From: Dehalococcoidia bacterium
Lineage (GTDB): Bacteria; Chloroflexota; Dehalococcoidia; GIF9; AB-539-J10
Direction: 5' to 3'
Length of the DNA: 64,000 bases
Assembly: GCA_007129495.1 (NCBI GenBank)
Contig: SKVJ01000015.1
Span: forward strand, 1-64,000
Part shown: positions 1-64,000 of the stretch, in pieces
How the letters are laid out: every line of letters begins with the position of its first letter
How positions within the stretch are numbered: position 1 is the stretch's first letter
Position numbers and translations under genes: made by a program
The notes under the pieces: model-generated
What the model saw: the letters and a program-made list of their open reading frames with translations, nothing else
Told to the model about the DNA's origin: nothing
The model's database searches: none

Positions 1-126
1 CGTATCGACACCAGCCACATCATTCGAGGAGTACTTCCCTCCATGGTGATAATCATCATCGCCCTCGGGCTGATGACCGTGTTCCCCCAAACTATCACGT
101 GGCTTCCCGATAAGATGATCCGCTAA
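1..126 (+). CDS. TRAP transporter large permease (DctM-like), C-terminal fragment
   Basis: Only the last 41 codons are in the window, ending in TAA. They encode a hydrophobic helix (VIIIIALGLMTVFPQ) followed by TWLPDKMIR. The pattern of a last membrane helix, FPQ, and a short WLP-containing tail is typical of the C-terminus of DctM-type large permeases of TRAP transporters, which import organic acids with a sodium gradient and a periplasmic binding protein. This is a family-level match on a short piece; other 12-helix permeases of the IT superfamily cannot be excluded. A strong hairpin follows the stop codon, so it is probably the last gene of its operon. Confidence 0.55.
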   Translation, partial: RIDTSHIIRGVLPSMVIIIIALGLMTVFPQTITWLPDKMIR

Positions 127-129
127 CCT

Positions 130-169
130 GTTCCTGCCGGGCCGCCGGCGCGACCGGCCCGGCAGGAAC
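130..169 (+). terminator. Strong hairpin terminator after the permease fragment
   Basis: Perfect 15-bp inverted repeat: arms at 130-144 and 155-169 with a 10-nt loop, very GC-rich. It starts 3 nt after the stop codon of the upstream gene. There is no clear T-run after it, so it may work as a 3' mRNA stabiliser or as a terminator of the type seen in GC-rich genomes. Confidence 0.7.
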
Positions 170-246
170 GCGTATACGACAAGACTAGCTGGTCCTTGAA
201 ATAGCGTTGTCCCCTTCCTCGGAGTTCACTCATATACATGTTATGA

Positions 247-274
247 TTGGCGTACCTGGCTATCACGATAATAA
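247..274 (+). promoter_or_regulatory. Possible promoter for the Nit-type amidase
   Basis: TTGGCG at 247-252 and TAATAA at 269-274 with a 16-nt spacer. It sits in the 170-nt gap between the upstream terminator and the amidase start at 341. Neither hexamer is close to consensus, so this is tentative. Confidence 0.3.
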
Positions 275-340
275 CTGTATCGGAAGTGGCAGACGAATCA
301 CAGAAACAGTCCACCTGCATCATCGAGGAGAGTCATCAAC

Positions 341-1168
341 ATGACAGTATCTACCAACTTAGCTGTCGCAGTTGCTCAGATGTCCAGCGGGCCAGACAAG
401 AAGGACAACGTCGCCAAAGCGGTGACCCTTGCGACGCAGGCGGCCGACACAGGAGCATCGCTGATCGCCTTGCCCGAGACGTTCGATTACCGGGGCGCCG
501 AGCCTGACCTGAGCCGTGTCGCCGAATTTCTCCCCGGCAGCGCGCTCATGCCACTCATGACACTCGCGAAGGACCGACACGTCTGGATCCTTGCGGGAAG
601 CGTTCACGAGAGCGACGAGGCAGGGGGAAGACCGTTCAATACATCAACGCTCATCAGCCCTAGAGGCGACATCGTCGCGAAGTACCGCAAAATACACCTG
701 TTCGACATCGCAATCGGAGACAGGTCAGTTACCGAGTCGGCGAAATACCAGTCGGGCGACAAAGTCGTATCTGCAGACGCTGCCGGGATAAGAGTGGGGC
801 TGACGATCTGCTATGACCTGCGCTTCCCCGAGTTATACCGTTCCCTCGCAGATTCTGCCACAGATCTTGTATTCGTACCATCGTCGTTCACTGCTCCCAC
901 AGGTGAAGCACACTGGGAGGTTCTCCTGCGCGCACGAGCTATTGAGAACCAGTGCTTCGTCGTCGCTCCCGCTCAGGCCGGAATAGGTGCAGGAGGAATT
1001 CCCACATACGGTAACAGTATGATTATTGACCCGTGGGGCCGCGTGCTGGCCCGCGCGTCCGGAGAAGGGGAGCAGATCATATCAGCACTGCTCGATCTCA
1101 CGGAAATGGCAAGAATCAGACAGAATCTCCCGGCTCTGCATAATCGAAAGATCGGTGCCATTCGTTGA
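341..1168 (+). CDS. Nit-family carbon-nitrogen hydrolase (deaminated-glutathione amidase / omega-amidase type)
   Basis: Cytosolic amidase of the nitrilase superfamily, 275 aa, the usual length. The Glu-Lys-Cys catalytic triad is visible: E46 in LIALPETFDY, K117 in KYRKIHLFDI, C157 in GLTICYDLRFPEL. The KIHLFD segment followed by a Ser-rich region and a Gly-Asp resembles the NIT1/NitFhit branch, which repairs deaminated glutathione or cleaves omega-amides. Exact substrate is inferred, since branches differ mainly around the triad. The start is supported by GAGGAG about 10 nt upstream. It stands alone between a terminator and a separate promoter at 1165, so it is probably monocistronic. Confidence 0.88.
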   Translation: MTVSTNLAVAVAQMSSGPDKKDNVAKAVTLATQAADTGASLIALPETFDYRGAEPDLSRVAEFLPGSALMPLMTLAKDRHVWILAGSVHESDEAGGRPFNTSTLISPRGDIVAKYRKIHLFDIAIGDRSVTESAKYQSGDKVVSADAAGIRVGLTICYDLRFPELYRSLADSATDLVFVPSSFTAPTGEAHWEVLLRARAIENQCFVVAPAQAGIGAGGIPTYGNSMIIDPWGRVLARASGEGEQIISALLDLTEMARIRQNLPALHNRKIGAIR

Positions 1169-1193
1169 ATTACGATAACGCAGCGACTAAAAT
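1165..1193 (+). promoter_or_regulatory. Promoter for the coiled-coil gene pair
   Basis: TTGAAT at 1165-1170, a 17-nt spacer, and TAAAAT at 1188-1193. This is a good sigma70-type match. Transcription would start near 1200, giving a leader of about 58 nt before the ATG at 1258. The -35 box overlaps the stop codon of the amidase gene. Confidence 0.6.
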
Positions 1194-1257
1194 TGGACGG
1201 TAGCGTTTCTCAGCCGTACTCAGACGCAGAGGTTCGCAGTACTGACACAGGACTAGC

Positions 1258-2829
1258 ATGGAACAAGACTACCCATCCTTTGAAGAGGCCGTTGCCAGGG
1301 CGGAGCAGATGAACCTGGCAGCCCGCCAGGCTGCCCAACAGTCCCGCAAAGCTTCGGAGCAGGCATTCGCCAGAATAGAGGCGGTTGGACAAGACGCTCG
1401 TGTGGAGGCGGAGGAAGCCAGCAAGAAGGCGGAGGAAGCTGCGAAGAAGGCCGAGGAAATAGCGACCTCCTCCACAAGGGCGTCACACGAGACGATTTCC
1501 CGCGCGCAGCAAGCCATAGCTGCAGCGGAAGCTGCACTGACTTCCTCGACTCAAGCTGCCGAGTCAAGCACGCGTGAATTCGAAGAGACTATTGCCAAAC
1601 TTGAGGCAATGGTGAGTAAAGCCATCACTTCCATTGAGGAGTCCATCTCTTCGTCACGACGCTCAATCAGCCAGGTGGAGACGACGGCAGCCTCTGTCCA
1701 GCAGAGAGCGGAGGAGGCTCGACGGGCCTCTCAACAAGCCGTTGCCAGGGCCGAGGAACTGGGACAGCAGGCAAACAAGGCTGCGGAAGACTCAATCAGA
1801 GTCTCCCGGGAAGCCCAGAGCACAGCTGACCGCATCGCTAAAGCATCAGAGAAGGCTTCAAAGGAAAGCGAGAAGGCATCGGAAAAGGCCGTTGCGCGTG
1901 CCGAGAAGCTCTTCCAGGCTGCCTCTGATTCGGCTGCGTTATCATCTGCGGCATTTGAAGAGGCGCGGACGCGAGCTGAAGAAGCTATTGCGGCAGCGAA
2001 TACTTCGGCTGAGCAATCCAATCACGCATTCGAGGCTGCCCTGCGACGGGCGGAAGAGGCGGGTAAACTGAGTCAGCGCGAAGCGGAGCGCCAGGTGAAA
2101 GCGTCACACGAAGCTGTTGCCAGAATCGAGGCATCGGTCCGGGCAAGCAGAGAGGCCGTGGACTCAGCAACACGAGCTTCTCAGGAATCCATGGGCAGGG
2201 CAGAGGAGGCCGAACGTGCAGCACGCGAGGCAGTGAGACGAACCGAAGAAGTAACTGCCTCGGCAACCAGATTGGCCGATGACGCACTCAAAGTAGCAGG
2301 AGAGGCTTCGGCACGTGCTGAAGAGATAGAGAGATTCACTGCGGAAGCGGCCGAGGAGGCGCGGCATCTTGCGCAAGAAGCGACCAGGCGTTCCGAGGAA
2401 TCCAGTGCTGAAGCGTTGCGGACTGCAGAGGAAGCGAAGCTCGTGGCCCGGGAGGCTGCGGAGGCTTCGGTCAAGGCCGCGCGGGACATCGTGATCACGA
2501 CCTCCAGGGTTCTGCAGGAAGCGATTGCCAAGGCCGAGGAGACGACCAAGGCCGCCCGAAAGGCCTCGCGTGCAGCCATGAAAGTATTTGAAGACGCCTC
2601 AGCGAGCGCAGCAGCAGCACATCCGGAACCCGAGGAAAGCGTCCAGAAGCCCCCGTCCAAGCAGTTCGCAGAGGCAATGAATCGTTTCGACCAAGAGGAA
2701 TCAAAGGCAAGACCACAGCCGCGCGACGGCCGGCCAGACATTCATTCCAGGCTTCAGTTCCTGGCGAAGATGTACGCGACCGACAAGGAACAGCCATTCA
2801 ATAAGCCGGATAGTCCAGACGACGAATAA
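1258..2829 (+). CDS. Large coiled-coil protein built of 25-residue repeats
   Basis: 523 aa, Ala/Glu/Arg/Ser-rich, no signal peptide or membrane segment, so cytosolic. I do not recognise a named family. Residues 12-447 divide without remainder into a 25-residue repeat starting with a (V/I)ARAE-like motif. Clear 25-residue units are at 12-36, 37-61, 112-136, 137-161, 162-186, 187-211, 212-236, 237-261, 262-286, 287-311, 351-375, 376-400 and 423-447. The other units are 18, 32, 39 and 22 residues long; the first three differ from 25 by whole heptads. A charged, Pro-rich tail of 76 residues (448-523) lacks the repeat. 25 residues over 7 helical turns implies an almost straight long coiled coil. 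A structural or cytoskeletal scaffold role is inference. It is followed by a second coiled-coil gene and faces a tubulin-like gene. Confidence 0.8.
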   Translation: MEQDYPSFEEAVARAEQMNLAARQAAQQSRKASEQAFARIEAVGQDARVEAEEASKKAEEAAKKAEEIATSSTRASHETISRAQQAIAAAEAALTSSTQAAESSTREFEETIAKLEAMVSKAITSIEESISSSRRSISQVETTAASVQQRAEEARRASQQAVARAEELGQQANKAAEDSIRVSREAQSTADRIAKASEKASKESEKASEKAVARAEKLFQAASDSAALSSAAFEEARTRAEEAIAAANTSAEQSNHAFEAALRRAEEAGKLSQREAERQVKASHEAVARIEASVRASREAVDSATRASQESMGRAEEAERAAREAVRRTEEVTASATRLADDALKVAGEASARAEEIERFTAEAAEEARHLAQEATRRSEESSAEALRTAEEAKLVAREAAEASVKAARDIVITTSRVLQEAIAKAEETTKAARKASRAAMKVFEDASASAAAAHPEPEESVQKPPSKQFAEAMNRFDQEESKARPQPRDGRPDIHSRLQFLAKMYATDKEQPFNKPDSPDDE

Positions 2830-2912
2830 TCGGCACGCTTTCGGGAAGTACCACCTGCGGCCTGCCGGAATAAGTACTCAACGCCAGGATATGTATCGGG
2901 AGGAGAACCAGG

Positions 2913-3440
2913 ATGCCAAACGAAGAGGAATCCAAAGTCCAAGCAGCAGCCCCAGAGCCTCAGAACGCGGAGCCAAAGAAGCCTCCCAAGGTCGGAGAGC
3001 CCACAATCGATCTGCTGGACGAGACCCAACAGCGCGCGGCGGCAGCGTACGTCGCCTACGTTGAAGCCGAGCGTCAACTCGAGAGAGCGTACAAGGAACA
3101 GGAGGCGAGAGCGGAAAAGGCTTACTCCGATGCGCTGGAACAGGCACGAAGAGAGAGTCAGGATACCATCTCGCAAGCACGAAAATCCTACGAAGGGTCC
3201 CTTGCCAGCGCAAGGAAAGCGATGGAGGATGGCATCGCCAAGGCCAGGCAGGCCTTTGAAGACAGTTCTGCGCATATGCGCAAAGCGCATGACGAGAACC
3301 TCGTGCAGGCCAAGAAGGACTACGATGAAACAGTCGCAACCGCTATGAAGAATAGAGACGTGTCCGAGAACAAGGCGCGTCAGGCTCACTCCGAGGCAAT
3401 GGCGCATACGTGGAACGTGTTCACCAAGGCACGTCGCTAA
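2913..3440 (+). CDS. Coiled-coil protein with tandem 11-residue (hendecad) repeats
   Basis: 175 aa, cytosolic by sequence, no named family recognised. Residues 1-44 are acidic and Pro-rich and look disordered. Residues 45-165 are eleven consecutive 11-residue units with no indels, for example AEKAYSDALEQ (67-77), ARKAMEDGIAK (100-110) and ARQAFEDSSAH (111-121). An 11/3 periodicity predicts a right-handed or nearly straight coiled coil, unlike ordinary heptad proteins. A GGGAGGAG sequence lies just upstream of the ATG. It follows the 25-residue-repeat gene by 83 nt and probably shares its transcript. A terminator hairpin at 3462 closes the pair. Function unknown; it may act with the upstream gene. 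Confidence 0.8.
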   Translation: MPNEEESKVQAAAPEPQNAEPKKPPKVGEPTIDLLDETQQRAAAAYVAYVEAERQLERAYKEQEARAEKAYSDALEQARRESQDTISQARKSYEGSLASARKAMEDGIAKARQAFEDSSAHMRKAHDENLVQAKKDYDETVATAMKNRDVSENKARQAHSEAMAHTWNVFTKARR

Positions 3441-3461
3441 TCTGACGGAAACGGCAAGAAG

Positions 3462-3496
3462 AAAGGCCCTCGGCTGGTGTAGTGCCGGGGGCCTTT
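3462..3496. terminator. Hairpin between convergent coiled-coil and tubulin-like genes
   Basis: Inverted repeat with arms 3462-3474 and 3484-3496 (13 bp with one G-T wobble) and a 9-nt loop. It lies 21 nt past the stop at 3440 and 31 nt past the stop of the minus-strand gene at 3528. The arm ends (AAAGG/CCTTT) give short T-runs in both directions, so it may terminate both transcripts. Confidence 0.7.
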
Positions 3497-3527
3497 GTCA
3501 TTACTATGGAACGCGGTAATAGCAGTT

Positions 3528-4700
3528 CTAAAGAAGAACCGGAATCTCGTCGAAGGATTCCTCAAGTCTCCTTGTCTGATATCCGAGACCCTTCTTCGCT
3601 TTCATCACAGAAATCAAATCGATCGCCTTGGTGAAGTAGTCACTGACCTTGCGAACACTTGCGATCTCAGACATCACGATCGTCACATCAACCTGCCGAC
3701 TGTCACGAGGATAATCTCCGCTTCTTATGAGCGCGTTTGGCGCGAGATGACGAAGATTGTCCCCCAGCTGCTTCATCACATCCATGCTCATCTCTTTCGC
3801 TGGTGCTGTGAGCAGGTAAAGTGCCCTGCCAACATCAGCCGCGTCGATAGTCATCGACAATTCACTGATAGCCTGGTCCATAGCATGTACGCTACGGCTG
3901 GTGTCACTCATCTTATCGCGGAAGTCCCGCTTCGGGCCACAGAACGGAAGGCGACGCTCCAGCCTGGAACTGCCACCACCGATAACTGTCCAACCGGTAA
4001 GAGTCTGCATGATGTCACCAGCGTCCAGTGTTTTGGCGCCAACGTACTTCCTGTTGGTCTCTTCACCTGCACACAGGACATTATAGAAAGGCTCTACCAC
4101 GCGGGCATTGATCGAGTTGAGATTATTCTCAGCTGGCGCGTCCTTCTTCACGTAGCGCTGATTATCCACGAGGAAGACCGCATCAGCCACCAGGTATGTG
4201 GACTTCAGACATGTAGCCGTGTTGTAAATAGTCCGCGTCTCCGTAGTTTCCTCCTGCCGGAAAGGCAGCACCACCACATCGTACACGGGTTTACCAATAT
4301 AGCGTTCCTTCAGGTGCTTCGTCAGTACGCCGATCGCACCGGATCCTGTGCCGCCCGCGGCGCCGGCACAGAGCAGAAATGCATCCGTCTCATAGAAACC
4401 CTCGGCAGTCCGAATCGCATCGACGATCTTATCGACATCTTCATTCGCGATCTCGGCACCGAGTTCACTTATCTTCCCAACACCATGTCCGTTCGTCCGC
4501 TGTGCGCCGATCAATATCCGGTGTTTGTAGTCCGGCTTGATGGTGCGCAATCCACTTAAGTCAGCGACATCAGTATTGACCGCAAAAACACCCGCCAACG
4601 TGTCCATGCCTCTAAGCGCATGTCCTCTCCTGTTGAGTCGAGCAAATCTATCTGCGATGCGTCCGCCGCATTGTCCAAGTCCTATTACCAACAGCTTCAT
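3528..4700 (-). CDS. Tubulin/FtsZ-superfamily GTPase (CetZ-like)
   Basis: 390 aa. The tubulin signature is clear at residues 111-122 (CAGAAGGTGSGA), the phosphate-binding loop. The N-terminus (MKLLVIGLGQCGGR) is the first beta strand plus Gly-rich T1 loop. The synergy-loop region (LDAGD, D226 and D229) keeps the D-x-x-D pair of the FtsZ T7 loop that triggers GTP hydrolysis in the next subunit, but the preceding Asn of FtsZ is not kept. The GQCGGR start and this loop resemble archaeal CetZ or divergent FtsZ more than canonical FtsZ, and no ftsA or ftsQ lies nearby. A second, non-division tubulin homologue controlling shape is plausible but inferred. AAGGAGGG lies about 15 nt upstream of the ATG. 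Confidence 0.82.
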   Translation of the reverse strand: MKLLVIGLGQCGGRIADRFARLNRRGHALRGMDTLAGVFAVNTDVADLSGLRTIKPDYKHRILIGAQRTNGHGVGKISELGAEIANEDVDKIVDAIRTAEGFYETDAFLLCAGAAGGTGSGAIGVLTKHLKERYIGKPVYDVVVLPFRQEETTETRTIYNTATCLKSTYLVADAVFLVDNQRYVKKDAPAENNLNSINARVVEPFYNVLCAGEETNRKYVGAKTLDAGDIMQTLTGWTVIGGGSSRLERRLPFCGPKRDFRDKMSDTSRSVHAMDQAISELSMTIDAADVGRALYLLTAPAKEMSMDVMKQLGDNLRHLAPNALIRSGDYPRDSRQVDVTIVMSEIASVRKVSDYFTKAIDLISVMKAKKGLGYQTRRLEESFDEIPVLL

Positions 4701-4894
4701 AACGCTATTCTAATGCCCTCCTTCACTAATGTCAACGTACGTGAACAAATTGAACCAATCTGGCCTCAATCGGATACGTGCTGAGAATTCTATGCTCCAT
4801 CGCTAACAACATACCCAAGAGAGGCCACATGCACGAATCTCCCATATCATAGCCAATCCAAGACGGCTGATGCGAACATCCAACGCATGTAACC

Positions 4895-6463
4895 CTATAT
4901 AACGTTCACAAGAGCGGTGTGGTTGCCTCCAATCCGGCAGAAAGACTCCCTGTAACGCCTTAGCGCGGCAGGCAGAAACTCCATTACGTCTGTTGCAATG
5001 AGACCATCCTCGCCTTTTTCCGCTGCCGCCAGGTCACCTGCTGCTCCGTGAATCAACGCACCCACCTCAGCTGCATCACGAGGAGATAGTCCCATCCCTG
5101 CCATGGCAGCAATAGTCCCGGACAAAACATCGCCACAACCCGCAGTGGCCATGCCAGGGTTGCCGGTCAGATTCAATGAAACGGGTCCATCCGTTCCTCC
5201 GATAAGAGTACTGGACCCTTTCAGCAGCACCGTCACTCCAAGTTTCCGGACAGCCTCCTGCACCGCAAGCACTCTGTCCTGTTCAATGCAAGCAACCGTA
5301 GTGTGCAACAGACGGGCCATCTCGCCCGGGTGAGGCGTCAGGATCGTTGGCGCCGTGCGTTCGCAGACACAGGAGGGATCCCCGGCCACAGCCGTAAGTC
5401 CATCTCCATCGATCAGGACAGGCACAGGAACCTTCGATACGATTCTGCGCACCAGTTCCTGTGTCTCCTGGTTGACCGAAAGCCCCGGCCCGATAACGAG
5501 TACGTCGGCACGTTCTCCAAGCTGACATAGCAACTCCAGATTAGAGAATGCCGCCGTTCCTTCGTTGGTTTCCTGTAATGCTATCATCACAGCTTCGCTG
5601 GTGTGACTTCCAAGTATCAAGACAAGGGATTCCGGCACTGCGAGGCGTGCGTAGCCCCCTCCTGCCTTCAGGAACGCTCTAGCAGCCAGAACAGGAGCAC
5701 CCAGGTATGAGCGAGCACCTGCCACGAACAGGACGTCACCATAGCTGCCCTTGTGAGACTCGAGTGGCCGAACGGGCAGAGGGATCGACCGACTGATCTC
5801 CACACTTCCCACTGCGCCATATAGAGATGGAGGAAAGGATATGTGCGACACATAGAATCTGCCACACAATTCCCTCCCCGGAGGCAGAAGGTTCCCTCTC
5901 TTTGGCAGACCAAAAGACACGGTGCATGTAGCCCTTAGCGCCACGCCTGGAGTTGCTCCAGTGTCGCCGTTCACACCCGATGGGATATCGACCGCCAGTA
6001 CAGGAAGGTTTGACGCATTGACTCGCTCAATAACCTCCGCATACAGTCCTTCAGGGCTTCGGAAGAGCCCGGTACCAAAGATGGCATCGATCACTACATC
6101 ACACGACCGCTCAAGACAGAGTTCTTCGGCACTGTGAATGCGTTGAAGAGGAACATCTGCGCGTACGACTGCCTCGAAGTTACTGCGTGCAGCGCCCCGC
6201 ATACTATACCCATCCGTCAACAGATAGGCCTTCACCCTTGCACCAAGTGAGTACAGCTTCCGTGCGACCACTAATCCATCCCCGCCATTGTTCCCACCGC
6301 CACACAGCACTGCGAAGCGACTGCCCGAAATATCGAATTCCCTCTTCACAACCTCATATACAGCCTGTCCCGCGTTCTCCATCAGAATGGCCTCAGACAG
6401 GCCATAGTCCTCTACGGCTCTCCGGTCACACTCACGCATTTCCTGCACTGTGCAGACTCTCAT
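4895..6463 (-). CDS. nnr: Bifunctional NAD(P)H-hydrate epimerase / ADP-dependent dehydratase
   Basis: 522 aa from the start chosen here. It repairs hydrated NADH/NADPH: the N-terminal YjeF domain (about residues 1-215) epimerises the S and R hydrates, with MENAGQAVYEVV and the Gly-rich GGGNNGGDG loop. The C-terminal ribokinase-like domain (about 235-500) dehydrates the S form using ADP, with ILTPHPGEMARLL, LLKGSSTLIGG and the catalytic GNPGMATAGCGDVLSG motif. The frame stays open upstream to 6619, but the ATG at 6463 has GGAGGT 7 nt before it and is where family similarity begins. It is a single housekeeping gene with gaps on both sides. Confidence 0.93.
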   Translation of the reverse strand: MRVCTVQEMRECDRRAVEDYGLSEAILMENAGQAVYEVVKREFDISGSRFAVLCGGGNNGGDGLVVARKLYSLGARVKAYLLTDGYSMRGAARSNFEAVVRADVPLQRIHSAEELCLERSCDVVIDAIFGTGLFRSPEGLYAEVIERVNASNLPVLAVDIPSGVNGDTGATPGVALRATCTVSFGLPKRGNLLPPGRELCGRFYVSHISFPPSLYGAVGSVEISRSIPLPVRPLESHKGSYGDVLFVAGARSYLGAPVLAARAFLKAGGGYARLAVPESLVLILGSHTSEAVMIALQETNEGTAAFSNLELLCQLGERADVLVIGPGLSVNQETQELVRRIVSKVPVPVLIDGDGLTAVAGDPSCVCERTAPTILTPHPGEMARLLHTTVACIEQDRVLAVQEAVRKLGVTVLLKGSSTLIGGTDGPVSLNLTGNPGMATAGCGDVLSGTIAAMAGMGLSPRDAAEVGALIHGAAGDLAAAEKGEDGLIATDVMEFLPAALRRYRESFCRIGGNHTALVNVI

Positions 6464-6819
6464 TGCCCGTACCTCCACGATGGCAGACTGGTGAAATGGT
6501 CGATGACATAGATTCGAGTCACGTAGTATGACACTCAGATGACTTATCACATTCCGGTTCGACTCCGCTCCCACCGCAGAACGTCTTGCGCTATGCAGAC
6601 GGTGCACACAGGTCGCCACGAGTGTGCGCTGACGAGAGAAGGAAACCGGAACACCACCATTCCCGACACATCATCACTATATCCATAGTGGCCCTAAGGT
6701 GCAACAGATGAAGCGGCGCGCCGCCGACAACAGACTGGAGCCGGGAAACGGCCATACTGGGAATCCTACTCCGCGATACAAAGACCTGATAGGGGGGAAC
6801 CCTCATCGAGAGATCATGA
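6464..6819. other. Intergenic gap without a recognised gene
   Basis: 356 nt between the NAD(P)H-hydrate repair gene and the queuosine-precursor transporter. Open frames here have no ribosome binding site and no recognisable protein. A segment near 6545-6575 resembles a tRNA T-arm but does not fold (see rejected items). It probably holds the promoter of the minus-strand gene below; I could not identify it. Confidence 0.5.
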
Positions 6820-7569
6820 TCATATCTCGCCGTCGTCCGCCCCTCGCACTTTCGGCGTCATTGCTCCAACCCTGACGGCGAGGTATAGAAACGGAGTGTC
6901 CAGCAGAGCAATGATCCACTTCAGCAGATACGTCGTCGCCAGTATCTGCAGCCACGTTGTCGGCTCAAACAGGCCCCACAACGCGACGAAGCAGAACAGC
7001 AGGGAGTCTATGGCTTGCGACACCATAGTGGAGACACAGTTTCGAAGCCAGAGATAACGCCCCTGTGTCTTCTTACGCAGGAAGTGAAATGCCACGATAT
7101 CGTGGTGCTGCGATACCAGGTATGCGATCAAGCTTCCGGCCGCAACTCGCGGCAGAAGACCAAAAATCGTAGACAGAGAATCATGCGCGAAATCCTCCGG
7201 TCCGGGGACGAACCAGAGAGCGAACTGCATCCACACAACCGTCAGTGCCATCGCAGTGAAGCCAATCCATACACACCTCCGTGCCTCGCGCTTCCCATAC
7301 AATTCACTCAATACATCGGTCGACAAGAATACGGTACCGTACAAGACGTTACCGAGAGTAGCCGTCAGTCCGAATAGCACTACTGTCTTTGTAACCTGAA
7401 TATTGGCAACAATAACTGCCGCAACAACGAGCGCATAGAGGCCGGGGCGTCCAAACACCCTGATCACAAGCACCGCAAGGCTCAGCGTCACCAAGGCGAA
7501 GATGAACCAGAGCAGGTTGTTATGAGTGAAGATTATGTCGTAAATCACACTGCCTGGACCTGCATTCAT
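6820..7569 (-). CDS. Queuosine precursor transporter (YhhQ/QueT, DUF165 family)
   Basis: 249 aa, about six membrane helices. It begins with a hydrophobic helix after VIYDIIFTHNNLLWF and includes the family segment LSTDVLSELYGKREARR, where charged residues sit between helices. The YhhQ family imports preQ0/preQ1 across the inner membrane. The adjacent upstream gene is tgt, which consumes preQ1, so precursor salvage is strongly suggested. The ATG at 7569 overlaps the end of tgt by 50 nt; a GTG at 7548 is an alternative start, and the longer frame to 7689 is unlikely. No de novo queuosine genes (queC/D/E/F) are in the window. Confidence 0.87.
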   Translation of the reverse strand: MNAGPGSVIYDIIFTHNNLLWFIFALVTLSLAVLVIRVFGRPGLYALVVAAVIVANIQVTKTVVLFGLTATLGNVLYGTVFLSTDVLSELYGKREARRCVWIGFTAMALTVVWMQFALWFVPGPEDFAHDSLSTIFGLLPRVAAGSLIAYLVSQHHDIVAFHFLRKKTQGRYLWLRNCVSTMVSQAIDSLLFCFVALWGLFEPTTWLQILATTYLLKWIIALLDTPFLYLAVRVGAMTPKVRGADDGEI

Positions 7570-8776
7570 TCGTCGTAGTCTTCGTCCGCAAAACGCTGCT
7601 ACCCCGTTTCTGGCTGAGGCGCTCAGCCTCATCCACACACCGGTAGCGCTGCCGGAACTCATCACGGAATGACTCAAACCGGCCAACATCTATGGCTGTC
7701 CCGATGTCCTGCATCAATCGCTGGAAGAAGCTGAGGTTGTGAATGGTTGCGAGCCGATAAGCCAGCAGCTCATCACACTTGAACAAGTGGTGCAAGTAGG
7801 CCGACGAGAACGTACGGCATGTATAACAGGCACATTCCGGGTCGATAGCAGCCCATTCTGACTTAAGCGATGAGTGCTTAACGCTGTAGCGACCGTCACG
7901 GGTGTAGACAGCGCCGTTTCGCGCGACACGAGTTGGCAGGACACAGTCAAACATGTCGATGCCACACCAGACAGCCTCCACGATGTCCTCCGGAGAACCC
8001 ACTCCCATGAGGTAGCGAGGCCGATCAATCGGAAGTATTGGGACTGTCTCACGCAAGACCCTGTACATCACTTCTTTCGGTTCACCGACACTCAGACCAC
8101 CAACCGCGTAGCCTGGAAAGTCCAGTGTCCCGAGGGTTCTGGCGGACATCTTGCGTAGTTCGGTATCGCCACCGCCCTGAACAATAGCGAACATAAGTTG
8201 ATCATTACGCTGTTTAGCCGAAAGGCAGCGTTCTGCCCACCTGTGTGTCCGATCCAGTGCCTGACGCAATCGCGCCCCCTCCGAACCTCCGGCCGCCACA
8301 TCATCCAGCACCATAATGATGTCCGCTCCCAATCCCTCTTGTATTTGCACGGACTTCTCCGGTGTAAGGCGGTGTTCACTCCCGTCGATATGGGAGCGAA
8401 ACGTAACTCCCTCGTCATCGATAGTCCTGAGAGAAGCCAGACTGAAGACCTGAAACCCACCACTGTCAGTGAGAAGTGCCCTGTCCCACGCCATGAACTC
8501 ATGCAGACCGCCAGCTTCACGAACGATCTCCACTCCCGGGCGAAGGTACAGGTGATACGCATTGGCAAGCAGCACTTGGAACCCAATGCCGTGAAGATCA
8601 TCGGGCGTCAATGACTTGACCGTCGCCTGGCTCCCTACGGGCACAAAGACTGGAGTCCTGATGGTCCCGTGAGTTGTTTCCAGATGACCCGTACGTGCCC
8701 CTGACACAGGACAGCGTTGAGCGGTACTGAAGTGATGTGCTGCGATCTCGAGGGCCCCCTGCAGCAAGTATACCAT
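7520..8776 (-). CDS. tgt: tRNA-guanine transglycosylase
   Basis: Exchanges guanine 34 of GUN-anticodon tRNAs for preQ1 in queuosine synthesis. 418 aa from the chosen start. Seen: substrate-pocket motif LLTDSGGFQVFSL, GGLSVGEP, the nucleophile region GIDMFDCVLPTR (Asp of FDC), and the zinc site CACYTCRTF with a later His (C-x-C-x2-C ... H). The C-terminal about 40 residues are Ser/Arg/Thr-rich and extend beyond the usual family end, overlapping the transporter gene. The start is uncertain: the ATG at 8776 lacks a clear ribosome binding site, and the frame is open to 8833. Co-transcribed with the precursor transporter. Confidence 0.93.
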   Translation of the reverse strand: MVYLLQGALEIAAHHFSTAQRCPVSGARTGHLETTHGTIRTPVFVPVGSQATVKSLTPDDLHGIGFQVLLANAYHLYLRPGVEIVREAGGLHEFMAWDRALLTDSGGFQVFSLASLRTIDDEGVTFRSHIDGSEHRLTPEKSVQIQEGLGADIIMVLDDVAAGGSEGARLRQALDRTHRWAERCLSAKQRNDQLMFAIVQGGGDTELRKMSARTLGTLDFPGYAVGGLSVGEPKEVMYRVLRETVPILPIDRPRYLMGVGSPEDIVEAVWCGIDMFDCVLPTRVARNGAVYTRDGRYSVKHSSLKSEWAAIDPECACYTCRTFSSAYLHHLFKCDELLAYRLATIHNLSFFQRLMQDIGTAIDVGRFESFRDEFRQRYRCVDEAERLSQKRGSSVLRTKTTTNECRSRQCDLRHNLHS

Positions 8777-11666
<2,890 letters not shown>

Positions 11667-11726
11667 CGATTTATTAACCCCCAGGATACGCGGCGCCCGG
11701 AAGGCACCCGGCTATCGTCCAGAAAT

Positions 11727-11732
11727 AGTATA
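11727..11732 (-). promoter_or_regulatory. -10 box for the NUDIX gene
   Basis: TATACT read on the minus strand, with TTGCGG 15 nt upstream as a weak -35. Transcription would start about 54 nt before the NUDIX ATG at 11666. Confidence 0.4.
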
Positions 11733-11841
11733 CTCGCCTGCATTCTGCCGCAATCGAACACGAGAGAGCAGAACCACACCAGCCGAACAGGGGAAACCCG
11801 TGGTATCCTTTGTGTGGGTTTGAGACTCAACCACTCTCCTG

Positions 11842-11869
11842 TTGCCCCGACGCGGACCCGAACTATAGG
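11842..11869 (+). promoter_or_regulatory. Possible promoter for the RNase H-like nuclease operon
   Basis: TTGCCC at 11842-11847, a 16-nt spacer and TATAGG at 11864-11869. It lies 40 nt before the ATG at 11910, in the divergent gap with the NUDIX gene. Moderate match only. Confidence 0.4.
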
Positions 11870-11909
11870 ACAAAATTGCGGGGTTCGACCTGCATGACCC
11901 GGAATCAGA

Positions 11910-12395
11910 ATGGATGCGTATCTTGATATCGAAACCACCGGACTGAGTCCGTTCGGGGATGCCATCACCGTCGTCGGAGTATGCCGGCAAGAGTCAAATG
12001 GTTTGGCATTCAAGCAACTGGTGGGCCCGGAGGTCACCCTCGAAAACGTCACGAGCCTCCTTGCCGGGGTGAAGACCCTGTACACGTATAACGGTGCACG
12101 GTTCGACCTGGTATTCCTGAAGTCCCAACTCAGGCTGGAACTGGATCCGTCACTTGCCCATCGAGACCTGATGTATACCTGCTGGGACCGCGGTCTCTAC
12201 GGTGGATTCAAGGCAGTAGAACGATACCTTGGTATAAGAAGGACTGTCCAGGGAGTGTCAGGCCGACAGGCAGTCGAACTATGGTGGCGCTACATCCGCA
12301 AAGGCGACAATGAAGCACTGCAGTTGCTCCTGCAATACAACGAAGAGGATGTTCTTAACCTTAAAGCCCTGAAGGAGAAGCTCGGCATCGACTGA
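11910..12395 (+). CDS. RNase H-like (YprB/DEDD-type) 3'-5' exonuclease domain protein
   Basis: 161 aa, single domain. The acidic DEDD motifs are readable: DIETTG at the N-terminus (D6, E8), YNGARFD in the middle, HRDL, and YNEEDV near the C-terminus. This matches the YprB-type RNase H-fold nuclease domain found in Firmicutes and Chloroflexota. Substrate (DNA or RNA) is unknown. The short ORF has only the nuclease domain, without TPR or helicase extensions. It is followed 4 nt later by the amidohydrolase, so the two are likely co-transcribed. Confidence 0.8.
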   Translation: MDAYLDIETTGLSPFGDAITVVGVCRQESNGLAFKQLVGPEVTLENVTSLLAGVKTLYTYNGARFDLVFLKSQLRLELDPSLAHRDLMYTCWDRGLYGGFKAVERYLGIRRTVQGVSGRQAVELWWRYIRKGDNEALQLLLQYNEEDVLNLKALKEKLGID

Positions 12396-12399
12396 AGCC

Positions 12400-13278
12400 A
12401 TGTCAGCGAAGGAAATGAGGATTATCGACTTCCATACTCACGTGGTACCTCCCTGGGTGATAGAGGAGAGAGAGTCACTCTCAACCAGAGATGCCTGCTT
12501 TGCCATGCTCTACTCTCATCCAACATCGAAACTGGCTACCGCGGAAGATCTCCTTCAGAGCATGGACGAGGCGGGGGTATCGATGTCGGTCGTGCTGAAT
12601 ATAGGCTGGATGAGTCACGATCTTTGCGTACGTACCAATGACTACCTGATCGAATCATCTGTTAAACGGCCCGGGCGCATCATTCCGTTCTGCATGGTCC
12701 AGCCCACCGACGTGGACCTCGCCCTTCGGGAACTCGAGAGATGCGCAGCAGGCGGCGCCCGGGGAATCGGCGAACTGAGACCCGACATACAGAACTACTC
12801 CCTGGCGGACACCAATCTGCTGACTCCTCTTATGACCCTCGCCGCTGATCACGGAATGGTATTGCTCACGCACGTTTCTGAACCCGTAGGACATGCATAC
12901 CCGGGCAAGGGCACGATTACTCCAGAACAGCCATACGCCCTGGCGGAGGCTTTTCCGCAAGTCACTCTCGTCTGTGCACACTGGGGTGGCGGACTACCGT
13001 TCTACTATCTCATGCCAGAGGTCCGGAAGACGCTGTCCAACGTCTACTTCGATACAGCGGCGACGCAGTACCTTTATTCCCCGGAAGTGTTCCGGATAGT
13101 TTCGCAATTGACGGGAGAGGGGCATGTAGTATTTGGCTCAGATTTCCCCCTGATCCCGCAACAACGCGCACTGAACGACCTCTGGTCGGCACCACTCTCC
13201 GAGGAGGCACAACTCGAAGTGCTTTCGGCCAGCGCACATCGGATGCTGGCCAACAGAGGGGGAACGCATCATGTCTGA
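12400..13278 (+). CDS. Amidohydrolase-2 family metal-dependent TIM-barrel hydrolase
   Basis: 292 aa. Metal-binding residues of the amidohydrolase superfamily are in place: HxH in DFHTHVV near the N-terminus, His in LLTHVSEP, His in VCAHWGGG and Asp in GSDFP near the C-terminus. PF04909-type enzymes are decarboxylases or lactone/amide hydrolases, and the substrate here cannot be told. The RGIGELRP segment precedes the central His. The start is ATG 12400; ATG 12415 is an alternative preceded by GAAGGA. It overlaps thpR by 8 nt, in an operon running from 11910. Confidence 0.82.
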   Translation: MSAKEMRIIDFHTHVVPPWVIEERESLSTRDACFAMLYSHPTSKLATAEDLLQSMDEAGVSMSVVLNIGWMSHDLCVRTNDYLIESSVKRPGRIIPFCMVQPTDVDLALRELERCAAGGARGIGELRPDIQNYSLADTNLLTPLMTLAADHGMVLLTHVSEPVGHAYPGKGTITPEQPYALAEAFPQVTLVCAHWGGGLPFYYLMPEVRKTLSNVYFDTAATQYLYSPEVFRIVSQLTGEGHVVFGSDFPLIPQQRALNDLWSAPLSEEAQLEVLSASAHRMLANRGGTHHV

Positions 13279-13876
13279 TACCACACTACGCGCCTTTATT
13301 GCCATCGAGCTGCCAGACGACATCAAGACTCACCTCCATACAGTCATACAGAATCTGAGACAACGAGTTGCAGGGCCGGACATCAAGTGGGTAGCACCCG
13401 AGAGTATTCATCTGACATTGAAATTCCTCGGCCATGTGCCGACTTCCAGGGTCGAAGAGTTTCAGCAGAGCCTCGGCGATATCTGTACAGCTACCCCTCC
13501 AATGTGGCTTGCCATCCAGGCACTCGGGGGGTTCCCTTCGACCAGGACGCCCCGCGTTATCTGGGCAGGGCTTGGTGGCGATATCGAACCTCTGGCGTTG
13601 CTGGCTGAGAGGATTGACGTCGCATTCACCGAGCTGGGCTTCCCGAAGGAAACCAGAGCTTTCACGCCTCACCTCACTATCGCCCGAATTCGGCAGGAAG
13701 CCACGCGTGAAACGCGAACCGCTCTCGGGGCAGCCCTCGCTGAGGCACACATAGCGAGAGGAATTGAATTCAGAGCCGTCGCTGTGAGCCTGATGAGAAG
13801 TCAGTTGCTTCGCAGTGGGGCTGTGTACAGCCGCTTGGCCAGTCACTCTTTCGACTCATCATCGAAACCCGATTGA
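13271..13876 (+). CDS. thpR: RNA 2',3'-cyclic phosphodiesterase
   Basis: 201 aa 2H phosphoesterase, formerly 2'-5' RNA ligase LigT. Both catalytic H-x-T/S motifs are present: HLTLKFLG in the N-terminal lobe and HLTIARI in the C-terminal lobe. The opening TLRAFIAIELPDD is characteristic. It hydrolyses 2',3'-cyclic phosphates on RNA ends. Its ATG lies 8 nt inside the upstream amidohydrolase gene, so translation is probably coupled. Confidence 0.92.
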   Translation: MSDTTLRAFIAIELPDDIKTHLHTVIQNLRQRVAGPDIKWVAPESIHLTLKFLGHVPTSRVEEFQQSLGDICTATPPMWLAIQALGGFPSTRTPRVIWAGLGGDIEPLALLAERIDVAFTELGFPKETRAFTPHLTIARIRQEATRETRTALGAALAEAHIARGIEFRAVAVSLMRSQLLRSGAVYSRLASHSFDSSSKPD

Positions 13877-13950
13877 CTCTCGAAGTCGGCTTGCGGGCGA
13901 AATGGGCCTGATATATACTTCAGGTAGATTAGGTTTGGGAGGTGGATACC

Positions 13951-14160
13951 TTGGAGAATTCTCCTTTCCCCAAGTGCCTGAAGTGCGACAAAGGTGATCT
14001 CGTTCCTCTGTCTGACTTCGGAAGCCAAGGTGCATCTATTCACTACAAGGCATGGGTGTGTACCAATTCCGACTGCGGGTTTAATCTGAAGATCAGGAAC
14101 GGTGAGGTATATCTCAACGAGCCGATTCTTAGCGGTGAGCTTCGGGCCCGGAGTCATTAG
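13951..14160 (+). CDS. Small zinc-ribbon protein
   Basis: 69 aa from the TTG start. Two cysteine knuckles are visible, CLKC and CTNSDC, separated by about 30 residues, which suggests one zinc ribbon. No other domain. The TTG at 13951 is preferred because GGGAGG (13937-13942) sits 8 nt upstream; the in-frame GTG at 13942 overlaps that ribosome binding site. Function unknown. It lies between thpR and comF on the same strand, a position that suggests a nucleic-acid-related role only loosely. Confidence 0.7.
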   Translation: MENSPFPKCLKCDKGDLVPLSDFGSQGASIHYKAWVCTNSDCGFNLKIRNGEVYLNEPILSGELRARSH

Positions 14161-14181
14161 GAAACACAGGCTCAAGCAACA

Positions 14182-14880
14182 GTGGTTTGCGTCAGCGGCA
14201 TAGTCGGTTTGGCGCTGGACTGTCTATTCCCCCGGATATGCGTGGGATGTGGCAGGCTTGGTGCCTATATCTGTGTGAAGTGCGAGGCGCAGATGCCACT
14301 GCTGTCGGGGCCCCTATGCCCCCGTTGTGGTCAACCTCAGCCAAGCGGGATGGCATGCCCGGACTGCGCCAGGTCGTCGAGTCCCATCTCATCCATCCGT
14401 TCGGTTTTTCGATTCGAGGGAATAATCCGCACCGCCATTCACGATTTGAAGTATCACAACGTCAGGGCGATAGCGCCAACTCTGGCAGGGTACCTTGTAT
14501 CAGTCGTACCCAGCAATCTGGGTGCATGTGATCTCATCCTATCAGTGCCGTTGCATCCGGCACGTTACAAGCATCGCGGCTACAACCAGGCAGCACTGCT
14601 TGCGGGTGAACTGGGCCGAATTCTAGGCATTCCGGTGTCTTCAGTTTCACTTGAGAGAACACGGGAAGGAAGCACTCAGGTCCGTACAAGAAGCCTGGAA
14701 GAACGACGGCGGAATGTCACGGATACCTTTGCCTGCACTGACATATTCATTGCGGGCAAACGAGTTATGCTGGTAGATGACGTCTGTACAACAGGGGCCA
14801 CTCTCGAGTCCTGTGCTGCCGCCCTCAAGAGTGCTGGAGCGCTCGATATCTGTGGGCTGACAGTCGCCCGGGAAGTGTAG
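14182..14880 (+). CDS. ComF family protein (phosphoribosyltransferase fold)
   Basis: 232 aa. The N-terminal zinc-finger-like part has CVGCG, CVKC, CPRCG and CPDC pairs (residues about 14-60). The C-terminal type I phosphoribosyltransferase domain has the PRPP loop VMLVDDVCTTGAT and the conserved HRGYNQAALLA segment. ComF proteins assist uptake of single-stranded DNA in natural transformation in Firmicutes and Proteobacteria. No other competence gene is nearby, so a competence role here is inferred. The start is GTG 14182 with only a weak ribosome binding site. Confidence 0.88.
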   Translation: MVCVSGIVGLALDCLFPRICVGCGRLGAYICVKCEAQMPLLSGPLCPRCGQPQPSGMACPDCARSSSPISSIRSVFRFEGIIRTAIHDLKYHNVRAIAPTLAGYLVSVVPSNLGACDLILSVPLHPARYKHRGYNQAALLAGELGRILGIPVSSVSLERTREGSTQVRTRSLEERRRNVTDTFACTDIFIAGKRVMLVDDVCTTGATLESCAAALKSAGALDICGLTVAREV

Positions 14881-14898
14881 AGTTTAAGGGAGGTTCAT

Positions 14899-15450
14899 AT
14901 GGAATTACAGGTTCATGCTAAGAACGACACGTCGATATCTCCCTCGATTGAGGAGTACGCAACCACAAGGATCGGCAAGATGGCTCGCTACCTCCCCACT
15001 ATCAGTAACGGAATGGTGGAGATATCCGAAGAGGGAATCAGGCAGCCTGATCAGCGATTCGTCGTCCAGGTGACCCTCGTTGAAACCAATGGCGTGGTGA
15101 TCAGGGCACAGGAAAGAGCCGAGGATATGCGGATCGCCATTGACCGCGTGGCTGACGCACTAACTAACCGCATCTTGCGCCACAAAGGTAAGCGCTACAA
15201 CAAAGGCAATGACACAGTGCGCAGGATGGAGCCAGCGCTTGAAACCGATCAACCGGAACCTGAGCAGCCACGCCGCGTTGTCAAGACGAAACAGTTCACG
15301 GTCAAGCCCATGCCAGTTGATGAAGCGATCGAACAAATGGAACTGCTCGGGCACGATTTCTTTCTGTTCGTCGATTCTGATACCGAGAGAGCCAATGTGC
15401 TCTACAGAAGAAAGGACGGTGACTACGGACTGATAGAGCAGGCCGCGTAG
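14899..15450 (+). CDS. hpf: Long-form ribosome hibernation promoting factor
   Basis: 183 aa, the long form. The N-terminal HPF/RaiA domain (about 1-100, MELQVHAKNDTSISPSI) binds the 30S decoding region. A charged linker (about 105-130) leads to a C-terminal dimerisation domain (about 132-183, VKTKQFTVKPMPVDEAIEQM) that joins two 70S ribosomes into 100S particles. AAGGGAGGT just upstream is one of the strongest ribosome binding sites in the window, in keeping with high expression. It lies 18 nt after comF. Confidence 0.95.
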   Translation: MELQVHAKNDTSISPSIEEYATTRIGKMARYLPTISNGMVEISEEGIRQPDQRFVVQVTLVETNGVVIRAQERAEDMRIAIDRVADALTNRILRHKGKRYNKGNDTVRRMEPALETDQPEPEQPRRVVKTKQFTVKPMPVDEAIEQMELLGHDFFLFVDSDTERANVLYRRKDGDYGLIEQAA

Positions 15451-15461
15451 GGAGTCCCTGC

Positions 15462-15983
15462 ATGGATTATGCCCTGTTCCCCTCGTCGCTCGGGTGGCTA
15501 GGAATTGCCGGGTCTGCCAGCGGAATCGTATGCGTCATACTGCCGGCTGAGTCCCGCGACATGATACTGGAGCGCTTGTGTGAACGGCTCAAATCACCGT
15601 TGTGTGAAATGCGCGAGCGCGATCCTTCAACGTTCGGTAGTCTACCTTCCCGCCTCGCCACATACATGCGCGGCGAGGAGATCAGCTTTCACGATCCCAT
15701 CGACCGCACCGGTTGGACACCGTTTCGTTCCCGCGTGTGGGACGCAACGCGCCAGATCCCCTACGGCGAAACCAGGAGTTATTCCTGGGTGGCCGGCGCA
15801 ATAGGACAGCCACGGGCGTGCCGTGCGGTAGGACAAGCGCTTCACCACAATCCGGTACCCATCCTCGTGCCCTGCCACCGGGTGATAGGCGCGGACAAAG
15901 CGCTTACAGGATTTGGCGGCGGAGTGGCTCTCAAGCAACAACTCATCTCGTTGGAGACGGAGTCGACCATCGACCTCAAGTGA
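15462..15983 (+). CDS. ogt: Methylated-DNA--protein-cysteine S-methyltransferase
   Basis: 173 aa suicide repair protein that moves the methyl group from O6-methylguanine to its own cysteine. The active site LVPCHRVIG places the acceptor at C138. The DNA-binding helix-turn-helix precedes it (IPYGETRSYSWVA, recognition helix RACRAVGQALHHNPVP). The N-terminal domain is short and degenerate, as in Ogt. It begins 11 nt after hpf and ends overlapping the 3' end of dnaE by 8 nt on the opposite strand. Confidence 0.94.
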   Translation: MDYALFPSSLGWLGIAGSASGIVCVILPAESRDMILERLCERLKSPLCEMRERDPSTFGSLPSRLATYMRGEEISFHDPIDRTGWTPFRSRVWDATRQIPYGETRSYSWVAGAIGQPRACRAVGQALHHNPVPILVPCHRVIGADKALTGFGGGVALKQQLISLETESTIDLK

Positions 15984-18900
15984 TGTGGTAGGAGTTATCG
16001 GCCAACACGTCACTCAATTGACGTTCGAGTTCGGAATTTAGAGCCACCTTCACCTCGGGCATTTCCATTTCGGCTTTCCTTCCCGATGATGTCGCGATTG
16101 AGAGAACTACGAAGTCATCACCCGGATACGCCCTCAGCAACTCAACGACTCGGTGCAGCAGTTCCACATCTGACTGCCGGTCGTCCGTCTCTTTGAGTTC
16201 GATGACAATCTCTCTGCGCCTGTCGAGTCGACGAGCACTGCATTGACCCGGAGCGTACCTCTGGGCGTGTTGGCAACTGATCTGAAACTGCCCCTCACGG
16301 CCACGTAGCTGCCCTTTTACAATCACCATCGCCCCTTCGACCCAAAGACCCCGGGTATTCTCGTGCAACCGAGGCCAGACCGTCACTTCCACGCTACCCG
16401 AAGTGTCTTCCAGGACCGCGATTAGGAAAGGGCGTCCTTCTTTGGTAGCGGATTGCCTGACTGATGCCACCATGCCGGCGACAATAATCTCCCGTTCCAG
16501 GAAGTCCTGTCCCAGCATGCCGCAGCGGGCCGAGATGAAGCCGTCCATTTCTTCCTGGAAGGCCTCCGCCGGATGAGGAGAGAAACGGACGCCCGTCAGT
16601 TCTCGTTCCCACGTTACCTTCTCACGCGCAGATACTTCAGGAATTCCGGTCCCGAGGTCCAGTTCAAGCCCCTCAGGCACCTCTGCCATTACGTCGAATA
16701 AGGATGTCTGCCCGGAATCACGTGTGCGCTGCTCAGATTGCGCCATTGCTACAATGCGATCCAACGATGCCAGCAAGGCCGACCTCGCACCGAGGCAATC
16801 CAGTGCTCCCACACGGATCAGGCTCTCCACAACCTTCTTAGTGGCTCCTTTCGCACCCACCCGCCGGCAGAAGTCCCCAACTGTGGTAAACGGCTCACCA
16901 CTTCGGCGTCCATCGAGAATCGCGTTGATCGGTCCCGCGCCAACATTCTTGACCGCAGCAAGGCCGAACCGTATCGCCTGCCCGGATTCGGCGTCTTCTA
17001 TGGTGAACCCTGCTCCGCTCCGGTTCACGTCCGGTGGAAGAATCCTGATGCCCATCTTTCGGCATTCCTCTTCCGCAAGGGCGATCTTGTCGCTGTTATC
17101 GAGATAGGTGTTCATGAAAGCAGAGATGTACTCGACCGGGTAGTTGGCTTTCAGATAGGCTCCCCGGTATGCCACGAGCGCGTAGCTGACACTATGCGCC
17201 TTGTTGAAGGCATATCCCGCAAATGGCTCGATCAGCGCGAATATCTGTCTCGCCAAGGATTGGTCGATTCCGTTCGCTACCGCACCGGCTACAAAGGTTT
17301 GTTCCTGTTCCCTCATCACCTCGGGTATCTTCTTTCCCATGGCCTTGCGGAAGATGTCCGCCTGCCCCATCGAATACCCGGCCAATGTCTGAGCAATGAA
17401 CATCACCTGTTCCTGGTACACGATAACGCCGTACGTCTCTTCAAGTATCCGTTCCAGTGCTGGATGAGGATAGCGGACTGGTGACACTCCTTGCTTCGAC
17501 CGTATGAAGCGATCGATCTGCTCCATAGGACCAGGTCTATACAGTGCGACCATAGCAGATATATCAGCAAACACGGACGGCTTCAACTCCTGCAGGTACC
17601 GCCGCATGCCTTTGCTTTCGAGTTGGAAGATGTCGCGAGTCTCACCCGAGGCCAACAGTTCAAAGGTCTTTCGGTCATCCAGCGGGAGAAGGCTGAAATC
17701 GATCTCTACGCCGTGGCGCCTGCTGATCGAATCCTGAGCCTTCGCAAGAATAGTCAGATTTGAGAGTCCAAGGAAATCCATCTTAAGCAGACCCAACTTG
17801 GCGATATTCCACATGTGAAATTGCGTCATCAGGCCCTGTTGGCCCGACTTGCCGAGCGGTTGCAGCGGTGTATGCCGCACGAGCGGATCGCGGGAAATCA
17901 CCACCCCTGCCGCATGCGTGCTCGAATGACGAACAAGCCCTTCGATCCTGCGTGCCGTGCTCACGAGCCGCCTTACGTCATCATCATCCTCATACATCAG
18001 GTGAATCTCAGGACTCTCCGCTACTGCACGCTCCAGCGTGATGGTCAATTCCTGCGGTACGAGGCGAGCTATTCTATCCACCTGGCTGTACGGCATGCCG
18101 AGCGCACGTCCTGCGTCACGGAGAGCCCCCCGAGCTCCCATCGTTCCGAATGTGATGATCTGCGCAACGTGGTCGGTACCATACCTCGCATTGACGTAGG
18201 AGAGCATTTCGTCCCGCCGATCATCCTGAAAATCGAGGTCGATATCGGGCATTTCGCTTCGCTCAATGTTGAGGAAGCGTTCAAAGACAAGACCATAGTC
18301 GATTGGATCAATGTCAGTTATCGAGAGACAATAGAGGACCAGGCTTGCCGCTGCACTTCCGCGAACACCGTAATAGATGCCATTTTGCTTGGCGTAGGAC
18401 ACGATATCCCATACAACCAGGAAGTAATCGGCAAATTGTGTTCGCTCTATAACGTCGAGTTCGTGCTGGAGCCTTTGTTCCAGTTCAGGAGTGGGGTAGG
18501 GAAACCTCTGCCGGAATCCGTCCCAGCAGAGGAATGCAAGATGCTCCTCTGCGGACCGTCCTTCCGGTAACGGCACCTCAGGAAGATGCAGTTTGTTGAA
18601 ATCGAGTTGAACGTCACAAAGTTCGGCGATCCGCACAGTGTTCTCAATTGCTTCAGGGAGGTCTTGGAACAGTTCTGCAACTTCCTCGGGGCTCCGAAGA
18701 TAGAAGAAGTCACCCGCCATCTTGAGGCGTTTCTCGTCCTGTACCAGTGCGTTGGTCTGCACACACAGCAGAAGGTCGTGAGCCTCAGCATCAGCCTGCT
18801 CCACGTAGTGCACGTCGAAGGTAGCGACAAGCGGAATTCCGAGTCTTCGGCCAAGTGCGACAAGCTCGGGATTCGCCACTTCCAGGTCGTGAATTGGATG

Positions 18901-19425
18901 CCGCTGCAACTCTATGTAGTAGTCGCCGAATAGATCCCGGTACCACAAGGCAGCAGCCTCAGCATCAGTCACCCGGCCTTCCAGAATTAATCTGACCAAC
19001 TCACCGCTGGCACATCCTGACAGCGCGATGAGACCATCGTGATGCTCTTGGAGCAGCGCCCGGTCAACTCGTGGCTTGTAGTAGAAGCCCTCGGTGTGGC
19101 TCCGGGTAACCAGTTGTATAAGGTTATGGTATCCTTTAGTATTCTTGGCCAGGAGAGTCAGGTGAAAGGGATTGCGGTTCGAAGCGTCCCGGATTGTCCT
19201 ATTCGACTCAGCCACATAGACTTCGCAGCCGAGAATCGGCTTCAGGCCGGCGGTTCGGGCAGCTGTATAGAAGTCGATTGCCCCATACATGCTCCCGTGG
19301 TCGGTTATGGCGATACTCGCCATACCCTGGTCCTTCGCACGGGAAATGAGTTGCGGAATACGACACATCCCGTCAAGAAGGCTGTATTCGGTATGGACGT
19401 GAAGATGAACGAAGGCCGAAGCCAT
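15976..19425 (-). CDS. dnaE: DNA polymerase III alpha subunit
   Basis: 1149 aa replicative polymerase. Domains: PHP at the N-terminus (FVHLHVHTEYSLLDG, ITDHGSMYG); palm with catalytic aspartates in PDIDLDFQDDRRDEM; fingers with GSAAASLVLYCL; FNKAHSVSYALVAY before the helix-hairpin-helix region; OB-fold (IIVAGMVASVRQ); and a C-terminal region. This is DnaE1 type rather than PolC, with no exonuclease domain. There is no Shine-Dalgarno sequence: TATAAT at 19438-19433 ends 7 nt before the ATG, so the message is probably leaderless. It diverges from the DUF1461 gene with a 28-nt gap. Confidence 0.97.
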   Translation of the reverse strand: MASAFVHLHVHTEYSLLDGMCRIPQLISRAKDQGMASIAITDHGSMYGAIDFYTAARTAGLKPILGCEVYVAESNRTIRDASNRNPFHLTLLAKNTKGYHNLIQLVTRSHTEGFYYKPRVDRALLQEHHDGLIALSGCASGELVRLILEGRVTDAEAAALWYRDLFGDYYIELQRHPIHDLEVANPELVALGRRLGIPLVATFDVHYVEQADAEAHDLLLCVQTNALVQDEKRLKMAGDFFYLRSPEEVAELFQDLPEAIENTVRIAELCDVQLDFNKLHLPEVPLPEGRSAEEHLAFLCWDGFRQRFPYPTPELEQRLQHELDVIERTQFADYFLVVWDIVSYAKQNGIYYGVRGSAAASLVLYCLSITDIDPIDYGLVFERFLNIERSEMPDIDLDFQDDRRDEMLSYVNARYGTDHVAQIITFGTMGARGALRDAGRALGMPYSQVDRIARLVPQELTITLERAVAESPEIHLMYEDDDDVRRLVSTARRIEGLVRHSSTHAAGVVISRDPLVRHTPLQPLGKSGQQGLMTQFHMWNIAKLGLLKMDFLGLSNLTILAKAQDSISRRHGVEIDFSLLPLDDRKTFELLASGETRDIFQLESKGMRRYLQELKPSVFADISAMVALYRPGPMEQIDRFIRSKQGVSPVRYPHPALERILEETYGVIVYQEQVMFIAQTLAGYSMGQADIFRKAMGKKIPEVMREQEQTFVAGAVANGIDQSLARQIFALIEPFAGYAFNKAHSVSYALVAYRGAYLKANYPVEYISAFMNTYLDNSDKIALAEEECRKMGIRILPPDVNRSGAGFTIEDAESGQAIRFGLAAVKNVGAGPINAILDGRRSGEPFTTVGDFCRRVGAKGATKKVVESLIRVGALDCLGARSALLASLDRIVAMAQSEQRTRDSGQTSLFDVMAEVPEGLELDLGTGIPEVSAREKVTWERELTGVRFSPHPAEAFQEEMDGFISARCGMLGQDFLEREIIVAGMVASVRQSATKEGRPFLIAVLEDTSGSVEVTVWPRLHENTRGLWVEGAMVIVKGQLRGREGQFQISCQHAQRYAPGQCSARRLDRRREIVIELKETDDRQSDVELLHRVVELLRAYPGDDFVVLSIATSSGRKAEMEMPEVKVALNSELERQLSDVLADNSYHIT

Positions 19426-19432
19426 CGAGGCG

Positions 19433-19438
19433 ATTATA
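19433..19438 (-). promoter_or_regulatory. Consensus -10 box directly before dnaE
   Basis: TATAAT on the minus strand with only 7 nt (CGCCTCG) between it and the dnaE ATG. Initiation at the usual distance would start the transcript at or next to the A of the ATG. No good -35 is seen at 17-18 nt. Confidence 0.6.
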
Positions 19439-19453
19439 CCATGGGGTCAAGAC

Positions 19454-20167
19454 TTGCCACCTGAATCAGGACCACGGCAGGTAACGCCACCGGCCTTGCG
19501 TTTCGCGAACCTCCTGTTGCTCGTTGCTGTGCCCATCCTCCTGCTCACCACTGCAATTAGAGTTGAGATGAATAGCATCGGACTTTATGAGCGTGGATTT
19601 CGGGTCTACTCCGTGACCGACAAGACAGGATTAGGACAGGAGCAATTGCACTCTTCTGCGGTAACACTGATCCGCTACTTCAATTCGTTTGAGGAGAGTC
19701 CCCAGATGACGGTTATCGACATCAGTGGGACGGAATTCGACCTCTACCATGATTACGAACTCATCCATCTTGAGGACGTAAAGGGTCTGTTTGCGCTGAA
19801 CTCAGTCCTTCAGTCAGCTTCCCTACTGCTAGTCGTACTACTGGTACTCGCAGGCGTCGCTTTCGGTCACAGACGTAAGGTATGCCGAGGTTTGAGGAAC
19901 GGCGCAATCACGACCCTTGCGCTCCTCACAGTTACTGGCTTGGCATTCGTTGCCGACTTCGACTGGATGTTCGTCGCCTTCCACTTAGTGGCGTTCGACA
20001 ATCCATTCTGGCAACTCAATCCCCTGACGGACTACCTGGTGATGCTATTTCCACTCGGCTTCTGGCAAGACATGTTTATTTTCGCGGGCGCCGGAACAGG
20101 TCTGATGGCTGGAACGATCTGCGCAGTGACGATCCATTGTTCACGCAACCGGGCAACCACTACATGA
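19454..20167 (+). CDS. Integral membrane protein of the TIGR01906/DUF1461 family
   Basis: 237 aa with four predicted membrane helices (about residues 18-38, 118-140, 152-172, 203-228). The extracytoplasmic loop carries the family-type segment DYELIHLEDVKGLF, and a later loop has FHLVAFDNPFW and LTDYLVMLFPLGFW, also typical. Function of the family is unknown. The start is probably TTG 19454, with GGGG about 7 nt upstream; no ATG is available near the N-terminus. It is divergent from dnaE. Confidence 0.8.
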   Translation: MPPESGPRQVTPPALRFANLLLLVAVPILLLTTAIRVEMNSIGLYERGFRVYSVTDKTGLGQEQLHSSAVTLIRYFNSFEESPQMTVIDISGTEFDLYHDYELIHLEDVKGLFALNSVLQSASLLLVVLLVLAGVAFGHRRKVCRGLRNGAITTLALLTVTGLAFVADFDWMFVAFHLVAFDNPFWQLNPLTDYLVMLFPLGFWQDMFIFAGAGTGLMAGTICAVTIHCSRNRATTT

Positions 20168-20199
20168 TCCTACCACCCCAATTCGCCAGGACCGTGATG

Positions 20200-20205
20200 T
20201 ATAAT
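20200..20205 (+). promoter_or_regulatory. Consensus -10 box before the crotonase/recA genes
   Basis: TATAAT preceded by GATG. The expected -35 position is poor. It would give a leader of about 35 nt before the ATG at 20247 and could drive the crotonase, recA and recX together. Confidence 0.45.
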
Positions 20206-20246
20206 GGCAGTCTCGGAGCCTGTACTTACGCAATATTGGAGCGCGC

Positions 20247-21191
20247 ATGACCGATTTCAAGCCCGTCGTAGTGAAACAGCAATCCTCGGGGACCTATCCG
20301 CCATACATACCCAGTCTCACTGTTCCACGTGAATACACTGACATCATCCTGGAGTGGGACAACCCGAGTCACGTTGCGGTCATCACTCTCCACCGGCCTG
20401 CAGTTCAGAACGCTCTGAACCCCACCCTGATAGAAGAGATTATCGATGCAGTGCGTCTCATCGAAGACAATGATGCCCTGAGTTGTGTGATATTACGTTC
20501 TTCAAGCGAGCACTTCTGCTCAGGAGGAGATTTCCATGCCTTTGCCAGCAAAGATCTGCTGACACAACGATGGTACTTCGAATTGACCCCCAAGATGCTC
20601 ACCGTCATGATGAATTCGACGGTTCCTGTGATTGGAGCCGTTCGAGGCAATTGCTGCGCCCTCGGTGTAGCTATAGCCGGAGGATGTGATATCGTGCTCG
20701 CTGCTGATACCGCAAGCTTCCTCCTGCCCGGAGGAGGCGTAGGTTTCGGATGCTTCACTCCTACTGCTGGTGCTTACAAATCAGTGAACCGCAAGCGCAT
20801 GATGGAGCTCCTGCTTACGGCCAGGCCCTATTCAGCCGACTGGGCACGAGAAGCAGGGCTCGTGAATCATGTGTACCCGGATGCCGACCTTGACGCAAAG
20901 GCATGGGAAATGGCCACCACCATAGCCTCCAACGCACCCCTGGTGGTGAGATGGTCAAAGCAATTCTTCTATCACATCCAGGAGATGGAACAGCGCCAGG
21001 CTTTCAGATATGGTACGGACCTCATTACAATGCAGTCCCTGACTCGAGATGGCTACGAAGGACAGAACGCTTTTCTCGAGAAACGAAGGCCTTCCTGGCA
21101 GGGCCGCAAAGGTGGCAGTGTTCGGGGCGATGTTCACACACCGGAAGAGGAACACGTTTGGCAAGTCGGCAAGGAGACACGCCGCAGGTAG
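20247..21191 (+). CDS. Enoyl-CoA hydratase/isomerase (crotonase) family protein
   Basis: 314 aa with a 30-residue N-terminal extension. The crotonase fold is clear: ALNPTLIEEI, oxyanion-hole segments EHFCSGGDFHAF and GNCCALGVAIAGGCD, and a C-terminal helical region. The two hydratase glutamates are not conserved: the first position is Asp (D148, GGCDIV) and the second is Gly (G162, in PGGGVGFG where PExxxG is usual). It may therefore catalyse another crotonase reaction such as isomerisation, thioester hydrolysis or C-C cleavage. It sits directly upstream of recA on the same strand, an odd pairing with no evident functional link. Confidence 0.82.
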   Translation: MTDFKPVVVKQQSSGTYPPYIPSLTVPREYTDIILEWDNPSHVAVITLHRPAVQNALNPTLIEEIIDAVRLIEDNDALSCVILRSSSEHFCSGGDFHAFASKDLLTQRWYFELTPKMLTVMMNSTVPVIGAVRGNCCALGVAIAGGCDIVLAADTASFLLPGGGVGFGCFTPTAGAYKSVNRKRMMELLLTARPYSADWAREAGLVNHVYPDADLDAKAWEMATTIASNAPLVVRWSKQFFYHIQEMEQRQAFRYGTDLITMQSLTRDGYEGQNAFLEKRRPSWQGRKGGSVRGDVHTPEEEHVWQVGKETRRR

Positions 21192-21199
21192 AGGTCGTT

Positions 21200-21217
21200 C
21201 GCGTCATTGATGACGCG
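21200..21217. promoter_or_regulatory. Perfect 18-bp palindrome upstream of recA
   Basis: 8-bp arms CGCGTCAT/ATGACGCG with a 2-nt centre, placed 35 nt before the recA ATG and 9 nt after the crotonase stop. It could be an operator (LexA-type control of recA is common) or a small hairpin. The sequence does not match the LexA boxes I know, so the role is inferred from position. Confidence 0.45.
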
Positions 21218-21252
21218 CCTCACCCACAGGCGGAAGGAACAGGAAAGATAGA

Positions 21253-22281
21253 ATGACAACAGACAAACAGAAAGCCGTGGAACTGGCTATCGAGCAGATT
21301 GAACGCGAGTTCGGCCGAGGCTCCCTGATGCGGCTTGGAGAGAGCGCCAAGCAGAAGATCGATGTGATACCAACCGGTTCACTTTCACTTGACATCGCAC
21401 TGGGAGTGGGCGGTATCCCGCGTGGGCGTGTGACCGAGATATTTGGTTCAGAGTCGTCGGGCAAGACTACGCTCGCACAACACATCATCGCGGAAGCTCA
21501 GAAAGCCGGGGGGACTGCGGTCTATATCGATGCGGAAAATGCACTCGACCCCACGTACGCAGCGGCATGCGGTGTCGATATCGATGCGCTCCACATATCC
21601 CAGCCCGACACTGGAGAGCAGGCTCTCGAGATAGCCGAACGTCTTGTCCGAAGCATGGGAGTCGATATCATAGTTGTGGACAGCGTCGCTGCCCTCGTCC
21701 CGAAGGCGGAGCTCGAAGGCGACATGGGCGACTCTCATGTCGGACTTCAGGCACGCCTCATGTCGCAGGCCCTGCGGAAACTGACGTCGGCCATCAACCG
21801 CTCCAGGACATCCGTTGTGTTCATCAATCAGCTTAGAGAGAAGGTCGGTATTGTCTTTGGCAATCCGGAGGTCACACCGGGAGGCCGGGCATTGAAGTTC
21901 TACAGTTCGGTACGCATCGACCTGAGGCGCGCTGATTCTCTGAAGAAGGGCTCTGAAGTCGTAGGCAACAGAGTTAAAGCACGAATTGTGAAAAACAAGG
22001 TAGCCCCACCATTCCGCCTCGCAGAATTCGACATTCTCTTCAGCCAGGGCATAAGCAAAGAAGGTGATCTCATCGACCTCGGCGTCAGTTCTAATCTGAT
22101 CAAGAAGTCCGGGGCCTTCCTGACATATGGCGACCACAAACTCGGACAGGGCAGGGAGAATGCCAGGGATTATCTCAGGCAGAATGCAGGGGTAGCAGCG
22201 GAACTCGAACGTGCTATACGTGACTCGTATCAGCCCTCACCTGGCCCGATTGCCAGCCCCAACATCTCTGAGTCCGACTAG
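21253..22281 (+). CDS. recA: Recombinase RecA
   Basis: 342 aa strand-exchange ATPase. Walker A is GSESSGKT at residues 65-72. [30 protein letters not shown], the L1 region and [11 protein letters not shown] (Walker B and L2) are all present. The C-terminus is short and ends in an acidic ESD. Preceded by a purine-rich stretch (GGAACAGGAAAG). It is 8 nt from recX, so they form one unit. A perfect palindrome lies just upstream and may be a regulatory site. Confidence 0.98.
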
Positions 22282-22289
22282 GACTCCGC

Positions 22290-22784
22290 ATGATGAGCCC
22301 AGAAGATTCGATGACTTCCCAGTCTGGCAGAGAGAAGGCCCTCGGGAGAGCGTATCGGGTACTGGGTGCCCGACCACGAAGCGAAGAGGAGATGCGCCGT
22401 CGACTGCGACATTCCGGAGTGGAAGAGGCAACCATAGAAGAGGTTATCGCTCATCTGAAGAGCGTCAAACTCCTGGATGACCAGACTTTCGCCGCCAACT
22501 GGACACAGAGTCGAATGAGGTCCAGACCACGCAGCAAGCGGCTTGTACAGCGCGAGCTGACCGAAAAGGGCGTCTCTAGCGAGACTGCCGATGAAGCGAC
22601 CCGCGACATCGACGACGATGATACCGCCTTGGCCCTGGCGACACGGCGGGTGGAGTTGCTGCGCGGACTCGACAGAAAGACTCGCATGCGACGCCTGTCC
22701 AACTACCTACTCGGACGTGGATTTGGACGTGATACCATCACACGAACTCTCACTGCAGTTCTGAATAATGAGGACCACTCGTAG
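22290..22784 (+). CDS. recX: Regulatory protein RecX
   Basis: 164 aa, rich in Arg and acidic residues, made of repeated three-helix modules. Typical segments are RAYRVLGARPRSEEEMRRRL near the N-terminus, VIAHLKSVKLLDDQTFAANW and SNYLLGRGFGRDTI near the C-terminus. RecX binds RecA filaments and limits their extension. Its position 8 nt after recA fits the classical recA-recX pairing. The ATG at 22290 or the next Met codon could be the start. Confidence 0.93.
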   Translation: MMSPEDSMTSQSGREKALGRAYRVLGARPRSEEEMRRRLRHSGVEEATIEEVIAHLKSVKLLDDQTFAANWTQSRMRSRPRSKRLVQRELTEKGVSSETADEATRDIDDDDTALALATRRVELLRGLDRKTRMRRLSNYLLGRGFGRDTITRTLTAVLNNEDHS

Positions 22785-22896
22785 AAGGGTTCTCCGCATG
22801 TTACACTAGCCCACCGATTCTTGGGACTCAAGACCAAATTGAGAAGAGATCATTGTCTGCAGCATCCAGCTGAGTTAGACCAGAGGAGCAGCTTGT

Positions 22897-23037
22897 ATGA
22901 TTGACTGGGGTTACGCGTTATACATAGCGGCTGGGGGATTTGGGACGGTATTCGTCATCCTCGCGATGCTGGCCGTAATCGTGTGGGCCACTTCAAGGCT
23001 TGTGATTCATTTCACCAAAGAGAAGCTTAACCCGTAG
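22897..23037 (+). CDS. OadG-like small gamma subunit of a sodium-translocating decarboxylase
   Basis: Only 46 aa: a short N-terminus (MIDWGYALYIAAGGF), one membrane helix (about residues 13-33) and a charged tail (HFTKEKLNP). AGAGGAG lies 8 nt before the ATG. Size, single-helix topology and position directly before the beta subunit identify it as the gamma/OadG-type subunit, which tethers the carboxyltransferase to the membrane. It lacks the long Pro-rich linker and zinc-binding tail of enterobacterial OadG. Identification rests mainly on context, since such short proteins carry little family signal. Confidence 0.75.
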   Translation: MIDWGYALYIAAGGFGTVFVILAMLAVIVWATSRLVIHFTKEKLNP

Positions 23038-23091
23038 GGCTCTGGCCCTCCTGCTCTGCCACAGACTGAGCACACCTGAGGAGGATAAGGC

Positions 23092-24435
23092 TTGTTTGGC
23101 TTACTAGAGAGCGGAATTCATCACTTCTATTGGGGGCATGGACTGATGCTCGCAATAGGCGGCCTGCTCATATATCTCGCAATCACGAAGAAGATGGAGC
23201 CCCTGCTCCTCGTGCCGATCGGGTTCGGAATGATACTGGTTAATCTCCCTCTTGGTGGCCTGATGGACCATACCATGAATCTCCAGTCTCCCACATCGGG
23301 CACTGTCTTGAGCGTCGAGACTCCTGAGAAAACACGCTTTGGCGAGGATACCGTTCTGATTCAACTCGACACGGGCCCAATTGCGAGTCCGGTCTTTGGC
23401 CGTGTAGCCACTTACCTCGTCGCAGCGGGAGATACGGTAGTCGAAGGTGACGTGATTGCCCGTCTCATCACCCAACAACAAACCGATCAGGAAGAGTACG
23501 CAACCGAACCTATCGGACTGCTCTCCAGGATCTTCAAATACGGTGTTATGTGGCAGATTCTCCCCCCACTGATGTTCCTCTGCCTTGGAGCCCTGACCGA
23601 CTTCGGACCCATGTTGGCCAACCCCAAGACGTTGCTCCTTGGCGCGGCGACTCAGTTTGGAGTGTATTTCGCCTTTTTCCTCGCGCTGTTGGTTGGCTTC
23701 AACATCCCGGAAGCTGCATCGATAGGTATCATCGGGGGGGCCGAAGGGCCTACAACGATATACGTGACATCGGAACTCGCGCCCGCAATTATTGGAGCAA
23801 CAGCGGTGGCCTGCTATTCCTACATGGCACTTGTACCGGTCATACTCCCTCCCGTAATCCGCCTTCTTACCACCAGGGAAGAACGGAAGATATACATGAA
23901 GCCACAACTGCGCCCGGTAGGACGGACGGAGAAGATCCTGTTCCCGATAGTCACTGCTATTGTGGTCATCCTCTTGGTACCTGCTTCAGCTCCTCTAATG
24001 GGTTCATTCATGGTGGGTAACCTCTTCCGCGAGTGTGGGGTTGTTGAGCGACTGACCCATACTGCCCAGACATCGTTCGTGGATATACTTACGATCTTCC
24101 TGACACTGGCGATAGGAGCAAGCATGCCGGCTGAGAACTTCCTTCAGCCACGTACGCTCCTGATTCTCATCCTTGGTGTGATCGCCTTTGCCAGCGCAGC
24201 AGCCGCAGGTGTCCTGTTGGCCAAGCTGATGAATCTGTTCTCCAAAGAGAAGATCAATCCCATGATAGGCGCAGCAGGAGTAGCCGCTGTTCCCATGTCT
24301 GCACGTGTAGTCCAGGTACTCGGTCAGAAGGAGAATCCCAAGAACTTCCTGCTGATGCATGCCATGGGACCGAATGTAGCAGGGGCCATTGGCGCTGCGA
24401 TTGCCGGAGGCGTCTTCCTGGGCATTCTGGCATGA
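23092..24435 (+). CDS. Sodium-translocating decarboxylase beta subunit (OadB/MmdB) with an inserted barrel-like domain
   Basis: 447 aa. It couples decarboxylation of the carboxybiotin carrier to Na+ export. Conserved parts: KKMEPLLLVPIGFG, GALTDFGPMLANPKT, the ion-site helix IGIIGGAEGPTTIY, ERKIYMKPQLRPVGRTEKI, and the C-terminal NFLLMHAMGPNVAG. The key Asp of the GGADGPT motif is Glu (E218). Residues 62-127, in the loop after the second helix, are not the usual sequence: two 27-residue half-repeats (66-92 and 99-125, each S-P-x-x-G-x-V...E-x-x-V-x-x-x-L) form a biotinyl/lipoyl-like barrel without the AMKM lysine. The start is TTG 23092, because GAGGAGG lies 7 nt upstream. Second gene of the pump operon. 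Confidence 0.93.
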   Translation: MFGLLESGIHHFYWGHGLMLAIGGLLIYLAITKKMEPLLLVPIGFGMILVNLPLGGLMDHTMNLQSPTSGTVLSVETPEKTRFGEDTVLIQLDTGPIASPVFGRVATYLVAAGDTVVEGDVIARLITQQQTDQEEYATEPIGLLSRIFKYGVMWQILPPLMFLCLGALTDFGPMLANPKTLLLGAATQFGVYFAFFLALLVGFNIPEAASIGIIGGAEGPTTIYVTSELAPAIIGATAVACYSYMALVPVILPPVIRLLTTREERKIYMKPQLRPVGRTEKILFPIVTAIVVILLVPASAPLMGSFMVGNLFRECGVVERLTHTAQTSFVDILTIFLTLAIGASMPAENFLQPRTLLILILGVIAFASAAAAGVLLAKLMNLFSKEKINPMIGAAGVAAVPMSARVVQVLGQKENPKNFLLMHAMGPNVAGAIGAAIAGGVFLGILA

Positions 24436-24495
24436 TATGACTAATGCCACGACATCCTGTACAGGTAGAAGGATAATCACAAGGGGGTGAATGAT

Positions 24496-26058
24496 ATGGC
24501 CGAGACCACCGACGCACGGACAAAGCTACAGCAGCTACAGGAACGGCGGGCATCCATTCTCCGTCATGGTGGAGAGGATAAGATTGAAGCGCAACATACA
24601 AAGAACAAGAAGACGGCCCGAGAACGCATATCACTGCTCATAGACGGAGGGTCGTTCGTGGAGTATGGCGCATTCGTGAAGACGCGCTCCACGTATTACG
24701 GCCTCGACAAGGCGGACCTCCCCACCGATGGAGTGGTGACTGGTGTCGGTACAGTGAATGGTCGCCACGTTGCGGTGTATGCCCAGGATTTCACCATCTT
24801 AGGCGGTTCACTTGGAGAGGCGCATGCTCTCAAGATAGTGAAGATCCAGGACCTGGCGCTGCAGTCCGGCATACCTTGCGTCGCCATGCTTGATTCTGGA
24901 GGAGCCCGAATACAGGAGGGAATTGACTCACTCGACGGGTATGGGCGTATCTTCTTTCGTAACTCGCGGTCATCCGGAGTCATTCCACAGTTATCGCTGA
25001 TCCTGGGACCTACTGCGGGCGGCGCGGTCTACTCCCCAGCACTCACTGACTACGTCATCATGACCCGAAAGACAAGCACCATGTACATCACAGGACCTGC
25101 GGTAGTAAAGGACGTTCTATCCGAGGAAGTGTCGCATGAGCAACTGGGTGGCGGCCTAGTGCACAATCAACGGAGCGGCGTCGCCCATTTCCTGGCTAAC
25201 GATGATGAGGAGGCAATCGCTACGGCCCGAGAGTTGCTCTCCTATGTCCCGCAGAACTTCAGGGAGCTTACTCCCAAAGAGCAGGCTTCGGATCCTGTGG
25301 ACAAGGAAGACCTGTCACTTAGGGACATTGTTCCTGCAGACGCAAACAAGCCCTACGATATGAAGGACATCATCACGAAGGTCGTCGATGGCAGTCAGTT
25401 TTTGGAAGTCCACCGCTTATTCGCACCCAATATTGTGGTGGGGTTTGCACGAATTGGCGGACGCGCTGTTGGTATCATAGCCAATCAAGCGAAATTCATG
25501 GCTGGAGTTCTTGACACCAATGCCTCAGACAAGGCATCGCGCTTTATCAGATTCTGTGACTGCTTCAATATCCCTCTGTTGACTCTCGTCGATGTTCCAG
25601 GATATATGCCCGGCACCGCTCAGGAGCACGGGGGAATAATCCGCCATGGCGCCAAATTGCTCTACGCATATTCGGAAGCCACTGTTCCCAAGGTAACCCT
25701 GATCCTCAGAAAAGCATACGGCGGGGCCTATATCGGAATGTGCTCAAAGTACCTTGGAGCGGATATGGTGCTTGCGTATCCGACTGCCGAGATTGCGGTG
25801 ATGGGTGCGAGTGGTGCCGCCGAGGTCATATTCGCACGCGAGATCAAGAATGCCGACAACCCTGACGAGGTCCGAGCCGCGCGAATCCAGGAGTATAAGG
25901 ACCAGTTCTCCAATCCCTACCGGGCAGCGGAGCGTGGTTCTGTGGATGATATTATCGACCCCAAGGATACACGGTGGAGGATTTCACAGGCATTCGACGC
26001 ACTCGAGAACAAGCGCGAAATCTATCCAGAAAAGAAGCACGGCAATATCCCCCTATAG
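24496..26058 (+). CDS. Methylmalonyl-CoA decarboxylase alpha / acyl-CoA carboxylase carboxyltransferase subunit
   Basis: 520 aa with paired crotonase-fold halves. The N-terminal half has DSGGARIQEGIDSLDGYGRIF and LGPTAGGAVYSPALTD; the C-terminal half has DVPGYMPGTAQEHGGIIRHG and RKAYGGAYIGMCSK. It transfers the carboxyl group between an acyl-CoA (probably methylmalonyl-CoA) and biotin. On its own it could equally be propionyl-CoA carboxylase beta; the adjoining OadG, OadB and biotin carrier genes and the absence of a biotin carboxylase favour the decarboxylase. The ATG at 24496 is chosen because AAGGGGGTG (24481-24489) is an excellent ribosome binding site 6 nt upstream. Confidence 0.92.
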   Translation: MAETTDARTKLQQLQERRASILRHGGEDKIEAQHTKNKKTARERISLLIDGGSFVEYGAFVKTRSTYYGLDKADLPTDGVVTGVGTVNGRHVAVYAQDFTILGGSLGEAHALKIVKIQDLALQSGIPCVAMLDSGGARIQEGIDSLDGYGRIFFRNSRSSGVIPQLSLILGPTAGGAVYSPALTDYVIMTRKTSTMYITGPAVVKDVLSEEVSHEQLGGGLVHNQRSGVAHFLANDDEEAIATARELLSYVPQNFRELTPKEQASDPVDKEDLSLRDIVPADANKPYDMKDIITKVVDGSQFLEVHRLFAPNIVVGFARIGGRAVGIIANQAKFMAGVLDTNASDKASRFIRFCDCFNIPLLTLVDVPGYMPGTAQEHGGIIRHGAKLLYAYSEATVPKVTLILRKAYGGAYIGMCSKYLGADMVLAYPTAEIAVMGASGAAEVIFAREIKNADNPDEVRAARIQEYKDQFSNPYRAAERGSVDDIIDPKDTRWRISQAFDALENKREIYPEKKHGNIPL

Positions 26059-26175
26059 GTGACCATCGCCCAGCAGAACGGCGGGAACGGCGCACATTCC
26101 ACGGATAGGATCTCGCACAGGAGCTTGTACTATGGCACAATGCGGTGTAGTTCGAGAGAGGAGAAACGAATAGAC

Positions 26176-26400
26176 ATGGCAACAGAGACAATCACTTCCC
26201 CTTTACCAGGAAAGATAGTCAGCATCAAAGTATCTCCGGGGCAGGCAGTCGCGGAAGGCGACCTGCTACTCACCATCGAAGCAATGAAAATGGAGAATGA
26301 GATTGTGGCTCCCGTCGCCGGGACCGTAGGGACAGTTGCGGTAGCGCCTGAGGAAGCCATTCAGATTGGTGACACACTGGTCACTATAGAAGAGGGCTAA
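26176..26400 (+). CDS. Biotin carboxyl carrier protein of the sodium-pump decarboxylase
   Basis: 74 aa, a bare biotinyl domain without the Ala/Pro-rich linker of larger carriers. The biotinylation motif EAMKMENE puts biotin on K38. Flanking halves SPLPGKIVSIKVSPG and APVAGTVGTVAV form the barrel. It shuttles carboxybiotin between the carboxyltransferase and the OadB membrane subunit. The ATG is preceded by GAGAGAGGAG. It follows the alpha-subunit gene after 117 nt and completes the gamma-beta-alpha-carrier order. No biotin ligase or methylmalonyl-CoA mutase/epimerase is in the window. Confidence 0.95.
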   Translation: MATETITSPLPGKIVSIKVSPGQAVAEGDLLLTIEAMKMENEIVAPVAGTVGTVAVAPEEAIQIGDTLVTIEEG

Positions 26401-26423
26401 CAGCTGTCGTAAACGCGTTCGCC

Positions 26424-26454
26424 TTGACAGCATATACCCTGAACGCGGTATAGT
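26424..26454 (+). promoter_or_regulatory. Promoter of tRNA-Ile
   Basis: Perfect TTGACA at 26424-26429 and TATAGT at 26449-26454, spacer 19 nt. The tRNA begins 12 nt after the -10 box, so the transcript would have little or no 5' leader. Confidence 0.65.
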
Positions 26455-26465
26455 ATGGTGTTCGT

Positions 26466-26539
26466 GGGCCATTAGCTCAGTTGGCTAGAGCACGGTCCTG
26501 ATAAGACCGGGGTCTGTGGTTCGAGTCCACAATGGCCCA
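26466..26539 (+). tRNA. tRNA-Ile (anticodon GAT)
   Basis: 74 nt, full cloverleaf. The acceptor GGGCCAT pairs with ATGGCCC and the discriminator is A at 26539. D-arm AGCTCAGTTGGCTAGAGC; anticodon stem CGGTC/GACCG with loop CTGATAA and anticodon GAT at 26500-26502; T-arm GTGGTTCGAGTCCAC. CCA is not encoded. It is not beside an rRNA operon, where bacterial tRNA-Ile(GAT) is often found. Confidence 0.97.
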
Positions 26540-26632
26540 TTTCCATCAGCCTCTTCAATATCAGACCCCCTCATGACCGCCGGAAACGCGAGGACTTTCA
26601 GCGCCGTTCTGGGCCGGTCTACTCCCTTCAAG

Positions 26633-26926
26633 TCACTCTTCCCAAGCTTCGCGCGCCCGCAGATTGTAGCTGTCAAAGAGCTTTCCGGCCAGTTCGTCTA
26701 TGTCATGCGAGAGTCCGGCTTCATAATACCGGAAATAGCAGTTCTCCGGCGGCGGAGGATCGTTGAGCCGTGTGACAAGCCGTTTGCGCAGATTGGGCAC
26801 TTTGCCAAGGCGCCAAAGTCTCTTGCCCTGAGGCGTCAAATTGCAGATTTCATAGATACCCTGAGTGTCCGGTATCCTCTCGGCGTTTTCCCTGGTGAAC
26901 CTCAGCCAGGCCTCATTTGCTCCCAT
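26633..26926 (-). CDS. Small GIY-YIG-like domain protein, degenerate
   Basis: 97 aa. The pattern GIYEI (residues 23-27), then WRLGKVPNLRKRL (38-50), fits a GIY-YIG nuclease in which YIG has become RLG (39-41). The following arginine-rich helix, a glutamate (E78) and an asparagine (N88) sit at plausible spacings for the remaining catalytic residues. Fold assignment is by pattern only. The loss of the second tyrosine raises doubt about nuclease activity. TAGGAGGA 9 nt upstream of the ATG is a good ribosome binding site, so the gene is real. It stands alone between tRNA-Ile and the end of the ribosomal operon. Confidence 0.65.
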   Translation of the reverse strand: MGANEAWLRFTRENAERIPDTQGIYEICNLTPQGKRLWRLGKVPNLRKRLVTRLNDPPPPENCYFRYYEAGLSHDIDELAGKLFDSYNLRAREAWEE

Positions 26927-27277
26927 TTATATGAGTCCTCCTAACATAGACCACGAACCTCGCACGACAGTCCTGTGAACCTTGACAGTCTTATTTGCAG
27001 AAGTCCCTGCGCGAATACGATACAACACTTTACGGGTACTTGCCTCCCCCTAGCAGTAGGGCAGGAAATCGTCCGGATTCTTCGCCTCTCGCGCAACCAA
27101 CTACTCCATGTTACCCGATTGAAGCAACCGACTCAACGGCATCAGCCAGCTTCATCCTCGATGCCTCATGTCTTCTGATCCTGTGGCCGAGCAGGGGCCG
27201 GTCGAGCCAGTAGAACAATGCGGGTGGCAGCTTCCCGACAGCTGCCACCCGATAATGGTTGAGACGTATCGCAATTA
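26927..27277. other. Intergenic gap after the ribosomal super-operon
   Basis: 351 nt between the GIY-YIG-like gene and rpsI. It holds the rpsI terminator hairpin (27221-27251) and presumably the promoter of the GIY-YIG-like gene. No gene is seen; the short plus-strand frames lack ribosome binding sites. Confidence 0.5.
27221..27251 (-). terminator. Terminator of the str-S10-spc-alpha super-operon
   Basis: Perfect 12-bp inverted repeat, arms 27221-27232 and 27240-27251, with a 7-nt loop, 26 nt after the rpsI stop codon. On the minus strand the stem is followed by CATTGTT, so only a weak T-run. Confidence 0.75.
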
Positions 27278-27673
27278 CTAACGCTTCGTGTACTGAGGAG
27301 CCTTTCTTGCACGACGAAGGCCGTATTTCTTGCGCTCTTTCACCCGTGGATCCCTTGTCAGGAATCCCTCTTTGCGAAGGGTGGGTTTCAGCACTTCGCT
27401 CTCGCGAACCAGTGCCCGTGCAATGCCGTGGCGAATAGCTCCCGCTTGCCCGCTGGCGCCTCCACCAACTACCTTGACCGTGACGTGGAACTTGCCCGCA
27501 AGTTCGGTACTCGCAAGAGGAGCCTCAATCATACGCCGATGCTCAAGACGTGGAAACACTTCATCATGGGGTTTTCCATTTACGATGATTCCACCTTCCC
27601 CTGCATACAATCGCACTTGCGCAATAGCGCATTTGCGTCGTCCCGTCCCCCACACATACGCTGCTTCACTCAT
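27278..27673 (-). CDS. rpsI: 30S ribosomal protein uS9
   Basis: 131 aa, the standard length. The N-terminal [14 protein letters not shown] and the basic C-terminal tail ending in KAPQYTKR, which reaches the P-site tRNA in the 30S head, are characteristic. The middle has [19 protein letters not shown]. Its ATG overlaps the stop of rplM by 4 nt. It is the last gene of the minus-strand run that begins at rpsL, and a hairpin follows. Confidence 0.98.
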
Positions 27674-28104
27674 AGCTGGTTCTCCACTTTCGGCACAACC
27701 TGTCCTCCATGGGGGTGCTCAGGCCCGGAATAGACTCTGAGCTTTCTATACATGCTGCGCCCAAGACTAGTCTTTGGAAGCATCCCTTTTACCGCATGCT
27801 CAATCACACGTCTGGGATCCTTTTCCATCACGTCCTCAAACGTCGGTGCCCGGAGTCCTCCAGGATAGCCCGAATGTCTGTAGTATTTCTTCTGGATCCG
27901 CTTATGGCCGGTCACTACGACCTTCGCCGCATTGACTATCACCACATAGTCGCCAGTGTCAATGTGAGTTGCAAACATTGCCTTGTGCTTCCCACGCAGG
28001 AGCACTGCAGCGCGCTCTGCGACAGTGCCCAAGGTGGAGCCTGCCGCATCAATCACATGCCATTCCCTCTGAATTTCTTCGAGTTTTGGGGTATAACTTC
28101 GCAT
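27670..28104 (-). CDS. rplM: 50S ribosomal protein uL13
   Basis: 144 aa. Characteristic segments are [47 protein letters not shown] and [13 protein letters not shown]. uL13 is an early-assembly large-subunit protein near the 5' domain of 23S rRNA. The rplM-rpsI pair is conserved across bacteria. Here it is joined to the alpha operon through truA, with 28 nt separating it from truA. Confidence 0.98.
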
Positions 28105-28132
28105 TTCTTCAACTCCAGATGGTGGTTCAATC

Positions 28133-28897
28133 TCATGCAGAAAAAGACAAGGGTGTTTGATACCGAATCTGCATCAAACACAGGCCGCGAGCAGGCGCTG
28201 CAGGTCCAGCCCTTCCCTGTCGTGGGTGCGTGACCAGATCAGCGAACTCCTCAACCGAGCATCTCCCCAATCCCACACGTATCATTTGGCCGACCGTATT
28301 TCGAACCTGATGCCGCAGAAATGAGTTTGCGCTGATCAGGATCTCGATCGTATCGTTGGTTTCGACCACCCGTGCCTCATGGACCAGCCGAACGGTCGAA
28401 TCCGTACTCTCCGGCGATCCAGCGAACGAAGCAAAGTCGTGAACGCCCTGGATTAACCGAGCCACGAGGCGCATATTGGACACATCCAGTGCTTCCTTCA
28501 TCAAGAGACCAAACCGTTCCCGTAGTGGCGCCCTTGTGGCGCTATACGCGATAGCATAGCGATAGCACCTGGAAACGGCCCTTCGTCGCACATCAAAATC
28601 CTCGTCAATCACACATGCACCCTTAATCGCGATATCCACGGGCAGATAATGATTCAGCCCTCTGACAATGACCCCAATAGGCAGTTCGTCCTTGATCCAG
28701 AAGCTTGCAACCTGCCCGAACGCATGAACTCCTGCATCGGTGCGACTCGCACCGTGTACCCGCACAGACGAGCCGGATAGACTGACTATCGCCGACTCCA
28801 ACTCTCCCTGAACAGTACGTCCGTAACTCTGTAACTGGTACCCGGCGAACGAGGTACCGTCGTACTCAATCAGCGTAGCGACCTTCTGAAGCGCCAC
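28133..28897 (-). CDS. truA: tRNA pseudouridine(38-40) synthase
   Basis: 254 aa. The catalytic aspartate lies in [13 protein letters not shown]. Other family elements are [13 protein letters not shown] near the N-terminus, [13 protein letters not shown], and [13 protein letters not shown] near the C-terminus. It isomerises uridines at positions 38-40 of the anticodon arm. It lies between rplQ (0-nt gap) and rplM, an arrangement also common in Firmicutes. Confidence 0.97.
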
Positions 28898-29251
28898 CTA
28901 CTCAACCAGTTCAAGCTGAGCCATCTCGGCCGCATCACCGCGACGTGTCCCCATACGAACCAAGCGGACGTATCCGCCGTCGCGCTTCGCATACCGGCGG
29001 GCCAGATCATCAAACACTTTCTTAGCCGTCTTCTCCTGAGGAAGAAATCCGATCGCACGACGGCGGGATGCTATATCACCAGCCTTCCCTAACGTAATTA
29101 CGCGCTCAGTCAGACTCTTCACCTCTTTCGCCTTGGCGACTGTCGTAACTATCTTCTCATGGTCGATAAGTTCAGCAACCTGATTCCGATACAGAGCCAG
29201 CCGATGCTCTGTCGGCCTGTCTAGCTTTCTTCCCGAAACGCGGTGTCTCAC
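28898..29251 (-). CDS. rplQ: 50S ribosomal protein bL17
   Basis: 117 aa. The opening MRHRVSGRKLDRPTEHR and the middle LITLGKAGD-like segment (ERVITLGKAGD) are typical. It closes with DGGYVRLVRMGTRRGDAAEMA. bL17 lies near the exit of the peptide tunnel. It overlaps the rpoA stop by 4 nt and directly abuts truA. Confidence 0.98.
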   Translation of the reverse strand: MRHRVSGRKLDRPTEHRLALYRNQVAELIDHEKIVTTVAKAKEVKSLTERVITLGKAGDIASRRRAIGFLPQEKTAKKVFDDLARRYAKRDGGYVRLVRMGTRRGDAAEMAQLELVE

Positions 29252-30195
29252 TTCGACTTCCCCTTTTCCTTCTCCGGTATAGGATAACCCAGGTTGCTCA
29301 GCAGTTCCTCCACCTCGACTTGAGACTTGTCGCCAAATCCCGGTAGCGGCGGAAGGCCTTCTCTTGTCCTTTCGACAAGTTGCCCCAGCGTCATGATTCC
29401 ACCACGCCGCAGGCTGTTATGAGCGCGCGTGGAAAGCCCCATCTCGGCAAGTGTCTTGTCATACTGTTCGGGAGGCATCCCAAGTCCGGACACCCCACTT
29501 CCCGGTTCAGGCGCTGATGTCTCGAGAGCCCTGAACGCAGCGAACTCATTCGCGAGTATTGTGGCACTCTGCGTAATCGCCTCCGTCGGTGTAATTGTGC
29601 CGTCGGTCCATACTTCCAATATCAATCGCTCAGGACTTCTCTCTTCACCTGGTTTGATCGGCTCAACGGCAAAATTCGCTTTGCGCACCGGAGAAAACAC
29701 TGCGTCCACTGGCAAAGCTCCGATCGGCAGACCTTCGGCCGATATTGCCGGGACGTACCCTCGCCCCAACTCTACATTGAATTCCGCGTGCAGTTTGGCA
29801 TCGGCAGAGTCAAGGCTCGCAAGGTGTAGATCCGGATTCGCTATCTCGAAATCCATCGATGCCTGAATGTCTGCTGCGACAACAATTCCCTCCCCCTCTA
29901 CGTCGAGAAACAGAGTTCCTGACCTGTTGGTCACAGGCTTCAATCTGAGTTCTTTTACGTTGAGGAGAAACTCCATCACATCCTCACGCAAGTAAGGAAT
30001 AGTTGTGAACTCATGCTGAACGCCTTCGATCTTCACCCATGTAGTTGCAGCTCCCGGGAGGGAGCTCAGAAGCACACGCCGCATGGCATTGCCGAGCGTT
30101 ACACCAAAACCTATGTCCAAAGGCTCAGCCGCGAACCGGCCGTACGACCCGGTAGATTGCAGACTCTTCACAACAGGAATGGATATCTCAATCAC
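29248..30195 (-). CDS. rpoA: RNA polymerase alpha subunit
   Basis: 315 aa. The N-terminal assembly domain (about 1-230) has FAAEPLDIGFGVTLGNAMRR and LSSLPGAATTWVKIEGV. A flexible linker leads to the C-terminal domain (about 250-310, LAEMGLSTRAHNSLRRGG and LPGFGDKSQVEVEE), which contacts UP elements and activators. It starts 17 nt after rpsD. Its placement after S13-S11-S4 and before L17 is the classic alpha operon. Confidence 0.98.
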   Translation of the reverse strand: MIEISIPVVKSLQSTGSYGRFAAEPLDIGFGVTLGNAMRRVLLSSLPGAATTWVKIEGVQHEFTTIPYLREDVMEFLLNVKELRLKPVTNRSGTLFLDVEGEGIVVAADIQASMDFEIANPDLHLASLDSADAKLHAEFNVELGRGYVPAISAEGLPIGALPVDAVFSPVRKANFAVEPIKPGEERSPERLILEVWTDGTITPTEAITQSATILANEFAAFRALETSAPEPGSGVSGLGMPPEQYDKTLAEMGLSTRAHNSLRRGGIMTLGQLVERTREGLPPLPGFGDKSQVEVEELLSNLGYPIPEKEKGKSK

Positions 30196-30212
30196 TACGC
30201 ATCCTCCCTGCC

Positions 30213-30842
30213 TTATCTGGAGTAGAACTCAACGACAGCCTTGCCGCTCAATCTGCTGTCAACATCATCTGTCGTCGGTAATCCAATTATGGTGCCTTTC
30301 ATCTGCTGTTCGTCCATCTGCAGCCAGGCAGGTACGTTACGAGCTTCAACCCGTTCTGCCACGACCTTGTAGAGATCGGTTTTCGCACTCTGAGGACGCC
30401 AACTGATAACATCACCGGTTTTCACCAGATATGACGGAATATTCACTCGCCGATCATTCACTCTTATGTGGCCATGGCGCACAATCTGCCTTGACTGGGC
30501 ACGAGAGTCCCCGAATCCCAGTCGATATGCTACGTTGTCAAGTCGTCTTTCCAGCAGAATCAGCAGATTATCACTGGTCATTCCGGGCAATCTCTTGGCT
30601 TCCGCGAAGAACCTGCGGAACTGTGCCTCGAGTACGCCATAGCTGAAACGTACTTTCTGTTTCTCTCTCAACTGCATCCCTCGATCGGATATGCGGCGCC
30701 GCATCTTCGGCCTGCCGCCAGGAGGGACATTTCCTCGACGCTCAAATGTGCATTTCGCGCTTGTACATTTGTCGCCCTTCAGCATCAGTTTGTCGCCGAT
30801 ATAGCGACACCTTGCACATCGTGGACCCGTATAACGCGCCAT
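30213..30842 (-). CDS. rpsD: 30S ribosomal protein uS4, zinc-binding type
   Basis: 209 aa. The N-terminus has four cysteines, C9, C12, C26 and C31 (CARC ... CTSAKC), so this is the zinc-binding (C+) form. The C-terminal S4 RNA-binding domain follows (LLILLERRLDNVAYRLGF, RQIVRHGHIRVNDRRVN). uS4 is a primary 16S rRNA-binding assembly protein and an autoregulator in many bacteria. It is separated from rpsK by 3 nt. Confidence 0.98.
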   Translation of the reverse strand: MARYTGPRCARCRYIGDKLMLKGDKCTSAKCTFERRGNVPPGGRPKMRRRISDRGMQLREKQKVRFSYGVLEAQFRRFFAEAKRLPGMTSDNLLILLERRLDNVAYRLGFGDSRAQSRQIVRHGHIRVNDRRVNIPSYLVKTGDVISWRPQSAKTDLYKVVAERVEARNVPAWLQMDEQQMKGTIIGLPTTDDVDSRLSGKAVVEFYSR

Positions 30843-30845
30843 AAC

Positions 30846-31241
30846 CTACACTCTCCTCCTGCCACGTGGCCTACATCCGTCGTGAGGTATAGGCGTCACA
30901 TCTCTTATGCTGGTTACCATAATCCCCGTTCCCTGTAACGCTCTGATTGCAGCTTCGCGACCGCTACCAGGACCTTTTACATAGACTTCTACTCGCCGCA
31001 TACCATCATTCTGAGCCTGGCGTGCCGCGTCCTGCGCCGCCAACTGAGCTGCATACGGCGTCCCCTTCCTTGACCCTTTGAATCCGGCCTTACCGGAACT
31101 CCCCCAGGCAACCACGGCGCCTGTCGGGTCGGTAATGGTCACAAGTGTATTATTGAACGTCGATTGGATGAAGGCCTTGCCCTCGGGAATGTTTCGACGT
31201 ATTCGTCTTCTCGTTCGTCCTTTAGCTGCCTTCTTCGCCAT
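30846..31241 (-). CDS. rpsK: 30S ribosomal protein uS11
   Basis: 131 aa. Characteristic: [38 protein letters not shown] and the C-terminal [18 protein letters not shown]. It forms part of the platform near the E-site codon. It is 34 nt downstream of rpsM in the alpha operon. Confidence 0.98.
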
Positions 31242-31275
31242 ATCTCCTCACGTTACAGAAACATTCAAACCTTTA

Positions 31276-31662
31276 CTATTTCTTTGCTCCGCGCCTCTGA
31301 CCCCTACCCGCAACGGTCTTCTTCACGCCTCGCCGAGTTCTTGCATTAGTTCGCGTTCGCTGACCACGGACCGGAAGGCTGCGTTTGTGCCTCAGACCCC
31401 GTACGGAACCCGTGTCAATCAGGCGCTTAACATTGAACTGTACTTCGCGACGCAGATCACCTTCTACCTTGTAATCCGCATCAAGTACATTACGAATACG
31501 AGTAACCTCTTCCTCCGAAAGATCCTTCACTTTGGTGTTCTCAGAGAGACCAGCCTTTTGCAGCAGGTTCTTGCTCAGGGTTGGGCCAATGCCGTAGATA
31601 TATTGCAGTCCGATGACAATATGCTTGTCCTTGGGCAGATCAACACCAGCAATACGGGCCAT
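31276..31662 (-). CDS. rpsM: 30S ribosomal protein uS13
   Basis: 128 aa. It opens with [19 protein letters not shown] and has [20 protein letters not shown] near the end, followed by a basic tail that contacts P-site tRNA and the uL5 bridge. AGGAGC-type purines precede the ATG. It follows rpmJ by 38 nt. Confidence 0.98.
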
Positions 31663-31700
31663 AATTAAGCTCCTCGGAAAGGCTCAGGTGACGGCAACAA

Positions 31701-31814
31701 CTAACCCTGCCTCTGTTTGTGCTTGGGGTTCTCACAAAGAACCAAGACGATGCCGCGCCGCCGGATTACCTTACATTTGATGCAGCGCCGCTTAACAGAC
31801 GAACTAACTCTCAT
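31701..31814 (-). CDS. rpmJ: 50S ribosomal protein bL36, zinc-binding type
   Basis: 37 aa: [20 protein letters not shown] then [17 protein letters not shown]. The Cys-x2-Cys ... Cys-x4-His zinc ribbon is complete, so this is the C+ paralogue. The start is the ATG at 31814 and the stop is TAG. It lies between infA and rpsM, the usual spot, and matches the family from end to end. Confidence 0.97.
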
Positions 31815-31877
31815 TACAGTTCACCATACTCAAACCTTACTATATTACGCGATTGTCGCCCTACGTGTCAAAGCACA

Positions 31878-32096
31878 CTACTTCAGCCGATACGTCACAC
31901 GACCCCGGCTAAGATCATAGGGAGATAACTCAACCAATACGCGATCGCCGGGAAGGATCTTGATGTAGTGCTTCCGCATCTTGCCCGAGATATGCGCCAG
32001 AACGATATGACCGTTCGGCAGCTCCACCCGAAACATTGTGTTCGGCAGGCACACGGTAACCTTCCCTTCGACCTCTATCTTTTCTTTCTTCGTCAT
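31878..32096 (-). CDS. infA: Translation initiation factor IF-1
   Basis: 72 aa, a single OB-fold. It opens with [19 protein letters not shown] and has [20 protein letters not shown] and [18 protein letters not shown], nearly family consensus. It occupies the A-site during initiation. It is 10 nt from map and 63 nt before rpmJ. Confidence 0.98.
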
Positions 32097-32106
32097 AATT
32101 TACTGC

Positions 32107-32847
32107 TTACGCAACCACGACAGGCTCGCCATCTGTAATCGCAATAGTATGCTCGAAATGCGCTGACAGACTACCATCGCGGGTTGTTACAGTCCAGTTG
32201 TTCTTCTCAACCTTAGTACGCCAATCCCCGGTGGTCACCATAGGCTCTATTGCCAGCGTCATGCCGACACGCAACATCGGCCCCTTACCATTACCTGCGA
32301 AATTCGGTACCTGGGGTTCCTCGTGCAGTGCACGCCCCACACCGTGGCCAGTGTACTCCCGTACCACAGAGAAGCCGGCGATCTCCACATATCGTTGAAT
32401 AGCTAAGGAAATATCACCCACGTAGTTTCCTGCGCGTGCATGCTTCACTCCCTCAATAAGGCAACCATGGGTAACATCGATCAAGCTGGCCGCCCGCTTG
32501 CTAATCGCACCCACACCGACACTCACCGCCGCATCTGTGTGAAACCCCTTATGGTACACGCCCAAGTCGATAGAAACCACATCTCCGTCTCCCACCGTCC
32601 GCTGCCCGGGAATCCCATGCACCACCTCGTCATTGATTGAGACACACACACTGGCAGGGTATCCCTGATACCCTTTGAACGATGGAGTCACCCCTCGTCG
32701 CTCCATTTCCGCCACCACAAGATCTTCAAGAACCTGGGTAGGGATACCGGCGCGGACCTCATCCTTCACGACTGACAGTATCTCGGTGAGAATGCCACCG
32801 CCTTCACGCATCACCTCGATCTCTTCAGGTGATTTTATCAATATCAA
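32107..32847 (-). CDS. map: Type I methionine aminopeptidase
   Basis: 246 aa. It removes N-terminal Met. The five metal ligands are present: Asp in SIDLGVYH and in GFHTDAAVSV, His in YTGHGVGRALHEEP, Glu in AIEPMV and Glu in FEHTIAI. There is no N-terminal zinc extension, so it is type Ia. Its start overlaps the adk stop by 4 nt, and it sits between adk and infA as in many Gram-positive spc operons. Confidence 0.97.
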   Translation of the reverse strand: MILIKSPEEIEVMREGGGILTEILSVVKDEVRAGIPTQVLEDLVVAEMERRGVTPSFKGYQGYPASVCVSINDEVVHGIPGQRTVGDGDVVSIDLGVYHKGFHTDAAVSVGVGAISKRAASLIDVTHGCLIEGVKHARAGNYVGDISLAIQRYVEIAGFSVVREYTGHGVGRALHEEPQVPNFAGNGKGPMLRVGMTLAIEPMVTTGDWRTKVEKNNWTVTTRDGSLSAHFEHTIAITDGEPVVVA

Positions 32848-33497
32848 GCTCTCTCCGTCTGAAGCAGGCGACTAATCGACGACGACACTTCATCGATGTC
32901 CCGGTCGCCATCGACACGCAACAGCTTACCCTGATTCTCATAGTAGTCGATAATCGGAAGCGTCTGTGAAAAGAAGACCTTCAATCGTTCGCGGACTGTC
33001 TCTTCCGTATCGTCTGCGCGCTGATATAACTCACCGCCACACACATCACAACGGCCAGGTACCTTAGGCGGCGAACTCACTTCGTGATACGGAGTCTGAC
33101 AATCACGACATATCCAGCGACCACTGAGACGCTTGACGAGCGCTTCCTCGGGAACCTCTATGTATATCGCCTTATCAATGGTCTTGCCCTCACCCGCAAG
33201 TCTCTCATCCAGTGCCTTCGCCTGACTGAGCGTACGGGGAAAACCATCAAATAGCACCCCAGCGGCGCAATCCGGCTGGCGTATGCGCTCCAGCACCATA
33301 TCGATGGTGACCTCATCCGGTACCAGTTCACCCTTTTCCATATAGGACTTTGCCAGCAGCCCAAGTTCAGTCTGTTCAGAAAGAGCCCTGCGAAACAGAT
33401 CCCCAGACGCCACGTGAGCCACTCCCAGCTGCTTGGTGAGAGTCGCTGCCTGTGTTCCTTTGCCCGCGCCAGGTGCTCCCAATAGCACAACATTCAT
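32844..33497 (-). CDS. adk: Adenylate kinase
   Basis: 217 aa from the second of two tandem ATGs. P-loop GAPGAGKGTQ at the N-terminus; AMP-binding LFDGFPRTLSQA; the LID carries four cysteines in two C-x2-C pairs (CRDC and CDVC), so it is the zinc-binding long form. GGGGAGG lies 7 nt before ATG 33497; ATG 33500 is nearly as good. It interconverts ATP, ADP and AMP. It starts 13 nt after the secY stop. Confidence 0.97.
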   Translation of the reverse strand: MNVVLLGAPGAGKGTQAATLTKQLGVAHVASGDLFRRALSEQTELGLLAKSYMEKGELVPDEVTIDMVLERIRQPDCAAGVLFDGFPRTLSQAKALDERLAGEGKTIDKAIYIEVPEEALVKRLSGRWICRDCQTPYHEVSSPPKVPGRCDVCGGELYQRADDTEETVRERLKVFFSQTLPIIDYYENQGKLLRVDGDRDIDEVSSSISRLLQTERA

Positions 33498-33510
33498 CAT
33501 TACGCCTCCC

Positions 33511-34824
33511 CTACTTGAGAAATCCATCATAGCGGCGCATAGTCAACTGCGACTCCAGTTGTTTCATAGTATCAAGTGCGACACCGACTGCGATGAGGAT
33601 AGCCGTGCTTTGAATCTCGAGCAACGTCACCCCTGTTACCAGTCTAGCGATGAACGGGGTAATGGCCACCATGGCAAGGAAAGTCGCTCCCCCAAATGTC
33701 AGATGCTTGATAACTGAATTGAGATAGTCAGCGGTCGACTTGCCGGGTCGAACGCCGGGTATGAACCCACCCTGCTGTTGCAGCGTACGAGGCAGGCTCA
33801 TCTGCTCGAAAATCACCATCGTGTAGAAGAACGTGAACCCGAATACCAGCAGGAAGTACACTCCCCAGTACAACAAGCCAGCCGGGAGGCCGAGGGCAGG
33901 GTCAAACGCACGGTGAATTGCATCCCAGAAACCAGGGGATTGGGGAGTCAGGAAATAGCTCGAAATGAGCCGTGGCATTTGCATCATCGCAATCGCGAAG
34001 ATCAATGGGATCATACCGGCTGTGTTCACACGCAGCGGGATGTATGTGGAACCGGACTGTCGATACATCCTGCCGCCGCGGAAAGTGCTCTTGGCATACT
34101 GAACCGGGATACGTCTGTGCGCTTCAATGAAGTACACGATGATCACCAGGACGACGGCTCCAAAAAGGCCAAACGCAATAGTCCCTATCGGATTCTCCTG
34201 AAATGCCAATCCAATGCGCCCCACCTGCTCGGCGAGTGAAGCAACAATTCCCCCGAATATAATGATTGAGATGCCATTGCCAATACCACGTTCCGTAATC
34301 AGTTCTCCCATCCAGACAAGGAACATAGTTCCCGCGGTAATCGACAGTATGATCGTGGCAGTCGTGAGACCATCCGGATGAGTGATAACACCCTGGCTGG
34401 TCAACAAGGCAATTTGCGAATAACCTTGCAAAGCCGCCATGGGGACCGCAAGAAAATGCGTGATTCGGTTGATCTGTCGCTGGCCGGCCTCACCCTGCTG
34501 CGATATTGCTTGCAACCTGGGAATCACAGGCACAAGCAGTTGCATGATAATGGAGGCAGTGATATACGGATATACACCCATCGCAGCGATGCTGAAGTTG
34601 CGCATAGCGCCGCCACTAAACAGATCGAGCATCCCAAGGAGCGCGCTCTGGTCGAAGAAATCTGCCAGCGCCTGAGGGTCTACCCCTGGCAACGGCACAT
34701 GAACGAGGAAACGAAACGCAACGAGGATCCCGAACGTAAACAGCAGCCTTCGCCTGAGGTCTGGCAGCGAGAACGCATCCCGCATCGCCTGGATAAGACG
34801 TGGCTGACCCTCTTTCTGCGCCAT
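33511..34824 (-). CDS. secY: Protein translocase subunit SecY
   Basis: 437 aa with ten membrane helices, the channel of the Sec translocon. Typical parts are LVHVPLPGVDPQAL, the plug/TM2 region LFSGGAMRNFSIAAMGVYPY, GNGISIIIFGGIVA in TM5, and the cytosolic loop YAKSTFRGGRMYRQSG that binds SecA and ribosomes. It lies between rplO and adk (1-nt gap to rplO), the usual spc-operon place. Confidence 0.98.
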   Translation of the reverse strand: MAQKEGQPRLIQAMRDAFSLPDLRRRLLFTFGILVAFRFLVHVPLPGVDPQALADFFDQSALLGMLDLFSGGAMRNFSIAAMGVYPYITASIIMQLLVPVIPRLQAISQQGEAGQRQINRITHFLAVPMAALQGYSQIALLTSQGVITHPDGLTTATIILSITAGTMFLVWMGELITERGIGNGISIIIFGGIVASLAEQVGRIGLAFQENPIGTIAFGLFGAVVLVIIVYFIEAHRRIPVQYAKSTFRGGRMYRQSGSTYIPLRVNTAGMIPLIFAIAMMQMPRLISSYFLTPQSPGFWDAIHRAFDPALGLPAGLLYWGVYFLLVFGFTFFYTMVIFEQMSLPRTLQQQGGFIPGVRPGKSTADYLNSVIKHLTFGGATFLAMVAITPFIARLVTGVTLLEIQSTAILIAVGVALDTMKQLESQLTMRRYDGFLK

Positions 34825-34825
34825 G

Positions 34826-35266
34826 CTACGCCTTCCTCACAGTTCCCTGTGCTGCCTTTATCTTCTCTTCAGCGGTGGAAGAAAACCTATCAGCCCGGAC
34901 GGTAAGGCTTTTCTCCAGATCTCCATTACCGAGTATCTTGGTGGGTCTCGAGAGCGAGTGGATAAGCCCGGCGTCCTTCATTTCCTTCGGGCTGACCTCA
35001 GCACCTTCCTCGAAAACATTCAAGGAAGATACATTGACCACATTGAATTCAATCTTGAATATATTGGTGAAACCGCGTTTCCGAGGCAACCGCTTTATAA
35101 GTGGTAACTGACCTCCCTCGAAACCGAGTCGTACACCTTTGTGATGAGCCTTCTGGCCTTTCATTCCGCGGCCCGAATACGTACCACGTCCGCTGCCATC
35201 ACCTCTGCCAACCCTCCGTGATCGGTGCCGGGACCCCTCAGCAGGACTCAGTTCATTCAGTCTCAT
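34826..35266 (-). CDS. rplO: 50S ribosomal protein uL15
   Basis: 146 aa from the ATG at 35266. That start has GGAGGT 5 nt upstream and begins with the consensus MRLNELSPAEGSRHRSRRVG; the longer open frame upstream is not needed. It has the Gly-rich GRGDGSGRGTYSGRGMKGQK. It overlaps the 3' end of rpsE by 14 nt. No rpmD (uL30) gene is present between rpsE and rplO. Confidence 0.97.
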   Translation of the reverse strand: MRLNELSPAEGSRHRSRRVGRGDGSGRGTYSGRGMKGQKAHHKGVRLGFEGGQLPLIKRLPRKRGFTNIFKIEFNVVNVSSLNVFEEGAEVSPKEMKDAGLIHSLSRPTKILGNGDLEKSLTVRADRFSSTAEEKIKAAQGTVRKA

Positions 35267-35798
35267 GGATGACCTCCGACGGCGCCTTACCTGCAACGCG
35301 ATCTCCTGCAACCTGCTCAGCCAGCCCCAGTGACGTCAGCGCGAGAATCGTAGCCCGCGCCACATTGATCCGGTTCTGGCTGCCCAGGGACTTGCTCACC
35401 ACGTTACGGATACCTGCCAGTTCAAGTACGGTGCGCACTGTGTTACTTGCAATCATGCCTCGCCCTTGAGCGGCCGGCTTGATCAACACAATAGATGACC
35501 CATACTTAGCGAGGGCTTCATGAGGGATCGTTTCATCCACTATGGGGACATCAATCAACTGTTTGCGTCCCATAGCCCCTGCCTTGCGAATTGCCTCAGG
35601 CACACCGGTCGCCTTTGCGAGTCCGACCCCCACATGTCCTTGACCGTCTCCAACGACCATCAAGGCCCTGAAGCGGAGACGCCGCCCACCCTTTACGACC
35701 TTAGTGACACGATCAACCGTCATGAGCTTCTCTTCCAGTTGGAGCTCGGAAGAATCGATTTTCTCAGTCCTCGCGCTTGTCTTAGTTACTGCCTTCAT
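35253..35798 (-). CDS. rpsE: 30S ribosomal protein uS5
   Basis: 181 aa from the ATG at 35798, which has AAAGGG about 8 nt upstream; the GTG at 35807 overlaps that site. The double-stranded RNA-binding part has VTKVVKGGRRLRFRALMVVGD and GHVGVGLAKATGVPEAI. The C-terminal domain has VLIKPAAQGRGMIA and ELAGIRNVVSKSLGSQN. It takes part in decoding accuracy. Between rplR and rplO. Confidence 0.97.
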   Translation of the reverse strand: MKAVTKTSARTEKIDSSELQLEEKLMTVDRVTKVVKGGRRLRFRALMVVGDGQGHVGVGLAKATGVPEAIRKAGAMGRKQLIDVPIVDETIPHEALAKYGSSIVLIKPAAQGRGMIASNTVRTVLELAGIRNVVSKSLGSQNRINVARATILALTSLGLAEQVAGDRVAGKAPSEVIHETE

Positions 35799-35840
35799 AC
35801 ACGACACCCTTTCTCTCGATCAGATTGCGCTCTGTACTAT

Positions 35841-36206
35841 CTAGAACACGAGTCCAGACTCTCTGGCTTGTTCCGCAAGCGCGCGAACCCGTCCGTGGTA
35901 CATGAATCCACCACGATCGAACACTACCTGCTTCACACCCTGTTCCAATGCCCTCCGGGCAACAAGACTGCCCACACGACCGGCAATCTCCGTCTTGGAC
36001 AGCGCGCTTCCGTCCTCGATCACGCCCGACTCCAAGGTACTGGCCGAAGCAAGAGTATGCTGACGGTCGTCATCAATCACCTGTACGTAGATATGTTGCA
36101 GACTGCGATATACAGCCAAGCGTGGGCGCTCGGCTGTACCACGAACCCTGCGTCTCACACGCGTGTGGCGTACCTTTCTCATCAATGAAGGATTCTTCCT
36201 CGCCAT
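35841..36206 (-). CDS. rplR: 50S ribosomal protein uL18
   Basis: 121 aa. [20 protein letters not shown] and [19 protein letters not shown] are the standard core; the C-terminus has [21 protein letters not shown]. It binds 5S rRNA together with uL5. 6 nt from rplF. Confidence 0.98.
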
Positions 36207-36212
36207 ATGGCA

Positions 36213-36764
36213 CTATCCTTTTGTGACCTTGCCTGCTTTGCCAGGCTTAAGTCGCAACTTTTCCTCAGCGTACTTGATGCCCTTGCCCTTGTAGCGGTCA
36301 CAAGGCCGCACCGCCCTAATTCTCGAAGCTACCTGTCCCACGAGTTCCTTGTTGTAACCGGATAACCGAATGCGATTCGTGCCTTCGACAACAGCCTCGA
36401 TGCCTTCAGGCACCGCAAACCTGACCGGGTTGCTATAGCCTACCTGGAGAACCAGGTCTTCGCCGGCCTTTTGCACACGATACCCCACACCGTTGACCTC
36501 CAGCACCCGCTCGAACCCCGTACTCACTCCCTGCACCATGTTCGCAAGAAGCGTCCGCGTAAGTCCGTGCATCGCTCTGTGGACGCGATTGTCTGTGGGT
36601 CGCTCAACCGTCAGTTTCCCGTCGTGTAGCGTAATACGCATGTCACGGTTCAGCGAACGCGTCAACTCACCTCGAGAACCGCTCACCACCGCAGTGTTGT
36701 CGGCGGATATCGAGACCTGGACACCGCCAGGCACTTCTATCGGCATACGTCCAATTCGAGACAT
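36213..36764 (-). CDS. rplF: 50S ribosomal protein uL6
   Basis: 183 aa. It opens MSRIGRMPIEVPGGVQVSI. Two related domains follow, and the conserved C-terminal end GIKYAEEKLRLKPGKAGK is present. It sits at the base of the L7/L12 stalk near the GTPase centre. Between rpsH (23-nt gap) and rplR. Confidence 0.98.
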   Translation of the reverse strand: MSRIGRMPIEVPGGVQVSISADNTAVVSGSRGELTRSLNRDMRITLHDGKLTVERPTDNRVHRAMHGLTRTLLANMVQGVSTGFERVLEVNGVGYRVQKAGEDLVLQVGYSNPVRFAVPEGIEAVVEGTNRIRLSGYNKELVGQVASRIRAVRPCDRYKGKGIKYAEEKLRLKPGKAGKVTKG

Positions 36765-36787
36765 CTATCTTTTACCCCGCATTCGAC

Positions 36788-37180
36788 CTACCAGATGTAG
36801 CACAGAACCTCACCACCGAGTTTCTTGTGCCATGCCTGTTTTCCGGTCATGATTCCCTGTGATGTGGACATGATCGAGACCCCAAGGCCACCGTAGACTC
36901 TCGGTATCTCTGTCTTGCCCGCATAGACCCGCAGCCCAGGACGACTCACCCTTTCCAGGCCAAGCACAGCTGGCTGCTTATCGACGTATCTCAGTTGCAC
37001 CCGGATCATCTGCGCTGGCTTTGCCTTAACTACCTCGTAATCCTCGATAAAGTTCTCCTCCTTGAGGATCTTAGCGATAGCCATTTTTACCCTCGAGTGG
37101 GGTATCAGCACGCTCTCATGACCGACCATGACAGCATTCCTGATCCTAGTGAGCATGTCGGCAATAGGGTCGTTAACCAT
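36788..37180 (-). CDS. rpsH: 30S ribosomal protein uS8
   Basis: 130 aa. It opens [20 protein letters not shown] and ends with [16 protein letters not shown] followed by GGEVLCYIW. It binds the central domain of 16S rRNA and is the spc-operon autoregulator in E. coli. 12 nt after rpsN. Confidence 0.98.
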
Positions 37181-37192
37181 CCTGTGATCTCC

Positions 37193-37378
37193 TCACCAAC
37201 TCGACTTCCTGACTCCGGGTATATAGCCGAGCACGGCCAGCTCCCTGAAGCAGATGCGACACAGCCTGAATTTCCGAATGTAGCCGCGTGGCCTCCCACA
37301 GAGGCGGCACCGACTTCGATTCTGCACTTCGAACTTAGCCGGTCGATTCGATTTCGCTATCTTAGATTTCTTCGCCAT
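37193..37378 (-). CDS. rpsN: 30S ribosomal protein uS14, zinc-binding (type Z)
   Basis: 61 aa, the short zinc form. The two Cys pairs are CRLC and CRIC (C-x2-C-x12-C-x2-C). It opens [20 protein letters not shown] and ends in VRKSSW, as usual. Between rplE (2-nt gap) and rpsH. Confidence 0.98.
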
Positions 37379-37380
37379 AT

Positions 37381-37923
37381 TCAGTCTCCCTGAAGCGGCA
37401 TTCCCATGAGCTTCAACAGAAGTCTCGCTTCGTCGTCGCGTTTTGCACTCGTCACGATTGTTACCTGCAGACCCCTTATCTTCTCGATCCGGTCGTAGTC
37501 AATCTCCGGAAAAACGATCTGCTCTTTCAGTCCGAGACTGTAATTCCCACGCCCATCGAAAGCATTCGCCGAAACGCCACGGAAGTCGCGAATGCGGGGT
37601 AGTACGATTCCCACCAGCCGATCGAAGAAATCCCACATGCGCTTCCCTCGCAGGGTCACCATCATTCCTATTGGCATTCCCGCCCTCAGCTTGAACGCCG
37701 CTATGGAACGTCGCGCATGGGTTACGACCGGTTTCTGCCCGGTAATAGTTGTGAGATCCTTCTCAGCAGATTCAAGTGCCTTAGCGTTCTGAATCGCTTC
37801 TCCGAGGCCGATACCAACCACTATCTTCTGGATTCGAGGAAGCTCCATGACGTTCTCGTACCCCAGTCGATTCCTCAACTCGGGGAGCACTTCCTTCACG
37901 TATCTCTCTTTTGCAGCCAGCAT
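37381..37923 (-). CDS. rplE: 50S ribosomal protein uL5
   Basis: 180 aa. It has [41 protein letters not shown] and the C-terminal [17 protein letters not shown]-like segment ([16 protein letters not shown]). It binds 5S rRNA and contacts uS13 in an intersubunit bridge. 14 nt after rplX. Confidence 0.98.
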
Positions 37924-37937
37924 AATGGTCGCTCTCC

Positions 37938-38249
37938 TCAGTCAATCGGTTCGTCACACACTCGGCAATGCCGCACTTTGCGGCCATCCTCAAGGAACGT
38001 AAATCCCACTCGCGTTGCTTTCTTACACTTCGCACAGACAATCATTACATTCGAAACGTGAATGGGCGCCTCAAGTTCGATGATTCCAGCCTGCCGTGCC
38101 GATCGGCGCGCTCGCGAGTGACGCTTGATCATGTTCAATCCTTCGACAACCACCCGCTGGTCCTTTGGCACTGCACGACGTACCTTGCCTTTCTTCCCGC
38201 GATCCTTACCACTAATGATCAGGACCGTATCATTCTTCTTGATCTTCAC
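37938..38249 (-). CDS. rplX: 50S ribosomal protein uL24
   Basis: 103 aa. KOW motif near the N-terminus ([20 protein letters not shown]) and a C-terminal CAKC...CRVC arrangement (two Cys pairs) that may bind zinc. It initiates large-subunit assembly. 1 nt from rplN. Confidence 0.97.
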
Positions 38250-38250
38250 T

Positions 38251-38619
38251 TTAGACCACCTCCGGGGCGAGCGAAATAATCTTGGTGAAGTTTCTGTCTC
38301 GGAGCTCCCTTGCTACAGGGCCGAAGACACGACTCCCCTTGGGATTATTCTTGTCTCCCAGAACCACAACTGCGTTCTCGTCAAACCTGATATACGCGCC
38401 ACTGGAACGTCGAAAGGACCTTGCTTCACGAACAACGACAGCTTTGATGACGTCGCCCTTCTTAACTGCTCCATGTGGCATCGCCTGCTTCACTGTGACC
38501 ACAATAATGTCACCGACATGTGCATACCGTCGCCGGCTGCCACCCGGAACGTTGATGCACATAACTTCCTTGGCACCGGTGTTGTCAGCAACCTTCAATC
38601 GTGTCTGCGCCTGAATCAT
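38251..38619 (-). CDS. rplN: 50S ribosomal protein uL14
   Basis: 122 aa. It opens [20 protein letters not shown] and has [20 protein letters not shown] and [20 protein letters not shown], nearly invariant in the family. It forms part of the subunit interface. Its start overlaps the rpsQ stop by 4 nt. Confidence 0.98.
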
Positions 38620-38906
38620 TTCTCAGCGCCTCCCTCGATCACCTCGTCGCCGCTCCGGGCCACCAATCGATTCACGACACTCCATCTCTTGTGCCGCGAG
38701 AGAGGACGAGTTTCAATGATTTCCACAGTCTCTCCCACGTGGCACGCATTGCTCTCGTCATGTGCCATGTATTTCCGCACCCGACGGATCGACTTCTTAT
38801 ATAGTGGATGGCGACTCGCGGTTTCGACCGCGACCACCACAGTCTTGTCCATCTTATTACTCACTACCCGTCCCTGGATTGTCTCCTTCTTGACCATGTG
38901 GTTCAC
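38616..38906 (-). CDS. rpsQ: 30S ribosomal protein uS17
   Basis: 96 aa. [17 protein letters not shown] and [19 protein letters not shown] are typical OB-fold elements. The C-terminus is slightly extended ([11 protein letters not shown]). It overlaps both rpmC and rplN by 4 nt, which suggests coupled translation. Confidence 0.97.
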
Positions 38907-39100
38907 CTGATTCCCAATTCCTTCTCTCGCTGTATAGTCTTCAGTTGTGCCATTCGGCGCCTTACTTTGGCGATCTGTCGATGATCCACCAATTGCCTGC
39001 TAGCTACCCGGATGCTTAGATCAACCAGTTCCCGATCAGCTTCATCGATCTTCTTCGTAATCTCCGGGCCAGAAAGTATCCGTATCTCTTCACTCTTCAA
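38903..39100 (-). CDS. rpmC: 50S ribosomal protein uL29
   Basis: 65 aa, two helices. It carries [20 protein letters not shown] and [19 protein letters not shown], the standard L29 pattern. It lies at the peptide-tunnel exit where trigger factor and SRP bind. The start overlaps rplP by 11 nt. Confidence 0.96.
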
Positions 39101-39515
39101 CTCTGGCCACCTCTCTCGTCACAAACTTAGTACCGATAGGCAACTTGTGGGACGCCAACTGCACTGCTCGTTTGGCCACGTCTTCACTGATCCCAGATAA
39201 TTCGAACATAACGCGACCACGTCTGACTACTGCGACCCACTGGTCCGGCGCACCCTTTCCTCCCCCCTGCCGCGTCTCAGCCGGCTTCTTGGTCACAGAC
39301 TTATCAGGGAACACACGAATCCACAACTTGCCCTGGTTCCGAAGAAACCGCACAAACACACGTCGTGTTGCTTCGATCTGCCTCGCAGTAATCCAGGCAT
39401 TCCCATCGGCGCAAAGCCCATAGTCGCCGAATGCAACGGTATTGCCGCTATGAGCCGAACCCAGTCTTCGGCCTCTATGAACTTTACGATACTTCACTCG
39501 TTTCGGTTGTAACAC
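39090..39515 (-). CDS. rplP: 50S ribosomal protein uL16
   Basis: 141 aa. It opens [19 protein letters not shown] and contains [40 protein letters not shown] and [20 protein letters not shown]. It helps accommodate A-site tRNA. Its start lies 32 nt inside the rpsC reading frame, an unusually long overlap for this pair. Confidence 0.98.
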
Positions 39516-40155
39516 TTCGCCTCCTCGCCTCGGGAAGGATCTCTCCGCGGTAGACCCAGACTTTCACACCGATGCGACCCATGAGGGTACGAGCCTCGGT
39601 GACTCCGTAATCAATATCCGCTCTAAGAGTATGTAGAGGCATCCTGCCCTCGTGTACTGTCTGTGACCGTGCAATCTCCGCCCCACCCAAACGGCCTCCT
39701 ACTTGAATCTTGATACCCTGCGCGCCTGCCTGCATCGTACGAAACGATGCCTGCTTCATCACTCGCCTGTACGGTACACGTGACTCAAGCCTCTCGGCGA
39801 TGTTGAAAGCAACGAGAGCAGCGACCAGCTCCGGCCGGTCCACCTCACGAATGGTGAGCCGAACACGCTCCTTTGCTACCGCCTCCAATCGACGGCGAAG
39901 AGCTTCTACGTTCTGTCCACCGCGTCCAATCAGAACGCCAGGACGAGCAGAGAACACTGTCACGAAAATCTCGCTGCCGGTCCTCTCAATTTCCACACGT
40001 GCGATTCCAGACTCCCGTGCGCGCTGCTTGAGCACCTTGCGCAATTCCAGATCCTGATGCAGCAGTGTGCCGTAATCCTTGTCAGCGTACCACTTACTTG
40101 ACCACTCTTTTGTGTATCCGAGTCTGAATCCAACTGGATGAACTTTCTGACCCAA
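39484..40155 (-). CDS. rpsC: 30S ribosomal protein uS3
   Basis: 223 aa. It opens [20 protein letters not shown]; the KH domain has [20 protein letters not shown]. The C-terminal domain has [20 protein letters not shown] and [15 protein letters not shown]. It lines the mRNA entry channel. The last 10 codons run into the start of rplP. 2 nt after rplV. Confidence 0.98.
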
Positions 40156-40157
40156 GT

Positions 40158-40490
40158 CTAGGCCTCCTCAACAATCACCGTAATATGGCTCGCTCGTTTC
40201 AATATCGGACTGATCCTGCCCCTTGACTGAGGACGAAATCTCTTAAGAGTACGTGCCTCATCGGCATAAATGGCCGCTATCCGCAAAGATGGAGCAGGCG
40301 TCTCGTAGGTGTTCTCCGCAGTAGCTGCAGCTGACTTAACGACCTTGGCGACCGCAACAGCAGCTGGGCTTGGCATGAACCGAAGAACCGTAAGAGCCTC
40401 ATCCACTCTCTTACCTCTCACCATATCCACGACCAGCCGAACCTTTCGGGGCGGCATTCCAATATCTTTCGCTACTACCTTAACCTTCAT
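40158..40490 (-). CDS. rplV: 50S ribosomal protein uL22
   Basis: 110 aa. KDIGMPPRKVRLVVDMVRGK near the N-terminus and ARTLKRFRPQSRGRISPILK near the C-terminus are diagnostic; the latter is the hairpin that reaches into the peptide exit tunnel. 11 nt after rpsS. Confidence 0.98.
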   Translation of the reverse strand: MKVKVVAKDIGMPPRKVRLVVDMVRGKRVDEALTVLRFMPSPAAVAVAKVVKSAAATAENTYETPAPSLRIAAIYADEARTLKRFRPQSRGRISPILKRASHITVIVEEA

Positions 40491-40501
40491 TATTCAGCTT
40501 C

Positions 40502-40780
40502 CTACCGCCTCTGCGCTTTACTCTTGGCCACATGCCCTCTGAATGTGTATGTCGGGACAAATTCACCCAACTTGTGACCAACCATATTCTCAGTTACAAA
40601 TATTGGCACGTGTTTTCTTCCGTTGTGAACCGCCAGTGTATGTCCTATCATCGACGGAAGTATTGTCGATGACCGAGCCCAAGTACGAATAATCGTCTTC
40701 TCACCAGACTTGTTCAATGCGTCAATCTTCTTCTCGAGTTTCGGATGACAGTAAAAACCCTTCTTCAGTGACCTTGACAT
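40502..40780 (-). CDS. rpsS: 30S ribosomal protein uS19
   Basis: 92 aa. It opens [20 protein letters not shown], then [20 protein letters not shown] and [15 protein letters not shown]. It sits in the 30S head with uS13. 1 nt after rplB. Confidence 0.98.
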
Positions 40781-40781
40781 A

Positions 40782-41612
40782 CTATTTTCTCCGTCCTCGT
40801 CGCCTCACGATGAAGCGATCAGAGACTGTCCTTCGCCGTGTTCTACCACCCAGGGCTATTTTGCCCCAAGGTGTCTTGGGAGACATTCCCAAAGGTGCCC
40901 TTCCTTCACCGCCGCCATGTGGATGATCGCGCGGCGTCATCGCGGATCCTCTCACTGTCGGACGCCTTCCCCGCCACCTGGAGGCGCCGGCCTTTCCGAG
41001 CTTCTCGCTCTTGTGATCAACATTGCCAAGCTGTCCGACTGTTGCCTGACACTCGCAATGAATCCGGCGCAGCTCTTCTGACGGCATCTTAATCAATACG
41101 TAGTTGCCCTCTTTTCCCATCAGCTGCGCGGCGGCTCCGGCGCTATGTACTATTTGCCCACCCTTGCCTGGCGAAAACTCAATGTTGTGCACTTGGGTAC
41201 CGACGGGAATCGCACCCAAAGGTAGCGCATTGCCCGGTTGAATCGGCACTTCGCGGCCCGCCATTACCGTCTGCCCGACCTGCAGGCCAACCGGGGCCAG
41301 AATGTACCGTTTATCTCCGTCAGCATAGTTGATGAGCGCTATTCGTGCGGTGCGATTAGGATCGTACTCTATGCTCGCTACCTTACCTGGAACTCCAGGC
41401 TTGTTGCGCTTGAAGTCGATGATTCGCAGCATACGCTTGCTGCCACCACCACGATGACGAACCGTAATTGCACCACGGTTGTTACGTCCGGCATTCTTCT
41501 TCAAAGGCACCAGCAGCGACTTGGTGGGAGGAGTCTTTGTAAGCTCCTCCGACACTACGGCCACTTTGCCTCTTCTGCCGGCAGATGTTGGCTTGAATTT
41601 CTTAACACCCAT
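40782..41612 (-). CDS. rplB: 50S ribosomal protein uL2
   Basis: 276 aa. [15 protein letters not shown] at the N-terminus, [16 protein letters not shown], and the conserved C-terminal [14 protein letters not shown] loop around the peptidyl-transferase-associated histidine are all there. It is the core peptidyl-transferase-proximal protein. It is preceded by the bS22 gene rather than directly by rplW. Confidence 0.98.
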
Positions 41613-41661
41613 GAATCGTGTTTCCTCTTCTACTTCTCAGGGTACTGCCGCCTGCCCTGGC

Positions 41662-41757
41662 TTAACCGTGCCGTCGCTGCCATCTGGTCTTCTTCAGCAG
41701 TTTCTTGTGCTGATGCTTCCGGATCTTCTTCTTACGCCACTTGAGTACTGATCCCAT
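41662..41757 (-). CDS. Small ribosomal protein bS22 (COX24/AURKAIP1 domain, mS38-like)
   Basis: 31 aa, too short for usual gene finders: MGSVLKWRKKKIRKHQHKKL then LKKTRWQRRHG. The MGSV start, the run of Lys/Arg, KKLL-KKTR and the QRR end match the mycobacterial bS22 protein, homologous to mitochondrial mS38/AURKAIP1. That protein threads through 16S rRNA near helix 44 and the decoding centre. Its ATG shares one base with the rplW stop codon (TAATG), so translation is coupled; rplB begins 49 nt after its stop. In actinobacteria the gene is, to my knowledge, not in the S10 operon. The identity is by pattern and is strong for such a short sequence. Confidence 0.88.
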   Translation of the reverse strand: MGSVLKWRKKKIRKHQHKKLLKKTRWQRRHG

Positions 41758-42041
41758 TACACGCCCTCGAAATATGTTATTCGATCACCTGGCTTAAGCC
41801 GAACGACAGCTTTCTTCCATGAGGACGTCGGTATCTGCCTTTGTCCCCGCCTCCTAAGCTTGCCAGGTACAGTTATCATATTGACATCGACCACCGTGAC
41901 ATTGAAAGCCCGAGAGACTGCTTGCTTGACCTGCACTTTGTTTGCAGTGCGAGCAACCTCAAAGACGTACTTATCCTGTGACTGAAGTTCGGATGCCTTT
42001 TCAGTGATAAGCGGCCGCCGAATAATGTCATGCAGATTCAT
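41757..42041 (-). CDS. rplW: 50S ribosomal protein uL23
   Basis: 94 aa. It opens MNLHDIIRRPLITEKASELQ and has KYVFEVARTANKVQVKQAVS, VTVVDVNMITVPGKLRRRG and WKKAVVRLKPGDRI. It docks trigger factor and SRP at the tunnel exit. It overlaps rplD by 14 nt; its TAA shares a base with the bS22 ATG. Confidence 0.97.
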   Translation of the reverse strand: MNLHDIIRRPLITEKASELQSQDKYVFEVARTANKVQVKQAVSRAFNVTVVDVNMITVPGKLRRRGQRQIPTSSWKKAVVRLKPGDRITYFEGV

Positions 42042-42687
42042 CAGTATCTCCCTTGCTCCCCCATATCTCCTCTATCCTACGGAGTGCGGAGACGGTCACA
42101 ATCATCTTGGCGGAGGACATCACATCAAGCGTATTCACCACCGAACACTGTCTTACGGTAGTTCCGGCAAGGTTGCGTGCCGACAGTGAGAGCTCCGGCT
42201 GAGAACCGTGTACCACAATAAGAGCCGACGACGGTCGTCCGGCACCGTCCAGAACAGCCACCACATCTTTAGTGCGAGGTCGTTCCATCTTGAGATCCTC
42301 AATCGCCCAGATAGCGCCCTCGCGCGCCTTGGAAGAGAGCACACAGGCAAAAGCCAGTCTGCGCATCTTCTTGGGCATTCTCTGCCGATACGACCGCGGC
42401 GATGGCCCAAAGACGATTCCTCCGCCTCGGAGAAGAGGGGACTTGATGCTGCCCCGGCGGGCGCGACCTGTTCCCTTCTGTGAAAACAACTTACGTGTAC
42501 TCCCGGTTACCTCGCCACGAGTCTTCGTTGCAGCATTACCTTGCCGCCTGTTGGCGAGCAGGCACGTTACCGCTTGATGCACAACAGCCGGGCGGAATGG
42601 AACGTCGAAAATGCCGTCATCGACGTCAACCTCTCCTACAGGCTCACCTTTAAGACTATGTACCGTAATCTTCACCTTACTCACCAA
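42028..42687 (-). CDS. rplD: 50S ribosomal protein uL4
   Basis: 219 aa as given. LANRRQGNAATKTRGEVTGS and QKGTGRARRGSIKSPLLRGG form the tunnel-lining loop typical of uL4. uL4 is also the S10-operon autoregulator in E. coli. The start is ambiguous: TTG 42687, GTG 42684 and GTG 42675 are all possible; the first two overlap rplC, the third leaves a 1-nt gap. Confidence 0.95.
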   Translation of the reverse strand: MVSKVKITVHSLKGEPVGEVDVDDGIFDVPFRPAVVHQAVTCLLANRRQGNAATKTRGEVTGSTRKLFSQKGTGRARRGSIKSPLLRGGGIVFGPSPRSYRQRMPKKMRRLAFACVLSSKAREGAIWAIEDLKMERPRTKDVVAVLDGAGRPSSALIVVHGSQPELSLSARNLAGTTVRQCSVVNTLDVMSSAKMIVTVSALRRIEEIWGSKGDTDESA

Positions 42688-43288
42688 CCTTTTCCACTAT
42701 GACAAGGCCACCGTTAGCACCCGGCACCGCGCCACGCACCAACAGCAGGTTACGCTCAGTGTCGACACTTACAACTTTCAGATTAATAACGGTAATGCGG
42801 GCATTCCCCATGTGGCCGGCCATCCTCTTGCCTTTGAGCACGCGTCCGGGGAAGGTTCCCGCCCCGATTGATCCTGGGGCCCTGTGCCGGTCTGACTGGC
42901 CGTGCGTCTTGGGACCACCGCGGAAATGATGCCTCTTCACACCGCCGGCGAATCCCTTGCCTTTCGATCGCCCGCTTATCTTGAGAAGGTCGCCAGGAGC
43001 CATGATGCCGACATCAACTCGCTCACCAACCTCCGCTGCACCGGCAGGAGCACGGAATTCGTGCAGATGCGGGAAGTCGCCAAACCCCTGCAAATGGCCT
43101 TTCTCTGCCTTGTTGAGGCGCTTCGAACTGCCGAAGCCAAGCTGTACCCCATCGTAACCATCTTTTTCACGGGTCTTCACCTGAATCACGGTGCAAGGGC
43201 CTGCCTCAATAGCAGTCGCAGCAACACATTCGCCGTTTTCAAGAAACAGCTGCGTCATACCTATCTTTCTTCCAATAATGCCACGCAC
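42677..43288 (-). CDS. rplC: 50S ribosomal protein uL3
   Basis: 203 aa. It opens MRGIIGRKIGMTQLFLENGE; the long loop GGVKRHHFRGGPKTHGQSDR, then HRAPGSIGAGTFPGRVLKGK, reaches toward the peptidyl-transferase centre. C-terminal LVRGAVPGANGGLVIV is conserved. It follows rpsJ by 23 nt. Confidence 0.98.
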   Translation of the reverse strand: MRGIIGRKIGMTQLFLENGECVAATAIEAGPCTVIQVKTREKDGYDGVQLGFGSSKRLNKAEKGHLQGFGDFPHLHEFRAPAGAAEVGERVDVGIMAPGDLLKISGRSKGKGFAGGVKRHHFRGGPKTHGQSDRHRAPGSIGAGTFPGRVLKGKRMAGHMGNARITVINLKVVSVDTERNLLLVRGAVPGANGGLVIVEKVGE

Positions 43289-43311
43289 GGGAATGCTCCT
43301 AACTCGCGTAC

Positions 43312-43620
43312 TTACAACTTGATATCAATTTCGACGCCCGACGCAACGTTAATCTGGGTCAACGCATCGATCGCCTTAGATGTGGGTTCCTGAATGTCGA
43401 TGAGCCTCTTGTGTGTACGTATCTCGAACTGTTCGCGAGAGTCTTTGTCAATATTCGGAGATCGGGTGACGCAGAACTTCTCAATCCTTGTGGGAAGCGG
43501 GACAGGACCGACCACGATTCCTCCCGCGGTTTCCACCGCATCGATTATCTGTCGAACGGCCTGATCCACGAGTCGATGATCGAACCCTTTAACTTTGACA
43601 CGTACCTTCTGACTGGTCAT
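43312..43620 (-). CDS. rpsJ: 30S ribosomal protein uS10 (NusE)
   Basis: 102 aa. KVRVKVKGFDHRLVDQAVRQ, GPVPLPTRIEKFCVTRSPNI and EQFEIRTHKRLIDIQEPT are family consensus. uS10 also acts as NusE in antitermination with NusB. It lies 25 nt after fusA; no tuf gene lies between. Confidence 0.98.
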   Translation of the reverse strand: MTSQKVRVKVKGFDHRLVDQAVRQIIDAVETAGGIVVGPVPLPTRIEKFCVTRSPNIDKDSREQFEIRTHKRLIDIQEPTSKAIDALTQINVASGVEIDIKL

Positions 43621-43645
43621 CTCTATTTCTGGCCCCTGTTATGTA

Positions 43646-45712
43646 CTAACTCTTTGTCAACTGATCGGCTATAGCTGCCGGAACCTGTTCATATCGCGAG
43701 AATTCCATAGTATGGGTGACTCTGCCCTGGCTCAGAGAACGTAGCGCAGTCGCAATACCAAAAGTCTCGCCAAGAGGAATCAGGCACCCAAGGACTGAAG
43801 TGTCTCCCAGTGTATCGATTCGCTCCATCCTGGCTCGTCGTGAATTCAACTCACCGATCATTTCGCCCGTGAATTGCGATGGCGTGGTGATCTCAAGTTT
43901 CATCACGGGTTCCAGCAGAATGGGCTTCGCCTTCGGCAGTCCCTGCTTCACTGCCATAGAACTGGCAATCTTGAAGGCAAGTTCAGATGAATCTACCTCG
44001 TGATAGCTGCCATCAAATGCCGTTACCGTCAAGTCCACGACCGGATACCCAGCAGGGCCTCCCGTCTCGACTGCCTCACGAGCGCCTGACTGGATGGCAG
44101 GGAAATACTCCCTGGGGATGACGCCGCCTTTTGTCCCGTCGATGAACTTGAATCCACTACCCCGCTCGCTGGGCTCGAGCTTCAACCATACATGACCGAA
44201 CTGCCCTCTGCCTCCAGTCTGCCGAACGAACCTTCCTTCCGACTCTATCGAGCGGGTTATCGCTTCACGATAGGCAACACGAGGTTTTCCGACGTTCACA
44301 CGAATGCCGTATTCACGTGCCATGCGTTCAACCATCACTTCCAGGTGCAACTCGCCCATTCCCATGATGAGGGCCTGTCCGGTCTCTGGATCCTGCCGAA
44401 CTTTGAAGCTCGGATCCTCGTCCACCAGTTTTCCCAAGACATCTTCCAGTTTCTCAGCGTCTGCTTTGGCCTTCGGTTCGACAGCCATTGACAGCACAGG
44501 TTCAGCGAAGCGAATGGACTCAAATATCACCGGTCTAGTCGGACTGCAGAGCGTATCCCCTGTCGATGTCCCTCTGAGGCCCACCGCAGCTACAATGCTG
44601 CCGGCCCCCGCCTCGCTCACCTCTTCGCGACGATTCGAATGCATAAGGTATAAACGCCCAATACGTTCTCGTTTCGATTTAACGGTATTCAACAGCTGTG
44701 TTCCCGAGACCATCCTGCCAGAGTAGATACGCACGTAGATGAGTCTACCCATGAACGGGTCGGACACAACCTTGAACGCGAGTCCCGCCACTGGTTCGTC
44801 ATCGTCGGGAGCACACACGACTTCCCGCGTTCCAGTCACGTCCTGAGCCACAACCGGAGGAACATCCAGTGGCGACGGCAGGTATGACACGATCGAATCA
44901 AGCAAAGGAAAAACTCCTTTGCCCTTCAATGCACTACCACACAGAACAGGCACTATCCTGTTGGAAACGGTCGAGCGCCGCAAAGATTCTTTGATCAGCG
45001 ACACGGGAATCTCCTGCCCCTCAAGGTATGGCAACAGGATTGCGTCATCATTCTCTGCGAGTCTCTCCAGAAGAAGATGCCGCCATTTCGCAACAGATTC
45101 GCTCTCCGACGCAGGTATACTCTCAATGACGAAAGGCTCCGCAGGATCATTTTGGAATACAATCGCCCTCTGCTCCACCAGATCGATGACACCGCGGAAG
45201 GCCGACTCAGTCCCGAGCGGCAACTGAACAGGCACCGCAACTGCTTTTAGCCTGGATTCAATTGTCGCCACTGTACGGAAGAAATCCGCACCCACACGGT
45301 CCATCTTATTGACAAAGCAAATCCGCGCCACATGATAACGATCAGCTTGACGCCACACCATTTCAGATTGGGCCTCAACACCCGCAACAGCATCGAGGAC
45401 CACAACACCGCCATCAAGCACACGAAGGCTCCGCTCGACTTCAGCGGTGAAATCTACGTGTCCGGGCGTGTCGATGATATTGATACGATGGTCGTCCCAC
45501 TGGCATGTAGTAGCTGCAGCTACGATGGTAATGCCACGTTCACGTTCCTGGTCCATCCAATCCATGACAGCAGTGCCTTCATCCACGCCACCGATCTTGT
45601 ACGTTCGGCCCGTGTGATGAAGGATACGCTCTGTAACGGTGGTCTTACCGGCATCAATGTGTGCGATGATGCCGATGTTGCGCACCTTTTCCATAGTAAT
45701 AGAGCGCGTCAT
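43646..45712 (-). CDS. fusA: Elongation factor G
   Basis: 688 aa from the ATG at 45712, which has AAGGA 7 nt upstream; the frame is open further to 45901, inside rpsG, but that region is not EF-G. G domain: [26 protein letters not shown] and [10 protein letters not shown]. Domains II-V follow, with domain [19 protein letters not shown] and domain [17 protein letters not shown]. It drives translocation and ribosome recycling. Some sequence features (for instance short domain II spacing) suggest a divergent EF-G, but placement between rpsG and rpsJ argues that it is the main factor. Confidence 0.96.
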
Positions 45713-45755
45713 CACCTTATCCTTGGATTCAAGAGGACCCTTAACTGCAGTCATT

Positions 45756-46229
45756 TCACCAGCGATAATGGACGAAAGCCTTGTTGGCCTCCGCCATTCT
45801 GTGTATGTCTTCCCTCTTCCTGACGGCCGAACCTCTCCCCTGCACCGCGTCCGCAAGTTCGGCGGCCAGTTTTTCCTGCATCGATTTTCCGCTGCGGGCA
45901 CGCGCTGCCAGAATCAGCCAGCGCATCGCCAACGCACGCCCTACACGTTTATCAACTTCCATGGGCACCTGATATGTCGCGCCACCAACACGGCGTGGCT
46001 TCACTCGAATCAGTGGCGTAGCGTTATCAACCGCCTTCCCCAACACTTCCAGGGGCTCGGCACTTGCCTGCTGGGAAGCCATTTCCATCGCACCGTACAC
46101 GATGCGCTCAGCAGTCGACTTCTTGCCCTTCAACATGATCCTGTTGACAAACTTGGATACATCGACGCTACTGTATTTCGCATCCGGTATGATGACGTGT
46201 TTCTTGACTCGTTTTGCTCTTCTGGGCAT
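45756..46229 (-). CDS. rpsG: 30S ribosomal protein uS7
   Basis: 157 aa from the ATG at 46229 ([20 protein letters not shown]), with GAGGTG 7 nt upstream. [31 protein letters not shown] and the C-terminal [20 protein letters not shown] are typical. It is the primary binder of the 16S 3' domain and the str-operon regulator in E. coli. Confidence 0.98.
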
Positions 46230-46250
46230 GTTCTCACACCTCTGCAGCAC

Positions 46251-46664
46251 CTACTGTGGGCGCTTAGCGCCATACAGGCTTCTACCTTGTTTGCGATTCG
46301 CAACTCCCTGGGTATCCAGGACGCCGCGAACGATATGGTAGCGTATTCCAGGAAGATCTTTAACTCTGCCACCCCTGATCATAACCACCGAGTGTTCCTG
46401 AAGATTATGACCTTCACCCGGGATATAGGCATTCACCTCCATCTGGTTGGTCAACCTGACTCGGGCGATCTTACGCAGAGCAGAGTTCGGCTTCTTCGGC
46501 GTGACCGTCTTCACTTGAATGCACACACCACGTTTAAAGGGAGCTCCCTTCGTCCATTTACTCCGTGTCCTCGAAGCATTTTGAGTGTAATGCAATGCAG
46601 GAGCCTTGGTCTTCGAAAGAAGCTTCTTTCTTCCTTTTCTCACCAGTTGATTAATGGTTGGCAT
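46251..46664 (-). CDS. rpsL: 30S ribosomal protein uS12
   Basis: 137 aa from the ATG at 46664 ([20 protein letters not shown]), with GAGAGGTG 8 nt upstream. The decoding-centre loops [20 protein letters not shown] and [20 protein letters not shown] are standard. At the two positions where streptomycin-resistance changes are known it has the usual Lys residues. First gene of the minus-strand ribosomal run. Confidence 0.98.
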
Positions 46665-46702
46665 ACGTACCACACCTCTCTTATATGCTTGGGCAATCAA
46701 AA

Positions 46703-46765
46703 GAGCCGGCTAGCGACGCCGCGCGTTCACTCGACACGAATCTCCGCGCCTCAACTAGCTGGCTC
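46703..46765 (-). promoter_or_regulatory. Attenuator-like hairpin in the rpsL leader
   Basis: On the minus strand GAGCCAGCTAG (46765-46755) pairs with CTAGCCGGCTC (46713-46703), 11 bp with one A-C mismatch, followed by TTTTG. It lies about 50-110 nt into the leader and ends 39 nt before the rpsL ATG. The large loop is GC-rich and may fold further. It could be a terminator or protein-binding attenuator. Confidence 0.45.
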
Positions 46766-46819
46766 CACGCTGACAATCGGAGAGAAAACTATGTGCCTAG
46801 CACCTGACTGCGACGGTAT

Positions 46820-46848
46820 ACTGTATCACCGCCCTTTGTAGTTGTCAA
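46820..46848 (-). promoter_or_regulatory. Promoter of the ribosomal super-operon
   Basis: On the minus strand: TTGACA (46848-46843), exactly 17 nt, then TACAGT (46825-46820). Transcription would begin near 46813, giving a leader of about 150 nt before rpsL. Confidence 0.75.
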
Positions 46849-46910
46849 AGGACCCAGTGTGACCGCCGCTACTCCCACAATAACTCAGGCGCACGACGTG
46901 CCAATTACTC

Positions 46911-46939
46911 TTGCTCTTTCGCCTCTTTCCTGATATATT
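46911..46939 (+). promoter_or_regulatory. Promoter of the nusA-infB operon
   Basis: TTGCTC at 46911-46916, 17-nt spacer, TATATT at 46934-46939. The transcript would start near 46946, about 88 nt before the nusA ATG. Confidence 0.65.
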
Positions 46940-46972
46940 ATAAGCACTTCCTCTTGAATACGTGCGCGATAG

Positions 46973-46994
46973 AGTGGGTTGAACCCACTTTTTT
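46973..46994 (+). terminator. Intrinsic-terminator-like hairpin in the nusA leader
   Basis: AGTGGGT (46973-46979), a 3-nt TGA loop, ACCCACT (46983-46989), then a run of T through 46994. It is a textbook intrinsic terminator but lies inside the leader, about 27 nt after the predicted start site and 39 nt before the nusA ATG. Best read as an attenuator. Confidence 0.65.
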
Positions 46995-47033
46995 GTTGTT
47001 GATGGAGAAGGTCGGTATGGAAGGCATAAATCT

Positions 47034-48503
47034 ATGAAGACGGAGTTTCTGGCAGCGATTACCCAGCTATCCTCCGAGCGCAATTTGCCGCGGGAGATCA
47101 TTCTGGAGGCTCTTGAGGCAGCACTCGCCTCAGCGTACAAGAAAGAGGTGTTCACCGGGGAAGAGGAAGTGACTGTGAAGATCGACACCTCTACCGGAGA
47201 TGTACATGTCTACCTTCTCAAGAGCGTCGTGGAAGACGTGGCAGAACCCGATAGAGAGATATCTCTCGATGATGCCCGAAAGATACGCAAGGATGCGGCC
47301 GTCGGGGACGTCATCGAGATCGAGTCAACACCACAGGGAGCCGGCAGAATCGCAGCACAGATTGCCCGACAGGTAGTACTGCAGCGCCTGAGGGAAGCCG
47401 AGCACCATGCGACCTTCGAGCAGTTCGTAGGAAAGGAAGGGGAGATCGTAACCGGCACGGTGCAGTTCTCCCAGCCAAATGCGGTATATGTGAACATCGG
47501 GCGACGCGAGGCAATTCTCCCGTCGAGCGAGCAGCTGCCGAATGAACGCTACCACCAGGGACAACAGTTGCGGTTTTACTTGCTGCAGGCAAGCCAGGAG
47601 GGACGTAGCCCTCGAGTTATGCTTTCTCGTTCCCACCCCAATCTGGTGCGCCGTCTCTTCGAAATAGAGATTCCGGAAATTCACAGCGGAGTGGTAGAAA
47701 TACGAGCAGTCGCTCGCGATCCGGGCCAGAGAAGCAAAGTTGCCGTGTCGAGCCGTCAGGAGTCCGTGGAACCGGTGGGGTCTTGTCTCGGTCCGAGAGG
47801 CATTCGCCTTCAGAGCATTATGAATCACCTGAACGGTGAGAAGGTGGACATCGTTGAATGGCATCCTGACCAACGCGTCTTCATCGCCAACGCACTGAGT
47901 CCGGCCCAGGTTTCACACATTTCCCTTGATGAAGCTGCCCGGACGGCAATCGTGGTCGTCCCTGATAAGCAACTCTCTCTCGCCATTGGCCGAAGTGGAC
48001 AGAACGCCCGCCTGGCGGCCAAGCTCACAGGTTGGAGAATCGACATAAAGAGCACCTCAGCTGCAGCAGCGCAGCTTGGTGAGATGAAGGAGGCAGTGAG
48101 TACTGCTGTCGAGCCGGAACCTGCTCCCGCTGAAGAAGCCGCTCTCGAGACCGCACCTCAAGAACCCATAGGCCAAGAACCTGGGGAGGTCACTGCGGAG
48201 TCAGAACCGGCATCACAGCCTTCATCAGCTACCCGCGATATGAAGGAAGTCACAGGCGCCGAGGAACCGGAGGCTGTCACCGACGAGCAACCTCATAAAG
48301 AGGTAGAAGACGTTGAGACTCTGGAACAGCTTCTTGCGAGCGAAGTGTTCCGATTTGAAGAGGATTCCGGAAAGGGATCACAATCCGTTCTAAGATTTGC
48401 CGAGGACATCTTGCCTGGTACCAGGAGGGGCGGCAAGAGCGACAAAGGCAAATCAAGAAAGAAGCGTCGAACGTATAGCGAGGATTCGGATGAGGCGTCC
48501 TAA
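47034..48503 (+). CDS. nusA: Transcription termination/antitermination factor NusA
   Basis: 489 aa. N-terminal RNA-polymerase-binding domain (MKTEFLAAITQLSSERNLPR), S1 domain (GEIVTGTVQFSQPNAVYVNI), KH1 (VGSCLGPRGIRLQSIMNHLN) and KH2 (LSLAIGRSGQNARLAAKLTG). Residues from about 350 on are an acidic, Glu/Pro-rich low-complexity extension ending in a basic patch, in place of the AR repeats of gamma-proteobacteria. The usual upstream gene rimP is absent; the leader instead carries a terminator-like hairpin that may allow autoregulation. It overlaps ylxR by 14 nt. Confidence 0.97.
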   Translation: MKTEFLAAITQLSSERNLPREIILEALEAALASAYKKEVFTGEEEVTVKIDTSTGDVHVYLLKSVVEDVAEPDREISLDDARKIRKDAAVGDVIEIESTPQGAGRIAAQIARQVVLQRLREAEHHATFEQFVGKEGEIVTGTVQFSQPNAVYVNIGRREAILPSSEQLPNERYHQGQQLRFYLLQASQEGRSPRVMLSRSHPNLVRRLFEIEIPEIHSGVVEIRAVARDPGQRSKVAVSSRQESVEPVGSCLGPRGIRLQSIMNHLNGEKVDIVEWHPDQRVFIANALSPAQVSHISLDEAARTAIVVVPDKQLSLAIGRSGQNARLAAKLTGWRIDIKSTSAAAAQLGEMKEAVSTAVEPEPAPAEEAALETAPQEPIGQEPGEVTAESEPASQPSSATRDMKEVTGAEEPEAVTDEQPHKEVEDVETLEQLLASEVFRFEEDSGKGSQSVLRFAEDILPGTRRGGKSDKGKSRKKRRTYSEDSDEAS

Positions 48504-48801
48504 GCAGGAGCCTCAGCGCACTTGTGTCGCCTGTGGCGCCACGAAGGACCAGAGATTACTCGTACGCATCGCCCATGGCCCGGACGGCGGTCTCAGTATC
48601 GGGAGTTCACCTCATAAAAGCGGCAGAGGTGCTTATATGTGTCCGAACCGTGAGTGCTGGGCAAAGGGACTCAAAGGAACCCGACTGGAACACTGTCTTC
48701 GGACCAAGCTCACCGATGAGAACAGAGCGGCTCTGCTACAATACTTGAGTTCGCTCCAGGAGTCTGTACCCAATGGCAAGATTTACACGAAGCAGGAATA
48801 G
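48490..48801 (+). CDS. YlxR family RNA-binding protein
   Basis: 103 aa from the ATG at 48490 (GAGGA 5 nt upstream), inside the end of nusA. The core PQRTCVACGATKDQRLLVRI, then GRGAYMCPNRECW, is the YlxR/DUF448 pattern. It is a small RNA-binding protein usually found between nusA and infB, and proposed to act in RNA processing. The longer open frame upstream overlaps nusA and is not coding in this frame. It overlaps infB by 29 nt. Confidence 0.93.
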   Translation: MRRPKQEPQRTCVACGATKDQRLLVRIAHGPDGGLSIGSSPHKSGRGAYMCPNRECWAKGLKGTRLEHCLRTKLTDENRAALLQYLSSLQESVPNGKIYTKQE

Positions 48802-50620
48802 GGCCCGACCGAGGCAGAAACCACGGTCGACTCCTCGCGCTGACGCACCAACTGAATCAGGCGCTTCTGTGCAAAGAAAGCCGGAAACCGGCCGCAGCGC
48901 TCAGGTGGAACTCGGAAACGCCTCGCTGACGGTGAAGCAACTGTCTGACATCCTTGATTCCGATGCTGCTCGAGTTGTCAAACAACTCATGAGACGCGGG
49001 ATGATGGCCAACGTCAATGACGTGATCGACTTTGAGACCGCAGCACGGGTTGCCCAGGACCTGGGTTATCAGGTTATACGGAAGAAAGACCAAGTCAAGG
49101 AGAAAGCAAAGGCACCTACCGGAGGAGAGAACGTGGTTGTCCGGCCTCCAGTAGTGACAGTCATGGGTCACGTAGACCATGGAAAGACAACACTTCTGGA
49201 TACGATCCGTCACACGAGCGTAACGGCTCGTGAGGCGGGAGCTATTACCCAGCACATCGGCGCTTATCAGACCGTTGTGGGTGACCGTCCGATTACGTTT
49301 CTGGATACTCCTGGACACAGAGCTTTCACTGCCATGCGTGCCAGGGGGGCCCACGCCACTGATATCGTTGTTCTTGTGGTTGCCGCAGATGATGGCGTGA
49401 TGCCACAGACACGCGAAGCTATCGACCACGCCAAAGCATCCGGTGTGCCAATCGTAGTGGCAATTAACAAGATAGATAGGCCGGAGGCTAACGTCGATCG
49501 CACGAAACAGCAACTTATTGAGGCGGGACTAGTCATCGAAGAATTCGGCGGGGATGTAGTCTGCGTGCCACTGTCCGCCAAGAGTGGAGATGGTGTTCCG
49601 GAGTTGCTGGAAAACCTGTTCCTGGTTGCAGATGTTGCGGATCTCCAAGCGGATCCGACCGGTCCGGCAGAAGGAATTGTCATCGAAGCTCGTCTCGATA
49701 AGCTGCGCGGACCACTATCCTCTCTACTGGTACAAAAAGGGACGCTTCGACTCGGTGATGCTGTGATAGCCGGTTCAACGTGGGGCAAGATCAAGGCGAT
49801 GTTCAACGACAGAGGTGAACGAATCGCCTCGGCTGGCCCCTCCACGCCGGCTGAAGTCCTCGGACTCAGCGGCGTACCGCTTGCAGGCGAGTTGTTCACC
49901 GTTACTGTCGATGACAAGGTTGCGCGCACTATTGCTGAAGAGCGCCAGAAGACCGCTGCCCCATCTCAACTGAGCCTTAGCTCCCTGTCTAGCCAGATAG
50001 GAGAGGGACAGATCAAGGAATTGAGCATCGTGCTCAAGACCGACGTGCAGGGAAGCATCGAACCGATACGTAATAGCATTGAACGCCTGGGCAACGAAGA
50101 GGCCAGGCCGAAAGTGGTGCTTGCAGCAAGTGGAGCGGTTACGGAGAATGACATATTCTTGGCGGCAGCGCACAAAGGTATTGTCATCGCCTTCAATACA
50201 AAGGCTGCTCCGGGCGCGGAACAGGTGGCAGAACAGGAAGGTGTGGCGATTCAGAGGTATGACATCATCTACCGACTGGAGGAAGACATAGCGGCCGCAC
50301 TCGCTGGAATGCTTAAGCCGGCATACGTTGAGACTCTGGCGGGCCGTGCCGAGGTCAGGGCGATATTTCCGGGAGGAAAACAGGGGAAGGTCGCTGGAGT
50401 TCTGGTACGAGAGGGCCGCGTATGGAAAGGTGCGTGGAAGATACGTATAGTCCGGGATGGCGAGGTGGTCAATGAACCTCAGATCAGGAGCATCAGGCGC
50501 TTCAAGGAGAATGTCAACGAGGTAGCCGCCGGGCTGGAATGTGGTATCAGTCTCGTCCCGTTTGGCGACACCCAGGTCGGCGACATCATAGAACTATATC
50601 GCCGGGAGAAGACGAGCTAG
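48773..50620 (+). CDS. infB: Translation initiation factor IF-2
   Basis: 615 aa, a short IF-2. The N-terminal region is basic, with one IF2_N-like segment (LSDILDSDAARVVKQLMRRG). G domain: VVTVMGHVDHGKTTLLDTI, FLDTPGHRAFTAMRARGA, NKIDRPEANVDRTK. Domains II-IV follow, ending with the fMet-tRNA-binding C2 domain (ECGISLVPFGDTQVGDIIEL). The ATG at 48773 has AGGAG 10 nt upstream and lies within ylxR. Confidence 0.97.
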   Translation: MARFTRSRNRARPRQKPRSTPRADAPTESGASVQRKPETGRSAQVELGNASLTVKQLSDILDSDAARVVKQLMRRGMMANVNDVIDFETAARVAQDLGYQVIRKKDQVKEKAKAPTGGENVVVRPPVVTVMGHVDHGKTTLLDTIRHTSVTAREAGAITQHIGAYQTVVGDRPITFLDTPGHRAFTAMRARGAHATDIVVLVVAADDGVMPQTREAIDHAKASGVPIVVAINKIDRPEANVDRTKQQLIEAGLVIEEFGGDVVCVPLSAKSGDGVPELLENLFLVADVADLQADPTGPAEGIVIEARLDKLRGPLSSLLVQKGTLRLGDAVIAGSTWGKIKAMFNDRGERIASAGPSTPAEVLGLSGVPLAGELFTVTVDDKVARTIAEERQKTAAPSQLSLSSLSSQIGEGQIKELSIVLKTDVQGSIEPIRNSIERLGNEEARPKVVLAASGAVTENDIFLAAAHKGIVIAFNTKAAPGAEQVAEQEGVAIQRYDIIYRLEEDIAAALAGMLKPAYVETLAGRAEVRAIFPGGKQGKVAGVLVREGRVWKGAWKIRIVRDGEVVNEPQIRSIRRFKENVNEVAAGLECGISLVPFGDTQVGDIIELYRREKTS

Positions 50621-50674
50621 CAGGCTGCAGTGTCCGATTGTTCAACCACAGCCGCTTGCTCGCGAGGGGGTGAT

Positions 50675-51022
50675 GTGTCTAGAAGAACACTTCGGCTGAA
50701 CCGAGCCATACAGCAGGAAATCAGCCAGCTTCTCGAAAGAGACCTCAAAGACCCGCGCCTCTCCGGCCTCATTTCAGTCACTGAGGTCTCAATCACGGAG
50801 GATATGCGCCACGTACGGGTGTACGTAAGCGTTATCGGCGATGCTGCACTCCAGGCTGAGGCGCTGCAGGGATTCAAGGCTGCCTCCGGATTCATCCGCA
50901 AGGAGGTTTCCACTAACCTGAGGATGAAGCATGCGCCGGAGTTTGATTTCGAATACGATCACTCAATCGAACGGGGTGCAGCAATGCTGCAGCTGATAGA
51001 ACAGGTCACCAAGGAAGAGTAG
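50675..51022 (+). CDS. rbfA: Ribosome-binding factor A
   Basis: 115 aa from the GTG at 50675, which has GAGGGGGTG immediately upstream and gives the usual N-terminus (SRRTLRLNRAIQQEISQLLE). The KH-like fold has DLKDPRLSGLISVTEVSITE and LRMKHAPEFDFEYDHSIERG. It assists 16S maturation, chiefly in the cold. Last gene of the nusA operon, 54 nt after infB; it converges with the dehydratase gene with a 9-nt gap. Confidence 0.94.
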   Translation: MSRRTLRLNRAIQQEISQLLERDLKDPRLSGLISVTEVSITEDMRHVRVYVSVIGDAALQAEALQGFKAASGFIRKEVSTNLRMKHAPEFDFEYDHSIERGAAMLQLIEQVTKEE

Positions 51023-51031
51023 CCTGTTCCG

Positions 51032-52459
51032 CTAGTCAATCCCACAGAGACGCTTGGCGGCTCTCTGTTTCACCCCCATGTTTATCTCACGCGCTATCAT
51101 TATGCGTTGGGCTTGAGGTGATCCGGCACCATGCATAGATTCTGGAAGATAACAGACCGCGCCCATTCCCATTGTCAGAGACTCAATGAGCCGTAGTACC
51201 CGCATCCTCGCCTCCGCGGGGACACTCGCTACACCTTTCATGTACTTTTCAACGTACTTTCCGATACGCGGATCGCGTAACTCCTTCTCCGAAGGCACGG
51301 TGGCGACCGCGCCACCAGCGATGTCATGAGCCATTCGCGCAAGTTCGTAAGGCACTCTCGTCACATGCAGCTTGGTGATATTAGCCATAAGAGAGTTCAC
51401 GTAGAATGTGCCGGATGGTTCCGGAGCTCCTTCGTGTGCACAGGCAAGGCTGCAGCAGTAGATAGTCTCATTGAGGTGGTTCATCTCTACAATCTTATCT
51501 TTAACGTGAGGTACATCCGCGATACCGTTGTACTCAGCGATCGTCTGTGTCGCTCCTATGAGCACGTCACCCATACCAGCTTTGCACGCGTAGCTCTGAC
51601 GATGATACGAGGCGAACTTCTCGACAATCTCAGTAGCAAATTCGTACTCGCGGCACATGAAAACGCGCTCCCAAGGAACGAATACGTCATCAAACACCAC
51701 GAGGCATTCATGCCCCCCGTAGAAGACGTTGCCTACATCGTAGGTCTTGTCTTCAAGCTTGCGTGTATCACTGGGTTGACGCCCATAGATGTAAATCACC
51801 CCTGCAGTGTCACTGGGAACAGCAAATGATATCGCGTAGTCCTTGTCCTCTTGACGCATGGCACGGGTTGGCACCACGATGATCTCGTGCGAGTTCAGCG
51901 CACCCGTCTGGTGCAGTTTCGCCCCCCTCACAACGATACCATCTGAATCTTCTCGTATCACGTGCGTGTACATATCCGGATCAGCCTGTTGCGCGGGGCG
52001 AAGCCTTCGGTCACCCTTTGCATCTGTCATTGCTGCATCACATACAAGATCTTCCTTTTGCACATACTCGAGGAACTTCAGGAACCGCTCGTGATACCCT
52101 GTTCCGTGGGCACGATCGATATTGTATGTGACCACAGAGAGCGTATTGAGCGCGTCCATGCCAGCACACCGCTGAAAGCAGGTCCCGGTGTGTGCACCCA
52201 TCAGCCTCTCCATCTTGGACTTCCTCACCAGGTCATCGGCACTCTGGTGGGTATGCGTGAACCGGTTGATGCGATTACCAGTCAGATGGGAAACCGCCGT
52301 CATGATGTCGCCCTGCGCCATTTCGTACGTTGCGGCAACAGCATTCATGGAAGGTGCTACGAGGGGATGATCAACAACATTGGTCACCAACTCTCCGAAC
52401 ATATGTACTTCCAGATTGAGTCGGCGCAGGCTGTCGATGTATTCCTGCCTTGTCTTCAA
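51032..52459 (-). CDS. 4-hydroxybutyryl-CoA dehydratase / HpaB-family flavoprotein
   Basis: 475 aa. Similar throughout to AbfD-type 4-hydroxybutyryl-CoA dehydratase, e.g. MNHLNETIYCCSLACAHEG and ESMHGAGSPQAQRIMIARE. The [4Fe-4S] ligands appear kept: C94 and C98 (CFQRC), H286 and C292 (HRQSYAC). From memory the H-to-C spacing in the clostridial enzyme is one residue longer. This ligand set separates it from plain 4-hydroxyphenylacetate monooxygenases, which lack the cluster. The enzyme dehydrates 4-hydroxybutyryl-CoA to crotonyl-CoA via an oxygen-sensitive radical mechanism. The start is TTG 52459 with GGAG 7 nt upstream. Downstream of an acyl-CoA dehydrogenase and a crotonase. Confidence 0.85.
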   Translation of the reverse strand: MKTRQEYIDSLRRLNLEVHMFGELVTNVVDHPLVAPSMNAVAATYEMAQGDIMTAVSHLTGNRINRFTHTHQSADDLVRKSKMERLMGAHTGTCFQRCAGMDALNTLSVVTYNIDRAHGTGYHERFLKFLEYVQKEDLVCDAAMTDAKGDRRLRPAQQADPDMYTHVIREDSDGIVVRGAKLHQTGALNSHEIIVVPTRAMRQEDKDYAISFAVPSDTAGVIYIYGRQPSDTRKLEDKTYDVGNVFYGGHECLVVFDDVFVPWERVFMCREYEFATEIVEKFASYHRQSYACKAGMGDVLIGATQTIAEYNGIADVPHVKDKIVEMNHLNETIYCCSLACAHEGAPEPSGTFYVNSLMANITKLHVTRVPYELARMAHDIAGGAVATVPSEKELRDPRIGKYVEKYMKGVASVPAEARMRVLRLIESLTMGMGAVCYLPESMHGAGSPQAQRIMIAREINMGVKQRAAKRLCGID

Positions 52460-52609
52460 TGCGAATCTCCAGTCGTTTTCTAATCTGCCGCCACGTAATT
52501 CGACACGGAAACAGGCGGCCCCCCCTGTAATCGCCAGAAACGCGACCCTCTCACGTATCCAGATGCACCACCAGGGAGACTCTTGACTTCCACGTTGCCG
52601 GCGCTGACA

Positions 52610-53746
52610 CTACCGCAGAAGGTCGCGCGCAATGACCATTCGTTGAACCTCCGACGTTCCCTCATAGATTTGAGTGAGTTTCGCATCGCGGAAGTAACGC
52701 TGCATCGGCGAATCCATCATATATCCGTAGCCGCCAAACACCTGGATGCCATTTACCGCGATCTGCATACAGGTGTCACTCGCCACAAGTTTTGCCATCG
52801 CTGCGACTTTGACTGCATCTTCCCCGTCGTCCATAGTGCGCGCCGCCTTGTAGGTCAACAGACGAGCAGCTTCCACCTGCCACGCCATATCTACGAGCAT
52901 CCACTGCACCGCCTGATTCTCGGCAATAGGCTTTCCGAACTGCTTGCGCTCTTTCGCATATTCAATGCACCGGTCAAGTACCGCCTGTCCGATACCGACG
53001 GCCTGGCATGCAATACCGATGCGCCCCTCATCCAGAGTTCCCAGGCATATCTTCATACCCTTGCCCTCAGCTCCGAGGCGGTTGGCCGCCGGTACCCGCA
53101 TGTTGTCAAACACCAACTCCGCATTCGTTGCGCCCTTCATGCCCACCTTTTCGTACTGAGGCCCCCTGCTGAAGCCGGGCATATCCGCTTCAACAATGAA
53201 TGCGGTCATACCGCGCGGAGCGAGGTCGGGTATACCGGCAAATACTACGATTGTGTCGCACGCGGGACCATTCGTGATGAAGAGTTTGGAACCGTTGAGC
53301 ACGTAGTCATCTCCATCGCGGACGGCAGTAGTCTTGATATTAGCTATGTCGCTTCCCGCCTCAGCTTCGGTAATGGCAAACGCACCGACCTTTTCTCCGG
53401 AACACAATGGCGGCAAGAACTTATGCTTCTGCTCCTCGGTACCATACAGAAATATCGGTCGAGCGCATAGACTGATGTGTGCATCGACAATATCGCAGGT
53501 AGACGCGCAGACTCTCGCCAACTCTTCCATAACGATAGTCAGTGCCATCACATCGCCACCACTGCCTCCGTATTCAGCAGGTATCGCAAGTCCCGTGAAG
53601 CCAACTTCCGCCAGCTTCTTGAAGTTCTCCATTGCAAATACTTCAGCCTTATCGACAGCATCGGCATTCGGCTCGATCTCGTTCCGTGCAAATTCGCGCG
53701 CAGTTGCCTGCAACATTTGCTCCGCTTCACTCAAATGGAAATCCAT
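52610..53746 (-). CDS. Acyl-CoA dehydrogenase
   Basis: 378 aa from the ATG at 53746 ([20 protein letters not shown]), with AAGGAGG 8 nt upstream. The three-domain fold is visible: FAD site [20 protein letters not shown], and the catalytic base E362 in the C-terminal [19 protein letters not shown]. It oxidises an acyl-CoA to a 2-enoyl-CoA using FAD; a short-chain substrate is plausible. No electron-transfer flavoprotein genes are nearby. Confidence 0.93.
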
Positions 53747-54101
53747 CAGTGTTTCCTCCTTCGCCACATTACTATCGACAGCGTAAGTGTACCCTCTCGG
53801 TCTTCGCCTGAAAACAGGGCTGAGCAATTTTCTCCAACCACCTCAAATGCCCGCAGTCAATTCGTAGTCGGGTCGTACCCTGCCGTCATGAACCTGCTAC
53901 CACAACAGCGGTGCGGCCCTTCATCTGTAATCGTCACTATGTGCGGGGCCTCTGGGACATCCATATGGTGGAATCCCACCACAGCATATGTGAAACACCA
54001 ATATGCTTCTCTCACCGAGCAACGTTCCTCAGCAGGCGTAGCGACTTCCAACTCTCGCACGGCTGCACGGAGTACCTACCCATGTTACCCGTATCTGTGC
54101 G
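53747..54101. other. Gap between acyl-CoA dehydrogenase and enoyl-CoA hydratase
   Basis: 355 nt. It contains one possible small minus-strand gene (53857-54060). Apart from the acyl-CoA dehydrogenase ribosome binding site I see no clear promoter or terminator. Confidence 0.4.
53857..54060 (-). CDS. Possible small hypothetical protein
   Basis: 67 aa from a GTG, with a balanced composition (Trp, His, Tyr, Cys pairs: EAYWCFTYAVVGFHHMDVP and HRCCGSRF) unlike most spurious frames. There is no good ribosome binding site and no family recognised. It would lie in the middle of the catabolic gene group, co-directional with it. It may equally be a chance frame. Confidence 0.3.
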   Translation of the reverse strand: MRELEVATPAEERCSVREAYWCFTYAVVGFHHMDVPEAPHIVTITDEGPHRCCGSRFMTAGYDPTTN

Positions 54102-54920
54102 CTAGCCTTCATGATCGACCTCACGGCGGAACTGCGGGGGCCGTTTCTCGCGATACGCTTTCAGCCCTTCATCGATGTCACCTGTGGCCGTATATAATGC
54201 CTGCACGAGCTCGGGCTCCATGGCAGCAAGTCCCGCTGACGGAGCAACAGTGGCCGCATTGATCATGCGCTTGACCAGCCTTAGCGCAGTAGGCCCTTTC
54301 GTGGACAGCTTATCAGCCAATTGAAGCGCACATCGCATGAGGTCCTCCGTGGGAACCACCTCATGAACAAGTCCTATCTCCTTTGCTTCGCTCGCAGCGA
54401 CTCTGTCGCAGGTCATAATCATCCTGCGTGCCTGAGCTGGACCCACAAGGGCCAGTAGCGGATACAGACAACTCACCGAATAACCGATACCTATAGCAGT
54501 CTCCGGAATACTACAGTATGCGCCCTCGGCGATCAGGCGGAAATCGCAGCACGTAACCAGACCCAGACCGAGACCAACACACGGACCGTTAATGGCCGCA
54601 ATGGTAATCTGATGCAAATTCATCCAATTGCGCACAAGAAGCTGTCCGTTCTCCTGGAACACACGCTCGTTTGGCTGTCGCGTATCGTACCATTCATCAC
54701 GCGCCGTCTCGGTAACATCGATGCCTGCACAGAATGCTCGACCGGCGCCGGTGACAATCACGAATCGCGTTCGAATATCCCGGCGAAGCTCATCCACAAT
54801 ATCGCCGAATTCGTACAACATCGCGACGTTAAACGCGTTGAGTTTGGAAGGCCGATTCAACGTAATGCTGACTGTCTCGCCATCCTTTTGGACAACGAAG
54901 TGGGCGTAGTGTTTAGCCAC
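54102..54920 (-). CDS. Enoyl-CoA hydratase/isomerase family protein
   Basis: 272 aa from the GTG at 54920, which has AAAGGAG 8 nt upstream; the ATG at 54956 is less well placed. Crotonase features: RPSKLNAFNVAML, oxyanion-hole GRAFCAGIDV and GPCVGLGLGLVTCCDFRL. One catalytic glutamate is present (E140, SIPETAIGIG), but the first position lacks Glu (GLGLVT). It may be a hydratase, an isomerase or another crotonase. First gene of a minus-strand acyl-CoA group with the dehydrogenase and the 4-hydroxybutyryl-CoA dehydratase-type gene. Confidence 0.9.
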   Translation of the reverse strand: MAKHYAHFVVQKDGETVSITLNRPSKLNAFNVAMLYEFGDIVDELRRDIRTRFVIVTGAGRAFCAGIDVTETARDEWYDTRQPNERVFQENGQLLVRNWMNLHQITIAAINGPCVGLGLGLVTCCDFRLIAEGAYCSIPETAIGIGYSVSCLYPLLALVGPAQARRMIMTCDRVAASEAKEIGLVHEVVPTEDLMRCALQLADKLSTKGPTALRLVKRMINAATVAPSAGLAAMEPELVQALYTATGDIDEGLKAYREKRPPQFRREVDHEG

Positions 54921-55466
54921 GAAGAGACTCCTTTCGCCGCTGAATGTGGCCGCCATAATAGGGTGGATGAGGAACCGTCATCGACAGATAACCTTCGGCA
55001 TTGAATCAGATTCGATTTCTCTTGTCTAATTGTCATCGCCGGGTATTGTGCTGAAGGCGAGCTACCACTCTCTCCGGATAAAAGGCGAGAGCATGTAATC
55101 GCGCCCGAAACAGTACTGCTGATTACGATCCTCCCACAGGATCTGCCTGCAATGTGGATGCGGTCAGCATCGTTTACGAAGAAGATGACCGCTCAACGAA
55201 GCGATCCGAGAGGAAAGATCAACGTCAATGTACGTTGCAGGTTAAACGCACCATCTCCAGAGGAGTGAGCGGGAGTGTCAAACCCGCCTGCTCACGAAAC
55301 GGAGCGACTGTAGACTGGTGAAGCGGGACGATCCGGTGTCAGACCTCATCGATCGGGAATGCGCTGCTCCGAAAGGCTGACAACCGGCAGGATGTGGAAG
55401 CGGCGAACCCTCTGCACGACGCTGCGAGGATGATACCACTCTCTGCGGCAACTACTCGGCACGATA

Positions 55467-55495
55467 TTGACACTAACGGTGCCATAAGATAATGT
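55467..55495 (+). promoter_or_regulatory. Promoter upstream of ino1
   Basis: Perfect TTGACA at 55467-55472, exactly 17 nt, then TAATGT at 55490-55495. Transcription would start near 55502, leaving about 280 nt of untranslated leader before the ATG at 55782. Confidence 0.55.
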
Positions 55496-55538
55496 TGGGG
55501 CGTTGCAGATGTAGTGGATTGGATCGGCGGCAGTGGCA

Positions 55539-55554
55539 GGACAAGTGCTTGTCC
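55539..55554 (+). repeat. Short hairpin in the ino1 leader
   Basis: GGACAAGTGCTTGTCC, a perfect 16-nt palindrome: 6-7 bp stem with a small loop, about 40 nt into the predicted leader. Could be part of a leader structure or an operator. Confidence 0.4.
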
Positions 55555-55781
55555 GTATGGTGTCATGGAGCGTGCGCGAGAAGCGTGTTACACACCATAA
55601 TCTCCACAAGAGATCCCCTGAGCGGGTCATCGAGAAAGACAGCACAAATACGGGACTGCTTACCCGTTTGACACCAGACCGTTACCACTGGAAGAGCGCC
55701 GATAATGGGTCGGTGATGGTCAGCCGCAGGGAGTCCCACGATCCCGGTGACACAAGAACTACCAAGGAGGGATAGGACGAT

Positions 55782-56906
55782 ATGGGCAGCATCAATGTCG
55801 CGATAATCGGAGTCGGTAACTGCGCATCCTCTCTCGTACAGGGAGTCCATTACTATCGTGAGGCACAGCAAGATGATTTTGTCCCCGGCCTGATGCATGT
55901 CAACCTCGCCGGTTACCACATATCGGACATCAACTTCGTGGCGGCCATCGATATCGACAAGAACAAGGTGGGAAAGGACCTGGCGAAAGCCATTTACGCC
56001 ACTCCGAATAACACAGTGAAGTTCTGTGAGGTTCCCAAGTCCGGCGTACGAGTGGAGAGGGGCATGACCCACGATGGCTTGGGCAAATACCTCTCTCAAG
56101 TCATCGAAAAGGCTCCCGGACCCACTGCCGATATCGTCGGACTTCTGAAGGAGACCAAGACTGATGTCGTGGTCAATTACCTTCCTGTCGGTAGTGAGGA
56201 GGCGACTAAGTGGTATGTTGAACAGGTGCTCGCAGCTGGTTGCGGATTCATAAACTGCATACCCGTATTTATCGGGCGTGAAGCTTACTGGCAGAAGCGC
56301 TTCGCCGACAAGGGACTCCCAGTGATCGGGGATGATATCAAGTCACAGGTCGGAGCAACCATTGCCCATAGGATACTGACCCGTCTGTTCAGAGATCGAG
56401 GCGTAAGACTTGAAAGGACCTATCAACTCAACTTCGGCGGCAATACCGACTTCATGAACATGCTTGAACGGGAGAGACTCGAGTCTAAGAAGATCTCGAA
56501 GACCAATGCCGTCACATCGCAACTCGAATACGATATGGGTCCTGATAACGTACATGTCGGCCCGAGCGACTATGTGCCATGGCTTCAAGACCGCAAGTTC
56601 TGTCACATCCGCATGGAGGGACGCACGTTTGGGGATGTCCCGTTGAACCTCGAGATGAAACTGGAAGTCTGGGACAGTCCAAACTCAGCCGGCGTCGTCA
56701 TCGACGCTATCAGATGCTGTAAGCTTGCTCTTGACCGTGGACTTTCGGGTACACTGGTGGGGCCGTCATCCTACTTCATGAAATCCCCACCAACTCAGTT
56801 CTCGGACGAGAATGCGAGATGCCGCACCGAGGAGTTCATCTCAGGCGAGTGCCAGGAGGAACCCGTCACACTCCCGACGCCGCTGACTGCCGAGGCGTTG
56901 TCCTAA
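55782..56906 (+). CDS. ino1: Inositol-3-phosphate synthase
   Basis: 374 aa. It converts glucose 6-phosphate to 1L-myo-inositol 3-phosphate with bound NAD+. The N-terminal Rossmann motif is [53 protein letters not shown] and [13 protein letters not shown] are the diagnostic synthase motifs, the last two lining the active site. The short prokaryotic form, as in actinobacteria and archaea. AAGGAGGG 10 nt before the ATG is strong. The next gene is a CDP-alcohol phosphotransferase, so the product probably goes to inositol phospholipid. Confidence 0.95.
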
Positions 56907-56933
56907 CAGCACCCGGGGCCAGAAGAATGTGCT

Positions 56934-56954
56934 CGGGCCCGCTCAGCGGGCCCG
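56934..56954 (+). repeat. Hairpin between ino1 and the CDP-alcohol phosphotransferase
   Basis: CGGGCCCG (56934-56941), 5-nt loop, CGGGCCCG (56947-56954), with the stem extendable by 2 bp. It is 27 nt after the ino1 stop and ends only 4 nt before the next ATG, so it may act as a weak terminator or limit translation of the next gene. Confidence 0.55.
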
Positions 56955-56958
56955 TTGT

Positions 56959-57558
56959 ATGTCAATGCCAGACGTTCAGAAGATAAGGAGACAAGCAGGT
57001 ACTCGATTCGCCGAGCCATTGGTGAAACTACTGGCTCACTGCCCGATTTCGCCCAACGCCCTTACTGTTGCGGGCGTAGTCATCACGCTGGTTTCCGCCT
57101 GGCTCGCATCCGAAGGACGGTTCCTCATATCCGGTGTGGTCTTCATCGGCGCTGGATTGTTCGACTTGATTGACGGAGCATTGGCTCGCGCTACCGGCAA
57201 GGCATCGCGATTCGGAGCTATTCTCGACTCCACAAGTGATCGGATATCTGAGGGAGCGATGCTGGCAGGCATTGGGCTGTGGTTCGCACACACTGGCGAT
57301 ACCATGGCGATGCTTGTGACGTATGTAGCGCTCATTGCCTCGTTTCTGGTCAGTTATTTGCGCGCTCGTGGCGAGGCAGTCGGCATGGAATGTACCGTTG
57401 GTTTGTGTACGCGACCGGAGCGCGTTATAGTATTGGCGCTGGGGCTTCTTACAGGCTTCGTATTCGTCGCGGTTACGGTATTGGCAGTCTGCGCCTCGGT
57501 GACCGTCGTCGAACGGTTGCTCTATATTCATCGCAAAGGAAAGGAGTCCGGAAACTGA
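56959..57558 (+). CDS. CDP-alcohol phosphatidyltransferase (probable phosphatidylinositol phosphate synthase)
   Basis: 199 aa with about six membrane helices. The active-site motif D-x2-D-G-x2-A-R-x8-G-x3-D-x3-D is complete (DLIDGALARATGKASRFGAI then LDSTSD). It would join CDP-diacylglycerol (or an archaeal-type lipid) to a polar alcohol phosphate. The adjacent inositol-phosphate synthase makes inositol phosphate the likely acceptor, as in mycobacterial PIP synthase; glycerophosphate (pgsA activity) is the alternative. ATG 56959 or 56965; no clear ribosome binding site because the hairpin lies there. It overlaps purA by 1 nt (TGATG). Confidence 0.85.
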   Translation: MSMPDVQKIRRQAGTRFAEPLVKLLAHCPISPNALTVAGVVITLVSAWLASEGRFLISGVVFIGAGLFDLIDGALARATGKASRFGAILDSTSDRISEGAMLAGIGLWFAHTGDTMAMLVTYVALIASFLVSYLRARGEAVGMECTVGLCTRPERVIVLALGLLTGFVFVAVTVLAVCASVTVVERLLYIHRKGKESGN

Positions 57559-58835
57559 TGCCAGTTGTCGCGCTTGTCGGAGGTCAGTGGGGAGACGAGG
57601 GAAAAGGCAAAGTCATCGATTCGCTCGCTGCAAAAGCACACATGGTTGTGAGGTACGCCGGAGGTGATAACGCAGGCCACACAACTGTGAATCCACACGG
57701 TACCTTCCGGCTTCATCTCATCCCTTCCGGAATCTTCTATCACGATGTTCGCTGCGTCATCGGAAATGGAGTTGTGGTCAATCCTGCCGTACTACTCCGC
57801 GAGATAGCAGAGTTGCGTGAACGGGGGGTAGATACCCGAAACCTCGTGGTCAGTGACAGGGCTCATCTGATCATGCCGTATCACACCCTGCTGGATAAGC
57901 TTGAGGAGCAGCGCAGGGGGCAAGGCGCAATAGGCACGACGCAGCGAGGCATCGGTCCCGCGTTTGTCGACAAAGTAGCCCGAACAGGACTACGGGTCGG
58001 AGACCTTCTCAATGCGACCGTCTTTCGAAGCAGGCTTGAGGAGGTTATGGAGCAGAAGAATGCGCTGCTCACCTCGCTCTACAGGCATCCGGCGATCTCG
58101 GTCGATGATGTCTACAAACAGTACATGGACTTCGGTGCGCAGCTTCGATGGCATATCACCGATACGCTACCACTCATCCATGACTCCATAGCACGTGGAG
58201 AGACAGTGATGCTGGAAGGCGCGCAGGGCGCCCTGTTGGATACGGATTTTGGGACCTACCCATACGTGACCTCGTCATCCCCGCTCGCGGGAAGCGCTAC
58301 TCTTGGAAGCGGCATCGGCCCCACTCTTATTGATCGGGTCATGGGTGTTTTCAAAGCCTACGCCACCCGCGTGGGTAGCGGCCCGATGCCGACCGAACTC
58401 AAGGATGACATGGGCGACTTCATTCGAGAGAAGGCAGGCGAATACGGCGCCACTACGGGTCGGCCCAGACGCTGTGGATGGTTCGACGGCGTGGGTGGCA
58501 AGTTCAGCGTGCGGATAAATGGGATGACCGAGGTGGCATTGACTCACCTGGACATCTTTGATGGCTTCGAGTCCATCAAGATCTGCACAGGCTATATGGT
58601 AGACGGCAACTTCACCACCGACTTCCCCACCAGAGTTGAGACCGTCGCACGATGTGAACCGGTGTACGAGGAACTGCCCGGATGGGAGGAACGCACTGAA
58701 GATATAAGCGACTTCCGGCAACTACCGGTAAATGCGAGGAACTATGTGGCTACTATCTCCAGACTCATCGGCTGCAATGTGTCGCTCCTGTCAATGGGAC
58801 CGAAACGCGAGCAAATGATTGAGGTCCCTTCCTAG
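57558..58835 (+). CDS. purA: Adenylosuccinate synthetase
   Basis: 425 aa. It makes adenylosuccinate from IMP, aspartate and GTP. The N-terminus VVALVGGQWGDEGKGKVID is the GTP/IMP loop; GGDNAGHTTV, GTTQRGIGPAFVDK, EGAQGALLDTDFGTYPYVTS and GRPRRCGWFD are all characteristic. The start is ATG 57558 sharing the A of the upstream TGA, with AAAGGAG before it; the longer frame upstream is a shadow of the phosphotransferase gene. It converges with dapA. Confidence 0.97.
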   Translation: MPVVALVGGQWGDEGKGKVIDSLAAKAHMVVRYAGGDNAGHTTVNPHGTFRLHLIPSGIFYHDVRCVIGNGVVVNPAVLLREIAELRERGVDTRNLVVSDRAHLIMPYHTLLDKLEEQRRGQGAIGTTQRGIGPAFVDKVARTGLRVGDLLNATVFRSRLEEVMEQKNALLTSLYRHPAISVDDVYKQYMDFGAQLRWHITDTLPLIHDSIARGETVMLEGAQGALLDTDFGTYPYVTSSSPLAGSATLGSGIGPTLIDRVMGVFKAYATRVGSGPMPTELKDDMGDFIREKAGEYGATTGRPRRCGWFDGVGGKFSVRINGMTEVALTHLDIFDGFESIKICTGYMVDGNFTTDFPTRVETVARCEPVYEELPGWEERTEDISDFRQLPVNARNYVATISRLIGCNVSLLSMGPKREQMIEVPS

Positions 58836-58883
58836 GCCTGCGCAACCCCGCTCACATGATCAAGGGGACCCTGTTCGCCAGCA

Positions 58884-59780
58884 TCAACCAGGCAAGGGCA
58901 AGTCAACTTTGACTTGTTTCAGGGCCGCGGTTATCGCGTTCGCCGTCTTATCATCCGGTTCGCACAATGGCAATCGGGTCGATCCAACTTCAAAGCCCAA
59001 GAGATTCATTGCAAACTTCAGCGGTACAGGATTGGCAACAAGGAACATGGCCTCGACGAAAGGAAGCAAGCGCCGATGGATTGCCGCAGCCTCCTCGATT
59101 CTCCCTGTGAGAAGCTTATCCATCATCTCCTTTGTCTGCAAGCCAACCAGGCACGTCACCACGCCGACCACACCATACCCACCCATCGCCATTAACGGAA
59201 ACGTATCGCCGTCATTACCACTGTACACGAGGAAATCTTTCGGCACACCCTGAATGATCTCGGAAATCTGGTGGAAGTTCGCACTGGCCTCCTTCACTCC
59301 GAGGATGTTGTCCACCTTACTGAGACGGATCACAGTCTCAGCCGCAAGATTGCAGGAAGTGCGTGACGGAACGTTGTATAACAAACAAGGCAGGTTGCAC
59401 GCGGTTGCGATGGTACTGAAGTGGCGATAGAGCCCTTCCTGGGTTGGCCTGTTGTAATAAGGAACCACGAGCAAACAGGCATCAACTCCAATTTTCTCAG
59501 CCTCTCGCGTCAATTCGATGCTCTCGCGGGTACTGTAGTTACCTGTCCCCGCAATCACCACGCCGGCGCCGCCCAGTTCATCCTTGACTTCGCCGAATAA
59601 GCGGAGTTTTTCCTCGACACTGAGTGTCGGTGACTCACCAGTAGTCCCCGACACAACCAGGCCATCACTGCCGGACTGCATTAACGCGCGCGCCAGCTTC
59701 CTTGCCTGCACATAGTCCACTTCACCTTCTTCATCAAAAGGGGTTACCATTGCAGTTAGAAGTCTTCCAAATTTCGGCAT
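58884..59780 (-). CDS. dapA: 4-hydroxy-tetrahydrodipicolinate synthase
   Basis: 298 aa (beta/alpha)8 lyase. The Schiff-base lysine is K163 (ILGVKEASAN), Y135 lies in LLYNVPSRTS, and the entrance motif is SGTTGESPTL. It condenses pyruvate with aspartate semialdehyde, the first lysine/diaminopimelate step. It follows asd by 1 nt and works with asd and dapB. Last gene of the minus-strand group beginning at rpsO. Confidence 0.97.
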   Translation of the reverse strand: MPKFGRLLTAMVTPFDEEGEVDYVQARKLARALMQSGSDGLVVSGTTGESPTLSVEEKLRLFGEVKDELGGAGVVIAGTGNYSTRESIELTREAEKIGVDACLLVVPYYNRPTQEGLYRHFSTIATACNLPCLLYNVPSRTSCNLAAETVIRLSKVDNILGVKEASANFHQISEIIQGVPKDFLVYSGNDGDTFPLMAMGGYGVVGVVTCLVGLQTKEMMDKLLTGRIEEAAAIHRRLLPFVEAMFLVANPVPLKFAMNLLGFEVGSTRLPLCEPDDKTANAITAALKQVKVDLPLPG

Positions 59781-59781
59781 C

Positions 59782-60819
59782 TCAGGCCCTCCTCCTCTTG
59801 TACTTGATCTGGCCCCGGCGCAAACCTTCCTCAGCTATCTGTACTGCATTAAGCGCGGCACCCTTTCGGAGATTGTCGCATACCACCCACATAGATAATG
59901 AATTGGAACGCGAGGTATCTCTCCGAATCCTCCCAACGAACACGTGATTGAGGCCACTTGCCGCCCACGGCTGCGGATAGAAACTGACACTCGGATCGTC
60001 CAGGATCCGCACGCCTGGCGCCCGAGCGAGTGCCTTACGTGCCTCCTCGGGACTGATTGCCGAGTCAAACTCGACGTTCACTGCTTGACTCTGTCCAAAG
60101 TACACCGGCACACGGACGCATGTAGCCGAGATACCAAGCGAATCGTCCCGCAGGATCCTGCGGGTCTCCTGAACTATTCGCCATTCCTCTTTGGTGTAGC
60201 CATTGTCAAGAAACACGTCGATCTCCGGGAGCACATTGAACGCGATCTGGTGGGAGTACATATGAGGGCATACCCTGCGGCCCTCCAGTACGCGCTTCGC
60301 CTGAGCTGTGAGTTCCTTGAGTGCCGCTGTGGTGCCGCTGCAAGAAACGGGTTGGTAGGTACTAACCACTATCCGCTTAATGGGATTGACGCTATGCAGT
60401 GGAAACAAAGCCACCACAAGCTGGATCGTGGAACACCCGGGGTTCCCTACCACCCCCTTATGCTGAGCTAGATCCTCGACATTGGCCTCAGGTACGATTA
60501 GTGGTACAGATTCATCCGTAACCGCCACGCCACTGTCGTCGATAACGACTGCTCCTGCCTGAATGGCTGCGGGCAGCAAACGACGGCTGGAGTCCATCCC
60601 ATCACAGAAGAAAACGACATCAAGATTGCGGAATCCATCAGATGTGGCCTCTTCCACCTCCAGTCGACCATGTCGAAAAAAGAATTCCGCGCCTGGCGTT
60701 CGGTCGGTGTCGAACAGATGCACGGACGACACAGGAAAACGTCGTTCCTCAAGAATCTTGAGAATCTCCTGGCCGACCAATCCTTCGGCACCGAGAATAC
60801 CAATATCGACAGTGTCCAT
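59782..60819 (-). CDS. asd: Aspartate-semialdehyde dehydrogenase
   Basis: 345 aa from ATG 60819, which shares one base with the dapB stop (TGATG); a GTG one codon earlier is possible. NADP fold at the N-terminus (IGILGAEGLVGQEIL); the nucleophile is C129 in GNPGCSTIQL; SCSGTTAALKEL is the substrate region. It reduces aspartyl phosphate to the semialdehyde used by DapA. Confidence 0.97.
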   Translation of the reverse strand: MDTVDIGILGAEGLVGQEILKILEERRFPVSSVHLFDTDRTPGAEFFFRHGRLEVEEATSDGFRNLDVVFFCDGMDSSRRLLPAAIQAGAVVIDDSGVAVTDESVPLIVPEANVEDLAQHKGVVGNPGCSTIQLVVALFPLHSVNPIKRIVVSTYQPVSCSGTTAALKELTAQAKRVLEGRRVCPHMYSHQIAFNVLPEIDVFLDNGYTKEEWRIVQETRRILRDDSLGISATCVRVPVYFGQSQAVNVEFDSAISPEEARKALARAPGVRILDDPSVSFYPQPWAASGLNHVFVGRIRRDTSRSNSLSMWVVCDNLRKGAALNAVQIAEEGLRRGQIKYKRRRA

Positions 60820-61619
60820 CACACCCGCAAGCCCAACAGTTTGTCAAGACCGACTATAAGGCCTGGAGTCTTGACGACTTCTTTTACCGAAAGGATGACA
60901 CCCGGCATGTATGACTCCCGACTGGTCGCATCATGTCGCAACAGTAGAGTCTGTCCCTGGCCGCCGAGAATCACTTCCTGAGATGCCATCACGCCAGGCA
61001 GGCGGATACTGTGAACAGCCAAACCTCCAACTTCCCCTCCTCTGACTCCAGCCAGTATCTCCTTCTCCGTTGATGGGTATACAAATCGCGAACCACGAGC
61101 TTCCGTCATCATTCTTGCGGTGGCCAATGCGGTTCCGGATGGAGCATCAATCTTCTTATCATGATGCATCTCAACAATCTCGGCATTCGAGAAGAACTTC
61201 CCAGCAATACTTGCCAGATGCATCAGCAGCACCGCGCCAACTGAGAAATTCGGGGCTAGCACGACTCCCACTGAATAACGATCACAAAGCTCACGTATCT
61301 CTTCAACATCGCCATCGGAAAGACCCGTAGTCCCTGTCACCATGTTCACTTTGAGAGGCAGCGTGGTGCGCAATGCCTCCATAGCTACATGAGCTTGAGT
61401 GAAATCGACAACAACATCCGGGCATGTTTTCTCGAGAAGAGAGTCCAGCTCTGACGAGAAAGGAATGAGGTCAGGGTGTTCAGGAACAGGCAAATACGGT
61501 TGAGGAGCGCTGCTTTCCACCGCACCGACAAGACGCAATTCGGGATCCGAAAGAACAGCACGGACGACCTCTCGCCCCATTCTTCCCAAGGCGCCGTTGA
61601 CAACCACACGCGTTCGCAC
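60819..61619 (-). CDS. dapB: 4-hydroxy-tetrahydrodipicolinate reductase
   Basis: 266 aa. NAD(P) motif VVVNGALGRMGREV near the N-terminus, and the catalytic EMHHDKKIDAPSGTAL (His-His, Lys) and GEVGGLAVHSIRLPG regions. The start is GTG 61619 with GGAGGT 5 nt upstream. It follows pnp by 69 nt; its stop overlaps asd by 1 nt. Confidence 0.97.
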   Translation of the reverse strand: MRTRVVVNGALGRMGREVVRAVLSDPELRLVGAVESSAPQPYLPVPEHPDLIPFSSELDSLLEKTCPDVVVDFTQAHVAMEALRTTLPLKVNMVTGTTGLSDGDVEEIRELCDRYSVGVVLAPNFSVGAVLLMHLASIAGKFFSNAEIVEMHHDKKIDAPSGTALATARMMTEARGSRFVYPSTEKEILAGVRGGEVGGLAVHSIRLPGVMASQEVILGGQGQTLLLRHDATSRESYMPGVILSVKEVVKTPGLIVGLDKLLGLRV

Positions 61620-61688
61620 AGTTGACCTCCATCACAACAATCCACTGCATGCCTGGCTCAGAACATTGCAGGCCAGATGCAGGGCCCC

Positions 61689-63872
61689 CTAGGATCGCCG
61701 CGGACCACCCTGTGGAGGACGTTGCTGAGAAGGTGGTCCCTGTCGTGGAGGACGGGAGGGTGAAGATCTCGACTGTCTCGGCTGGTACTCTTCCGAATCT
61801 CCAGCAAACACAGCACGACGCGACAGATTAATGCGACCGAGGCTATCTATCTCGATAACTTTGACAGTCACCTCGTCACCTAGCTCCACCTCATCCTGAA
61901 CCGTAGGAACCCTGTAAGTGGCAAGTTCGCTTATGTGAACAAGCCCTTCTTTGCCAGGAAGAATCTCTACCATTGCTCCAAAGTCGAATATACGGGTTAC
62001 CTTTCCAGTATATACCTCACCGACCTTTGCTTCGCGAGTCAAGTCCTCGACCATCTTCACGGCACGACGAGTGGCCTCTTCGTTGGCTGAGCCGATCACG
62101 ACCCGTCCGTCATTCTTGACATCGATCGTGGTCTTTGTCTCGTCGATGATAGCCCGAATATTGCGACCACCAGGTCCTATAAGTGCACCTATCTTCTCAA
62201 TATCGATCTTAAGTTCAATCACACGAGGAGCGAATGGGCTCAATTCGGACCTGCTCTCACTAATAGTTTCGGCCATCTTGGACAGTATCGCGAGCCTGGC
62301 ATCACGAGCCTGCGCGACCGCTTCGCGGAGCAACTGAGGGGTGATCCCCTTCATCTTGATGTCGAGTTGTAATGCAGTAATCCCATCCCGGGTACCTGCG
62401 ACCTTGAAGTCCATATCTCCCAGCGCATCCTCCATACCCTCTATATCAGTGAGAATGACGTGCTCCGCGCTGTCAGCACTGATGACGCCCATCGCGATTC
62501 CGGCGACAGGTGCCTTAATCGGCACTCCTGCATCCATCAGCGATAGCGTCGAACCGCACACACTTGCCATCGAGGAACTACCGTTAGAACTGAGAATCTC
62601 TGAAACCAGCCGGATTGTATAAGGGAACTCCTCCTCAGATGGGATCACCGGGCCAATGGCACGCTCAGCAAGAGCGCCGTGCCCTATCTCTCGTCTGCCC
62701 GGCATTCGAAATCGCCTGACTTCACCGGTGGCAAAACCGGGGAAATTGTAATGATGCATGAACCTCTTCGTTTCAGCGAGACCAAGGCCGTCAAGCATCT
62801 GCTCCTGGCGACCTGACCCCAGCGTTGTTACGGTCAACGCCTGAGTCTGCCCGCGCGAGAACAGACCCGAACCATGCGTACATGGCAGCACGCCAACTTC
62901 CGTGGAGATGGTGCGTATCTCGTCATGCCGGCGTCCATCCACATGCTGTCTGGTTCTCAGGATATGCTCACGCACAAGACTTCTGAGTTGAGAATGGTAG
63001 ACGTACGCTACTTCCGGCTCTGCGTATTGGTCGCCCAGTGTGGCAACTACTTCCTTTCTCAGGCCTTCAAGAGCCGCCGAACGTCCTTTCTTGTCTGCTT
63101 GATCAAGAGCGACAGGGACCTTCGCGCCAAGTATAGATGAGACAGCAGCAACGAGATCCGCCGGGGGCTCATAGGGGGTCACCGGGATCTTGGGCTGACC
63201 GCCCAGTGCAACGAACTCATCCTGAAGCGAGATAATCTCCAGATTCGCCTCATGTCCACGCCGAATTGCCTCGAGTATCGTCTCCTCGGTTACTTCATCG
63301 CCTCCCGCCTCCACCATAACCACTGCATCTCTCGTACTGCCAATCACAATATCAAGTTGGCTTTCTTCCATTGCGGCCATGCTGGCATTTACTACGAGTT
63401 CCCCATCAATATATCCCACACGGACAGCGGACACCGGCCCTTCAAATGGTATTTCGGATATACAAAGCGCAGCCGAAGCGCCTATAAGTGCACATGTATC
63501 AGGATTATTCACCTTATCAGCGGAGAGCACGGTCGCGATGACCTGAGTCTCGCGCCCGAATCTTTTGGACAGCAGCGGCCTGAGGCATCGATCCACCAAA
63601 CGGGATGTCAGTGTGGCTTCTTCAGTAGGCCTGCCTTCGCGCCTGATGAAGCTTCCCGGAATTCTCCCTGCGGCGTAGAGTTTCTCTTCATAATCGACCG
63701 TCAGAGGTACGAAATCCATTCCTCCCACAGTCTCAGGGGCCACACAGACCGTCACCAGTACAATTGTGTCCCCGTAGCGAACCAGGACCGAACCGTTAGC
63801 CTGCTGCGCGAATCTCCCGGTCTCCAAGCTGAAAGTACACCCAGCCAATGTGCGCTGCACGAGTTGGCTCAT
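61689..63872 (-). CDS. pnp: Polyribonucleotide nucleotidyltransferase (PNPase)
   Basis: 727 aa 3'-5' phosphorolytic exoribonuclease. Two RNase PH cores (first about 5-220, second about 310-540, with the active-site GSSSMASVCGSTLSLMDAG), KH domain (IGALIGPGGRNIRAIID), S1 domain (GEVYTGKVTRIFDFGAMVEI) and a Pro/Arg/Gln-rich tail of about 35 residues. It degrades RNA and can add heteropolymeric tails. It lies 1 nt after rpsO, the conserved order; its GAGGAGG lies within the end of rpsO. Confidence 0.98.
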   Translation of the reverse strand: MSQLVQRTLAGCTFSLETGRFAQQANGSVLVRYGDTIVLVTVCVAPETVGGMDFVPLTVDYEEKLYAAGRIPGSFIRREGRPTEEATLTSRLVDRCLRPLLSKRFGRETQVIATVLSADKVNNPDTCALIGASAALCISEIPFEGPVSAVRVGYIDGELVVNASMAAMEESQLDIVIGSTRDAVVMVEAGGDEVTEETILEAIRRGHEANLEIISLQDEFVALGGQPKIPVTPYEPPADLVAAVSSILGAKVPVALDQADKKGRSAALEGLRKEVVATLGDQYAEPEVAYVYHSQLRSLVREHILRTRQHVDGRRHDEIRTISTEVGVLPCTHGSGLFSRGQTQALTVTTLGSGRQEQMLDGLGLAETKRFMHHYNFPGFATGEVRRFRMPGRREIGHGALAERAIGPVIPSEEEFPYTIRLVSEILSSNGSSSMASVCGSTLSLMDAGVPIKAPVAGIAMGVISADSAEHVILTDIEGMEDALGDMDFKVAGTRDGITALQLDIKMKGITPQLLREAVAQARDARLAILSKMAETISESRSELSPFAPRVIELKIDIEKIGALIGPGGRNIRAIIDETKTTIDVKNDGRVVIGSANEEATRRAVKMVEDLTREAKVGEVYTGKVTRIFDFGAMVEILPGKEGLVHISELATYRVPTVQDEVELGDEVTVKVIEIDSLGRINLSRRAVFAGDSEEYQPRQSRSSPSRPPRQGPPSQQRPPQGGPRRS

Positions 63873-63873
63873 A

Positions 63874-64000
63874 CTACCTCCTCAAACCCAGACTACTGAC
63901 TAGCTTGGCGTACCTCGTATGGTCCTCTCTGTCCAGATACGACAGATACCTTCGTCGGCGTGCCGTGAGCCTTAGCAGGGCACGTCGTGTGGTGTGGTCT
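63874..64000 (-). CDS. rpsO: 30S ribosomal protein uS15, C-terminal part
   Basis: 42 codons at the right edge, ending in TAG: DHTTRRALLRLTARRRRYLS then YLDREDHTRYAKLVSSLGLR. This fits the end of uS15 (helix 3 and 4 with the DHHS-like turn). The gene continues past the window edge. It is immediately upstream of pnp, the conserved arrangement. Confidence 0.95.
   Translation of the reverse strand, partial: DHTTRRALLRLTARRRRYLSYLDREDHTRYAKLVSSLGLRR

Follow-up and report, generated by a model that had tools for sequence, protein, structure and literature searches.

A rod protein with 25-residue repeats encoded beside CetZ suggests an undescribed tubulin-plus-rod internal skeleton in Dehalococcoidia

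The window analysed here (the whole 64,000-nucleotide stretch, positions 1 to 64,000 of contig SKVJ01000015.1 from the Dehalococcoidia assembly GCA_007129495.1) carries two forward-strand genes for rod-like proteins, followed by a reverse-strand gene that faces them convergently. The first, rod A, is an open reading frame of 523 aa with 25-residue repeats (1258..2829, +), whose orthologues lie in the same gene order; the second, rod B, has 175 aa and 11-residue (hendecad) repeats (2913..3440, +); and the third encodes CetZ, a GTPase of the tubulin superfamily (3528..4700, −). In the gap where B and CetZ converge we saw by eye a 13-bp inverted repeat (AAAGGCCCTCGGC / GCCGGGGGCCTTT, with one G-T; 3462-3496), a possible two-way terminator that is absent from our terminator scan list. 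In the promoter and terminator scan between the genes, terminators did not rise above shuffled sequence.

In rod A the repeats fill a proline-free region (residues 12-447; 1291..2598, +) that is supported by a 25-position profile, by composition and by a low-confidence all-helical AF2 model. Its identity autocorrelation peaks at multiples of 25 (z = 10.0 at lag 25, 7.8 at lag 50 and 7.9 at lag 75, against composition shuffles, which makes these lags independent evidence of the period), and the Fourier spectra of hydrophobic plus alanine, acidic and basic residues alike peak at 3.57 residues per turn, i.e., 25/7, with a power of 43 for the hydrophobic/Ala stripe. Among 21 representative orthologues the mean z was 12.5, 9.6, 7.9 and 7.7 at lags 25, 50, 75 and 100 (range at lag 25, 3.1–22.9), while the heptad lags 28, 35 and 42 gave 0.8, 0.5 and 0.5. 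This lag spectrum rules out a generic heptad coiled coil, and the earlier sequence-only reading was right that the periodicity is 25/7 rather than 7/2; the 25-residue peak is present, so that a spectrum with 3.5-residue periodicity alone was not what we obtained. The 25-mer was found in all 32 rods examined, from more than 10 families, with a core spaced 4-3-4-4-3-4-3 (positions 2, 6, 9, 13, 17, 20 and 24) in which Ala predominates, while positions 9 and 3 carry Ile/Val and position 24 carries Ser/Phe. Elsewhere rod A ranges from 425 to 900 aa, the lengths differing by repeat units.

That the units are exact, as the same reading had it, holds for their length and not for their sequence: positions 25 apart within residues 12-447 are 28.7% identical, and at the DNA level lag 75 reaches 39% identity, compared to about 30% at neighbouring lags. 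TRF detected no 75-bp DNA array, and we therefore ruled out a recent DNA-level tandem duplication as the origin of the repeats. When shuffles preserved the pattern of hydrophobic, acidic, basic and polar residues, the lag-25 signal of the window's rod A fell to z = 2.2 (9.5 and 6.8 in two orthologues), meaning that what recurs in it is chiefly the residue class. Fitted to 32 orthologues, a cyclic 25-state profile that allows jumps at a cost (so that unit counts are biased towards 25) segmented the window's protein into units of 25, 25, 18+7, 25 (nine times), 14, 25, 25 and 47. The exceptions had been read as differing from 25 by whole heptads, which this segmentation contradicts: they are mainly hendecad steps (14 = 25−11, 47 = 25+22 and, in orthologues, 36 = 25+11), and steps of 7 are few among the 32 orthologues.

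Following published supercoil reasoning and its figure of 3.63 residues per turn of helix (PMC9858780), a 25/7 repeat corresponds to a left-handed supercoil of about 1.6° per residue with a pitch of about 33 nm, somewhat under half the twist of a heptad coiled coil (3.7° per residue, pitch 14.5 nm). This agrees with the description of a very slightly left-handed, nearly straight rod, and the proposed length of about 65 nm is likewise recovered for a fully extended helix (436 × 0.1485 nm). AF2 modelled rod A as all-helical from residue 8 to 453, at low confidence (57.6), with the chain broken near 150-154 and 304-312 into three helices, each 142-151 residues long; this model is too uncertain for an oligomer state, and its folded chain gives no parallel coiled coil. 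Since no signal peptide or membrane segment was seen in the sequence, residues 12-447 lack proline and the model is helical throughout 8-453, we judge rod A to be mostly helical and cytosolic. Its Ala-rich stripe would, we infer, mediate oligomerisation into a rod some 65 nm long.

Beyond the repeats, rod A continues into a Pro-rich tail, modelled at low confidence, which contains a short predicted helix (residues 468-480; 2659..2697, +; AF2 secondary structure, low confidence) with the consensus FEEA in most family members, and which ends in a second predicted helix, the peptide IHSRLQFLAKMYA (residues 495-507; 2740..2778, +). Across 24 divergent rods, which share 15–49% identity with the C-terminal region of the window's rod A, R498 and L502 are invariant and M505 nearly so, giving a consensus R-L/M-xx-L-xx-M that is also kept in Dehalococcoides-like genomes. 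A short conserved helix closing a disordered tail is typical of docking peptides, and because the C-terminal peptide has this form we propose it as a docking motif, which may bind CetZ or another cortical partner.

Rod B repeats at lags 11, 22, 33 and 44, with a Fourier peak at 3.65–3.67. For B, AF2 run with its family predicts two helices that form a hairpin, at a mean pLDDT of 83, behind 30 disordered residues at the start: helix 1 (residues 31-111; 3003..3245, +) holds the conserved QRAxAAYxAYxEAERQ, and helix 2 (residues 117-174; 3261..3434, +), delimited by the model and the alignment, has an invariant W167. A fold comparison of the model returned no matches at E ≤ 0.001. In one genus, eight loci keep B-like 11-mer proteins without rod A; in two of these a gene of 355-383 aa follows B, with no family above cut-off.

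The window's CetZ carries both the Tubulin/FtsZ GTPase domain (PF00091, 112.8 bits against a cut-off of 33, E = 3e-32) and the CetZ C-terminal domain (PF21011 CetZ_C, 49.5 bits against 21.6, E = 4e-13), and it falls far below the cut-off of the FtsZ equivalog TIGR00065 (62.5 against 295.2). A PDB profile search placed 4b46 and 4b45 first (8e-51 and 4e-31). The GTP-binding signature GGTGSG (residues 116-121; 4338..4355, −) and two T7-type acidic residues (D226 and D229; 4014..4025, −), which align to D215 and E218 of 4b46, are invariant over 21 sequences; in Haloferax CetZ1, E218 is the position mutated to prevent turnover of GTP. The genome encodes three tubulin-superfamily proteins: two CetZs and one that scores like FtsZ. 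A quick tree built from 111 CetZ sequences, with two Haloferax CetZs as outgroup, has one branch of 36 rows (SH-aLRT 95) that consists exclusively of rod-adjacent CetZs; the few rod-adjacent CetZs outside it come chiefly from loci with two CetZs, where they are the second. Two 357-aa CetZs of the family match CetZ_C at 8e-37, compared to about 1e-20 in its other CetZs, and branch apart in the tree, making separate acquisition possible. Another CetZ, in genome G252, is in two pieces separated by an in-frame TAG (a pseudogene or an assembly error).

The order A-B-CetZ recurs at every locus of the second CetZ paralogue in family f1 that is not cut by a contig end; all second-paralogue CetZs in the family adjoin B and, contig ends permitting, A. 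A search with B across the class revealed more A-B-CetZ loci in other families, five with a second CetZ beyond A. In those five blocks A and B are flanked by two CetZ paralogues, hinting that both belong to the same system. In most families the gene for B sits between those for A and CetZ, but in Dehalococcoides-like genomes it is absent next to A. A CetZ survey unselected for rods found six genomes in which A adjoins CetZ without B. A profile of rod A was positive in 29 of 294 class genomes, and in 26 of these the best match adjoins CetZ. Presence of the two genes over the same 294 genomes, which are non-independent, was both in 28, A only in 1, CetZ only in 40 and neither in 225. Wherever a rod gene and a CetZ gene are end-to-end neighbours (34 cases) the two converge, usually with 50–120 bp between them. 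The adjacency of A and CetZ holds across at least 10 families with changing flanks: nitrilase and NnrD genes in the window's genus (and in some genera only), others elsewhere, including RidA-like and RecN-like genes identified at one locus by sequence inspection. Of 251 genomes sampled over the phylum, the listed matches to A all lie in the class, and those to CetZ_C likewise. One scan of genome contigs gave three close relatives. The 25-mer is also kept in Dehalococcoides-like genomes, a designation that presumably fits three closed genomes of 1.4–1.5 Mb, whose 19–28 reductive dehalogenase matches each are what one expects of Dehalococcoides. The long cytosolic filament or spacer of the sequence-only reading thus stands as a mostly helical cytosolic rod and not as an isolated one: because B adjoins A and the pair is convergent to CetZ class-wide, we regard A as a component linked to a tubulin cytoskeleton.

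We also surveyed cell-wall genes in 75 hand-picked, related genomes, in which any contrast in MreB or FtsW is descriptive. MreB_Mbl exceeded 300 bits, which we take as canonical MreB, in 8 of the 75, comprising none of the 55 CetZ-positive and 8 of the 20 CetZ-negative genomes; every genome also has weaker matches, which probably stem from other actin-fold proteins, Hsp70 and FtsA for example. FtsW/RodA was found in the same 8 genomes and in one CetZ-positive genome (G252), and was absent from the other 54 CetZ-positive ones. Judging from gene content, the group carrying A and CetZ appears to be without a cell wall. Several CetZ-negative genomes also lack both MreB and FtsW/RodA, and wall loss therefore does not require CetZ.

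Taken together, a rod encoded beside CetZ suggests an undescribed tubulin-plus-rod internal skeleton. We think it probable, on these sequence-based grounds, that rod A works with the adjoining CetZ polymer as a scaffold, spacer or cross-linker in bacteria without a peptidoglycan wall. Under this model rod A would be a long, alanine-rich, nearly straight coiled coil dedicated to a tubulin-family cytoskeleton, its C-terminal helical peptide would dock on CetZ or another cortical partner, the short hendecad hairpin of rod B could serve as an accessory linker, and the whole system might support cell shape or organisation where the wall is missing. Several observations count against it. Of the 68 CetZ-positive genomes 40 lack A, and CetZ therefore has no need of it; the best A-like matches of three genomes (G093, G244 and G252) lie away from CetZ; B-like genes survive in four genomes of the genus that keeps B without A, all with zero CetZ matches; and the low-confidence AF2 model of A, folded into three long helices, shows no parallel coiled coil. 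The match in G093 lies in a 1624-aa open frame (contig C114, 4356-8705) with many matches to the 25-mer profile, and this genome has no CetZ at 1e-40. Convergent genes such as A and CetZ are not an operon, and their conserved order could partly reflect vertical inheritance.

Three other accounts deserve consideration. Rod A could self-assemble as an intermediate-filament-like protein in the manner of crescentin or FilP, with CetZ as a mere neighbour or a parallel system. A long Ala-rich coiled-coil rod with a disordered tail does resemble the coiled-coil proteins of bacterial cytoskeletons, FilP and Scy are reported to have Ala-rich cores where they are built of hendecads (PMC9858780), and many CetZ-bearing genomes lack A. 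We nevertheless consider this account unlikely, as it fails to explain the near-constant adjacency to one CetZ clade amid varying flanks. A soluble monomeric spacer or adaptor, either a single alpha-helix or a folded-back three-helix bundle, seems less probable again. The three helices and two breaks of the AF2 model and the abundance of charged residues fit such a protein, and Ala-rich stripes occur also in antiparallel helix packing; on the other hand, the model has low confidence and turns without helix-breaking residues, a fixed three-helix fold would poorly tolerate lengths of 425–900 aa that vary by repeat units, and the strong hydrophobic/Ala stripe is unlike a purely charged single helix.

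The account we find most improbable is that A and B are non-cytoskeletal (for example phasin-like, nucleoid or LEA-like stress proteins), their gene order having been inherited without functional meaning. In its favour, one of 19 rods, not that of the window, matches Phasin_2 weakly (E = 1e-4), other rods match unrelated helical families weakly, and B is kept without CetZ in some genomes. Against it, Pfam and NCBIfam give no consistent family match, both proteins are acidic (pI 5.2 and 5.9) and so unlikely to bind DNA, and A stays beside CetZ across at least 10 families.

For wall-less Dehalococcoidia, a dedicated CetZ cytoskeleton with rods of its own, A (25/7, with a C-terminal docking helix) and B (a hendecad hairpin), is a possibility that we advance tentatively. 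If true, a tubulin and associated-rod system may replace MreB and the wall in their shape role. To our knowledge, haloarchaeal CetZ is known mainly from work on cell shape and motility, with few dedicated partners, and the means by which bacteria without a wall hold their shape are a standing question; a rod gene tied class-wide to one CetZ subfamily, Dehalococcoides-like organisms included, makes it directly testable. The 25/7 repeat is moreover a natural example of a coiled coil whose periodicity lies between those of heptads and hendecads and has withstood large sequence divergence.

Searches of Pfam, NCBIfam and the PDB yielded no consistent family for rod A or B. The PDB set offered rod A only two matches, 4uos, which is a designed helical bundle (9e-5), and the ODAD1 coiled coil (7e-3), both dismissed as compositional. 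No DivIVA family match was found for rod A at E ≤ 1, or among 19 rod members at 0.01; the rod has no match to the DivIVA N-terminal domain motif and peaks at 3.57 rather than at the hendecad 3.67. The Pfam search of the 19 members gave no LEA match, and without a consistent Pfam match rod A falls outside phasin- and LEA-type proteins. The literature searched contained no report of these rods, of coiled coils with a 25-residue repeat or of rod partners of archaeal CetZ, and nothing on point by title on a Dehalococcoides cytoskeleton. CetZ-like proteins in Chloroflexota-Dehalococcoidia were known earlier from a phylogenetic survey (PMC9871819), and beyond this and PMC7203096 we found nothing joining CetZ with the class.

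Among known systems, the window's CetZ shares with the CetZs of Haloferax (4b46, 4b45) the Tubulin and CetZ_C domains, the GTP signature and the T7-type acidic residues; unlike them, it is of a bacterial type in which each genome has 2–3 paralogues in addition to FtsZ and a single subfamily is tied to rods. FilP, Scy and DivIVA-like proteins of Gram-positive bacteria are, like rod A, long coiled coils with non-heptad periodicity and Ala-rich cores, whereas rod A has a 25/7 repeat, with hendecads only in inserts, and no detected sequence relationship to them. With crescentin and eukaryotic intermediate filaments rod A shares a long helical rod, a non-helical tail and a cytoskeletal setting, but no sequence match in the PDB set. 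Eukaryotic microtubule-associated proteins would work similarly if rod A cross-links or spaces tubulin-like polymers, an analogy with no homology detected. We class the rods as a new coiled-coil family linked to a cytoskeletal GTPase of known type.
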